From Spirochaetaceae bacterium (lineage in GTDB: Bacteria > Spirochaetota > Spirochaetia > DSM-27196 > SLAA01): a stretch of DNA of 42,679 nucleotides. The stretch covers positions 1-42,679 of the forward strand of contig PWQX01000071.1 of assembly GCA_003556605.1 (NCBI GenBank), read 5' to 3'. Below, in pieces: positions 1 to 42,679 of the stretch (position 1 is its first letter; every line of letters begins with the position of its first letter). Both the position numbers and the translations under genes were made by a program. The notes under the pieces are model-generated. The model did no database searches and had not been told where the DNA came from. It was given only the letters and a program-made list of their open reading frames with translations.

Positions 1-1
1 A

Positions 2-21
2 CGCCGGCATCTTCACCGGCG
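2..21. repeat. Short inverted repeat at window edge, possible aldolase terminator
   Basis: CGCCGG at 2-7 and CCGGCG at 16-21 form a perfect 6-bp stem with an 8-base loop. It lies just downstream of the aldolase stop codon (minus strand), where an intrinsic terminator would be expected. The window ends before any T-tract could be seen, so the call is tentative. Confidence 0.3.
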
Positions 22-39
22 TGAACCGGCCTTCAGTGC

Positions 40-1050
40 TTACTTGTAGAAGGTGGGGAGCGGTTCGCCCTGCTTTTTCCAGTAGGCGATGATCTCATCG
101 GTCTTCCCGGCGCTGTTGAGCATATGGAGCTTGCGTTTGACCATCGTCTTGATCTCGTCGCGGGCGGGTCCCAGATACTTGCGCGGGTCGAACTCTTCAG
201 GCTTGGTTGCATACACTTCCCGGATCTTCGCGGTCATCGCGAGACGCAGATCGGTGTCGATATTAACCTTGCAGACGCCGTAGGTGCGCACGGCGTTCGC
301 TATCTGGTCCTCGGGCACGCCTTTGGCGTTCGGCATGTTACCCCCGTACTTGTTCACGAGATCGATATACTCCTGCGGTACGCTCGAGCTGCCGTGCATT
401 ACCAGCGGCAAACCCGGGCAGGTTTTCATGATGCGCTCAATGCGATCGAACGCGAGCTTCGCTTCTTTGGTAAACTTGTACGCGCCGTGGCTGGTGCCGA
501 TGGCAACCGCCAGGCTGTCGATGCCGCTTTGCTGCCAGAACTCCTTCGCGTGGTCAGGATCGGTCAGAAACTTCTCGATGCTCTTTTCGTACTCTTCGGC
601 ACTCAAGCCGACCACGTCTTCCTCTATGCCGCCGAGCTGCCCGAGTTCGGCCTCCACCACCACGCCGGCGGCATGCGCGAGCTCAACGGTTTCCTTGCTC
701 AGACGAACGTTCTCATCGAATTCGTGGTGTGACCCATCTATCATTACCGAAGTGTAACCGTCGGCAATACAGTCTTTCATCAGCTCGATGGTGTCGCCGT
801 GGTCGCAGTGAATTGCAATCGGTATTTGAGGGTACTCCTCCACGCAGGCATCGATGATCTTCTTCAAGAAGCGGATGTTGGCGTACTTGCGCGCTCCCTT
901 CGAGATCTGGAGGATGCATGGGCTGTTCTCTTCAGCGCAAGCTTCAATGATGCCCTGGGTGATTTCCATGTTATTGACGTTGAATGCTCCGATCCCGAAG
1001 CCGCCTTCATAGGCGAGATCGAACATCGGTCTAGTTGTCATGAGTGGCAT
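40..1050 (-). CDS. fba: Class II fructose-1,6-bisphosphate aldolase
   Basis: Zinc-dependent aldolase of glycolysis and gluconeogenesis that interconverts fructose-1,6-bisphosphate with dihydroxyacetone phosphate and glyceraldehyde-3-phosphate in the cytoplasm. The 336-residue protein shows the family signatures: GAFNVNNME near the N-terminus, AIHCDHG (zinc and catalytic residues), the acidic EAELGQLGG segment, AIGTSHG, LVMHGSSS and KVNIDTDLR. The start is the ATG at 1048-1050 because AGGAG lies 7 bases upstream; reading further upstream adds about 22 residues with no family resemblance. It appears monocistronic, with a long upstream gap and a weak possible promoter around 1132-1160. Confidence 0.95.
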   Translation of the reverse strand: MPLMTTRPMFDLAYEGGFGIGAFNVNNMEITQGIIEACAEENSPCILQISKGARKYANIRFLKKIIDACVEEYPQIPIAIHCDHGDTIELMKDCIADGYTSVMIDGSHHEFDENVRLSKETVELAHAAGVVVEAELGQLGGIEEDVVGLSAEEYEKSIEKFLTDPDHAKEFWQQSGIDSLAVAIGTSHGAYKFTKEAKLAFDRIERIMKTCPGLPLVMHGSSSVPQEYIDLVNKYGGNMPNAKGVPEDQIANAVRTYGVCKVNIDTDLRLAMTAKIREVYATKPEEFDPRKYLGPARDEIKTMVKRKLHMLNSAGKTDEIIAYWKKQGEPLPTFYK

Positions 1051-1396
1051 TGCAGATCTCCTATTTTCTATTTCGAGGTTTACGGTGAACTCTCCGTCGC
1101 CGTCTGAGGGTGCCAATGGACTCCGGAAGACACCTTAGCGTGTTGAGCGCTTAAATGCAAGTCCGCTCGACCGCTCCGCATCTTGCGCCGCACCGTCTTG
1201 GTTATCCCGCGCTGAAACGCGCTGAAGCCTTGAATAGGTTGAGTGTCTCCAATGCATCCAATGCGATGAACCTGTCGCTTGAGGCGCTTGACATTGACTA
1301 CCGGCATGCCGGACCATGGATACGCCTTGCAGCGCAATGCAGGCTGAGTTCGGATGAGGTGCTGCCGAAGCATCTTCGGGGGCCAAGGGGGAGCAA
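1051..1396. other. 346-bp divergent intergenic region
   Basis: No gene is supported here. It separates the aldolase (minus) from the small secreted protein (plus). On the minus strand TTGCAT (1155-1160) and TAAGGT (1132-1137) are 17 bp apart and could be a weak aldolase promoter. On the plus strand there is a tandem TTGACA/TTGACT followed by a perfect palindrome, annotated separately. Confidence 0.6.
1288..1322 (+). promoter_or_regulatory. Candidate promoter with palindromic operator
   Basis: TTGACA (1288-1293) is directly followed by TTGACT (1294-1299). A weak -10 TGGATA (1317-1322) lies 17 bp after the second. The spacer holds the perfect 12-bp palindrome CCGGCATGCCGG (1301-1312), placed where a repressor would block RNA polymerase. 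It would drive the small secreted protein starting at 1397. The -10 is poor, so this is suggestive only. Confidence 0.35.
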
Positions 1397-1903
1397 ATGC
1401 GATCGCGAAGCAGGATTATCGGCGTAGCGTCGGCCATCGTTCTACTGTGTAGTTTCAGCGCATACGCCGAAACACAGTCGTACCCTTACATCTCGTACGA
1501 CATTGGCGCAGGAAGCGGTTACTCGGGTGAAGGCGCCTTCATTGAAGCGCAGATTGGGTTGAACACGCACTTCAATCGGTGGATTACCTGGAGAAACTCC
1601 GGGTTTTACCGTAACCAGCCCGATAGAGACGACTTCTTCGGGCTCGACACCTCGCTGCTCGCCGGCGACCGCATACGCCCAACGCAACGAACGCAGCTGT
1701 TGTACCAGGCAGGCGGCGGGGATCGCTTCACGAGCATTCAGGAGCACGCTCCCTTCGCCGAAGCTGGGCTGAGTTTCCAAACAGGCGGGCTTCGTCTCGG
1801 CGCCAACGCGAAGTATTTGTTTTACGAGCTGGTCGGTGACGCCCGTGATAACGAGCTTGTGTTCGGCATTAGCGTTTCCGGACGTATGGCCGGACGCCTA
1901 TGA
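1397..1903 (+). CDS. Small exported beta-barrel-like protein, unknown function
   Basis: I do not recognise a named family. The 168-residue product begins with a clear signal peptide: basic MRSRSR, a hydrophobic stretch, and a probable cleavage after AYA at about residue 24. The mature part is rich in Gly, aromatic residues and alternating polar/hydrophobic strands (for example ISYDIGAGSGY and LGANAKYLFYEL), which fits an outer-membrane or periplasmic beta-barrel of roughly eight strands. GGGGGAG sits 3 bases before the ATG. Its TGA overlaps the ATG of the next gene (ATGA), so the two are probably translationally coupled. Outer-membrane location is inferred from composition alone. Confidence 0.7.
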   Translation: MRSRSRIIGVASAIVLLCSFSAYAETQSYPYISYDIGAGSGYSGEGAFIEAQIGLNTHFNRWITWRNSGFYRNQPDRDDFFGLDTSLLAGDRIRPTQRTQLLYQAGGGDRFTSIQEHAPFAEAGLSFQTGGLRLGANAKYLFYELVGDARDNELVFGISVSGRMAGRL

Positions 1904-2599
1904 GCGTGACGCACCGGCAGTTGCGAGAGAAGCTGTTCGAACGTCGCGGCTTCATCTGCGATATGGACGGTGTGTTGTACCACGGCAATCAGTTATTGCC
2001 CGGAGCAAGCGAGTTCGTCGATTGGCTGAAACGGGAAGGAAAAGAGTATCTCTTCCTGACCAACTCAAGCGAGCGGTCCCCGCGTGAACTGCAACAGAAG
2101 CTCAGGAGGCTCGGCATTGAAGTACCTCCCGAGCGCTTCTATACCAGCGCCCTGGCAACCGCAGCGTTTCTTGCAGTGCAAAGTCCCGGCGGCTCGGTGT
2201 ATGTTGTCGGCGAAAGCGGTCAGCCTAGTTCGCTCCGGGTCTCGCCTAATCGGTACGAACCCTGACCTTACCGGACCAACCGAGGCGGGTATTGCACCCG
2301 CATGCGGTGCGCTGGTTGCGCCGATAGAGCTCGCTACCCACAAGAAAGCGTATTTCCTCGGCAAGCCCAACCCGCTTATGATGCGCAGCGCCCTGAAGCG
2401 GCTCGGATGCCGGCGCGAAGAGAGCTTCATCATCGGCGATCGTATGGACACCGATATCATCGCAGGTCTCGAATCGGAGATCGAAAGCATTCTGCTGCTC
2501 AGTGGAGTCACCCGAAAAGAGGATCTTTCAACGTTTCCGTACCGCCCGAGCTATGTACTCGACGGAATCGGGGATATTCCGGCGATTGTCGCTTCATGA
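1900..2599 (+). pseudogene. NagD-like HAD phosphatase broken by an internal deletion and frameshift
   Basis: The N-terminal part has the HAD nucleophile motif DMDGV (D21, D23) and LFLTNSS, then VVGESG near 2215, after which the frame ends at 2265. The C-terminal part continues in the +2 frame from about 2215 with KAVSLVRSG, IGTNPDLTGPTEAG, GKPNPLMM and the metal-binding IGDRMDTD, ending at 2599. Compared with E. coli NagD (recalled), about 35 residues between the VVGE segment and the KAAYFV-like helix are missing, and the join is out of frame. The sequence GCGAAAGCGG at the join reads sensibly in both frames, which suggests deletion between short repeats. It is coupled to the upstream gene by an ATGA overlap. 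It could also be an assembly error. Confidence 0.8.
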
Positions 2600-2614
2600 A
2601 GCGGGCTACCCGTC

Positions 2615-3871
2615 CTACGGTATTACTGCCTTGCGAGCTTCTTCGGCAATTACCCGGATTCCACGGCGGACGTCTTCGTCAGGCATGCCGTAATTGATGC
2701 GAATGCACTGGTCGCGGTGCGGCCAGTCCTCCTCAAGCCCGAAAAAGAAATACCGTCCCGGCACTACAATTGTGTTGCGCGCTTTGCAGCGTTCGTACAG
2801 CTCCATGGTGGTGATCGAGATGTTACGAAACCACACCCATAAGAACAACGAGCCTTCGCTGAGGTGTACGGCGTAGGCGAGGTCGTCACCGAACTCATCG
2901 TCGATGCATTGCAGCGCACGCGCACTCTTGGATTCGTAAAACGGCCGCACGATCTCTGAGCTGATGCGAAGTATCTCGCCGGATTCGATCAGCGGGGTCA
3001 CGAGTTGTTGGCCGACGCCGGCGTTCGCCAGACTCAGAATAGCGTTACACGAGCACAGCGCCGCGATGATTTCCTCGCGAGCAACGATGATTCCAGTGCG
3101 AACCGAGGGTAGTCCGATCTTAGAGAGGCTCATCGCGAGGATAATGTTTTCGTTCCAGATTGGTGTCGCCGGTGCGAAGATCATACCGGGAAACGGTACA
3201 CCGTAGGCGTTGTCGAGGATCAGCGGCACATCGTGCTCGCGGGCAATCTCGTCTAAATGATAGACCTCCTCGTCGGTCAGTACGTTTCCGGTTGGATTGG
3301 TCGGGCGTGAAACGCAGATCGCCGCGAGATCTTCGCCAAGCTGGAGCTCGGCGAAATCCACACGGTACTTGAAGCGGTGTTCGCCGATGAGCTCAATCCG
3401 CGGCTGGGCAGAGACAAAGTCTTCGGCATCGAGCGTTTGATCGGCGTATCCTATATATTCCGGAACGATCGGCAACAGTATTCGACGCCGTGAACCGTCG
3501 TTCTGCCGACCGCCGAGCATATTGAACAGCATGAAAAACGAGGTCTGGCTGCCGTTCGTCACCGCAATATTGCCGGGACCGATGTCCCATCCGTACTCAC
3601 GACGAAACAGCTCCGCGAGGGCGTTGATAAACGCCGGATTCCCCTGAGGTGGGTCATAGTTCGAAACCATTTGCTCAAACCGATCGTCCTCGCTGAGAAT
3701 CCGTTCCATCTGCTCTCGCCACAGCTTGGCGACCTCGGAAATGCGGGCGGGGTTACCGCCGCCGAGCATGTATTTCTTCTCGCTGCCGGTTAAGGCGCGG
3801 CCGAGATCGTCCATGAGCGCGAGAATGCCGCTCCGCGCCGTAAACTTCTGTCCAAAGGCTGATAGTCGCAT
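2615..3871 (-). CDS. avtA: Valine--pyruvate aminotransferase
   Basis: PLP-dependent class I/II aminotransferase exchanging amino groups between valine (or 2-oxoisovalerate) and alanine/pyruvate. The 418-residue protein matches AvtA along its length: MLGGGNPA near the start, SNYDPPQGNP, the TNGSQTSFF segment, SRPTNPTGNVLTDEE, LDNAYGVPFPG and AMSLSKIGLPSVRTG with the PLP-binding lysine (SLSK). The ATG at 3869-3871 is chosen because the upstream 20 codons are unlike the family. There is no Shine-Dalgarno site; an extended -10 (TGCTACAAT) ends 7 bases before the ATG. It is convergent with the phosphatase remnant, 15 bp away. Confidence 0.92.
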   Translation of the reverse strand: MRLSAFGQKFTARSGILALMDDLGRALTGSEKKYMLGGGNPARISEVAKLWREQMERILSEDDRFEQMVSNYDPPQGNPAFINALAELFRREYGWDIGPGNIAVTNGSQTSFFMLFNMLGGRQNDGSRRRILLPIVPEYIGYADQTLDAEDFVSAQPRIELIGEHRFKYRVDFAELQLGEDLAAICVSRPTNPTGNVLTDEEVYHLDEIAREHDVPLILDNAYGVPFPGMIFAPATPIWNENIILAMSLSKIGLPSVRTGIIVAREEIIAALCSCNAILSLANAGVGQQLVTPLIESGEILRISSEIVRPFYESKSARALQCIDDEFGDDLAYAVHLSEGSLFLWVWFRNISITTMELYERCKARNTIVVPGRYFFFGLEEDWPHRDQCIRINYGMPDEDVRRGIRVIAEEARKAVIP

Positions 3872-3878
3872 GCCGTGA

Positions 3879-3887
3879 ATTGTAGCA
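3879..3887 (-). promoter_or_regulatory. Extended -10 of avtA, leaderless start
   Basis: On the minus strand TGCTACAAT is an extended -10 (TGn plus TACAAT). Only 7 bases separate it from the avtA ATG, so transcription should begin at or next to the start codon. No ribosome-binding site is present. Confidence 0.55.
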
Positions 3888-3988
3888 CACCGCGGCGGTC
3901 GGTGACATCGGTTGAACGGCGTGATGAGCACAGGGGGGCGTAACCGGGGATGGCGGGCTTATCGCACGCGGAGGCAGCATGGTGTACG

Positions 3989-4309
3989 TTATAGCAGCGC
4001 GGTGAGTGTCAGCACCGCCGCGAGACCCACCGCGACGGTGAGCGCCACGTTACGAGTCTTCCAGGCAACGACGGCGGTGATGAGGCCGGCGAGCAGATAG
4101 TGATTTTCTAGACTCAGATCTACCGCGCCGTCACGCACTAGCAGCGAGGGAACGACCAGCGCCGTCAACACGCCGACCGGCACGTACTTCACCGTGCGGC
4201 GCAGCCATCCCGGCATGCCGGTTACGCGCAACACGGCGAAGGCGCCCACGCGGGTTGCGTAGGTAATCAGCCCCATCGCCAGAATAATCAGCACCAGTTC
4301 AGCGCGCAT
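3989..4309 (-). CDS. azlD: AzlD-family branched-chain amino acid exporter subunit
   Basis: Small integral membrane partner of AzlC in exporting branched-chain amino acids or their analogues. The 106-residue protein has about four hydrophobic segments, with the family signature LITYATRVGAFAVLR after the first and VPVGVLTALVVPSLL in the middle. Its ATG (4307-4309) overlaps the end of azlC by 11 bp, the usual azlCD arrangement. Substrate is inferred from the family only; the nearby valine-pyruvate aminotransferase is consistent with branched-chain metabolism. Confidence 0.85.
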   Translation of the reverse strand: MRAELVLIILAMGLITYATRVGAFAVLRVTGMPGWLRRTVKYVPVGVLTALVVPSLLVRDGAVDLSLENHYLLAGLITAVVAWKTRNVALTVAVGLAAVLTLTALL

Positions 4310-5063
4310 CAGTGGGTTTCTCCGTGTAGGTTTCGATTAGGGCGCCGCTCACGGCGGCGGCGACACCGGCAATAGCGATATACCAGTGGCCGTCGAAGTA
4401 CACTGCGCCGATAACGGCTGCTACCGCAGCGACCACCGCCGCTATACGGCCGGTGCGGGTCTTGAGAAACGGCACAACCAGCACCATGAAGGTCGCCGGC
4501 ATCACGAAATCTATCGGCAGGGCGAATGGATCATCGATCAGTCCACCGAGCACAATGCCGATCGCGGTGACCGCGAACCACCCGCAGTAGAACAGCAGCC
4601 CCACCGCCAGATAGTACCGGAAGCTGAACCCCTTGGTTTCCGCCCGGCTTATGGTCAGCGCAAAGCTCTCGTCGATCATGAAGAACGCGATTACCGCTTG
4701 ACGCGTCAGCCCAAAGCCTGCCACTCGCGGAGCAAGCGTGGCACCCATAAGGATGTGGCGCAGATTGACCAAGAGCGTCGCCACCATCAGCACCCCCGCG
4801 GCGGTTACCCCTTCGTTGAGAATACTCACAGCGATCATCTGCGAGGCGCCCGCAAAGACGGTGGCCGACATCAACAGCAATTCCCCGGCGCTGAGCCCGG
4901 CACTGCGTCCCACTATCGCGTAGGCCAGTCCGAACGGCACGATGCCGAGCATGATCGGCAGCACCGCCTGGGCGGCCTCTTTGAAAGCAGACACGAGAGC
5001 GAGGTCGGTGATGTGGCCGCTGTTGCCGGCTGCGTTGTTCGGCGCGGTGCGGGTAATGCTCAT
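4299..5063 (-). CDS. azlC: AzlC-family amino acid exporter subunit
   Basis: Large subunit of the AzlCD exporter, 254 residues, with several membrane spans. Family signatures visible are PIMLGIVPFGLAYAIVG, ATVFAGASQMIAVSIL, NLRHILMGATLAP and FFMIDESFALT. The ATG at 5061-5063 is preferred: the open frame extends upstream only to a TTG and the additional residues are charged and not family-like. No strong Shine-Dalgarno sequence is visible. It is first in the azlC-azlD pair; the 216-bp gap upstream divides it from the divergent methylase. Confidence 0.87.
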   Translation of the reverse strand: MSITRTAPNNAAGNSGHITDLALVSAFKEAAQAVLPIMLGIVPFGLAYAIVGRSAGLSAGELLLMSATVFAGASQMIAVSILNEGVTAAGVLMVATLLVNLRHILMGATLAPRVAGFGLTRQAVIAFFMIDESFALTISRAETKGFSFRYYLAVGLLFYCGWFAVTAIGIVLGGLIDDPFALPIDFVMPATFMVLVVPFLKTRTGRIAAVVAAVAAVIGAVYFDGHWYIAIAGVAAAVSGALIETYTEKPTDAR

Positions 5064-5279
5064 TGATAACGCTACACAAGACACAAGAACGGACTGTCCG
5101 AACCGGGGTGCTTGAATGCGAGAATAATGCCCGATTCGCCGGATGAAATCAATACGGAAATCGACAAACAAGCCGGTTGAAAGGTGCTGATAGACGAAAC
5201 GGTGTAGAACCGATAGACGCTCAACGACCGTTCACGCTATGGTGCGCGCACAGGTTCCCAATACTTACGGATAATTGTC

Positions 5280-6428
5280 ATGAGCCAAAACGACTTGTTC
5301 GGTGAGCTGTTGTACGATGGGGCTGCGGGTTACGAAAACCCCGGTTATCTGAGTGAGCAACTCATTACCTATCTCGGCAATAAGCGACTGCTCTTGCCGC
5401 TGATTTCGCAAGCTGTGGATCGCGCCCGCAAACGGTTGGGGCGCAGCTCCTTGGCAATCGCCGACCTGTTCTCGGGGTCCGGGGTCGTGGCGCGGCTGTT
5501 CAAGCGCTACGCGGACCGCCTGGTCGCCAACGATTTAGAACCGTATGCCGAGGTCATTAACCGCTGCTACCTGCAGAATATCAGCGAGCTTGACCTCGGT
5601 GAGCTGACGGCGGCGTACGAACGGCTACGCGCGCGCTTGAGCGGCGAGCTATATCGCGACGGAGTCATTGCCCGCCACTACGCGCCGCGCGACGATAAGG
5701 TGATTCGGCCCGGAGAGCGGGTGTTCTACACCACGCGCAACGCCCGCTACCTCGATACCGCGCGCCGGTTGATAGGTGAGCTGCCCGCCAGGTTGCAGCC
5801 GCTGTTGTTAGGACCGCTACTGTCGGAGGCTTCGGTACACGCAAACACCGCCGGCGTGTTCAAGGGTTTCTACAAGAACTCGGCAACCGGTGTCGGCCAG
5901 TTCGGTGGCCGTAATCGTGATGCGCTTACACGGATTATCGGTGAGATTGAGCTCAGGTTTCCGGTTTTCAGCCGCTACGAACAAGAGGTGGCTGTGTACT
6001 GCGAAGATGCCAACACACTGGTCCGGCGTCTCGATGAGCTCGATCTTGCCTACATAGACCCGCCGTACAACCAGCACCCCTATGGTTCAAACTACTTCAT
6101 GCTGAACCTACTCACCAATTATCGCGAGCCCGGGCAAATCAGCCGGGTATCCGGGATTCCCACTAACTGGCGGCGCTCAGCCTACAATGTGCGCCGGCGT
6201 GCTGTCGAGACCTTAGGGGAGCTGATTGAGAATACTCCCGCGAAAACGGTGTTGGTATCGTTCAACTCCGAGGGGTTTGTCAGCTATGACCATCTACGGC
6301 AGCTCTTGTCGCACCGCGGCGCGCTCACGGTTTTTCAGCAGCCGTACAACGCCTTTCGCGGCAGCCGTAATCTCCGCGGCCGTCCGCTGCACGTGACCGA
6401 GTATATGTTCTATCTCGAGCGTGCCTGA
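5280..6428 (+). CDS. D12-class DNA adenine N6-methyltransferase, orphan
   Basis: Transfers a methyl group from S-adenosylmethionine to adenine N6 in DNA. The 382-residue protein has the SAM-binding motif ADLFSGSGVVARLF (about residues 61-74) and the catalytic DPPYNQHPYGSNYF motif (DPPY) near residue 260, with the order typical of the D12 (Dam/FokI-like) class. The adjacent genes are an AzlCD exporter and GlgX, and no restriction endonuclease is seen, so it is probably a solitary methylase or a remnant of a restriction system. Recognition sequence cannot be told. No Shine-Dalgarno is present; GATAAT lies 4 bases before the ATG. Confidence 0.88.
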   Translation: MSQNDLFGELLYDGAAGYENPGYLSEQLITYLGNKRLLLPLISQAVDRARKRLGRSSLAIADLFSGSGVVARLFKRYADRLVANDLEPYAEVINRCYLQNISELDLGELTAAYERLRARLSGELYRDGVIARHYAPRDDKVIRPGERVFYTTRNARYLDTARRLIGELPARLQPLLLGPLLSEASVHANTAGVFKGFYKNSATGVGQFGGRNRDALTRIIGEIELRFPVFSRYEQEVAVYCEDANTLVRRLDELDLAYIDPPYNQHPYGSNYFMLNLLTNYREPGQISRVSGIPTNWRRSAYNVRRRAVETLGELIENTPAKTVLVSFNSEGFVSYDHLRQLLSHRGALTVFQQPYNAFRGSRNLRGRPLHVTEYMFYLERA

Positions 6429-6506
6429 GATGGAACGCCCCCACAGGGCCGATCCCGCAGCTTTCTCCGGGCGTGTGGTGCGCTTGGCAACGCCGGGAGG
6501 CCGCCT

Positions 6507-8615
6507 CTAATCCAGGCGCTGCAGCAGTTGCATCGAGCGGCCAACCAAGGCAATCGGCGTTCGCGCCGCGATCGGCTCCGAATCCTCTTCAATGAAGCTG
6601 GCGGCAGCGGTGTCGAGAATCAGCTGCCAGCGCTTCGCCCAGCGCTTGGCCGGCAGTGTGAACTCAATTCCCTCCCAGTAGGCGTTCAACAGCAGCAGGA
6701 AGGTAGGGTCGGTCATACGTTGGCGAAAGAGGTCGGTACCGGGAAGCTGCTGGCCGTTGAGATAAACGCCGATTACCTTGGCGAAGCCCTCGTTCCAGTG
6801 CTTTTCGGCCATCGGTTTTCCTTTTGGGGTGAACCAGGCGATGTCCTGCAATCCCTTGCCGTGGATCGGGCGTCCTTGGAACCAGCGTCTGCGGCGGAAC
6901 ACCGGGTGCGCCGTACGAAATGCAATCAACTGTGAGGTGAAGGCCAACAACTCCTCATCGATGTTATTCCAGTGGTACCACGAGGTCTCATTGTCCTGAC
7001 AATAGGTGTTATTATTGCCGTTCTGCGTGCGCCCGATCTCATCACCGCCCAGGAGCATTGGAATGCCCTGCGACAAGAACAGCGTAGTGAGGAAGTTGCG
7101 CTTCTGGCGTGCCCGCAGCGCAAGTACCTCGGGATCGCCGGTAGGCCCTTCCACCCCGCAGTTCCAGGACCGGTTGTGGCTTTCGCCGTCTTGGTTGTCT
7201 TCGCCGTTCGCCTCGTTGTGTTTCTCGTTGTACGAGACTAAGTCGTGCAGCGTGAACCCGTCGTGGGCCGTGATGAAGTTGACGCTCGCGTACGGGCGAC
7301 GGCTGCTGCTCTCGTACAGGTCGGAGCTTCCCGTGAAGCGCGTGGCGAACTCTCCCAAGGTCTGGTCTTCGCCGCGCCAGTAGTCGCGTACGGTGTCGCG
7401 GTACTTCCCGTTCCACTCGGCCCAGCCGGGCGGGAAGTTGCCCACTTGGTAGCCGCCTTCGCCCACATCCCAGGGCTCGGCGATGAGCTTAACCTGCCGA
7501 ATCACCGGATCCTGGTGGATGATGTCGAAGAAAGCTGAGAGGCGGTCCACGTCGTGCAATTCCCGCGCGAGCGTTGATGCCAGATCGAAGCGAAAGCCGT
7601 CAACGTGCATCTCTTCGATCCAGTAGCGCAGTGAATCCATGATGAGCTGAAGCACGTGCGGGTGGCGCATATTGAGACTGTTTCCGGTGCCGGTGTAATC
7701 CATGTAGTAACGGGGATCGTCAGCAATCAGTCTGTAGTACGCCGCGTTATCGAGACCCCTGAACGACAGCACCGGTCCGAGATGATTGCCCTCCGCCGTG
7801 TGGTTGTACACCACATCGAGTATGACTTCGATCCCGGCCTGGTGCAGCGCCTTCACCATGTTCTTGAACTCCGCAACCTGGGCGCCCGGCCGTTTGTCGG
7901 CGGCGTACTCATTGTGTGGGGCGAAGAAACCGATGCTGTTGTACCCCCAGTAGTTTCGCAGCCCGCGTTCAACGAGGTGGGCATCGTGAACAAACTGGTG
8001 TACCGGCATCAGCTCCACGGCATTTACGCCCAGTTTCTTGAAATGCTCGATGCACGCCGGATGCGACAACCCCGCGTAGGTACCGCGCAGCTCCGACTCG
8101 ATTCCGGGATGCTGTATAGTCAATCCTTTGACGTGAGTCTCGTAGATTACGAGCTCGTTGTCCGGGATGTTCAAGCGGCGATCCCCGCCCCAGTCGAAGT
8201 GCGGTTGAGTGATGACCGCACGCGGCATATACGGCCCGCTGTCGAGGTTGTTCGGCTCGCCTTCGGGGTCGGCAAAGTGATACGGAAACACCGCCTCATC
8301 CCAGTCGACCGAGCCGTGTATCGCGCGCGCATAGGGGTCTAACAAGAGCTTGTTGCCGTTGCAGCGCAGCCCTTGGTGCGGCGCCCACGGACCGTGTGCG
8401 CGAAACCCATAGCGTTGCCCGGGCTCAAGATCGGGAAAATACCCGTGCATGCAGTTACCTGTCTCTTCGGGCAGCGTCACGCGTTGTTCGCCGCCTTCGT
8501 CGTCGAACAAACACAACTCAATTGCTTCAGCGGCCTCGGAGAATACCGAGACATTGACTCCGGCTCCATCATACCGTACTCCAAGAGGATACGACTTTCC
8601 TGCCCATACTCGCAT
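6507..8615 (-). CDS. glgX: Glycogen debranching enzyme GlgX (isoamylase-type, GH13)
   Basis: Hydrolyses alpha-1,6 branch points of glycogen or limit dextrins in the cytoplasm. The 702-residue protein starts with a CBM48-like domain (about 1-130), followed by the GH13 barrel: DVVYNHTAEG (about 267-276), DGFRFDLAS with nucleophile D344, LIAEPWD with acid/base E380, and TAHDGFTLHDLVSYNEKHN with the third catalytic Asp. The later GESHNRSWNCG segment is typical of GlgX. AAAGGAAAG lies just before the ATG. No other glycogen gene is in the window, so the gene stands alone here. Confidence 0.96.
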   Translation of the reverse strand: MRVWAGKSYPLGVRYDGAGVNVSVFSEAAEAIELCLFDDEGGEQRVTLPEETGNCMHGYFPDLEPGQRYGFRAHGPWAPHQGLRCNGNKLLLDPYARAIHGSVDWDEAVFPYHFADPEGEPNNLDSGPYMPRAVITQPHFDWGGDRRLNIPDNELVIYETHVKGLTIQHPGIESELRGTYAGLSHPACIEHFKKLGVNAVELMPVHQFVHDAHLVERGLRNYWGYNSIGFFAPHNEYAADKRPGAQVAEFKNMVKALHQAGIEVILDVVYNHTAEGNHLGPVLSFRGLDNAAYYRLIADDPRYYMDYTGTGNSLNMRHPHVLQLIMDSLRYWIEEMHVDGFRFDLASTLARELHDVDRLSAFFDIIHQDPVIRQVKLIAEPWDVGEGGYQVGNFPPGWAEWNGKYRDTVRDYWRGEDQTLGEFATRFTGSSDLYESSSRRPYASVNFITAHDGFTLHDLVSYNEKHNEANGEDNQDGESHNRSWNCGVEGPTGDPEVLALRARQKRNFLTTLFLSQGIPMLLGGDEIGRTQNGNNNTYCQDNETSWYHWNNIDEELLAFTSQLIAFRTAHPVFRRRRWFQGRPIHGKGLQDIAWFTPKGKPMAEKHWNEGFAKVIGVYLNGQQLPGTDLFRQRMTDPTFLLLLNAYWEGIEFTLPAKRWAKRWQLILDTAAASFIEEDSEPIAARTPIALVGRSMQLLQRLD

Positions 8616-8652
8616 GGCTTTCCTTTCGTCTGTGCGCCATTCTCAGCCGGCG

Positions 8653-9183
8653 CTACTTGCGTTTTAGGGTGGCAAACAACTCCCCTGCAAACGAGGAGAT
8701 ACGCTGATTATCAATCCTGTCGAGATTCTCATGAACCTCGGCGAAACGTTTGATCAGCAAGCGGTCAACGGCGCTCAGTCGACCGAGATCGAGGCGTCCG
8801 CCTAAGCTCGCCGTTGCGGCTGCATGTGCAAACAACCACGGCGGATAGGCGCTGATCAACTGGTCGCGGGCCTGCTCGTCCTGGTACAAACACGTGCTGA
8901 ACAATCCAACGGCGCGACTCAACAGCACGGTGCGGTGGCGCTCACAGAAGGAGCGAAGCGCGCGCGGCAACCTCCCGGCGTAGATCGCTCCGCCGAGCAC
9001 AAGCATCCGCGAGTGCTGAACCTGTTGCGCGCTGAGCGCCCGCAGCGGAAGGCATGTTATCTGCAGCTCACGCAGCCGATCGGCACTTTGCTCCGCTATC
9101 GCCGTGAGCTCCGCCTTAATCCGTCCCGCTATTTCCTCCGTTGTGCCGTACTTGCCGGCATACGCAATGATTACATCCTGCAT
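8653..9183 (-). CDS. Flavodoxin-domain protein, HemG-like
   Basis: A 176-residue FMN-binding flavodoxin-fold protein resembling the menaquinone-dependent protoporphyrinogen oxidase HemG family. The N-terminus IIAYAGKYGTTEEIAGRI is the phosphate-binding loop for FMN, and MLVLGGAIYAGRLPRALRSF matches the second FMN loop. The C-terminal LDLGRLSAVDRLLIKRFA aligns by eye with the E. coli HemG region before its conserved helix. GGAGGAG is 5 bases before the ATG at 9181-9183, which decides the start. It follows glgX on the opposite side of a short gap (same strand, upstream). Haem synthesis is inferred from the family; a general flavodoxin role is possible. Confidence 0.75.
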   Translation of the reverse strand: MQDVIIAYAGKYGTTEEIAGRIKAELTAIAEQSADRLRELQITCLPLRALSAQQVQHSRMLVLGGAIYAGRLPRALRSFCERHRTVLLSRAVGLFSTCLYQDEQARDQLISAYPPWLFAHAAATASLGGRLDLGRLSAVDRLLIKRFAEVHENLDRIDNQRISSFAGELFATLKRK

Positions 9184-9397
9184 GAAGCTCCTCCGGCGAG
9201 GTATCCAATCGGCAACGCAACCAAGAACAGTGAACTGTTCGAACCCGTTTGTCGGGTCGCGTGCCACTTGCAGATCGCGAGCGGCAGCGCCGGCCCAAGG
9301 CACACGGGCATAACGGAGCTAAACCGGCCCCATTTCCAATCCTCCGCGCGCAAACGTAGTATACTCCCGGGGTGCGTGTAAACGCTACGGCGCGGCG

Positions 9398-10441
9398 CTA
9401 TTGTTCATCGCGGTATCCGCTGAGGACGAATAGCTCGGGCCGGTACTCGAAATGAATCGGGTCGAAGAACAGCCATTTCCCACCCCAAATGAACTCCTGG
9501 CGCTCAAAGGCGTCTACCACCGGCTGCGGAACATAGAAGCGACGTTCAAACGGCACGTCCCACCAGTCTTCAATCCCGGCCTGCATTGCCCAGCGCCAGT
9601 ACCCGAAGCTGCCGCGATACGAGCGCGGGACCAAGTCTATCGCGATCCCGTAACTATGATAACTGCGTGATGCGGTGCCGGCGATCTCGCGCCACGAGTA
9701 CCCGCCGGCGCTGCCGAGCGACTCTACGAAGCGGCGTACCTCGGAGTCGTGTTTCATGGCGTCAACGATCTCGGCCTCCACACGCGCCAATGGATTTACG
9801 ACTTTAGGGTGTACGCGAGTGCTCAGGCCAAGGAACCTAACGCGCACCATCATGTGTTCCGCTTCGTGCGCCGAGCCGATGCCGTAGAGTGCGTCGAGAA
9901 ACCCGTTGTGACGTACCGGCGGATCAGCCTCGCGTTGCCGGACGCGCTTTCGAAGGTGTTCGGCGCGTTCGTCATCTATTTTCGGCAACTGCGCCGGCCC
10001 GGTGCGGTATTGGTACAAACGGACGCGGGTGTACTGATCGTATTCTTCAAGCAGCTCGCGCGGGAGCATCCTTCCGGCAGCGTAGTAGTACCACGTGTCG
10101 TTGATGCGCGCAGCCCACTGTCCCTCACGAACCTGGATCTCGGCGATGCGATCGGGATACGCTTCGGCCAGCGCGTGGATCTGACGTTCGCCCGGGATCT
10201 CGTGTTCCCGGCTTTCTACCGCCGTGATTGCGTACGACGGCGTTTCCGCTTCCACGGTGGTTGCAGCGGCGTGCCCGTCGATACCGTCGCTCGAGAGGTG
10301 AGCATCTTCGACAGCGGTATGAGGCGTGCCGGCCTCCAAGGCGAATGCAATTACCACGTGTGAAAGCCCAATCGTCCAGGCAAGTGCAAGCGCAACCGCG
10401 ATGACGACAACAAGCTGCCGAGCATAGTGCACAGATTTCAT
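9398..10441 (-). CDS. Secreted M15-like peptidase (D-Ala-D-Ala carboxypeptidase fold)
   Basis: A 347-residue protein with an N-terminal signal anchor (hydrophobic stretch after MKSVHYARQ), a variable linker to about residue 90, and a C-terminal peptidase M15/VanY-like domain. The zinc motif appears as SYHSYGIAIDL (H, then D six residues on) and the final ligand as HFEYRPEL, matching HxxxxxxD...H of the family. It probably trims peptidoglycan peptides in the periplasm. The ATG at 10439-10441 has no Shine-Dalgarno; an extended -10 (TGGTATTAT) ends 8 bases upstream. The exact substrate is not shown by the sequence. Confidence 0.75.
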   Translation of the reverse strand: MKSVHYARQLVVVIAVALALAWTIGLSHVVIAFALEAGTPHTAVEDAHLSSDGIDGHAAATTVEAETPSYAITAVESREHEIPGERQIHALAEAYPDRIAEIQVREGQWAARINDTWYYYAAGRMLPRELLEEYDQYTRVRLYQYRTGPAQLPKIDDERAEHLRKRVRQREADPPVRHNGFLDALYGIGSAHEAEHMMVRVRFLGLSTRVHPKVVNPLARVEAEIVDAMKHDSEVRRFVESLGSAGGYSWREIAGTASRSYHSYGIAIDLVPRSYRGSFGYWRWAMQAGIEDWWDVPFERRFYVPQPVVDAFERQEFIWGGKWLFFDPIHFEYRPELFVLSGYRDEQ

Positions 10442-10449
10442 TTGCTGGA

Positions 10450-10458
10450 ATAATACCA
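10450..10458 (-). promoter_or_regulatory. Extended -10 of the M15-like peptidase gene
   Basis: TGGTATTAT on the minus strand, 8 bases before the ATG, predicts a leaderless or near-leaderless transcript. No Shine-Dalgarno is visible. Confidence 0.5.
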
Positions 10459-10567
10459 CGATAGATCGCAAACCGCCAAATTGAGACCGATCGCGGCGCC
10501 TTAATGGTGTCTCGCCGACAGATCCGCAGTTGTATTCACGCAAGGCCGTATTAGAAGTTTTTGTGGT

Positions 10568-10580
10568 GTTTTGTGAAAAC
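10568..10580. repeat. Palindrome upstream of RRM gene
   Basis: GTTTTGTGAAAAC reads as a 5-bp inverted repeat (GTTTT/AAAAC) around GTG. It lies just upstream of an extended -10-like box, TGCGATACT (10584-10592), and could be an operator for the RNA-binding protein gene. Confidence 0.3.
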
Positions 10581-10640
10581 CCGTGCGATACTGGATGGGA
10601 ATTCCGGCCTCCACGGGCGCGAGTCAAAGGATGAAGGGGT

Positions 10641-10913
10641 ATGGAGAAACGGATCTACGTGGGCAATTTGAGTTTCGGCACGCAGGAGGACACGCTCCGC
10701 GCTTTGTTTGAGCCTTACGGTGACGTTGAGTCGGTGAATATCATAACCGACCGCCAAACCGGCCGCTCCAAAGGCTTTGGGTTTGTCGAAATGGCCGAGC
10801 CGCAGTCGGCACGCGACGCAATTGCTGCGTTGGATGGTGGGGAGTTCGAGGGGCGCAACCTCCGTGTGAATGAAGCACGCCCACGTCCAAGCTCTCAAGA
10901 TAGACGACAGTAA
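10641..10913 (+). CDS. RRM-domain RNA-binding protein
   Basis: A 90-residue protein made of one RNA recognition motif. RNP2 is IYVGNL (residues 5-10) and RNP1 is SKGFGFVEM (about 44-52), with the aromatic residues that stack on RNA bases intact (Y6, F47, F49). A short basic, polar tail (residues 80-90) follows. Bacterial single-RRM proteins of this type bind RNA and are often cold- or stress-induced. GAAGGGG precedes the ATG. Nothing in the sequence says which RNAs are targets. Confidence 0.92.
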   Translation: MEKRIYVGNLSFGTQEDTLRALFEPYGDVESVNIITDRQTGRSKGFGFVEMAEPQSARDAIAALDGGEFEGRNLRVNEARPRPSSQDRRQ

Positions 10914-11024
10914 CGACTATCACCGCCGCAAACCTGACGATAACGCTCTCATTGTGATACAGTTCGCGAGATCGCTGTCAGCTGTACATGTGCCGAACAG
11001 CGCTTCGGAGGGACAATCACGCGT

Positions 11025-12086
11025 ATGGATAGGTATCCCATCGTAGATGCACACGAAGACCTGGCATTCAACGGCTTGCTCTACGCGCGCGACTATCGCC
11101 GCTCGGCGTACGCCATCCGTGAAGACGAGCACCGCGCCGGCGCGGCAGACCGCCGCGGTAGGTGCATGCTCGGCGTTCCTGAGTTACTGCAAGCCAATGT
11201 CGCGATGGTGTTTGCGACGTTGTATACCCTTCCGCAGAGCCGGGCCGAAAAGGGTGAGCCGGGCTACCGCACGCAGGCGGAGGCGCGCGAGGCGGCGCTT
11301 CGCCAATTTGGGCTGTATGAGCAGTGGCTGGCTGAAGACCCGCGCTTAGGCTGGGTTCGTTGCAGAGACGAGCTCACTGCGCTGCGTGAAGACCAGGCCG
11401 AAGGCGCCGAGCGGATCGGAGTGGTGCTGCTGATTGAAAACGCTGACTGTCTGGTGAGTCCCGACGAAGTGGAAGAGTGGTATGCGCGCGGCGTTCGGAT
11501 AATTGGTCCGGCGTGGCACCGCAACGCCTACACCGGCAGTAGCGGGGAGCCGGCGCCGTTGACCGCGGCGGGCGAGCAGCTCATCACCGCTATTGAGCAG
11601 GCCGGGATTGGGCTGGACATCAGCCATATGTCCGACGAAGCGATGCGCAGGACCTTTGAGCGCTACGCGGGTCCGATCTGCTCGAGTCACGCCAACCCGC
11701 GAGCGATGGTCGACCAACCGAGGCAACTGCCGGGCTGGGCGCTTGCTGAGATCGGGCAACGAGACGGAGTGGCCGGAATCATGCCGGTCAACTGGGCGTT
11801 GGATTCTAGCTGGAAGCAAGGAGACGGGAAGGATGCGGTGTCTCTGCGCAGGGTTGTTGAGGCGGTGCAAACCACGGCAAAGCTCGCCGGTGGGTATCGC
11901 TATGTAGGCCTTGGAACGGACTTCGACGGGGGCTTCGGCGCCGAGAGCTGTCCCCGCGAGCTTGAGACGATTGCAGATCTTCCACGGCTGGCGCCGCTAC
12001 TTGTAGAGGCCGGAATCGAGCCCGAGACAATCGCCGGGGTAATGGGCGGCAACTGGATGCGCTGGCTGCACACGGTGCTTCCGTAG
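11025..12086 (+). CDS. M19-family (membrane/renal-type) dipeptidase
   Basis: Zinc dipeptidase of the amidohydrolase fold, 353 residues. The metal ligands are visible in order: DAHED near residue 8 (HxD), E in LLIENAD, H in DISHMS, H in CSSHANPR and D in GLGTDFDG. The motif set matches peptidase family M19, which cleaves dipeptides including those with a D-residue. There is no signal peptide, so it should act in the cytoplasm. GGAGGG is about 12 bases before the ATG, rather far. The TPR gene follows 53 bp downstream on the same strand. Confidence 0.92.
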   Translation: MDRYPIVDAHEDLAFNGLLYARDYRRSAYAIREDEHRAGAADRRGRCMLGVPELLQANVAMVFATLYTLPQSRAEKGEPGYRTQAEAREAALRQFGLYEQWLAEDPRLGWVRCRDELTALREDQAEGAERIGVVLLIENADCLVSPDEVEEWYARGVRIIGPAWHRNAYTGSSGEPAPLTAAGEQLITAIEQAGIGLDISHMSDEAMRRTFERYAGPICSSHANPRAMVDQPRQLPGWALAEIGQRDGVAGIMPVNWALDSSWKQGDGKDAVSLRRVVEAVQTTAKLAGGYRYVGLGTDFDGGFGAESCPRELETIADLPRLAPLLVEAGIEPETIAGVMGGNWMRWLHTVLP

Positions 12087-12139
12087 GGGCCGGCGGCCGG
12101 CGGCACTGGGGAAGAGGCGGCGGAGCGCAGGAGCGGACC

Positions 12140-12829
12140 ATGATTTTCAAGGCAATCAGGCTGAAAAGCTGGGAACAGCGTGCCCTACACGCGCTGGGGT
12201 CGGGCCGGTACGAGCAGGCCGAACATTATTTCAAGCGAATATATGAAGCGGTCCCTGGAGGAGAGGGGGTGCGCTATAACATGGGATTGGCGAGCTTTGC
12301 GCAAGGCAAGTACGATGTGGCCGAAAGCTACTTCGAGGCGGAGCTGGAACGCTTCGGCGAGAGCGCGCACAGCTTGAAAGCGTTGGCCGAGCTGTCTTAC
12401 CAAACCGGGCGGCGCAAGCACGCTCGCCGGTATCTCAGGCGGTTGGCGGCGCACTGCGACGGAACTGAGCGTGAATTGGTTCAGCTGCGCATCGCGGTCG
12501 TTGAGGACGAAGGGAAGTTTACGGCAGCCTGTGAAGCGCAGCAGGCGGTGTGGAACGCCGAAGACGCCTTGCGCCGCAGCGACTGGCAAACCGCGCTGGA
12601 CGAATACCGGCGCGCGGCCGAGCTCGACGAGACCCAGTTTACCGCACGCGCCGGCATCGGCAAGATCGCGCTCGAGTATCTCGGAGACCTTGGCGAGGCG
12701 CTCAAGGCGTATCGCGAGGCCTACGCGCTTGCGCCCGATCCGCGCTATCAGCAACAGATTGAGCGAATCGAACGAACGCTCGCCCGCCGGGGCGAGTCGA
12801 CGGACGAGCGGCTGGACGAACGGAGCTGA
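12140..12829 (+). CDS. TPR-repeat protein
   Basis: A 229-residue protein of tetratricopeptide-like helical repeats, with no signal peptide or membrane span. Repeats are visible as ALGSGRYEQAEHYFKRIYEAVP, then GLASFAQGKYDVAESYFEAE, and later DWQTALDEYRRAAELD and LGDLGEALKAYREAYALAP, each with the small/large residue spacing of TPRs. The protein probably scaffolds a partner, but none is indicated. AGGAG is 6 bases before the ATG. It may be co-transcribed with the M19 dipeptidase and converges on the aminomutase gene 42 bp away. Confidence 0.85.
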   Translation: MIFKAIRLKSWEQRALHALGSGRYEQAEHYFKRIYEAVPGGEGVRYNMGLASFAQGKYDVAESYFEAELERFGESAHSLKALAELSYQTGRRKHARRYLRRLAAHCDGTERELVQLRIAVVEDEGKFTAACEAQQAVWNAEDALRRSDWQTALDEYRRAAELDETQFTARAGIGKIALEYLGDLGEALKAYREAYALAPDPRYQQQIERIERTLARRGESTDERLDERS

Positions 12830-12871
12830 GCATGGCACCCGGCGCCTGCGCGCGCCGTTGCGTGCGTGAAC

Positions 12872-14227
12872 TTACATGCGGATTGCGCCCGAGATCGCTT
12901 TGATCTCGCTGTTGTATAGCTGCGACTGAAAGAACTGCTCGGATTCTCCGAATGCTGGAATCAAATGGTTCAACCAGGTGGCCTCGGGGTCGAAGCGTGC
13001 AAAGAACGGGCGCTGCACCCACTCGGCGTTGCGCGCCTGAATGAAGCGCAGCACGAAGAACTTCTCGTCTCCTACTTCAGCGATGCCCTGTATCTCGACC
13101 TTGCCGGGAGTTGCCGACATGCTCGGGCCGCGCGCGGTGCGCGCAAGCCCTGAGACGTTCCGAATCGCCTCGCGGTAGATCTCGTAGGCGCGCGCGAGCG
13201 GCACCGCGAAGTAATCACGCGCGCCGGTATCGCGCTCAACGAACATGTAGTAGGGAACCATGCCGAGCCGCACCTGCCGCCTCCACATCTCTTGCCACAC
13301 CTCGGGGTCGTCATTGATGTGGCGAATAACCGGAGATTGGGTGCGAATGAGCGCGCCGATGTCGTGCAGCCGCTGCGCCGCTTCGGCAACTATCGGTGGG
13401 TCAAGCTCACGCGTGTGGCTGAAGTGCGCCATGATCGCGAGATGCTTACCGGACCTCACCACGCCGGACAGCACATCGAGCACGTCTTCGGCGTCAGGGT
13501 CGTCCACGTACTTGTGCGGCCAGTACGCTAGCGACTTGGTGCCGATGCGGACGCTCTGCAGGTGCTCGAGCTCGGGGCTGAGCAGCGGTTCGATCGTCTT
13601 GCGAAGCATCTTTGAGTTCATCACCATTGGATCGCCGCCGGTGATCAACACGTCGGTGATCTCGGGATGGGCCTTCAAATAGCCCACGAAGCGGTTCATG
13701 TTCGGGGCCGCGAAGCGCAGCTCGTCAATGCCTACGAACTGTGCCCAGCGAAAACAGAAGGTGCAGTATGCGTGGCAGGTCTGCCCCGCCTGCGGGAAGA
13801 ACAGTGCGGTTTCGGCGTACTTGTGTTGCACCCCTTCAATCTTCGCACCCTTGAATTCCGGGACATTCGTGTCCATCTGGCCGTCCGGGTGAGGATTGAG
13901 GTTGTAACGGATCTCGTTTACCGCCTCTTGCAGTTCGTCGCGCGACCCGTTTGTGTCGCGCAGGAGAGCAGCCAGGCGGTTGAACTCGTCCTCGTGCAAC
14001 ATCCCGCGCTGCGGAAAGGTGAGTTGGTAAATCGGGTCTTCGGGAATGTTGCGCCAATCGATGAGCTCATCAACCACGAACTGATTGGTCTTGAACGGCA
14101 GAACCTGAGCGACAACTTCAAGTTCAAAGCGCTGTTCGTTGTTAAGCTGTTGAAGCTGAACAATCTCGCTGATGTTCCGCAACGTGTACTGCTTGAACTT
14201 CACTCCACTACGCTGTTTCTGCGACAT
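12872..14227 (-). CDS. KamA-family radical SAM aminomutase, possibly glutamate-type
   Basis: A 451-residue PLP- and iron-sulfur-dependent aminomutase homologue. The radical SAM cluster motif is C151-HAY-C155-TF-C158, followed by TGGDPMVM (SAM contact), and the PLP lysine is K376 in SATPGKVEI. In clostridial lysine 2,3-aminomutase D293 and D330 hold the substrate amino group; aligned by eye, these positions are R332 and S369 here. Glutamate 2,3-aminomutase is recalled to have Lys and Asn there, so an acidic substrate is plausible. GGGAGG lies before the ATG at 14225-14227. A promoter (TTGACG, 18 bp, TAGAAT) sits upstream. Confidence 0.85.
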   Translation of the reverse strand: MSQKQRSGVKFKQYTLRNISEIVQLQQLNNEQRFELEVVAQVLPFKTNQFVVDELIDWRNIPEDPIYQLTFPQRGMLHEDEFNRLAALLRDTNGSRDELQEAVNEIRYNLNPHPDGQMDTNVPEFKGAKIEGVQHKYAETALFFPQAGQTCHAYCTFCFRWAQFVGIDELRFAAPNMNRFVGYLKAHPEITDVLITGGDPMVMNSKMLRKTIEPLLSPELEHLQSVRIGTKSLAYWPHKYVDDPDAEDVLDVLSGVVRSGKHLAIMAHFSHTRELDPPIVAEAAQRLHDIGALIRTQSPVIRHINDDPEVWQEMWRRQVRLGMVPYYMFVERDTGARDYFAVPLARAYEIYREAIRNVSGLARTARGPSMSATPGKVEIQGIAEVGDEKFFVLRFIQARNAEWVQRPFFARFDPEATWLNHLIPAFGESEQFFQSQLYNSEIKAISGAIRM

Positions 14228-14282
14228 AGGCCTCCCTTGATAAGGACCGAACTGCACCGTGCGTGCAGAGCTCAAACTGCAA

Positions 14283-14312
14283 ATTCTACTCCGAGTTCTT
14301 TCATCTCGTCAA
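14283..14312 (-). promoter_or_regulatory. Promoter of the KamA-family gene
   Basis: On the minus strand TTGACG (14307-14312) and TAGAAT (14283-14288) are 18 bp apart, a good sigma-70 pattern. The predicted transcript start near 14276 gives a leader of about 48 bases containing a GGGAGG ribosome-binding site. Confidence 0.55.
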
Positions 14313-14373
14313 ACAGAAACAGATGAGTGGTTGTATTGGAGTTCTCAGATTGCGGTGCTGTTTCTCGGAGCGA

Positions 14374-15327
14374 TCACTGCTGCTGATAGCGCTTCAGCGC
14401 GTGGTAGAGTGCATCAACTACCCCTGCAATATCGGGATAACTCAAGGTCTCGGCGGTGTCGCCAGGCGTGTGGTAGTTTGGGTTTCGCAGAAATGAGGTG
14501 TCGTTCACCATCACAGCCGGGAAACCATGGCGCCAGTAATTGATGTGATCAGATAGCTGCGCCAACTTCACGTGCTGCGGGAAACATGCCGATTCTACCG
14601 CGATAGTTCCGGCCTCAGCCATTGCACAATGCCACCACCGAACCACATCGCAATCCTGATCGCGGCCGACCAGGACAATGAAGTCGCCGGTATCCGGGTA
14701 GCGTGCGGCGAGCTGGGGGTCAGGGTAGTGTTGAGAACCGGGGGTCTTGGAGAAGTAGCCGATCATCTCTAAACACAGCATGATTTCAACCACGACGCCG
14801 CTCTCAGCCAGATTAGCGGCATGAACAGCGCTACCCATGCAGGCGGTGCCGAAGTACGGGAGCTCCTCTAAGCAGTAGGCCACGAGCTCAAGCTGCTTTG
14901 TGCGAGCTATGTCCCCGGAGTCCAGTCCGGCGTTCAGCAGCCGTGCGAGCTCCAAGAGCCCGGCTACGCCGCTGGCGTTGTCGTCGGCCCCCGGCATGTC
15001 CCCGTACACGTCGTAGTGCGCGCCGATCACGATTCGTGGTGGCTGCGGCTCACGTGAATCAGGGGAAATACCGGAATAAGCCGGAGTAGTCGAAGCCGCG
15101 GAGGCGGCGGGGAAGCGGGCAACCACGTTGGTATACTCTTGGGAGCCGCAGTGGTAATTCTGACGGCGGACCGAACAGCCGAGTGCATCGAGCTCCCGTT
15201 CAATGTAGCTGACTGCAGCGAGCAGGGACTGCACGTGCCGTTCATTGCGCGGCGGAGTTATCCCGGTCAGGGCTTCAACATCCGCCCGGATGCGATTAGG
15301 CTCGGCGCCGCGGTGATCTGCGGTCAT
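14374..15327 (-). CDS. M28-family zinc aminopeptidase-like protein
   Basis: A 317-residue co-catalytic zinc peptidase. The ligands are visible: H in VIGAHYDVYG, D in GADDNASG, the catalytic/metal pair EE in YCLEELPYFG, a later E in LCLEMIGYF, and H in NPNYHTPGD. No signal peptide is seen, so it acts in the cytoplasm. GGAGGAG is 7 bases before the ATG, and the ATG overlaps the stop of the EamA-like gene (ATGA), so the two form an operon. The family hydrolyses N-terminal residues from peptides; the specific substrate is unknown. Confidence 0.88.
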   Translation of the reverse strand: MTADHRGAEPNRIRADVEALTGITPPRNERHVQSLLAAVSYIERELDALGCSVRRQNYHCGSQEYTNVVARFPAASAASTTPAYSGISPDSREPQPPRIVIGAHYDVYGDMPGADDNASGVAGLLELARLLNAGLDSGDIARTKQLELVAYCLEELPYFGTACMGSAVHAANLAESGVVVEIMLCLEMIGYFSKTPGSQHYPDPQLAARYPDTGDFIVLVGRDQDCDVVRWWHCAMAEAGTIAVESACFPQHVKLAQLSDHINYWRHGFPAVMVNDTSFLRNPNYHTPGDTAETLSYPDIAGVVDALYHALKRYQQQ

Positions 15328-16049
15328 GGTTGGTGCTCCTCCTGCGGATCGGGGGGGTGAGAATCCAAGACCGGCCGGGCCGCTGCCGGCGCATCAGTAA
15401 CGGCGGGCTTTGATTTGCTATTGCGCTCCGGCAGCGAGGCGCGCGTTGCCGCCGCGAGGACGAATACCGCTCCGATGAACGCGCGCGCGGAGTACAGCTC
15501 GCTGAAGAACACGGCGGCGAACACGGCGGCGATTACCGGCTCAATCGTTGCGACCACCACCGCGCGCGAAATCTGCACGCTGGGGAGGCCACGGTAATAC
15601 AGCAGATACGGCGCGTATGTTGTCGCGATACTCAGTAGTGCAAGCCACAGTATCGCGGCAGCCGAGTAAGTCCCGAACTCCACAAACGGTAGAATGGCGG
15701 CCGCAGCGACCGGAAAGACATACGCGAGGATTTGCAGGGGGCTGTAGCGCGAGGTCGCCCACTTACCCACGAGATAGTAGGCGGCGTAGGTCATCGCCGC
15801 TGCCAAGCCCCAGAACAGCGAGAGCGCCGACACGTGGATGCCACGGCCGCCGCCCGTTGCAATCAATGCAACAATGAACAGCACCGCCGCGGTTGCCGTT
15901 CGCCAGAACGACACCTCCAGCGGGGTAACCCCGTGGTCATACAATGCGCGTGATATCGGGCCGGCTGTCGCCCAGAGTGCGGCTGCCATCGCGATGAGCA
16001 GATATCCGGTGTATGACCGTCCAACTGTAACCGTAGCTGCGGAAGACAT
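15324..16049 (-). CDS. EamA/DMT-family transporter lacking three membrane spans
   Basis: A 241-residue drug/metabolite transporter homologue. Spans are at about 14-33, 43-64, 74-96, 104-123, 129-150, 160-183 and 187-203, giving seven instead of ten. TM1-2 (ALWATAGPISRALYDHGVTPLE) belong to the first EamA half, but residue 65-75 joins directly to the start of the second half (FWGLAAAMTYAAYYLVGKW); spans 3-5 of the first repeat are absent, in frame. The C-terminal 35 residues are a Pro-rich tail. Function is therefore doubtful. No Shine-Dalgarno; an extended -10 lies 8 bases before the ATG. Operon with the M28 peptidase; trpR lies 65 bp upstream on the same strand. Confidence 0.75.
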   Translation of the reverse strand: MSSAATVTVGRSYTGYLLIAMAAALWATAGPISRALYDHGVTPLEVSFWRTATAAVLFIVALIATGGGRGIHVSALSLFWGLAAAMTYAAYYLVGKWATSRYSPLQILAYVFPVAAAAILPFVEFGTYSAAAILWLALLSIATTYAPYLLYYRGLPSVQISRAVVVATIEPVIAAVFAAVFFSELYSARAFIGAVFVLAAATRASLPERNSKSKPAVTDAPAAARPVLDSHPPDPQEEHQP

Positions 16050-16057
16050 CTGCGCCG

Positions 16058-16066
16058 ATCATAACA
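16058..16066 (-). promoter_or_regulatory. Extended -10 of the EamA/M28 operon
   Basis: TGTTATGAT on the minus strand, 8 bases before the ATG, suggests a promoter independent of trpR with an almost leaderless transcript. Confidence 0.5.
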
Positions 16067-16100
16067 CAGCGGATCCGGAGCGGCGAGACGTTGTGGAGCT

Positions 16101-16121
16101 GCTGTAGACGGGATCTACAGC
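16101..16121. terminator. Perfect hairpin across the trpR stop codon
   Basis: GCTGTAGA and TCTACAGC form a perfect 8-bp stem with a 5-base loop that includes the trpR stop codon (16115-16117, minus strand). No T-tract follows, so it may be a weak or Rho-assisted terminator, an mRNA-stabilising hairpin, or a protein-binding site upstream of the EamA promoter. Confidence 0.4.
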
Positions 16122-16441
16122 GGTCGGTGGTGCCGGGGCGGGGAACCGGCGCCGGTGACGCTGCCGGGGCGGTACCCCTCGCGTTCAAGGACAATCCGCA
16201 TGGCACTCTCGCGGCGGCGCAGCTCGCGCGACCCGCGGGTGATATTGCACAGCGACAGCCCCAGCTCCTCGGCGATACGGCGCTGGGGGACACCCTCGCT
16301 CAGTCGCTTGACGATCTCCCACCGTCCGGTAATGCGCTCCGCCTCGCGCGCGGTTAGCAGCTCCGCGAGAAACTCGACCATCAGCTCGGGATCATTGATA
16401 CGCGTGAGCGTTTCGGCCAACTCGTTCAACGAGCGTTTCAT
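16115..16441 (-). CDS. trpR: Trp repressor (TrpR family)
   Basis: A 108-residue all-helical DNA-binding regulator that, in the family, binds operators when loaded with tryptophan. The helix-turn-helix is at about residues 51-72: QRRIAEELGLSLCNITRGSREL, matching the TrpR consensus QREIxxELGxxxATITRGSNxLK, with R69 in the ITRGS segment that contacts the tryptophan/DNA interface. Length equals E. coli TrpR; the last 15 residues are a Pro/Arg tail. The upstream promoter is strong and carries a palindrome across the -10 (annotated), which suggests autoregulation. The tryptophanase and the adjacent EamA transporter are possible relatives of this regulon. Confidence 0.88.
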   Translation of the reverse strand: MKRSLNELAETLTRINDPELMVEFLAELLTAREAERITGRWEIVKRLSEGVPQRRIAEELGLSLCNITRGSRELRRRESAMRIVLEREGYRPGSVTGAGSPPRHHRPL

Positions 16442-16447
16442 AATCTT

Positions 16448-16484
16448 GTTTCTGGTTATAGAAACATTTCCCGGCCTATGTCAA
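16448..16484 (-). promoter_or_regulatory. trpR promoter with overlapping palindromic operator
   Basis: On the minus strand TTGACA (16479-16484) and TATAAC (16455-16460) are 18 bp apart. The inverted repeat GTTTCT-N6-AGAAAC (16448-16465) covers the -10 and the start point, exactly where a repressor would act. The leader before the ATG (16441) is only about 6-7 bases. Autoregulation by TrpR is inferred. Confidence 0.65.
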
Positions 16485-16573
16485 GCTCACCGCGGTCGTT
16501 GCGCTATATCCGCTTCTGTAGCTCCGTTGTGACGTCGTGGTAGCCGTTGCGCAGCCCCGCGCCGGACGCTACC

Positions 16574-17032
16574 ATGCAAGACATGCGAAATCGGCCACGG
16601 CGCGCGCGCTTCTGGGAGCTCGCGCTCATGCTTACCTGGGAGCTCCCACAGACGCTTCTCGGACTGCTGGTGCTTGGAGCTGTCGCGGCGCGGGGCGCGG
16701 TGCAGGCGTTTGAGTGGTGTTACGGGCGCATTTGCGTGCGAACCCGTGCCACCGGCGTATCACTTGGTGCGTTGGTGTTCTGGTTCCGGGGGCCGCCGCG
16801 TGACCCGGACGACGTTCTGCGTCACGAGTTGGGACATTGCGTGCAGTCGCGCCTGCTTGGCCCGTTATATCTGCTGCTGGTCGGTGTGCCGTCGCTGCTG
16901 CGCGCCGGGTATGCGCGCCGATACTATGTGCGGCACCGCCGGAGCTGGTCGAGGTATCGCAGCGGTTATCCGGAGCGCTGGGCTGATGAGCTTGCGCCGC
17001 CTCGCGAGGCGTTTGAGCAGCGGCGAGAGTGA
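16574..17032 (+). CDS. Small membrane protein with HELGH zinc-protease motif
   Basis: A 152-residue basic protein with hydrophobic segments at about 14-40 (LALMLTWELPQTLLGLLVLG) and 92-110, and the gluzincin-like motif HELGH at 84-88 in the segment LRHELGHCVQSRLLGPLYLL. A C-terminal YPERWADELA (about 132-141) offers an acidic third ligand (E134 or D138). I recall small proteins with the same layout in other bacteria, with no known function. Start choice is uncertain: ATG 16574 (GGA 8 bases upstream) or ATG 16583. It converges on pcm, 71 bp away. Confidence 0.65.
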   Translation: MQDMRNRPRRARFWELALMLTWELPQTLLGLLVLGAVAARGAVQAFEWCYGRICVRTRATGVSLGALVFWFRGPPRDPDDVLRHELGHCVQSRLLGPLYLLLVGVPSLLRAGYARRYYVRHRRSWSRYRSGYPERWADELAPPREAFEQRRE

Positions 17033-17103
17033 GCGCGCGCTGAGAGCGGTGTGCGCAATAGGCGCCGCATGGCGGCATCACAACCAACGCCGCGAGGCCG
17101 AGC

Positions 17104-17775
17104 TTACCACTCGTGATCTTCGTGCCCGGTATCTTGATGCTCGGAAACGAATGGAACGAACCGTACGTCTAAGCCGTTTTCGCGGTACAGGGTACCAAAC
17201 TGGCGTGTGAAACGCGTGATGCGCTGCGGCCCGCGACCCAGCGGTACTATCAGCCTGCCATCGTCGCCGAGCTGCTGGAACAACGGCGGCGGGACCTCGG
17301 CGGCGGCAGCGGTGATCACGATAATGTCAAACGGCGCCCCTTCCGGACAACCTTCGTATCCGTCCCGGCATTCCACCCGCACGTTTTGATATCCGAGACT
17401 GCTCAAGCGCCGGCGCGCGGTTTCGGCAAGAGGTTCGATCCGTTCGATCGTGACGACTTCGCGGCAGATTTCAGCGAGGACCGCGGCCTGGTAACCGCTG
17501 CCGGTACCAATCTCCAACGCGCGATCGGTGGGATGCGGATCACACCAGCTGGTCATATAGGCCACCACGTAAGGTTGTGAGCAGGTCTGCCCGTGACCTA
17601 CAACTACCGCCCCGTCCTGGTAGGCGTTCTCGACCGGCTCGCCGGGCAGGAACTCGTGCCGCGGCACTCGCGACATCGCTTCGATAACCCGCTGGTTATC
17701 AATGCCTCGACGCATGATCTGCTGTTCAACCATGCGCAGCCGTAGCCGTTGAATGTATTCGGGTTCACTGTTCAT
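17104..17775 (-). CDS. pcm: Protein-L-isoaspartate O-methyltransferase
   Basis: Repairs isoaspartyl residues in aged proteins by SAM-dependent methylation. The 223-residue protein has the family N-terminal helix (RLRMVEQQIMRRGI), RVPRHEFLPG, the isoaspartate-binding GHGQTCSQPYVVAYM, SAM motif I LEIGTGSGYQAAVLAEI (about 88-104), and the later FDIIVITAAAAEVPPPL and LIVPLG motifs. The last 15 residues are acidic. It is divergent from the J-domain protein; the intervening space is under 60 bp, so their promoters overlap. Together with MsrA nearby it fits a protein-repair theme. Confidence 0.93.
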   Translation of the reverse strand: MNSEPEYIQRLRLRMVEQQIMRRGIDNQRVIEAMSRVPRHEFLPGEPVENAYQDGAVVVGHGQTCSQPYVVAYMTSWCDPHPTDRALEIGTGSGYQAAVLAEICREVVTIERIEPLAETARRRLSSLGYQNVRVECRDGYEGCPEGAPFDIIVITAAAAEVPPPLFQQLGDDGRLIVPLGRGPQRITRFTRQFGTLYRENGLDVRFVPFVSEHQDTGHEDHEW

Positions 17776-17828
17776 ATCATCGTAACGGTAGCATGCTTGC
17801 GGGGCGAAGCGCTATAATGAATGCCGTT

Positions 17829-18569
17829 GTGAGGCCGCACCGTTCCACCTACAGCGCCGCTATTGAGCAGTTCGTCAACACCTCGTGGCGCTCTGAAAAC
17901 GAGGTTGTCCGTGCCTACCGGCGCTTGTGCAAGGACACGCACCCTGACCTGACCGGGCTGTCAAGTGACGCTTTTGTTGCAGTGCAGCAGGCTTTGGCCG
18001 AAGCTCTTGCCCGCCTGCAGCGGCGCGAGGCCATCGGAGTGGCTTTCAACCCCTATACCATAATCCGTGACAGCGGGTACCCCGCCGGGTTGCCGCCGCG
18101 GGCGTGTTTTCTCATCGCGCTCATGCGCTACACGAGCTTAGGGCTGTACTCGTTTCGCATTCGCCGCAGCACGCAATTACAGCGCCGTAATGCCGAGGTG
18201 GTACGTGCGGTGCGGTATTGGGCTGCGCAGTATGACGGGGAGCTCCTTGCGCTGTTTGAGACGTTTGACGAGACGCAGTTACGCCCCCTCGCGAGCACAG
18301 CCGAGATGCAACGCTATCATCGCGCGCGCCGCTTGCTGCTCGACGGTCTGCACACCTTTTTCCAGTATCAGCGCGCCGGGCGGTACACAACCGGCCAGAT
18401 AGCCGCCGACCGCCTGCGGTATGCCGTGGCGATGTTGGAGACGGCAGCGCCCGGTGATCGCGGGCTGGGGCTTGCGAAGCGGTTGGTACAGGAGTTGTCG
18501 GGGCCGCCGTTCTGCCGCTATACCGGCCCGCCCGGCGGTGATCGCGGTGCGTGGGACGCGCGTGGTTAG
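17829..18569 (+). CDS. J-domain protein with unknown C-terminal domain
   Basis: The N-terminus holds a DnaJ-like segment, EVVRAYRRLCKDTHPDLTG, with the HPD tripeptide at about residues 38-40, the part that stimulates DnaK. No Gly/Phe region or zinc-finger domain follows; the remaining roughly 200 residues are helical and unfamiliar, with many Arg/Tyr. It would be a DnaK co-chaperone or a specialised adaptor. Start choice: a TATAAT box (17813-17818) precedes the GTG at 17829 by 10 bases, giving 246 residues; ATG codons at 17793 and 17817 lie before or inside the box. The C-terminal end converges on the PIN-like gene, 16 bp away. Confidence 0.7.
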   Translation: MRPHRSTYSAAIEQFVNTSWRSENEVVRAYRRLCKDTHPDLTGLSSDAFVAVQQALAEALARLQRREAIGVAFNPYTIIRDSGYPAGLPPRACFLIALMRYTSLGLYSFRIRRSTQLQRRNAEVVRAVRYWAAQYDGELLALFETFDETQLRPLASTAEMQRYHRARRLLLDGLHTFFQYQRAGRYTTGQIAADRLRYAVAMLETAAPGDRGLGLAKRLVQELSGPPFCRYTGPPGGDRGAWDARG

Positions 18570-18585
18570 ATTCCCAAGCGCGCGG

Positions 18586-19095
18586 TCATATTCCGGCCTG
18601 CTTCCGGACGCACCAATAGACCGCGTCGGCAAAGCGGCGAATCGCGGGAGTGTAACGGCAGTGAAGGTAGAGCTGCGCGCGGCACTGCTCAAACCGGCCG
18701 ACATTCACGGCACCACGCCCTAGCAGAGCCAACAGCGCCATGACCGCGTTGTAGTGCAACCCGCCGAACCGGTGAACCCGCTCCATAACCGCGCGATCGT
18801 CGCTCAGTAGTGCCGCTGAGGTATCACGGACGGCTTGAACAACCGCAGTGTCGGTGTCCGCAGCCTCGTAACCACCTAACACAGTGAACCCTTGGGCGGC
18901 GTACCCTGTCTCCGCGAGCACGCCCGGGACCGTTAGCAGACTGATCTCGGCCTGCAGCGGCGACAAAAACCCAGCCTTTGCGCAGAGAATGACACTACAA
19001 GAGTCCGCGACAAACCGTGTTTGCGAGAGTAGTTGCTCGGTCACGGCTTCGATCTCGTCGAGCCCGCCGGTTTCGGTGTAAGGGTGCCGGTGCAT
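18586..19095 (-). CDS. PIN-like domain protein, probable nuclease fold
   Basis: A 169-residue protein with PIN-type acidic residues: D31 in RFVADSCSVILCAKAGFL, E62 after the VPGVLAETG turn and D99-D100 in AALLSDDRAVMERVHRFGG. The order fits a Mg-dependent ribonuclease fold. No antitoxin gene is adjacent, so it is not an obvious VapC-type toxin. The start ATG (19093-19095) is chosen over an upstream ATG at 19197 because the intervening residues are Cys/Arg-rich and unlike a domain. No clear Shine-Dalgarno. Assignment is by eye; the fold is moderately certain, the function is not. Confidence 0.6.
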   Translation of the reverse strand: MHRHPYTETGGLDEIEAVTEQLLSQTRFVADSCSVILCAKAGFLSPLQAEISLLTVPGVLAETGYAAQGFTVLGGYEAADTDTAVVQAVRDTSAALLSDDRAVMERVHRFGGLHYNAVMALLALLGRGAVNVGRFEQCRAQLYLHCRYTPAIRRFADAVYWCVRKQAGI

Positions 19096-19296
19096 CACCG
19101 CCAACGGTAGCAGGTTGGGCAGGGAGCGACAAGTAGACTTGTGACCACCGGCGAAACAGCGGCAACCCCGGACAGCCCGCCGCATCTCGCGGTACATTAG
19201 CCTAACTTCGGTCGCCGATTATGATAATGCGGTGATATATTTCCCGGTAGAAGAATCAGAAAGATCAGCGGCAGCGCAGAGGGCAAAGGAGGATGC

Positions 19297-19809
19297 ATGA
19301 CGGAGCAGGCGACCTTGGGCGGCGGTTGTTTTTGGTGTCTGGAGGCGTTGTATCAACGCTTGCAGGGCGTGCTTCAGGTGCAGCCGGGCTACGCCGGGGG
19401 CGACACTCCGAATCCCACGTATGAGCAAGTCTGCAGCGGGCGCACCGGCCATGCCGAAGTCGTGCAGATTACCTACGATCCTGATCGGATTACCTACGAG
19501 GATTTGTTGAAGGTCTTCTGGCAGGCCCACGATCCCACCACCTTGAACCGGCAAGGCGCGGACATCGGAACGCAGTATCGCTCGATTATTCTCTACCACA
19601 ACGAGGCGCAACGCAGCGCGGCGGACGCCGCGAGAGACGCGCTCGAGCAGTCGCGGCGGCACGCGGATCCCATCGTGACCGAAATCGTAGCTCTCGAGCA
19701 GTTCTATCCGGCCGAAGCGTATCATCACGACTACTACAACCGAAATCCGTCGGCAGGGTATTGTCGGGTTGTGATCCAGCCGAAACTCCGGAAGTTGCAT
19801 CTGGAGTAG
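19297..19809 (+). CDS. msrA: Peptide-methionine (S)-S-oxide reductase
   Basis: Repairs methionine-S-sulfoxide in proteins, using thioredoxin. The 170-residue protein has the catalytic GGGCFWCLEA motif (C11), GYAGGDTPNPTYEQVCSG, the GHAEVVQITYDP segment and QAHDPTTLNRQGADIGTQYRS, all diagnostic. AYHHDYYNRNP near the C-terminus and a following Cys (GYC) supply the likely resolving cysteine. AAAGGAGG lies 4 bases before the ATG, a near-perfect ribosome-binding site. With Pcm nearby it suggests a cluster of protein-repair genes, though not one operon. Confidence 0.96.
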   Translation: MTEQATLGGGCFWCLEALYQRLQGVLQVQPGYAGGDTPNPTYEQVCSGRTGHAEVVQITYDPDRITYEDLLKVFWQAHDPTTLNRQGADIGTQYRSIILYHNEAQRSAADAARDALEQSRRHADPIVTEIVALEQFYPAEAYHHDYYNRNPSAGYCRVVIQPKLRKLHLE

Positions 19810-19974
19810 CGATCTGTGCGAAGCTTGCCGGCGTCCGCGCGGAAAAGCGGATATCGTTTGCCCCTCAGCGCACTTTGGTGATCTTGGTAACGCCGGTGCT
19901 CGGGTTTCTTTCACTGCCGCGTGAGATTGCCGATAAAGAAAACGAGATGTGAATCGGTGTAGTACGGAGGAAGT

Positions 19975-20394
19975 ATGAAGAACCTACTGGCAGTTGCGGT
20001 ACTCATGGCGGTCGCGGTCGGCGGGGCTGTCGCCCAGGAGGCAGATGAGGTCGATTGGGTCGGGACCTGGCAGGTATATCTCGTGGAGGGCTTGAGCGGG
20101 TACTCGCTTGCGGACCATGAGAACGGCGCGGTGGACGAACGGCCGGCTGGAGAGCTCACGCTGGAGGCCGACGGTGGAATCGAGCACACCTTGGACGACT
20201 TTCGCTACGACAGGTGGCGTTTTGAAGACGGTTTCTTGGTGTTTGAACAGAACGGAACCAACGCGTTCCACGCGGTACGGGTTCTGTCGCCCGACGTGCT
20301 CTATCTGGTAAACGTTACCGTTACCGAGCGTAACCGCGAGGTCATACGAATCCGCACCAATCGCCGGTTGAATATGCTGGTGCTGCGCGATTAA
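19975..20394 (+). CDS. Small secreted protein, unknown function
   Basis: No family recognised. The 139-residue product has a standard signal peptide (MKNLLAVAVLMAVAVGGAVA, cleavage probably after AQ-A region at about 20-22). The mature protein is acidic, with WVGTWQVYL near the start and alternating strands such as GELTLEADGGIEHTL and DGFLVFEQNGTNAFHAVRVL, which look like a small lipocalin-like or beta-barrel fold. GGAGGAAGT precedes the ATG. The gap from msrA is 165 bp with no terminator seen. Periplasmic location is inferred from the signal peptide. Confidence 0.7.
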   Translation: MKNLLAVAVLMAVAVGGAVAQEADEVDWVGTWQVYLVEGLSGYSLADHENGAVDERPAGELTLEADGGIEHTLDDFRYDRWRFEDGFLVFEQNGTNAFHAVRVLSPDVLYLVNVTVTERNREVIRIRTNRRLNMLVLRD

Positions 20395-20398
20395 CATC

Positions 20399-20430
20399 GC
20401 CCGTAAGATTGCCCGTAAGATTGCCCGTAA
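20399..20430. repeat. 12-bp tandem repeat, 2.7 copies
   Basis: GCCCGTAAGATT is repeated exactly twice (20399-20410, 20411-20422) followed by GCCCGTAA. It occupies the gap between the secreted protein and the acetyltransferase start. It may be replication slippage or a regulatory element; nothing decides. Confidence 0.8.
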
Positions 20431-20438
20431 CGATCGGT

Positions 20439-20987
20439 ATGAGTACAGGCGCGAATAGCAACGCTATACACAACAACGAAAATCCGGAAGCGCCGGAAAT
20501 CCGCGAAATGGAGCTCAAGGACCTTGATCCGGTTTACCTTCTCGGTGAACGGTTGTTCACCGCCGATAGGTGGCCGAGTTTATACCGCACCTGGGATGAG
20601 TATGAGCTGGCGTCCCTGTTCGTCTCCGACGGCGAGCTGTGTTTTGTGGCTGCGGTTGATGAGTCTGTCATTGGGTTTGCGATCGGGAGCCTGATTGAAA
20701 AGCGGCGCAGCGCGTGGACCTATGCCCACCTGCTTTGGCTGGGTGTGAACCGCGAGTATCGCGGCGCGGGTGTCGCTAAAGGACTCCTTGATCAGTTCAC
20801 CGAGGCGTGTATCCAGGAAGGTGCGCGTATGATGATGGTGGATACCGCAACGGAGAACACCGGAGCTCTCCGTTTCTTCCAGCGCCAGGGGTTCGGTAAA
20901 GCCGTGCAGCACGTGTATCTCAGTAAGAATCTGACCGGGCTTCCCGAGTATCGCCGCAGGCGGCGGCGCGGAGTACGCGGCAATTAG
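20439..20987 (+). CDS. GNAT-family N-acetyltransferase
   Basis: A 182-residue acetyl-CoA-dependent acetyltransferase, similar in shape to RimI-like enzymes. The acetyl-CoA-binding motif A appears as LWLGVNREYRGAGVAKGLLDQF (R-x-x-G-x-G/A pattern), followed by VDTATENTGALRFFQRQGFG (motif B). An N-terminal 20-residue tail is Asn-rich and a C-terminal Arg-rich tail ends the protein. The ATG at 20439 is preferred over an upstream TTG inside the tandem repeat. Substrate is unknown. It converges on speB with 6 bp between the stops; an adjacent polyamine operon makes a polyamine acetyltransferase conceivable but unproven. Confidence 0.82.
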   Translation: MSTGANSNAIHNNENPEAPEIREMELKDLDPVYLLGERLFTADRWPSLYRTWDEYELASLFVSDGELCFVAAVDESVIGFAIGSLIEKRRSAWTYAHLLWLGVNREYRGAGVAKGLLDQFTEACIQEGARMMMVDTATENTGALRFFQRQGFGKAVQHVYLSKNLTGLPEYRRRRRRGVRGN

Positions 20988-20993
20988 CTACGA

Positions 20994-21938
20994 TCAGGTC
21001 GGCGGCGTCCCATCGTGCCGAGTCCCGGCGCGGTGCACACAGCCGATCGCCTGATAGGTGAGGCGCGCGGCGGCGAACTCTGCCATGTGCAGCCCAAACG
21101 CCGGGGCGAGCTCAACTACGTCGAGTCCAACGACGCGGCGCTGCGCCGCGACCGACTCAAGCAGCGCGAGCGTCTGATACCATTCGAGGCCGCCGGGCTC
21201 GGGGGTGCCGGTGGCCGGGATGATCGAGGGATCGAGCGCGTCAAGATCTATCGTTATGTATATCCACTGCGGCAACCAATCGGGCAGAGCCAGCCGGCTC
21301 ACGCGGCGTGTCACGAGCTCTTCGGCATCGTGGTGGCGCAATCTGTGTGCCTCCACTAAAGACCGGCGTAACAGAACTTCTCCGGGCGAGAGTGCGCGCA
21401 CGCCGAGCTGAACCACCGGACAGCCGGCGTCCACAATTCGATGCATCACGCTTGCGTGGCTGTACGGATCTCCCTCATACTCGCGGCGTAGGTCTGCGTG
21501 CGCGTCGAACTGTACGACGCCGAGCGGGATCCCGCCAAGGGCCCTGCGCACGCCTTCTACGGCCGGGAAGCTTATCGAATGCTCGCCCCCGAGAACCACC
21601 GGTACCGCGCCGGCCCCGGCCGCCTCGGCGCAGGCGGCGGAAATGCGTGCAAACACCGTCTGACGACTTCCGGAGCAATTAATCGCCGCATACGTATAGA
21701 TCCCGGCCTCAGCGGGTACACTATGGCCATCGAACACCTCTAATTGGTTTGAGGCGGCGATGATAGCTTCCGGGCCGCCGGCGGTGCCCCCGCCGTAAGA
21801 CACTGTTCGTTCGTACGGGACCGGGATCACGTGAAACGCGGCTTCAGCGGGGTCGGGTTGTGCGATCTCACTCTCAAGAAAGCGCTTGTGCGGGGGGCGC
21901 TTGGGATCCTTGCCTGAGCCCGCGCTGGTGCCGGTCAT
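20994..21938 (-). CDS. speB: Agmatinase
   Basis: Manganese ureohydrolase converting agmatine to putrescine and urea. The 314-residue protein shows all metal-binding motifs in order: GGEHS (about 124), DAHADLR, SHAS, DLDALDPS and GTPEPGG, the last typical of the agmatinase/arginase family. It is the last of four co-oriented polyamine genes; its ATG overlaps the nspC stop (ATGA). Given the arginine decarboxylase in the same operon, agmatine rather than arginine is the expected substrate. Guanidinobutyrase activity cannot be excluded from sequence alone. Confidence 0.92.
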   Translation of the reverse strand: MTGTSAGSGKDPKRPPHKRFLESEIAQPDPAEAAFHVIPVPYERTVSYGGGTAGGPEAIIAASNQLEVFDGHSVPAEAGIYTYAAINCSGSRQTVFARISAACAEAAGAGAVPVVLGGEHSISFPAVEGVRRALGGIPLGVVQFDAHADLRREYEGDPYSHASVMHRIVDAGCPVVQLGVRALSPGEVLLRRSLVEAHRLRHHDAEELVTRRVSRLALPDWLPQWIYITIDLDALDPSIIPATGTPEPGGLEWYQTLALLESVAAQRRVVGLDVVELAPAFGLHMAEFAAARLTYQAIGCVHRAGTRHDGTPPT

Positions 21939-23119
21939 GTGAGCCTCGAGACAAAGTCGTGGTAACCGAAGCGGCGAAGTACGCGGACCCTGCGTTCGTT
22001 CTGATCGTACAGCGCGAGCGCGGGGTGGGGCACGCCGTTGAACATCGTAGTCTTGACGAAGGTGTAGTGCGCCATATCGTCAAACACCAAGCGGTCGCCC
22101 GCTTGTAACGGCCGCTCGAACGAGTAGTCGCCGATCACGTCGCCTGCAAGGCACGTGAGTCCTCCGAGGCGGTAGGTGTACGCGTACGCACCCGGAGTGC
22201 CGGCGAGCCAGATATCCGGACGGTACGGCATCTCCAGCACGTCCGGCATGTGCGCGGCAGCCGATATATCCAAGATAGCGATCGGCATGTCGTTTCCCAT
22301 CACGTCCAGCACCGTAGCCACTAGGACTCCGCTGTTGAGGACCAGCGCCTCGCCCGGCTCCAAGTAGACCTGCACATTATAGCGCTCGCGCAGGCGGCGT
22401 ACAATCTGTACCAAACGCTCACGGTTGTAGTCCGGCCGCGTAATGTGGTGCCCGCCGCCGAGGTTGAGCCACTGCATACTGCCGAGCCACTCGCCGAAGC
22501 GTTGCTCCAACACGGCGACCGTGCGCTCGAGCGCGTCGCTGCCCTGTTCGCACAGCGTGTGCAGATGCAGCCCCGTGATGCCTGCAAGCAAATCGGGGTG
22601 ATCGGCGAGCGCGCTGCGGAGCGCTTTCTCGGTGGTGCCGAGGCGCGAGTACGGGGCGCAGGGGTCGTACAGCGTGACGGCAGCCTCCGAGTGTTCAGGG
22701 TTTACTCGCAACCCGAAGGCAATCGGTGGCCGGCGCGCAGCCGCGTGCAAACATCGCCGGCGATACCGCAGCCATTGTCCCGGGGAGTTGAACACCACGT
22801 GATCCGAGAGCGCAAGCACCTCCTCAAGGTCTTCCGGCGAGTACGCGGGGGAGTAGGTGTGCACCGCGCCGCCGAGGCACTCCTTTCCGAGGCGGGCCTC
22901 GTAGGGCCCGCTCGCGCATACACCGGAGAGTACCTCGGCGACACGCGTAAACACCGCCGGCAGAGCAAACGCTTTGAGCGCCATCAGGATCACGGCGCCC
23001 GAGCGTTGCTGCAGCTCGCCGAGGATTTCGAGGTTGGACTCTATCGCCTGTTCATCGATCACGAAGCTCGGCGACGGGACCGTCTTCGGGTCAAACCCTA
23101 CAAAAACGTCTCGTGCCAT
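21935..23119 (-). CDS. nspC: Carboxynorspermidine/carboxyspermidine decarboxylase
   Basis: PLP enzyme that decarboxylates carboxyspermidine (or carboxynorspermidine) in the alternative polyamine pathway. The 394-residue protein has the PLP lysine K49 in ILMALKAFALP, the phosphate-binding LNLGGGHHIT, EPGEALVLNSG, the C-containing CLAGDVIGDYSF and DDMAHYTFVKTTMFNG, all family hallmarks. The ATG at 23117-23119 starts inside the 3' end of the dehydrogenase gene (22-bp overlap), which implies translational coupling. The spermidine versus norspermidine preference is not visible in the sequence. Confidence 0.93.
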   Translation of the reverse strand: MARDVFVGFDPKTVPSPSFVIDEQAIESNLEILGELQQRSGAVILMALKAFALPAVFTRVAEVLSGVCASGPYEARLGKECLGGAVHTYSPAYSPEDLEEVLALSDHVVFNSPGQWLRYRRRCLHAAARRPPIAFGLRVNPEHSEAAVTLYDPCAPYSRLGTTEKALRSALADHPDLLAGITGLHLHTLCEQGSDALERTVAVLEQRFGEWLGSMQWLNLGGGHHITRPDYNRERLVQIVRRLRERYNVQVYLEPGEALVLNSGVLVATVLDVMGNDMPIAILDISAAAHMPDVLEMPYRPDIWLAGTPGAYAYTYRLGGLTCLAGDVIGDYSFERPLQAGDRLVFDDMAHYTFVKTTMFNGVPHPALALYDQNERRVRVLRRFGYHDFVSRLT

Positions 23120-24276
23120 GGGAGTCCGTGCTTGTTCAGCGCTTCCATGAATGGGTCGGGGTCGAGCTGCTCCATATTGAAGACGCCCTCTCCGCGCCAC
23201 GTGCCGGTAAGCATCATCATCGCCCCAACCATCGCCGGAACTCCGGTGGTGTACGACACCGCCTGCGATTTCACCTCTTGATAGGCCTGCTGGTGGTCGC
23301 AGATGTTGTAGACGTAGTACTTCCGATGCCTGCCGTCGCGGGTGCCTTGCAGCACGCACCCGATGCAGGTCTTCCCCTTGGTGTGGGGTCCCAGCGAAGC
23401 GGGATCGGGTAACACTGCCTGCAGGAATTGCAGCGGTACAATCTTTACCCCGTGATAATCAATTGGGTCGATGCGGGTCATCCCGACATTCTGCAGCACC
23501 TCCAGGTGCTTGAGGTAATTGTCGGAGAACGTCATCCAGAACCGAGCTCGGCAGATCTCCGGCATGTGTTTAACCAGCGATTCGAGCTCTTCATGGTACA
23601 TGAGGTAGATCTTGCGTGGTCCAATACCTCCCGGAAAATCGAAGTCTTTGGATACCTCCAGCGGTCCGGTCTCAACCCACTGCCCGCTGTCGTAGTAGCG
23701 CCCCTTCTGGGTTACCTCGCGGATATTGATTTCAGGGTTGAAATTGGTTGCAAACGGCTTGCCATGATCGCCGGCGTTGCAGTCGATTATATCGAGCTCC
23801 TCGATAGTGTCGAAGTGATGCCTGCGCGCGTAGGCGGTGAACACGTTAGTTACACCGGGGTCGAATCCGCTGCCGAGAAGCGCCATCAAGCCGCGTTCGC
23901 GAAACCGATCCTGGTACTCCCACTGCCACGAGTACGAGAAGGTTGCGTGCTCGGGTGGTTCGTAGTTCGCCGTATCGAGATAGTCCACACCGGTTTCAAG
24001 ACAGGCATCCATGATCGTCAGGTCCTGGTACGGCAGCGCAACGTTGATCACAAGCTGGGGTTTCTCGTGCTCAATCAAGGCTGCCAGCTTAGGCACGTTG
24101 GCCGCGTCTATTTGCGCGGTTTTGATCGGCCGGTCGATCTGTGCGGCGATGCGCCTGCACTTGTCTTCGGTGCGGCTTGCAAGTACGATCTCGGTGAACA
24201 CATCGGGATTCTGCGCGCACTTGTGGGTGACGACCTGGCCGACGCCGCCGGCGCCGATTATCAACACCTTAGCCAT
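23098..24276 (-). CDS. Carboxynorspermidine/carboxyspermidine dehydrogenase
   Basis: Saccharopine-dehydrogenase-family enzyme that condenses aspartate semialdehyde with putrescine (or diaminopropane) using NADPH. The 392-residue protein begins with the Rossmann motif KVLIIGAGGVGQVV (residues 3-16), followed by LASRTEDKC and later GFDPGVTNVFTAYARR. It overlaps nspC and follows speA by 65 bp, so this operon context is what separates it from lysine-pathway saccharopine dehydrogenases. AGGAGG lies 5 bases before the ATG. Confidence 0.9.
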   Translation of the reverse strand: MAKVLIIGAGGVGQVVTHKCAQNPDVFTEIVLASRTEDKCRRIAAQIDRPIKTAQIDAANVPKLAALIEHEKPQLVINVALPYQDLTIMDACLETGVDYLDTANYEPPEHATFSYSWQWEYQDRFRERGLMALLGSGFDPGVTNVFTAYARRHHFDTIEELDIIDCNAGDHGKPFATNFNPEINIREVTQKGRYYDSGQWVETGPLEVSKDFDFPGGIGPRKIYLMYHEELESLVKHMPEICRARFWMTFSDNYLKHLEVLQNVGMTRIDPIDYHGVKIVPLQFLQAVLPDPASLGPHTKGKTCIGCVLQGTRDGRHRKYYVYNICDHQQAYQEVKSQAVSYTTGVPAMVGAMMMLTGTWRGEGVFNMEQLDPDPFMEALNKHGLPWHETFL

Positions 24277-24341
24277 ACGTGCCTCCTGTTTGCCGTTACT
24301 GCCGGTGCTGCTGCCGCGGTGACTGCGGCAAACCGCGCCGG

Positions 24342-26258
24342 CTACCGCTTGTAGTACGTATACCCGCGGAGACTCAGCTCGTAGGTCTCCAGAATGCGAC
24401 GGCGCTCATCCACCGTCAGCTTGCGGTCGCGGACCGCTTGCTCGGCTTTCTCACGAAACATCCTGAGCAGCCCCTTCGGGTCATAGTTCACCATTGAGAT
24501 AACGTTGCCGATGGAGTCACCCGGCATCTCGTTGGTGAAATCGAAGGAACCGTCCTCGTTTACGCGGACGCTCACGATATTGGTGTCGCCGAATAGATTG
24601 TGCAGATCGCCGAGTGTCTCTTGGTACGCGCCGACAAGGAACACGCCGAACACATACTGTTCGTTGGGCTCGATCTCGTGAACCGGCAGTGTTCGGCGCA
24701 CATCGTGGAAGTCCGGGAAGCGATCGATCTTACCGTCGGAGTCACAGGTAATGTCGGCAATGATCGCGTTGCGCGTCGGCTGCTCGTTCAGACGGGTAAT
24801 CGGAATGACCGGAAACACCTGGTCAATTGCCCAGGCATCCGGCAGCGATTGAAATACGCTGAAGTTGCCGTACACCACGTCAAAGACCGCGTCGTCGAGC
24901 GTCTCGAGCGCAGTCGGAACCCGCTTGAGCTTGTTCTTAAGGGCGCTCAAGCGGCGCATGATCTCCACGAAGAAATCCTCGGCGAGCGCGCGTTCACGCA
25001 GCGAAACTGTACCCAGCTTGAAGTGATCGCGAACCGCTTCACGGTAGTACAGCGCGTCGTTGTAGCACTCCTGCATGTTCTTCAGACTCAAAGATCGGTA
25101 GACTTCCTCGATATTGAGAAGCATCTCGTGTGCGTCCTCAGGCAGCTTGTCGGGCAACGGGTGCGGTTCGGAGCGCGAGACCTCCAGGGTGTCGAACAGC
25201 AGCACCGTGGAGTACGCGACGGTCGCGCGCCCGGACTCGGTGATTACGGTGGGGTGTTCGAGTCCGCGTTCGTCGACGATGGTCATGATCACCTCTATTA
25301 GGTCGGCGCAGTACTCGTCGGTAGTGTAGTTCATACTGTGCACAAAGTTGGTGCGCGAGCCGTCGTAATCGACGCCGAGCCCACCGCCGAGGTCTATGTG
25401 GCCCATCGGGGCGCCTTCGTCGGCAAGGTCTACGTAGAAGCGCGCCGTTTCGTGCACCGCGTGGCGAACGTCACGGATATTCGGGATCTGTGAGCCGAGA
25501 TGGTAATGCACTAGTTTCAGACAGTCGAGCATCTCGGCGTTCTTGAGGATGTCGACCAGGTCAACGAGCTGCGTTGTGCGCAGACCAAAGAGACTGAAAT
25601 CGCCGCCGGACTCGCTCCAATGCCCACCGGCGCGCGCGGCAAGCTTCAGGCGCACACCCAGATTAGGTCGGATGCCGGTTGCCTGCGTGCGCTCGATGAT
25701 CAAAGGCAGCTCGCCGAGCATCTCGATCACGAAGAACACGTTGTAGCCCATGCGGGTAGCCTGCAGCCCGAGGTCGATGAACTCGCGATCCTTGTAACCG
25801 TTGCAGATCAGCGGACTCTTGGTGTTATTAAGCATTGCAAGCGCAACGAGAAGCTCGGCTTTACTGCCGGCCTCCAAACCGTGATCGTACTTCGCCCCGA
25901 AGCGTGTGAGTTCCTGGATGATCTGCTGCTGTTGATTGACCTTTATCGGGAACACGCCTTGATAAGTCCCCTTGTAGCCGTACTCGCGAATCGCCTTTCG
26001 GAAGCTTTCGTTCAGTCGTGCAATCTGAGCGTCGAGGAGGTTCTCAATCCGCAGTAGCAGCGGCATCCCGAGCCCGCGCGCACGGCTACCCTGAACGATT
26101 TCGTTCAGGCGCACAGCAACCGTGCCGGAGCGAAACGGGACAGTAACGGTGGCCTCGCCGTCGTGGTTCACGTCGAAGTAGCCCGCTCCCCACTCCTTGA
26201 TTCCATAGAGATCCGCGGAATCGGTGGTTTTCCACTGCTTAAGCATCTCTTTCGGCAT
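24342..26258 (-). CDS. speA: Biosynthetic arginine decarboxylase
   Basis: PLP-dependent decarboxylase converting arginine to agmatine, the first step of the polyamine operon. The 638-residue protein shows YQGVFPIKVNQQ with PLP lysine K107, YHLGSQIPN, DLGGGLGVDY, TESGRATVAY and the active-site Cys in DITCDSDGKID. Length matches the SpeA family. The ATG at 26256-26258 has AAGGAG 11 bases upstream; the open frame extends upstream only to a GTG that lies inside the promoter. It is divergent from the ATP-grasp gene. Confidence 0.96.
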   Translation of the reverse strand: MPKEMLKQWKTTDSADLYGIKEWGAGYFDVNHDGEATVTVPFRSGTVAVRLNEIVQGSRARGLGMPLLLRIENLLDAQIARLNESFRKAIREYGYKGTYQGVFPIKVNQQQQIIQELTRFGAKYDHGLEAGSKAELLVALAMLNNTKSPLICNGYKDREFIDLGLQATRMGYNVFFVIEMLGELPLIIERTQATGIRPNLGVRLKLAARAGGHWSESGGDFSLFGLRTTQLVDLVDILKNAEMLDCLKLVHYHLGSQIPNIRDVRHAVHETARFYVDLADEGAPMGHIDLGGGLGVDYDGSRTNFVHSMNYTTDEYCADLIEVIMTIVDERGLEHPTVITESGRATVAYSTVLLFDTLEVSRSEPHPLPDKLPEDAHEMLLNIEEVYRSLSLKNMQECYNDALYYREAVRDHFKLGTVSLRERALAEDFFVEIMRRLSALKNKLKRVPTALETLDDAVFDVVYGNFSVFQSLPDAWAIDQVFPVIPITRLNEQPTRNAIIADITCDSDGKIDRFPDFHDVRRTLPVHEIEPNEQYVFGVFLVGAYQETLGDLHNLFGDTNIVSVRVNEDGSFDFTNEMPGDSIGNVISMVNYDPKGLLRMFREKAEQAVRDRKLTVDERRRILETYELSLRGYTYYKR

Positions 26259-26319
26259 CGGCTCAAGGCTCCTTATGTATTGGGGGAAGCGGCACGAAAC
26301 GAAGGTGTGCCGCAGGCGC

Positions 26320-26328
26320 ACTATAACA
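26320..26328 (-). promoter_or_regulatory. speA operon promoter (extended -10)
   Basis: TGTTATAGT on the minus strand is an extended -10. The predicted transcript start near 26313 gives a leader of about 55 bases with an AAGGAG site. This would transcribe the four-gene polyamine operon. No good -35 is seen. Confidence 0.5.
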
Positions 26329-26432
26329 GATCAGCGCCTGAAAGGTGAATAGCCGGCGCTTATCTGTTTCCGCCGCAAGGTCGTGCAGCTTCAGTCCGGG
26401 CAGGGCGTTCGGCTTCAGCCCCCATATTTCTG

Positions 26433-26460
26433 TTGTTTTTCGCAGATAAAGGGATACTAT
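26433..26460 (+). promoter_or_regulatory. Promoter of the ATP-grasp/CocE operon
   Basis: TTGTTT (26433-26438), 16-bp spacer, TACTAT (26455-26460). The transcript would start near 26467 and have an 87-base leader containing a small hairpin (CGGCG-ACAA-CGCCG) before the ribosome-binding site. This placement excludes the GTG at 26383 as a start. Confidence 0.5.
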
Positions 26461-26541
26461 TATCTCAGAAAAACGGCGACAACGCCGCCGCAACGGGGTA
26501 ACCGGTGTGCGGTCAAGGAATACTCACGTCTGTCGCCCGAG

Positions 26542-26556
26542 AAGGAGAGAGCCATC
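26542..26556 (+). promoter_or_regulatory. Ribosome-binding site facing an ATC start codon
   Basis: AAGGAG (26542-26547) is followed by 6 bases and then ATC AAA AAG AAC (26554 on). The next ATG (26575) is 27 bases from the site and would remove the first beta-strand. The spacing is what an ATG at 26554 would need. Confidence 0.6.
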
Positions 26557-27882
26557 AAAAAGAACGTCTTCATTATGGGGCTCAGTGATTTCCATAGGAA
26601 CTTCATCCGGAACATCCCCAATGCGGCATTGTATGAGTTTCACGGACTGCTGACGCCTGAGGAGTTTCTCGAGACCTACGATTTCCCGGTGCGGCAAATG
26701 CTCGAGCGCGCCGAGGCGCAGCTGAACGAGTTCCGCGAAACTACCGGCGGGTCAATCGACGCTATCGTGGGATACATGGATTTTCCGGTCAGCACGATGC
26801 TTCCAATCTTGTGTGAGAAGTTCGGCACGCGCTCGCCAACGCTCGAAAGCCTACTGAAATGTGAGCACAAATACTGGAGCCGGCTTGAACAACAGAAGGT
26901 AATACCCGACCACATTCCCGAGTTTCGGGTCTTCAACCCCTTTGATGTGGAGGCACTGCAGCGTATTGATCTTCCGTATCCGCTGTGGGTGAAACCGATC
27001 AAGTCTTCGGGTTCGTTTCTCGGCTTCTACGTAGACAGTGATGAACGCTTCGTTGAGGCCTGTGCCGAAATCCGTGCCGGTATCGGACAGATTGCCGAGC
27101 CGTTTAATTACGTGCTGGAGTACGCCGCGCTGCCGCCGGAGATTCAAGGCGTGGAGGGTCACGCATGCCTCGCCGAGAGCATCATCGGGGGTCGTCAGTG
27201 CACGGTAGAGGGGTACTCGCACGACGGGGCGGTGCACACCATCGGGATCGTAGACTCAATCCGCTACGAGAACGAAGTGAGCTTCTTCCGTTACGAGTAC
27301 CCCTCGTCGCTGCCGGATCAAATTCAACAGCACATGTCGGAGATCACCGCAACGATCATCGCTGCGCTCGGATACGACAACGGAGCGTTCAATCTCGAAT
27401 TCTACTGGGACCGGCAGAACGACAAGGTCTGGCTGCTGGAGATCAACACACGGGTGTCGCAGTCGCATTCGTTTCTCTTTGAAAAAGTCGACGGCACCAC
27501 AAATCAGGCTGCCACAATAGAAACGGGTCTAGGTCATGACCCGAGCTTCCCGCATCGTGAAGGAGAGTTCTTCTGCTCCGCGAAGTTCTTCTGGCGCGTG
27601 TTCGAGGATGGTGTAATCACACGTGTTCCGTCGGAGGAAGAGTATGCACGAGTTAGCGAAGAGATGCCGGATGTGATCGTGCGCCCGCAGGTGGGAGTCG
27701 GCACTAGACTATCGGATTTGCTGGAGCAGGACAGCTACAGTTACGCAATCGCCTACATCTTCGTTGCGGGGCACAGTCGCAAGGAGCTGCTCGACAAGTA
27801 CATGCGCTGTCGCGAGCTGCTTCCGTTCGAGTATCAGCCGCAGTCGCTCCCCGAAGCGGTGGAGTTGGCATGGAAATCGTAA
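26554..27882 (+). CDS. ATP-grasp ligase with probable ATC start
   Basis: A 442-residue ATP-grasp protein that would join a carboxylate to an amine or thiol through an acyl-phosphate. After a KKNVFIMGLSDF N-terminal strand, the ATP-binding loop is PLWVKPIKSSGSFLGFYVD and the Mg/ATP site is VWLLEINTRVSQSHS (E and N ligands). Recalled relatives begin M-KKNVFV; here that position is ATC, six bases after AAGGAG, and no ATG, GTG or TTG is available near it. The last 13 bases overlap the CocE gene. Substrate unknown. Confidence 0.8.
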   Translation: MKKNVFIMGLSDFHRNFIRNIPNAALYEFHGLLTPEEFLETYDFPVRQMLERAEAQLNEFRETTGGSIDAIVGYMDFPVSTMLPILCEKFGTRSPTLESLLKCEHKYWSRLEQQKVIPDHIPEFRVFNPFDVEALQRIDLPYPLWVKPIKSSGSFLGFYVDSDERFVEACAEIRAGIGQIAEPFNYVLEYAALPPEIQGVEGHACLAESIIGGRQCTVEGYSHDGAVHTIGIVDSIRYENEVSFFRYEYPSSLPDQIQQHMSEITATIIAALGYDNGAFNLEFYWDRQNDKVWLLEINTRVSQSHSFLFEKVDGTTNQAATIETGLGHDPSFPHREGEFFCSAKFFWRVFEDGVITRVPSEEEYARVSEEMPDVIVRPQVGVGTRLSDLLEQDSYSYAIAYIFVAGHSRKELLDKYMRCRELLPFEYQPQSLPEAVELAWKS

Positions 27883-29903
27883 GCAGCTTTCCACGCGAGG
27901 TACGCGAGATCGAGCATGTGCTCATCCCCATGAGCGACGGTGCGCAGCTCGCCGCACGAATCTGGCTGCCGGCCGACGCCGAGCGGGATCCGGTACCGGC
28001 TGTGTTGGAGTACATTCCGTACCGCAAGAGGGATCTCACGGCCGAGCGCGATGTGCAGCACTATCCGTATATCGCCGGCCACGGCTACGCCTGTGTGCGT
28101 GCCGACCTGCGCGGGAGCGGAGAGAGCGACGGCGTGCTTGCCGACGAGTACCTGCAGCAGGAGCTCGATGACGGGACGGAGGTCCTGCGCTGGATCGCGG
28201 GGCAGCCGTGGTGTACTGGGGCGATTGGGATGATCGGTATTTCCTGGGGTGGTTTCAATGGGCTGCAAATCGCCGCGATGCGGCCCCCGGAGCTCAAGGC
28301 GGTCATCACGTTGTGTTCAACCGACGACCGCTACGCCGACGACGTGCATTACATGGGCGGATGCCTCTTGGGTGATAACCTATCGTGGGCTTCCACCATG
28401 TTTGACCAAAACACCCACCCGCCCGATCCGGTGTTGGTCGGCGAGCGTTGGCGTGCGATGTGGCTGGAACGTTTGGAGAAAAGCGGTCTATGGCTTGAAA
28501 CCTGGATGAGCCACCCACATCGCGACGAGTACTGGAAGCACGGATCGATCTGTGAGGATTATGCTGCAATCAGCTGTCCGGTAATGGCGGTCAGTGGCTG
28601 GGCCGACGGGTATACCAACGCGGTGTTTCGGCTTATGGAGCACCTGCGCGTACCGCGCAAGGGGCTCGTGGGTCCGTGGAGCCACAAGCTCCCGCACCTC
28701 GGCGAACCGGGTCCGGCCATCGGCTTCTTGCAGGAAGAGCTGAAGTGGTGGGATCGTTGGCTGAAGGGCGCACGCAACGGCATCATGGAAGAACCGATGA
28801 TTCGGGTATGGATGCAGGACAGCGTTCCCCCGACTACCAGTTACAAACAGAGGCCGGGACGCTGGGTCGCCGAGCCGTCGTGGCCGTCCCCGTACGTAGA
28901 GTATCGCCGCTATGTACTGGGTAAGGGCTCGCTGGTCATAGACGGGCAGAGCGACGGGTGCGAGGTCTCTAAGGAGGGGTTGCAGATCCAATCGCCGCTG
29001 AGCGTGGGGTTGTTCGCCGGTAAGTGGTGCAGCTACCAGGCGCCGCCCGACCTACCTCATGACCAGCGCGAAGAGGACGGCGGTGCCCTGGTATTTGAGA
29101 GCGCGATGTTGGAGCGCGGCCTGCAGATTCTGGGCCAGCCGGCGGTTGAGCTGGAGCTTTCTTCCAACGAGCCGGTCGCAATGGTGGCGGTACGGCTGTC
29201 GGATGTCGCTCCCGACGATAAGGCGACGCGCGTTACCTACGGGCTTCTGAACCTCACCCATCGTGATGGTCATGAGCGACCGAAACCCTTGAACGTGGGG
29301 GAGCGCTACCGCGTGCGGGTTTACATGAACCATATTGCGCAGGATTTTCCTCCGGGACATCGGTTTCGCCTCTCACTCTCAACCAGTTACTGGCCGCTTG
29401 CGTGGCCCTCACCGCGCCCGGCGCGGCTGCACGTGTATCCGGGCTGCAGTGTTCTCAACCTTCCCGTGCGGCGTCCGCGTCCGGAGGATGAGCACCTGCG
29501 TCCGTTTGATCCACCGGTCGGCGCGCCGCCGCTCAAGACGACCTTGCTCGTCTCGGGCAAGGAATCCTGGACCGTGATACGCGACCTCGCGCGCGAAGAG
29601 TCACGCTTGGAGGTGATGTACGACAGCGGCAGGTTCAAGCTCGACGACATCGATCTTGTGATCCGGGGACAGGTGACGGAGACATACTCGAACTATGTGG
29701 ACGAGTACGATTCGCTCAGCGGTGAGGCGACCTGGGAGCGCGTCTTCTCGCGCGGTGATTGGGAGGTGCGTACCGTGACGCGTACGCTGCTGACCTCGAA
29801 TACCGAGCAGTTTCGGATACGTGCCGACCTTGACGCCTACGAGGGTAAGAGCCGCGTGTTCAGCAAGAGCTGGGATAAGAGGATTCCGCGCGACCTGGTA
29901 TAG
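27870..29903 (+). CDS. CocE/NonD-family (S15-like) hydrolase
   Basis: A 677-residue alpha/beta hydrolase with a C-terminal jelly-roll, like cocaine esterase and X-Pro dipeptidyl peptidases. The catalytic triad is visible: S125 in GISWGG, D246 in GWADGYTN and H272 in GPWSHKL. There is no signal peptide, so it is cytoplasmic. GGAG is 6 bases before the ATG. The ATG lies 13 bp inside the end of the ATP-grasp gene, so both are made together. Cleaves amide or ester bonds; the bond made by the partner ligase is one obvious candidate. Confidence 0.88.
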   Translation: MEIVSSFPREVREIEHVLIPMSDGAQLAARIWLPADAERDPVPAVLEYIPYRKRDLTAERDVQHYPYIAGHGYACVRADLRGSGESDGVLADEYLQQELDDGTEVLRWIAGQPWCTGAIGMIGISWGGFNGLQIAAMRPPELKAVITLCSTDDRYADDVHYMGGCLLGDNLSWASTMFDQNTHPPDPVLVGERWRAMWLERLEKSGLWLETWMSHPHRDEYWKHGSICEDYAAISCPVMAVSGWADGYTNAVFRLMEHLRVPRKGLVGPWSHKLPHLGEPGPAIGFLQEELKWWDRWLKGARNGIMEEPMIRVWMQDSVPPTTSYKQRPGRWVAEPSWPSPYVEYRRYVLGKGSLVIDGQSDGCEVSKEGLQIQSPLSVGLFAGKWCSYQAPPDLPHDQREEDGGALVFESAMLERGLQILGQPAVELELSSNEPVAMVAVRLSDVAPDDKATRVTYGLLNLTHRDGHERPKPLNVGERYRVRVYMNHIAQDFPPGHRFRLSLSTSYWPLAWPSPRPARLHVYPGCSVLNLPVRRPRPEDEHLRPFDPPVGAPPLKTTLLVSGKESWTVIRDLAREESRLEVMYDSGRFKLDDIDLVIRGQVTETYSNYVDEYDSLSGEATWERVFSRGDWEVRTVTRTLLTSNTEQFRIRADLDAYEGKSRVFSKSWDKRIPRDLV

Positions 29904-29955
29904 AGGCGCCGAGGCACTACCGAAGCACAGAACACGCAAGAAAAGCGCGTCAGCC

Positions 29956-30951
29956 TTAGAGCAGGCCCTCAGCGGCAATAGCGTCAGCCTGCGCGCGCAA
30001 GTCCTCGATCTCGGTGGTCCAAAATGCTTTGGTACCCCAGTCCGGGTGTACCGACTGGAACCAGAAATCATGACGTTGCCTGGCGCGCCAGACCAGGAAG
30101 TATACGATTCGCATGAAGCGCAGAGGTTCGATCAGGCACAAGGTATGGCGCTCAAACGGGACGAATTGTTCGTATCCGTCGAGCAGCATGGTGAGTTCGC
30201 GCCGGCAGTTGAATGCGTGATCGGGCAGCAGCAACCACAAGTCCTGCACCGCCGGCGCGTTCATCATATCGTCGAAATCAATCAGCAGCAGCCCGTCGCC
30301 CGGGCGGTCGAGAATGTTGCCGCGGTGGCAGTCACCGTGTACCCGTTGGTAGGTGGGCTCGTCGAATAGGGGTGCTACCGCAGGCAACACAGCGCGGCAG
30401 AGGTCTTCAAGCTCGGCGCGGCAGTCGGGGTGCACCACCGCTTCACTCAGCAACTCATCGAGGTAGCTCATGCTGAGAGCAGGACAGCAGGTCAGGCGGT
30501 GTTCGGCGCTCCGTGCGCGGCCGGTGAGATGACAGCGCCCAATGACGGCGCCGAGGCGGAACCACTGGTCGTCGGTTTCGGCGTCGAAGTTGCGGCCTCC
30601 CTTCTTCGGGAATAGCGCAAACGCAAAACTCTCTTCAGCGTCTGAGCCCTCAACCGCTACTTCGTGCAACGTGTCACCGTCGCTATCCGAAAGCGGGGCC
30701 ACCACCGGTATCTCAGAGCGCGCACAGTCGGCGAGAAACTGGTGCTCGTCCTCCAGCGCTTCCCAGCTCCAGCGGCCGGGGCGATAGAACTTCGCGACTA
30801 ATTCCTCGCCGTTGTCGGTGCGCAGGCCGTAGACTCGGTTCACGTAACTCGGATATGGATACACCATGCCGTCCAGCGTGAGCGCGAAACTCTGCTCAAC
30901 CGCCTGCACCGCGGCTTGGGGCGTCAGTAGATCAAAAACGCGGGCGAGCAC
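29956..30951 (-). CDS. srkA: SrkA/YihE-like stress response kinase
   Basis: A 331-residue aminoglycoside-phosphotransferase-fold kinase. E. coli SrkA (328 residues) is a Ser/Thr kinase that protects cells in stress. The lysine motif is ELVAKFYRPGRW, the catalytic loop is VHGDCHRGNILD and the metal site is LLIDFDDMMNAP. The start is GTG (30949-30951) with AAGGAAC 5 bases upstream. It begins 18 bp after the phosphatidylcholine synthase gene on the same strand, so it is probably co-transcribed. The real substrate is not indicated. Confidence 0.88.
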   Translation of the reverse strand: MLARVFDLLTPQAAVQAVEQSFALTLDGMVYPYPSYVNRVYGLRTDNGEELVAKFYRPGRWSWEALEDEHQFLADCARSEIPVVAPLSDSDGDTLHEVAVEGSDAEESFAFALFPKKGGRNFDAETDDQWFRLGAVIGRCHLTGRARSAEHRLTCCPALSMSYLDELLSEAVVHPDCRAELEDLCRAVLPAVAPLFDEPTYQRVHGDCHRGNILDRPGDGLLLIDFDDMMNAPAVQDLWLLLPDHAFNCRRELTMLLDGYEQFVPFERHTLCLIEPLRFMRIVYFLVWRARQRHDFWFQSVHPDWGTKAFWTTEIEDLRAQADAIAAEGLL

Positions 30952-30969
30952 AATTGTTCCTTGAGCCGC

Positions 30970-31785
30970 TTAATCAGGTTGACTGGCAGCCGGGTTCCAG
31001 GCTACCTCGGAATCAGGTTCGTCACTGGCGGACGGGTCGGGCTCCATCACGCCAGGCTCGCGCATACTGCTCTTCGTCGCGGATTTCCGCTTCTTATAGA
31101 CCAGCGCAAACGACAGGATCACGTAGTAGATCGGGTAAAACAACGAGACCATCGGCAGCCACGCGGGCGTAGCGTTGAGATAGTACATCATAATAAGAAC
31201 GATTGCCATATACACCGTCGACAGTACCATTGTTGTGGTGTACCAGTGCGGGGTGCGACTGGGGTAGAGGAACTTAAATGGAATCAGAACCATCACCGCG
31301 CATATCAGCATAATCGCTGACCCGGTCACCGGTCCTAACTCAAACAGATAGGTGTACAGCACCAGCACGTTCCAATACGACGGGAAACCGCGAAAGAAGT
31401 TGTCGGTTGTCTTGGCTTCGGTATGGCTGAAGCCAAACACGCTGGCGATCAGTGCGGTTACGCACACCCAAAACGGTATGCCGAGAAAACTCCACGCCCA
31501 GAACAACGGGACGAAGGTCCAGGTGAGGTAGTCCACTAGGTTGTCCAACAGTCCGCCGTCGATCTGCGGCAAGCGGCGGTGAATGTCTAGACGCCGGGCA
31601 ACCGTTCCATCGAAGGCATCGATCACGGCCGCTAGTGCCAACACTCGCAGAGCCTGCCCGCCGTCCCCCTCCACGATCAAGACCACAGCCCAGAAAGCCA
31701 GTAATGCACCCGAAGCGGTAAGGAGATGAACTGCCAACGCAGTGGCTATGTTTGGTAGTTTAGATATGGATTTACGAAAACTCAT
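30970..31785 (-). CDS. pcs: Phosphatidylcholine synthase
   Basis: Integral inner-membrane CDP-alcohol phosphotransferase that makes phosphatidylcholine from CDP-diacylglycerol and choline. The 271-residue protein has the Pcs-type signature DAFDGTVARRLDIH then LPQIDGGLLDNLVDY, with a longer gap between AR and G than in other CDP-alcohol phosphotransferases; this gap marks Pcs. About seven membrane segments follow. The C-terminal 35 residues are a charged tail. The ATG (31783-31785) has no Shine-Dalgarno; CATAAT ends 6 bases upstream. Confidence 0.88.
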   Translation of the reverse strand: MSFRKSISKLPNIATALAVHLLTASGALLAFWAVVLIVEGDGGQALRVLALAAVIDAFDGTVARRLDIHRRLPQIDGGLLDNLVDYLTWTFVPLFWAWSFLGIPFWVCVTALIASVFGFSHTEAKTTDNFFRGFPSYWNVLVLYTYLFELGPVTGSAIMLICAVMVLIPFKFLYPSRTPHWYTTTMVLSTVYMAIVLIMMYYLNATPAWLPMVSLFYPIYYVILSFALVYKKRKSATKSSMREPGVMEPDPSASDEPDSEVAWNPAASQPD

Positions 31786-31910
31786 GAACGTATTATGCAA
31801 GAAAACCTGTTGTCCTTTGGGTTCGCAGCATTGCGCTTCACCCCGGTGGCACACCGTATCACGGGAAGCTTCATAATAGGGGAAGCTGGGAAACTCTTCA
31901 AGAGGGCGTT

Positions 31911-32585
31911 CTACCGGAACTCCAGATACTCTGTTGATGCCTGGGAGAGGTCGCTATAGTAACCGCGTAGCTCTTCGGGCATCAGCAACGCAAGCTGATA
32001 CATCATTTCGTCGATCATTCTGCGCCGGTCACCGCTTGTGATGGGCTCGTTACCAGGCTTGCGCACATAGAATGGCGTACCCACGCGAACCGTTACCGGC
32101 GTCCTGCGCAATCGTTTGAGGTTGCGGCTAAGGTTGACCAGTCCCCACTGCGCCACCGGGTAGACCGGGACGTCCTTGCTGGTCGCCAAGAACGTCGCGC
32201 CGGGATGGCCCTGCCCGAGTACGCCGGTTTTGCTGCGTGTACCTTCGGCGGCGACACCCAAGAATCGTCCATCGTCCAATGCCTGCAGCGCTGCGCGCAT
32301 CGCGGTACTGTCGACACGCCCCCGGTTAATCGGAATGATGTGCCATGTAGTCATGAAAAACCGGGTGATCGGGTTTTGCCAGAGCTCGCGCTTGGCAAGG
32401 GCGGTCGCTTGACGGGGGCTGAGAAGGACGTAAATCATCGGCCCTTCTATATAGGTGGTATGGTTCGCGAGGAGAATACCCGGCCCGTTGTCCGGAATCT
32501 GCTCGAGCTCATGGGTTTCGAGCTTACACGCGATTCGCAACGCCAGCCGAACGATCACGTTTAGCACACGTTCTCGGAAAGACAC
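31911..32585 (-). CDS. plsC: PlsC-like 1-acylglycerol-3-phosphate acyltransferase
   Basis: A 224-residue glycerolipid acyltransferase. Motif I is NHTTYIEGP: the catalytic His is followed by four residues and Glu (HX4E) instead of the usual HX4D, as in a clade I recall. Motif II is HIIPINRGRVD and motif III AAEGTRSKTG. The start is GTG (32583-32585) with GGGAGG 6 bases upstream. The frame stays open far upstream over the divergent membrane protein gene, but only this part is homologous. With Pcs and SrkA it forms a phospholipid cluster; it is separated from pcs by 125 bp. Confidence 0.82.
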   Translation of the reverse strand: MSFRERVLNVIVRLALRIACKLETHELEQIPDNGPGILLANHTTYIEGPMIYVLLSPRQATALAKRELWQNPITRFFMTTWHIIPINRGRVDSTAMRAALQALDDGRFLGVAAEGTRSKTGVLGQGHPGATFLATSKDVPVYPVAQWGLVNLSRNLKRLRRTPVTVRVGTPFYVRKPGNEPITSGDRRRMIDEMMYQLALLMPEELRGYYSDLSQASTEYLEFR

Positions 32586-32762
32586 TGCGGCCTCCCTCTT
32601 GTCGTCTCCATAATGAGCTAACGCGCTAACTGTACCGGCTTTTCCGAGGCGAAACAAGTGTTCGTACCAAACGCACGACTCTAAGTGCTCACCGGCGGTG
32701 CTGCGCAATTGCGTCCGCCCGGCAATTGCATTACGATTCGGCGCAGTAGGTGGTAAGAACGC

Positions 32763-33836
32763 ATGCGACTCGAAAACATTCGCCGGAGAGGACAGCTCGG
32801 GCTGTTCGTTTTGGATTTCTTGATGGTGGTCGTGCTGTTGGTCAACCTCAGCTGGATCGTGTTCGATTGGTTGTTCAGTTACGGCCCCGTGCGTGATTTG
32901 CTGGCACAGTTCGCCCCGGAGTTCGTCGAGCGCTATGCGCTCGAGATACACCCGCGCTTCATTCTCATCGATTTGGTATTCGTCGGGGTGTTTATGATCG
33001 AGTTCTTCGTGGCATGGATGTTGGCGATACGCAGTCGCTTGTACCATCGCTGGTTCTTCTACCCTGTGCTGCACTGGTACGACATCATGGGCTTGATTCC
33101 GATCGGCGGGTTTCGGTTTTTGCGTTTGTTGCGCATTATCTCTATCGTCTACCGGTTGCAGCGCGTCGGGGTGGTCGACCTCTCCGGGAGTGCGCCGGTA
33201 CGGTTTGTGCATAAGTACTACGCAGTGGTTATGGAGGAGTTGTCGGACCGTGTTACGATCAATATCCTCGCCGATCTGCAAGACGAGGTTCGCCATGGGG
33301 GACCGGTGGCGGACAGAATCCTCAGCGATGTCGTCAGACCGCACAAAGACGAGCTGGTTGAATGGTTGTCGCACCGGATTGAGGCGGTCGCGGCCCGCCA
33401 CTATCCCCGCTATCAGCCAAGGATCCGCTCGTACGTACAAGACCGCATCAACCACGCATTCAACGCCAACAGAGAATTCGTGCGGCTCGAGCAGATTCCC
33501 GTATTCGGTTCGCTGATACGCGGGGTAATGGAAAAGGCGATCAACGATGTGGTGTTTGACGTCGTCAACGGCATTATGCAGGACCTCGCTTCCGACCGCA
33601 ACCGAGCGCTGCTCGATGAGCTTGCCGAGCTCACGTTTGAGGCCGTTTTGCTGCACGAGGAAGAGTCACCTTTAGGGCGTATTGTCGCCGATACCGTGGA
33701 CCGATCGCTGGAAATCCTGAAACAGCATGTGCGTGTCCAGCGCTGGAAGATCCGTGATAACTCAGAAGATGAAGAGCAGTTTCGACGACGGCTGCGCGAC
33801 GAGCTCGAGCGCGCAGTGAAAGAAACCGTGGTATAG
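32763..33836 (+). CDS. Voltage-sensor-like membrane protein without a pore
   Basis: A 357-residue protein. Hydrophobic spans at about 11-34 (S1), 66-88 (S2, with acidic E80) and 98-115 (S3, WYDIMG with D107) lead to an S4-like segment with Arg at 118, 121 and 124 (RFLRLLRI), plus R131 and R134. This is the layout of a voltage-sensing domain. No S5-pore-S6 follows; residues 140-357 are soluble, charged and helical with no membrane span. It may be a stand-alone sensor or proton-channel-like protein; the similarity is by eye. It ends directly before tryptophanase. Confidence 0.65.
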   Translation: MRLENIRRRGQLGLFVLDFLMVVVLLVNLSWIVFDWLFSYGPVRDLLAQFAPEFVERYALEIHPRFILIDLVFVGVFMIEFFVAWMLAIRSRLYHRWFFYPVLHWYDIMGLIPIGGFRFLRLLRIISIVYRLQRVGVVDLSGSAPVRFVHKYYAVVMEELSDRVTINILADLQDEVRHGGPVADRILSDVVRPHKDELVEWLSHRIEAVAARHYPRYQPRIRSYVQDRINHAFNANREFVRLEQIPVFGSLIRGVMEKAINDVVFDVVNGIMQDLASDRNRALLDELAELTFEAVLLHEEESPLGRIVADTVDRSLEILKQHVRVQRWKIRDNSEDEEQFRRRLRDELERAVKETVV

Positions 33837-33837
33837 T
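33829..33837 (+). promoter_or_regulatory. Extended -10 of tnaA
   Basis: TGGTATAGT overlaps the stop codon of the upstream gene; the tnaA ATG is 9 bases after it. A transcript starting near 33844 would have a leader of about 3 bases, leaving no room for a tnaC-type leader peptide. No Shine-Dalgarno is present. Confidence 0.55.
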
Positions 33838-33846
33838 AACGACATT

Positions 33847-35214
33847 ATGAAGACTATTATTGAACCCTTTCGCATTAAGTCGGTGGAGCCGATTCGGGTA
33901 ACCACTAAGGAGGAGCGGGCCAAATGTATCCGTGAGGCAGGCTATAATCTGTTTAACCTGCATTCAGACGACGTGATGATCGACCTACTCACTGATTCCG
34001 GCACCTCTGCGATGAGCGCCGGGCAGTGGTCGGGGATCATGCAGGGCGATGAGAGCTACGCGGGGTCGCCGTCGTACTATCGCTTTGAGCGTGCCGTGAA
34101 AGACCTCATGCCGTTTGAGCACGTCATCCCCACGCACCAAGGCCGGGCAGCGGAGAAGATTCTGTTCACAGTTGCGGCCAACAAGGGTGCCACGATCCCG
34201 AGCAACACGCATTTCGACACCACCAGGGCGAATGTTGAGATGTCGGGTGCCGAGGCAATTGACCTGGTAATTGCCGAGGGCAAGGACCCTGCCGACGAGT
34301 ACCCGTTCAAGGGCAATATGGATCTTGAGGCGCTGGAGCGGCTGCTTAGCGACGCGCACGACCGAATCCCTCTTGTGATGCTTACGATCACGAACAACAC
34401 CGGCGGCGGGCAGCCGGTCTCAATGGAAAACATGCGCGGCGTGCGTGAAGTGTGTTCCCGCTACAAGGTGCCGCTGTTCTACGACGCGTGCCGCTTCGCC
34501 GAGAATGCGTATCTGATAAAAACCCGTGAGCCCGGTTACGCGGATGTTTCGGTGCCGGATATCGTACGTGAGATGTTTTCGTACGCCGACGGAATGACAA
34601 TGAGCGCCAAGAAAGATGCGTTCGTGAATATCGGTGGGTGGCTTGCACTCAACAACGGCGACTGGGCCGATCAGGCGCGCAATATCCTCATTCTCACCGA
34701 GGGCTTTCCAACCTACGGAGGCCTTGCCGGGCGAGACCTCGAGGCGATTGCAATCGGCCTGCAGGAGATTGTTGCGGAGGACTACCTGCGGTATCGTATG
34801 GCCTCAATGCAGTATCTCGGTAACGCCTTGACGCGAATCGGCGTACCAATCGTGAAACCGGTTGGCGGGCACGCGGTGTATATCGACGCGCGCACTCTGT
34901 TGCCGCACATACCGCCGCTCGCGTACCCGGGGCAGGCGTTGGCGGTGGCGCTGTACGTGGAAGGCGGAATTCGCGCGTGCGAGATTGGAACGGTGATGTT
35001 CGGAATGCAGCCCGACGGCAGCGAACAAGCCGCACCGCTGGACCTCGTGCGGCTTGCGATTCCGCGACGGGTGTATACCCAGAGCCATGTGGACTACGTA
35101 ATTGAGTGTATTGAGAACCTGTACACATGCAAGAACCAGCTTCCGGGTTATCGCATCGAATGGCAGCCACGATTCTTGCGCCACTTCACGGCTCGATTTC
35201 TTCAGCTTGCTTAG
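33847..35214 (+). CDS. tnaA: Tryptophanase (tryptophan indole-lyase)
   Basis: PLP-dependent beta-eliminating lyase converting tryptophan to indole, pyruvate and ammonia. The 455-residue protein shows EPFRIKSVE, the DSGTSAMS region, PTHQGRAAEK, TITNNTGGGQPVS and the PLP lysine K256 in TMSAKKDAF. Tyrosine phenol-lyase has Arg (R381) at the position occupied here by I380 in IRACEIG, as in tryptophanase, which favours TnaA. The ATG is fixed by the conserved N-terminus. No tnaB transporter or tnaC leader is present. TrpR is elsewhere in the window. Confidence 0.9.
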   Translation: MKTIIEPFRIKSVEPIRVTTKEERAKCIREAGYNLFNLHSDDVMIDLLTDSGTSAMSAGQWSGIMQGDESYAGSPSYYRFERAVKDLMPFEHVIPTHQGRAAEKILFTVAANKGATIPSNTHFDTTRANVEMSGAEAIDLVIAEGKDPADEYPFKGNMDLEALERLLSDAHDRIPLVMLTITNNTGGGQPVSMENMRGVREVCSRYKVPLFYDACRFAENAYLIKTREPGYADVSVPDIVREMFSYADGMTMSAKKDAFVNIGGWLALNNGDWADQARNILILTEGFPTYGGLAGRDLEAIAIGLQEIVAEDYLRYRMASMQYLGNALTRIGVPIVKPVGGHAVYIDARTLLPHIPPLAYPGQALAVALYVEGGIRACEIGTVMFGMQPDGSEQAAPLDLVRLAIPRRVYTQSHVDYVIECIENLYTCKNQLPGYRIEWQPRFLRHFTARFLQLA

Positions 35215-35240
35215 GCCGGGCAGAGTGCGTGCGCGCCGCG

Positions 35241-35286
35241 TTGCCAGACTCGGCTTCGGCCGATATACTGGACTCTGCTGAGTCCA
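35241..35286 (+). promoter_or_regulatory. gdhA promoter with palindrome at the start point
   Basis: TTGCCA (35241-35246), 17-bp spacer, TATACT (35264-35269) is a strong sigma-70 pattern. The perfect inverted repeat TGGACTC-TGCT-GAGTCCA (35269-35286) covers the predicted +1 near 35276, so it looks like an operator rather than a leader hairpin. Confidence 0.6.
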
Positions 35287-35347
35287 AAACCGCGATCCAA
35301 TCGCCGACAATGGAGTGCCGGAGGTACTCCAGGGGGGTGAGGCCGGC

Positions 35348-36688
35348 ATGAGTTACACCGACGATATTCTCGACCACGTTCGCAAGAACAACTCTGAACA
35401 GCCCGAGTTCTGCCAAGCGGTGCAGGAGTTTGTGGACTCGCTAACACCGGTACTGGAGAAACGCCCGGATTATCGTAAAGCCAAGATCCTTGAGCGTATG
35501 ACAGAGCCCGAGCGTGTGGTGATGTTCAGGGTACCGTGGATCGACGATGCTGGTGAGTATCAGATTAATCGCGGATTTCGGATACAGTTCAACAGCGTTC
35601 TCGGGCCGTACAAAGGTGGACTGCGCTTCCATCCAACGGTCAATCTCAGCATTCTGAAGTTTCTGGCGTTTGAGCAGACCTACAAGAACGCCTTGACCAC
35701 ACTGTCGATGGGCGGAGCAAAAGGGGGCTCCGACTTCGACCCCAAAGGAAAGTCTGATGCCGAGGTGATGAAGTTCTGCCAGTCGTTCATGACCGAGTTG
35801 TATCGACACATCGGTCAGTACACCGACGTGCCGGCCGGCGACATTGGCGTGGGGCTGCGGGAGATCGGGTATTTGTTCGGGCAGTACAGGCGGCTGGAGA
35901 ACGAGTTTTCCGGCGTTCTGACCGGAAAGTCGGTGAACTGGGGCGGCTCTCTGATACGGCCGGAGGCAACCGGCTACGGTGCGGTCTACTTTGCCGGCGA
36001 AATGCTGGCACACTGCGGGCGGTCGCTGGAAGGCAAGACCTGCGTGATCTCGGGATCGGGGAATGTCGCGCAGTTCACCGCCAAGAAGGCTCTTGAGCTC
36101 GGCGCAACACCGATCACGTTCTCCGACTCCAACGGGTATATCTATGATCCCGACGGCATCGATGCTGAGAAGCTGCGCTTCGTGATGGAGCTGAAGAATA
36201 TCCGTCGCGGGCGTATACAGGAATATAGCGAGCGCTACCCGAGCGCGTCGTTCTATCCCGACGCGCGTCCGTGGGACGTGCCCTGCGAGGCGGCGTTCCC
36301 GAGCGCCACCGAAAACGAGATTCAACTCGCGGATGCGGAACGCCTGGTCGCCAACGGCGTGGAGGTTGTGGCTGAAGGTGCGAATATGCCTACTACGCCC
36401 GAGGCGGTGGATGCCTTACAAAGGGCCGGAGTGTTGTTTGGTCCGGGGAAAGCGGCGAACGCCGGCGGTGTAGCCACCTCCGGATTGGAGATGAGCCAGA
36501 ACTCAATGCGCCTGTCCTGGACGGAGGACGAGGTAGACGGCAGACTTCGCCAAATCATGCGACAAATCCACCAGGCCGCCAGCCAAGCGGCTGAGGAATA
36601 CGGATATTCCGGTAACTACGTGGCCGGCGCGAACATAGCCGGCTTTACGAAGGTGGCCGACGCGATGCTGGATCAAGGGTTGGTGTAG
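35348..36688 (+). CDS. gdhA: NADP-type glutamate dehydrogenase
   Basis: Hexameric enzyme assimilating ammonia into 2-oxoglutarate to make glutamate. The 446-residue protein shows GPYKGGLRFHP, the catalytic lysine motif SMGGAKGGSDFDPKGKSD (NADP-type), PAGDIGVGLREIGYLFGQY and the Rossmann motif ISGSGNVAQF, ending with a family-typical GYSGNYVAGANIAGF. The ATG at 35348 lies after GTGAGG; an upstream GTG would add 11 residues. Its 3' end overlaps the convergent PEP/pyruvate-binding gene by 16 bp. Upstream palindrome suggests regulation. Confidence 0.95.
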   Translation: MSYTDDILDHVRKNNSEQPEFCQAVQEFVDSLTPVLEKRPDYRKAKILERMTEPERVVMFRVPWIDDAGEYQINRGFRIQFNSVLGPYKGGLRFHPTVNLSILKFLAFEQTYKNALTTLSMGGAKGGSDFDPKGKSDAEVMKFCQSFMTELYRHIGQYTDVPAGDIGVGLREIGYLFGQYRRLENEFSGVLTGKSVNWGGSLIRPEATGYGAVYFAGEMLAHCGRSLEGKTCVISGSGNVAQFTAKKALELGATPITFSDSNGYIYDPDGIDAEKLRFVMELKNIRRGRIQEYSERYPSASFYPDARPWDVPCEAAFPSATENEIQLADAERLVANGVEVVAEGANMPTTPEAVDALQRAGVLFGPGKAANAGGVATSGLEMSQNSMRLSWTEDEVDGRLRQIMRQIHQAASQAAEEYGYSGNYVAGANIAGFTKVADAMLDQGLV

Positions 36689-39321
36689 TACAGCTCAGCT
36701 ACCTGCCGTTCTGAGTCGGCATACACGTACACAACGGTTCCGGCGCCGCGCTCATGGCCGCAATCGAAGATGCGGACAACCCCGGCCCAGCTTCCGAGAT
36801 CCGGTGCAATATCGGTGAGAATCGAGGGCTGTTCTAGAAAGAATTCGCGACGCAGCAGGTTCTCAGGCTGGTTGACGGCGTGTGCAACGTAGAGCATGTC
36901 TACCTCAACCATGTCATTGAAGAAATGCGTGCCGAGCGAGAGATCGGCGGTCAGTCCCGCGCGCATATAATCAATCTCCCAGATTACCGACACGGTGTTG
37001 ATGTCGTTGAATGCCACCGGCACACCCAGCGAGGGCGTGCTCGTCCCCCAGCGTCTAGGGCCAATTAACAGAATAGTCGGCTTGGCTGTGCGCTTGTCCG
37101 GCTGATAGCTGTGCGTGAGCCTGCCGATCACGTTGGCAAGTCCATAACGCTCTTTGTCCGAGAGCGTCTGATAGCCTTCAGGGTCGACGTAGATAATGCG
37201 GTCAACGGCAGCCACCCGTCCACATCCGAGGACCGATCCGGCAGTGTGGATAACGATTTGCTCGCGATCTATAGAAGGGACCGGCGCAGGGGCGAGGGCG
37301 GTGGTGTTCTGAACTGGGAAGCGGCGACATTGCACCAGGTTGAGCTGGTATGATCCGTCGGGCTCTACATTTACGGTGAACTCAACGTCAACGTGGGCGT
37401 TATAGGCTTCGCGCAGGGTTTTTAGCAACAGTCGCATATCCTCCGCGAACGAGCTCTCTTCGAGGAACCGATCAAAAGTAACGACCCACTGCGCGGTGCC
37501 CTGGAGCCGCATCTCGCGCGCGCGGCGCTCACCCTGATGGTCGCGAATTGCGAACATTGAAACCGGCAAGCCATTGCGCTCCGCCGCGGCTGCCAGATCA
37601 AGAAAATGAACGCTTTGAAAACTGTTGGCCTCGAGATCGAGCACATCAACTCGCCGTTGCGTGTGGCGTTTCATCGCCTCAAAATCCGAATCAGGTCGTT
37701 TCTGCGGGGCGTTCAGTGCAACGATACGTGTGTAGTCGTCGTCGGAGCGGTCGACCGCGCGGGTACCAAGCCCGAACACCAAACGGATTACACCGGCTTC
37801 GGGGTCGATGGACGGATCCCAAACGTAAGGGTTGTACGAGTATGCCACACCTGCGGCGTGCGGAAAGAAGTACCGGCCATATAGGTCGCCGGAAACACGC
37901 TGCACCACCAGGGCCATCTGTTCGTCCTTGTCGAGCACACCCCGGCGGTTGCGGTAGTCGAGCGCTTCGTCGCTCATGGTGCTGGCGTAAATGGTGCGCA
38001 CCGCGTCGAGAAACGCGGCTAAGCGGTCAGTCAAGCGACCTTGATTCACGCAGAACACCGAGTCGTACTTTCCCGAAAAGGCGTTGCCGAAGTTGTCCTC
38101 AAGCAGACTACTCGAACGAACGATGATGGGGGACTCCCCAAAATACTCGAGGACATCCTCGAAGCGTTCCACAATGTATTTCGGAAAGCTGCCCCTGAGG
38201 ATACGTTCGCGTACGCGGTTGTTGCCGATGAGAAAGCTTTGAGGGTCTTTTTGGCGCTGGCGGTCCCACCAGCAGTCGTTGGTGACCAAGAAGGTGTAGA
38301 ACACATCCGAGCCAATATAGAACGTGTCGTGTAACTCGAGGCGGTCTTCCCAGATCGCGCTGTTCTGCTTTAGTATTGCGCGCGAAAGTAGGATGCCCAT
38401 CGCTTTGCCGCCCACCATGCCGGTGCCGGTCATGCGTTTCCAGATCGCGATAACGTCGCGCAACGAGAGATAACGGCGCGCGAGTTCTATGAGTTGCTTC
38501 TCGCGTGGGACGATCAGTTTCACGAGTTTCTCGAACTGCTCCTGCGCGTGCAGCACCAGCACGTCCCCGGCGTCCACTGCGTTCTGTACCGCCTCCGCTT
38601 GGAGAAACGTCTTGTCCCACAGCCCGACCATGCGGTACGGTGCGGTGCGCAGCCCCGCCCATGGCGAAGTCGCCATCACCGCGCTCACGAGCGGGCTGTT
38701 GGTGACGCGCTGCATCCCGCTTTCAACCCATTCATGCAGCACTAGTTGCTTCGCCTTTGTGCGATGGGCGATCTTGCCCGGTTGGATGAAGTAACGCTGC
38801 TTATAGCGGTAAACGTCGAGTAATACTTGTGTGGTTTCGAAGATCGGCAAGGCGGCGTGGTACGAATGCCAATGACGGTATAACGCGAAATAGGCGATGG
38901 TATTCAGCCGGCACAACAACGGGCAGGTGAGCAGGAAGAAATTGCCGATCATTCGGTCGCTGTAGCAGGTGCTGCTCAAATCAGACAGTGAATCGAACAC
39001 GTAATATCCGCCTTGGCCCATGTCGCGAATCGTACGATGAATGTGCGTTATGAAGTTCTCAAACCCAGCCTCAGGTCTGGTGTAGTGCACCATTACCGCC
39101 GGGTTTTCCTCTAAGAGCACCGGCGGGTGATCGGCGAAGCGGAAATACACTAATCGCTCCCCGATCATAAGCGCGTGCAGGGCAAGCGCCTGCGCGAAGG
39201 GGGTGTAATGCTCGATATCATCAAGCTGCCAGACAACATTGTCGCCGAGCCGCAGCTCGGTGAGCACTTCGTCGAGCTCTCGGATTCCAGTGCTTGGTGG
39301 TGCGTGTGTACGCTCTCGCAT
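36673..39321 (-). CDS. PEP/pyruvate-binding protein with degenerate KaiC-like N-terminus
   Basis: An 882-residue protein. Residues 11-190 resemble a KaiC/RadA-type ATPase (TGIRELDEVL, Walker-B-like YYVFDSLSDL), but the Walker A loop is replaced by QLDDIEHYTPF. Residues about 300-690 are the ATP-grasp domain of PEP synthase/PPDK: GTGMVGGKAMG, PIIVRSSSLLEDNFGNAFSG, FGLGTRAV and the terminal LVQCRRF. The phosphohistidine and PEP/pyruvate barrel domains are absent; instead a C-terminal part carries IGPRRWGTSTPSLGVP. So it is not a normal PEP synthase. Cytoplasmic; function unknown. An extended -10 lies 13 bases before the ATG. Confidence 0.8.
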   Translation of the reverse strand: MRERTHAPPSTGIRELDEVLTELRLGDNVVWQLDDIEHYTPFAQALALHALMIGERLVYFRFADHPPVLLEENPAVMVHYTRPEAGFENFITHIHRTIRDMGQGGYYVFDSLSDLSSTCYSDRMIGNFFLLTCPLLCRLNTIAYFALYRHWHSYHAALPIFETTQVLLDVYRYKQRYFIQPGKIAHRTKAKQLVLHEWVESGMQRVTNSPLVSAVMATSPWAGLRTAPYRMVGLWDKTFLQAEAVQNAVDAGDVLVLHAQEQFEKLVKLIVPREKQLIELARRYLSLRDVIAIWKRMTGTGMVGGKAMGILLSRAILKQNSAIWEDRLELHDTFYIGSDVFYTFLVTNDCWWDRQRQKDPQSFLIGNNRVRERILRGSFPKYIVERFEDVLEYFGESPIIVRSSSLLEDNFGNAFSGKYDSVFCVNQGRLTDRLAAFLDAVRTIYASTMSDEALDYRNRRGVLDKDEQMALVVQRVSGDLYGRYFFPHAAGVAYSYNPYVWDPSIDPEAGVIRLVFGLGTRAVDRSDDDYTRIVALNAPQKRPDSDFEAMKRHTQRRVDVLDLEANSFQSVHFLDLAAAAERNGLPVSMFAIRDHQGERRAREMRLQGTAQWVVTFDRFLEESSFAEDMRLLLKTLREAYNAHVDVEFTVNVEPDGSYQLNLVQCRRFPVQNTTALAPAPVPSIDREQIVIHTAGSVLGCGRVAAVDRIIYVDPEGYQTLSDKERYGLANVIGRLTHSYQPDKRTAKPTILLIGPRRWGTSTPSLGVPVAFNDINTVSVIWEIDYMRAGLTADLSLGTHFFNDMVEVDMLYVAHAVNQPENLLRREFFLEQPSILTDIAPDLGSWAGVVRIFDCGHERGAGTVVYVYADSERQVAELYYTNP

Positions 39322-39334
39322 GATTGTGCCCGAG

Positions 39335-39343
39335 ATTATACCA
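39335..39343 (-). promoter_or_regulatory. Extended -10 of the PEP/pyruvate-binding gene
   Basis: TGGTATAAT on the minus strand is a consensus extended -10. The ATG (39321) is 13 bases away, giving a leader of about 7 bases and no Shine-Dalgarno. Confidence 0.6.
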
Positions 39344-39389
39344 CACTGCCGTCCGGCGTGGCTGCTGTGTTGCAGCACAGGGCGGCGCG

Positions 39390-39418
39390 TTGATCTTCAG
39401 GCGTCAATTCGTTACGCT
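39390..39418 (+). promoter_or_regulatory. Candidate promoter of the M20 amidohydrolase
   Basis: TTGATC (39390-39395), 17-bp spacer, TACGCT (39413-39418); the ATG at 39426 is 7 bases further. No Shine-Dalgarno is visible, so the transcript is probably leaderless. The -10 is weak. Confidence 0.4.
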
Positions 39419-39425
39419 GCCGGGC

Positions 39426-40622
39426 ATGCAGAGTTCACATGCGAGTGCCTTAGACGTTAATTGGTATCAGATAGCCGCTCTCCGGCGGCGCCTACACCGC
39501 CACCCGGAGGTGTCGGAGCAGGAATACCAGACCGCCGCCGCGGTGGTGCAGGAACTCGCTGCTGCGGGGCCGGACGAGCTCATTACCGGGCTGAGCCGCA
39601 TGCGGACCGGTGTGTGCGCCGTCTATGAGGGAAAGGCCGAGGGGCCCACGGTTATGCTGCGCTGCGAGCTCGACGCGCTTCCGATTCGGGAGACCGGCGA
39701 ACGCTCGCATCGCTCGGTTCGCGACGGTGTGGCCCATCTCTGCGGGCACGACGGACACATGGCGACGATGATCGCGGTAGCGCAGTCGTTGCGAAGGCGT
39801 GGAATAACACGTGGCAAGGCGGTGTTGTTGTTTCAGCCGGCCGAAGAAACCGGTACCGGTGCCGCTGCGCTACTCGACGATCGGCGCTTCACGGCACTTA
39901 GCCCGGATGTTGTCCTTGGGTTTCACAATCTGCCGACCTTTCCGTGCGGTGTGCTGGTGGTGCGTAGCGGCATCTTTGCCGCGGCGTCGGTCGGGTTCAT
40001 TGTGACTTTCGGTGGGCGCACCTCGCATTCCAGTTATCCCGAGCACGGTCTCAACCCTACTGCAGCGGTCGCCGGCCTGATGGAGTTCGTGAACGGAATT
40101 GAAACACACAGACAAAGCGCGTTTGGTGCGCGGTCCACTGGTACGATCACCTCGGCACGCGTGGGTGCCGTTGAGCTTGGAGCCAACTTCGGCACGGCGC
40201 CTGGGGAGGCGGTTGTGATGGGGGTGCTGCGCGCGTACTATAACGACGATTTGCTGAAGCTCAAGTCGTTGATTGCCGAAGAGGCGGAAGGCTTGGCTGC
40301 CCCGGCTGGCTTGAGCTGTGAGATTGAGTGGCGCGAAGAGTTTGCAGTTACCGAGAATGATGCCGCGGTGGTGGACCGGATCGTCGAAGTCGCACGCCAG
40401 CGCGGCTGGGAATGCCGCACGGTGGATGAACCGTTTCGCTGGTCGGAGGACTTCGGCAGGTATCTGCAGCATTTTGACGGAGCGTTTTTCGGTATCGGCG
40501 CCGGTGAGGCTCAGCCGCAGTTGCACAGTGACACCTACGACTACCCCGACGAGATCATTCCCGTCGGAGCTGAGGTATATCGGGCGCTGCTCGACAGCTA
40601 TCTGGCGCCATTGAGCTCATAG
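39426..40622 (+). CDS. M20-family amidohydrolase (aminoacylase/hippurate hydrolase type)
   Basis: A 398-residue metallohydrolase of the M20D group, which removes acyl groups from amino acids or similar amides. RRRLHRHPEVSEQE opens the domain; ELDALPI, LCGHDGHMA (H/D metal ligands), QPAEETGTGA (EE), VLGFHNLP and LHSDTYDYPDE (last ligand) are all in place. A lid (dimerisation) domain lies in the middle from about 175 to 290. The ATG at 39426 is preferred; the open frame continues upstream with non-family residues. It converges with tctA, overlapping by 6 bp. Confidence 0.9.
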   Translation: MQSSHASALDVNWYQIAALRRRLHRHPEVSEQEYQTAAAVVQELAAAGPDELITGLSRMRTGVCAVYEGKAEGPTVMLRCELDALPIRETGERSHRSVRDGVAHLCGHDGHMATMIAVAQSLRRRGITRGKAVLLFQPAEETGTGAAALLDDRRFTALSPDVVLGFHNLPTFPCGVLVVRSGIFAAASVGFIVTFGGRTSHSSYPEHGLNPTAAVAGLMEFVNGIETHRQSAFGARSTGTITSARVGAVELGANFGTAPGEAVVMGVLRAYYNDDLLKLKSLIAEEAEGLAAPAGLSCEIEWREEFAVTENDAAVVDRIVEVARQRGWECRTVDEPFRWSEDFGRYLQHFDGAFFGIGAGEAQPQLHSDTYDYPDEIIPVGAEVYRALLDSYLAPLSS

Positions 40623-42137
40623 CTTGTCGACGAGTTTTCTTTTCTTCTTCAGAAAAAAGAATATAGACAACGCTGTGACCACCCAAAGCGTTCGCGAGAT
40701 ATTGCTGCCGATGAAGTACCAATAGTCGCCGCGGGAAATCGTCAAAGCCTGCCGAAAGCTGGCTTCGAACAGCGGAGTCACGAGAAACGCGAGCACCAGC
40801 GGGCCGTCCGGTAGCTTAAACCATCTGTAGAAGTACCCAATGAGCCCCGCTGCGATACACATGATGATATCGAAGGGGCGGTTGTTGTACGCGTAGGTTC
40901 CGATCACCAAAATAATGGCGATAGCCGGCCACAGAATTGACGCGGGGATCTTGGTGAGCCGCGTAAATACCGGGATCAGCAACTTGCCGAAGATAAGGTT
41001 AACCGGGTTAGCCAGGAGCATCAGCAGAAAAATGGTATAAACAACCTGGGTGTGGTCGATCACCACGCGTGGCCCTACCGGAACCCCCTCCATAATGAGT
41101 GCCGCCATCAAGAGCGCGGCAATCGAGCTTCCGGGGATGCCGAAGGTAAGCATCGGGATAAAGGTCGCTCCACAAGTGGCGTTGTTTGCCGACTCGGCTG
41201 CGGCCACTCCCTCAAGCGATCCTTTCCCGTACTTTCTGTCGCTGGTGAACTGGCTATTGACGCTGTACGAGGTGTAGGCGGCCAAGGTAGCGCCCGGTCC
41301 GGGCAGGGCGCCTAGAAAGGTGCCGACGACCGATCCGATACCGGTTCCCCTCCAGCTGCGCAAAAACTCCTTGAGGGTCAGGCCTTCTTCGGCCCTTTTC
41401 GGCAGCTCAAGGCCCTTCTCAGAAACCTCCCCGGCGTGCGCGGGATCGGTGATTACGCCGTGAATCTGTTTGATGATTTCAGGGAGCGCGAAGAAGCCCA
41501 TCAAGAGCGGGACCAACGGAAACCCGGCCTGCATATACCGTATCCCGAAGGTGAACCGCAGCCCTCCCGTAATGATATCGCGTCCGATGATCGCCAAAAA
41601 GAACCCGATCCCGGCGGAGAGGATTCCCTTACCGGGGTTCTCGGTTGAAAACACAACTACCAGCGACAACGCCAAGAAATACAGCGCCGTCAATTCACCA
41701 GGGCCAAAGCGCGGCGCCATAGAGCCGATTGGAACCACCAGAAAGATCAGCACAAGAGAGCCGAACACACCCCCGACTACCGAAGAGTAAAGCCCCATCT
41801 GCAGGGCCTTCTTGCCTTTTCCCTGTTGGGTCAGGGCGTAGCCGTCGGCAACTGTTGCCGCAGCCCCGGGAGTTCCCGGTGTTCCGAACGCGATTGCGGT
41901 AATAGAGCCGCCGTAGGTGCCGCCCTGGTAGGTGCCGATCAACAACCCCATCGTCTGGTGGATCGGAAGAAAGAACGAGAACGGTAACACCAGGGCGATT
42001 GGGAGGCTATGTGCTAAACCGGGGATCGCTCCGGTAGTAATTCCGACCACGATACCGATCACGACGAAGAGCGCAGTGTCGAGCGCAAGTACCAGCGATG
42101 TTGCGGCAAGTGCAGCTTCCACGTTGAAGTCGAACAT
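40617..42137 (-). CDS. tctA: Tripartite tricarboxylate transporter, large membrane subunit TctA
   Basis: A 506-residue inner-membrane protein with about 11-12 spans. Signatures are GIVVGITTGAIPGL, IGTYQGGTYGGSITAI, GTPGTPGAAATVADGYALTQQGKG and later GTFLGALPGPGATLAAYTSY and TFGIPGSSIAALLMAAL. It forms a complex with TctB and a periplasmic binding protein TctC to import carboxylates such as citrate. GGAGTGAT precedes the ATG at 42135-42137. It follows tctB by 13 bp. Substrate is not visible. The tctC gene is not within the window and may lie beyond the right edge. Confidence 0.93.
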   Translation of the reverse strand: MFDFNVEAALAATSLVLALDTALFVVIGIVVGITTGAIPGLAHSLPIALVLPFSFFLPIHQTMGLLIGTYQGGTYGGSITAIAFGTPGTPGAAATVADGYALTQQGKGKKALQMGLYSSVVGGVFGSLVLIFLVVPIGSMAPRFGPGELTALYFLALSLVVVFSTENPGKGILSAGIGFFLAIIGRDIITGGLRFTFGIRYMQAGFPLVPLLMGFFALPEIIKQIHGVITDPAHAGEVSEKGLELPKRAEEGLTLKEFLRSWRGTGIGSVVGTFLGALPGPGATLAAYTSYSVNSQFTSDRKYGKGSLEGVAAAESANNATCGATFIPMLTFGIPGSSIAALLMAALIMEGVPVGPRVVIDHTQVVYTIFLLMLLANPVNLIFGKLLIPVFTRLTKIPASILWPAIAIILVIGTYAYNNRPFDIIMCIAAGLIGYFYRWFKLPDGPLVLAFLVTPLFEASFRQALTISRGDYWYFIGSNISRTLWVVTALSIFFFLKKKRKLVDKL

Positions 42138-42150
42138 CCGATCACTCCGA

Positions 42151-42636
42151 TTAGGGTAGTAGGGTTCGCGGCATGTGCATGTTGAGCAGTGAAATAAACA
42201 GTAAGTGGATGACCACCGCAATCGCGAGAGCGAGCGCCAGGAGTTTCGCGATTCGTATTGCTAAGCCTTCAGTCGAACCTGTGCAGCGTGCATCTCTGAA
42301 GGCTACCCATATCCACCAAATCGCCAGAAACAGGAAGGTAGATGTGACCAGGCCGATGTTTCGAAACGCCCAGCCGTACAACCACATCGCCAGGGCAACG
42401 CCGATCGCGTACGGGAGTACCAGAGCCTTGCTCAGCTGCTCGGCCCTCTCGGGTTTCATGAGGTCGCGGAGCAGCACCAACGCGCCGCCGATGATAATCA
42501 GCCACATCGCAATACGGGGTACGAATAGCTCCATTGGGCGGAGCGACGAGGAGAACGTCCAGATGAAGCCCCCGATACCGGCGACCGCCAGTACCAGGCC
42601 GACGATACCGTTCTGCGTTAGTCTTTTGGCAATCAC
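42151..42636 (-). CDS. tctB: Tripartite tricarboxylate transporter, small membrane subunit TctB
   Basis: A 161-residue membrane protein with about four spans (roughly 10-28, 42-57, 75-92 and 130-153), matching the TctB family by size, placement before tctA and layout rather than by a sharp motif. The start is GTG (42634-42636) with GAGGT about 12 bases upstream. The 43 bases between it and the right window edge hold no recognised feature. The neighbouring gene beyond the edge is expected to be the binding protein. Confidence 0.82.
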   Translation of the reverse strand: MIAKRLTQNGIVGLVLAVAGIGGFIWTFSSSLRPMELFVPRIAMWLIIIGGALVLLRDLMKPERAEQLSKALVLPYAIGVALAMWLYGWAFRNIGLVTSTFLFLAIWWIWVAFRDARCTGSTEGLAIRIAKLLALALAIAVVIHLLFISLLNMHMPRTLLP

Positions 42637-42679
42637 GCTGCAGTAACCTCAAATTGCACTTGTGAGCATCGCTATGCGC

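Follow-up and report, generated by a model that had tools for sequence, protein, structure and literature searches.

Background

According to a 2023 review, whose authors state that databases were checked, every prokaryotic voltage-sensing domain known so far carries an S5–S6 pore for K+, Na+ or Ca2+, and neither bacteria nor archaea have proteins of the Hv1 type (PMC10377628). In Hv1 itself an acidic residue is required at Asp112; when it is replaced by a non-acidic one, proton selectivity is lost and the protein becomes anion-permeable (PMC10377628). The voltage sensors listed in the relevant part of a 2024 review are channels, Hv1, the sperm Na+/H+ exchanger and the voltage-sensing phosphatases, and that part makes no mention of a bacterial pore-less protein (PMC13095418). 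The bacterial membrane potential is described as dynamic, as active in signalling and as poorly understood in its regulation (PMC10015841).

Here we describe a gene on a 42.7 kb contig from a 3.9 Mb draft spirochaete genome bin. The whole stretch of DNA that was analysed, 42,679 nucleotides, is referred to as the window. An earlier note, made from the letters of the sequence, took the product of this gene for a voltage-sensor-like domain with a soluble tail and no pore, of a kind "rarely reported in bacteria". The remark points the right way and is, if anything, too mild, since the 2023 review reports none (PMC10377628). Our search of the open-access literature found no description of the family to which the protein belongs; preprints and most subscription papers lay outside its scope, hence no claim of priority is made. 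Is this a sensor of membrane potential that works without a channel? Or, does the domain conduct ions itself, respond to something other than voltage, or serve a pore that is encoded elsewhere?

Results

The gene and its layout

The gene starts with ATG at 32763 and its stop codon ends at 33836, giving 357 residues. The earlier note's numbering of E80, D107, R118, R121 and R124 is exact against the translation. Four membrane helices, S1–S4, lead into a tail of about 214 residues that consists of helices and contains no pore. Searched as a single protein against Pfam, NCBIfam and PDB sequences, it has no relevant match. The parts are as follows.

32763..33836 (+): gene for the probable pore-less voltage-sensor-domain protein, 357 aa (open reading frame and translation)
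32796..32876 (+): S1, residues 12–38, with D18, N28 and D35 (AlphaFold2 helix, conservation, spacing)
32877..32957 (+): S1–S2 loop, residues 39–65, with short amphipathic helices at 41–50 and 52–62 (AlphaFold2)
32958..33035 (+): S2, residues 66–91, with the charge-transfer-centre pattern D70-x6-F77-x2-E80, then W85 (AlphaFold2, conservation, spacing)
33051..33101 (+): S3, residues 97–113, short, with D107-x5-P113 (conservation, spacing)
33105..33164 (+): S4, residues 115–134, with R118, R121 and R124, S127 at the next step, and R131 and R134 at the cytoplasmic end (AlphaFold2, conservation)
33165..33191 (+): linker from S4 to the tail, residues 135–143, with the conserved D139 (break between helices in the AlphaFold2 model)
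33192..33293 (+): proximal tail helix, residues 144–177, with a putative role in coupling (AlphaFold2, conservation)
33294..33833 (+): rest of the helical tail, residues 178–357 (AlphaFold2, conservation)

From its charge, the S1–S2 loop is expected to lie outside the cytoplasm.

Conservation of the sensor residues

R118, R121 and R124 are invariant in 92 of 92 aligned homologues, whose identity to the window protein goes down to 21%, and they account for three of the eight invariant columns of this alignment. In one further sequence, outside the 92, R118 is replaced by Lys. The pattern RxxRxxR with neutral spacers arises in 9% of shuffled copies of the window protein, so that the pattern alone is weak evidence; across the aligned sequences it is the conservation of the three arginines, not RxxRxxR itself, that exceeds chance. 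The step after R124 is Ser, Ala, Gly or Thr across the family, and R131 is Arg in 87% and Lys in 13% (this and the following percentages are weighted).

In S2, D70 is Asp in 97% and F73 is Phe in 97%, F77 is Phe in 87%, Tyr in 8% and Leu in 5%, and E80 is Glu in 79%, Asp in 18% and Asn in 3%. In S3, D107 is Asp in 97% and Glu in 3%, and P113 is kept in 100%. S1 shows D18 at 97%, N28 as Asn in 92%, Ser in 5% and Asp in 3%, and D35 at 85%, and Y58 in the S1–S2 loop is kept in 92%. Position 84 is Arg in most homologues and Ala in the window protein, and D139 of the linker is present in 73 of 81 sequences. The earlier note had pointed to S4-like arginines at every third residue and to acidic residues in S2 and S3, and had named R118, R121, R124, E80 and D107 as the positions to follow in a wider family. 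All five are kept across the 92 homologues, the arginines without exception and E80 and D107 nearly so, as in a charge-transfer centre. That these residues are kept so firmly in phyla so far apart speaks for a sensor that works and against the remnant of a channel.

Relation to the sensor domains of channels

Within S1 and S2 the spacing of these anchor residues is that of a BacNav-like channel (TLESWS filter). Both have N-x6-[DE] in S1 with identical spacing (N28-x6-D35 here, N-x6-E in the channel), D-x6-F-x2-E-x3-[RK] in S2 (x3-R in the family, Ala84 in the window protein, K in the channel), an Asp in S3 and R-x2-R-x2-R in S4. They differ in that the channel has four S4 arginines, whereas the family has three at regular spacing. 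In addition, D107 and R118 are 11 residues apart in the family as against 19 in the channel, which makes the S3–S4 turn 8 residues shorter, so that no more than a turn stands in place of the paddle and the outer portion of S3. In the NavAb network, as set out in the part of the 2024 review concerned with it, E32 and N49 lie outside the constriction and E59 and E80 inside (PMC13095418).

Profile comparison points the same way. With hhalign, the family matched channels from the same bacterial order at P = 4.8e-7 (alignment A2), 3.7e-7 (alignment A5) and 4.4e-7 (sensor part alone), and the reversed and 10-column block-shuffled controls gave P from 0.0035 to 0.84. In the reverse direction, a profile of the sensor part run over 249 genomes of Alcanivorax's phylum found, beyond family members, only three matches, all of them pore-bearing: two K+ channels (TVGYGD) and one BacNav-like channel (TLESWS), with E 2.4e-6, 9e-4 and 8e-5. 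Among the Pfam matches below threshold, Ion_trans stood well ahead of all others: it turned up in 22 of 70 full-length members and in 12 of 28 sensor domains, with a best E of 1.2e-4. No member is known to reach the Pfam cut-off for Ion_trans. In a profile search of the PDB the sole channel among the weak matches was a NaChBac-Nav1.7 chimera (E 3.2), and the sensor part alone matched no channel there.

Taken at the level of sequence, the comparisons show that residues ~12–135 make up an S1–S4 domain and that this domain is a homologue of the sensors of bacterial K+ and Na+ channels. That residues 12–135 form a domain of the voltage-sensor type is, in our judgement, very probable, on the combined strength of conservation, anchor spacing, profile–profile comparison and the reverse search. 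The class to which the protein had been assigned on first reading, a voltage-sensor domain without a pore, is thus borne out by the last two of these.

Predicted structure

An AlphaFold2 prediction on 11 sequences was unusable (pLDDT 49) and was repeated with the 92-sequence alignment, which gave a mean pLDDT of 81.6, with the sensor helices mostly at 76–89. The four-helix N-terminal domain that structure prediction had been expected to reveal was obtained, recognised by helix count and order, not by superposition. S3 is short and broken in the model, helical at 99–103 and 105–109. After S4 comes a break, and then only helices to the C-terminus. Because the pTM is 0.51, the arrangement of the tail against the sensor is not to be trusted.

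The best 19-residue Kyte–Doolittle windows score 2.5 for S1 and S2, 1.6 for S4, 0.96 for S3 and 0.97 for residues 135–357. S3 is weakly hydrophobic, so its assignment rests on homology and prediction, not on hydropathy, and together with the short turn this suggests that the S3–S4 pair may pack or move differently. The same Kyte–Doolittle profile has no second hydrophobic pair after S4 in residues 135–357, and a selectivity filter like TVGYG or TLESW is absent from all 92 members. The S5-P-S6 pore of voltage-gated ion channels was thus looked for and not found, and with no later hydrophobic helices and no filter motif the earlier view that there is no pore region stands. Foldseek, queried against the PDB with the full-length model, which is mostly long tail helices, returned nothing significant (best E 0.92; NavMs at rank 22, E 4.2), so that fold comparison alone gives the assignment no support.

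The helical tail

About 190 residues of the tail are conserved. The proximal helix, directly behind S4, is the most conserved part outside the membrane (K151, Y152, E158, E159, S161, D162, R163, V164, Q173 and E175). Conserved residues of the distal tail are P193, Y224, P246, G249, D274, K320, V323 and W328, and the last 20–25 residues are variable or missing in homologues. A tail profile run over 249 genomes of Alcanivorax's phylum matched only full sensor–tail proteins, with no tail-only proteins elsewhere in these 249 genomes; the tail therefore appears to be private to this architecture. Pfam and NCBIfam scans found no phosphatase or other enzyme family in it. DUF445, suggested by one match (E 0.085), was rejected as a relative, as hhalign gave P = 0.01 against 0.03–0.05 for reversed controls. 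The tail of ~210 residues that had been called unknown is thus ~214 residues long and resembles nothing that was tested.

Distribution of the family

Judged by its sequence, the protein is a member of a widespread, uncatalogued family. At least 280 loci came out of a two-pattern scan in which each species was represented by one genome, and 80 of them were fetched. The main phyla are Balneolota, Bacteroidota, Pseudomonadota (Alcanivorax, Alloalcanivorax, Halomonas and Ketobacter) and Spirochaetota, and the fetched loci also include Rhodothermota, Myxococcota, Calditrichota and a Desulfohalobiaceae bin. Drawn samples of genomes gave the family in 11 of 395 from the class of the window, 12–13 of 299 from Alcanivorax's phylum and 8 of 248 from Bernardetia's phylum. 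The last count was taken after removal of a false positive, the Bacteroidota match L154, which was discarded as an RNA polymerase by its sequence.

Besides the genome of the window itself, 10 of the 40 relatives searched carry full-length homologues. In the four nearest, which are Spirochaetaceae or Spirochaetales bins, from sediments by their sample names, the homologue is 80–81% identical. Among the closer homologues are also Balneolota bins from the same sample series as the nearest spirochaete relatives. In the tree the spirochaete copies are nested with good support among Balneolota copies, a placement that fits lateral transfer. A distant member of 262 aa (L145) keeps the S3–S4 motif and has a reduced tail.

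An Acinetobacter baumannii homologue (L097:5935-6981, CP040048.1) is 27% identical to the Alcanivorax protein. Immediately downstream of it, on the same strand, come minC-minD-minE; no other lineage examined was seen to have this neighbourhood. The Acinetobacter homologue also adjoins an acyltransferase, which is not part of a general pattern. L097 is labelled "preprotein translocase subunit SecA", a name carried by some Acinetobacter records. No SecA model is among the Pfam or NCBIfam matches, and the label looks like a propagated error.

Genomic neighbourhood

Upstream of the gene in the window, at 29956–32630 on the minus strand, Pfam identifies an APH-type phosphotransferase, a CDP-alcohol phosphatidyltransferase and an acyltransferase. 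Downstream, at 33847–36688 on the plus strand, are a beta-eliminating lyase (tryptophanase-like), which begins 10 bases past the stop of the sensor gene, and a glutamate dehydrogenase. The upstream order of acyltransferase and phosphatidyltransferase is kept only inside the genus of the window. Elsewhere the neighbours, assigned by eye, are exonuclease III and a response regulator in Alcanivorax and QueG in Balneolales. In the lineages examined no conserved gene partner points to an output; neighbourhoods are kept only within lineages, and therefore indicate no functional partner. The PADLOC scan for defence systems gave no match. At two halophilic Bacteroidetes loci (L047 and L062), cysteine-rich open reading frames such as CESDCPAPPCCWSFFCHPLMFC lie directly downstream of the family gene; by eye, these are more likely wrong-frame reading frames in GC-rich DNA than genes.

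A second pore-less family in spirochaetes

The same spirochaete order contains a second pore-less voltage-sensor-domain family of ~375 aa (alignment A4; loci L119:1477-2616, L117:1483-2991, L118:1462-2592, L122, L123, L126, L127 and L130). In its members S4 carries KAIRIARVLRLLRVLKIF, and S1–S4 are followed by TM5, a further domain ~110 residues long, TM6 and the conserved sequence TVSDPIHVMxRG, which may be HAMP-like. The sensor domain of this family scores above the cut-off of Ion_trans (for L119, E 2.9e-12), whereas that of the window family falls below it. The profile of the second family matches Kv1.2 weakly in the PDB (E 0.019), and the family looks like a hybrid of voltage sensor and receptor. 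A divergent member is found in the genome of the window (contig C150:1334-1717, locus L132); its S4 has fewer arginines (AAFRIAALLRILRVLPVF) and its S3 lacks the Asp, so that voltage sensing may have been lost.

Discussion

What might a sensor domain do without a pore? The sensor fold is well supported; that it senses voltage and has an output is what we infer from it. On balance we favour a receptor for membrane potential, that is, a non-conducting voltage sensor with a private cytoplasmic output, and consider this the probable function of the protein. The N-terminus and the tail would both be cytoplasmic. A change in membrane potential would move R118, R121 and R124 past F77, and the arginines would exchange partners between D35 and D70 on the outer side and E80 and D107 on the inner side. 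S4 would pull on the linker and the proximal helix (residues 135–177), the putative coupling element, and the pull would alter the shape, oligomerisation or partner binding of the tail. A point against it is that S4 places just three charges in the membrane, with Ser at the fourth position.

The same point speaks for the alternative that survives best, in which the fold is that of a sensor, S4 does not respond to voltage, and the protein senses lipid, tension or a ligand or acts as a scaffold for the tail. The short S3, the short S3–S4 turn and the three charges would suit such a role. Some six-helix channels, such as the CNG channels, retain their S4 charges without voltage dependence. Additionally, many of the fetched loci come, by their record names, from halophiles and from bins of salt-lake or soda-lake sediment, where osmotic or lipid sensing is plausible. 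However, F77, E80, D107 and the three arginines are kept in 92 sequences, which is beyond the need of a passive scaffold, and we regard this alternative as unlikely.

Does the domain itself conduct protons or another ion as Hv1 does, with the tail serving to regulate or dimerise it? Three S4 arginines at Hv1 spacing followed by a small polar residue, and the lack of a pore domain, are consistent with this, and S1–S4 domains are described as carrying proton or omega currents upon residue changes (PMC13095418). However, the position equivalent to Asp112, which we place at N28 from the N-x6-[DE] spacing with no Hv1 in the alignment, is Asn in 92% (weighted). Likewise, RxWRxxR is absent; the family has R-x-[LFA]-R-x-x-R, with position 120 Leu in 86%, Phe in 11% and Ala in 3% (weighted). 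The Asn at this position and the absent motif make a proton channel less likely, and a channel has no need of a large conserved tail. We give conduction by the sensor domain slightly less credence than a role other than voltage sensing. The resemblance to "proton channels or voltage-controlled enzymes" noted at the outset is therefore disfavoured in its first half, for want of the Hv1 selectivity Asp and of RxWRxxR.

If the protein were a free-standing sensor subunit that joins a pore encoded by another gene, it would have a precedent: separate sensor and pore chains are described as able to function together (PMC6013512). Yet the lineages examined have no neighbouring pore gene and their neighbours vary from lineage to lineage, three of five draft genomes of the window genus lack any Ion_trans match, and the single Ion_trans match in the window's own genome is a pore-less protein of another family. 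We consider such a split channel highly improbable. That the protein has no voltage-sensor domain at all, being either a set of four hydrophobic helices with an accidental arginine repeat, as its position below all curated cut-offs and the RxxRxxR of the shuffled copies might suggest, or a true SecA-related protein, as the Acinetobacter label would have it, we can dismiss almost entirely, since the profile comparison, the reverse search and the exact anchor spacing contradict the former and no scan gave a SecA family match for the latter.

The preferred reading, a receptor for membrane potential, would give bacteria a direct molecular route to read their own membrane potential. The at least 280 loci over several phyla contradict the statement of the 2023 review that prokaryotic sensors always carry a pore. 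If a dedicated sensor is present in the culturable Alcanivorax and Halomonas, two questions become testable: whether bacteria sense their membrane potential by means of a protein, and what such a protein controls.

Comparison with known systems

The Ion_trans (PF00520) channels, both BacNav and bacterial Kv-type, have the order S1–S4 in common with the family, but S5, pore and S6 are absent from it. Hv1 is also a pore-less S1–S4 protein with three S4 arginines at every third position; it ends in a short coiled coil, in contrast to the conserved tail of ~190 residues here. TMEM266 likewise has a pore-less sensor domain, with cytoplasmic termini and a function that is unknown (PMC6392501). It is a human and vertebrate protein whose termini are partly structured with a coiled coil, and the likeness is drawn from its described architecture. 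The voltage-sensing phosphatases (Ci-VSP, TPTE) likewise join a sensor domain without a pore to a domain in the cytoplasm; they are eukaryotic and their effector is a PTEN-like phosphatase, whereas the domain here is unrelated, all-helical and without a family match. If our reading is right, the sensor module has been put to non-channel use in bacteria too, as it has in eukaryotes. We hold with about as much doubt as belief that the family as a whole consists of widespread bacterial receptors for membrane potential, in which a canonical pore-less sensor would drive a helical effector of a kind not described before, as a prokaryotic counterpart of the voltage-sensing phosphatases with a different output.
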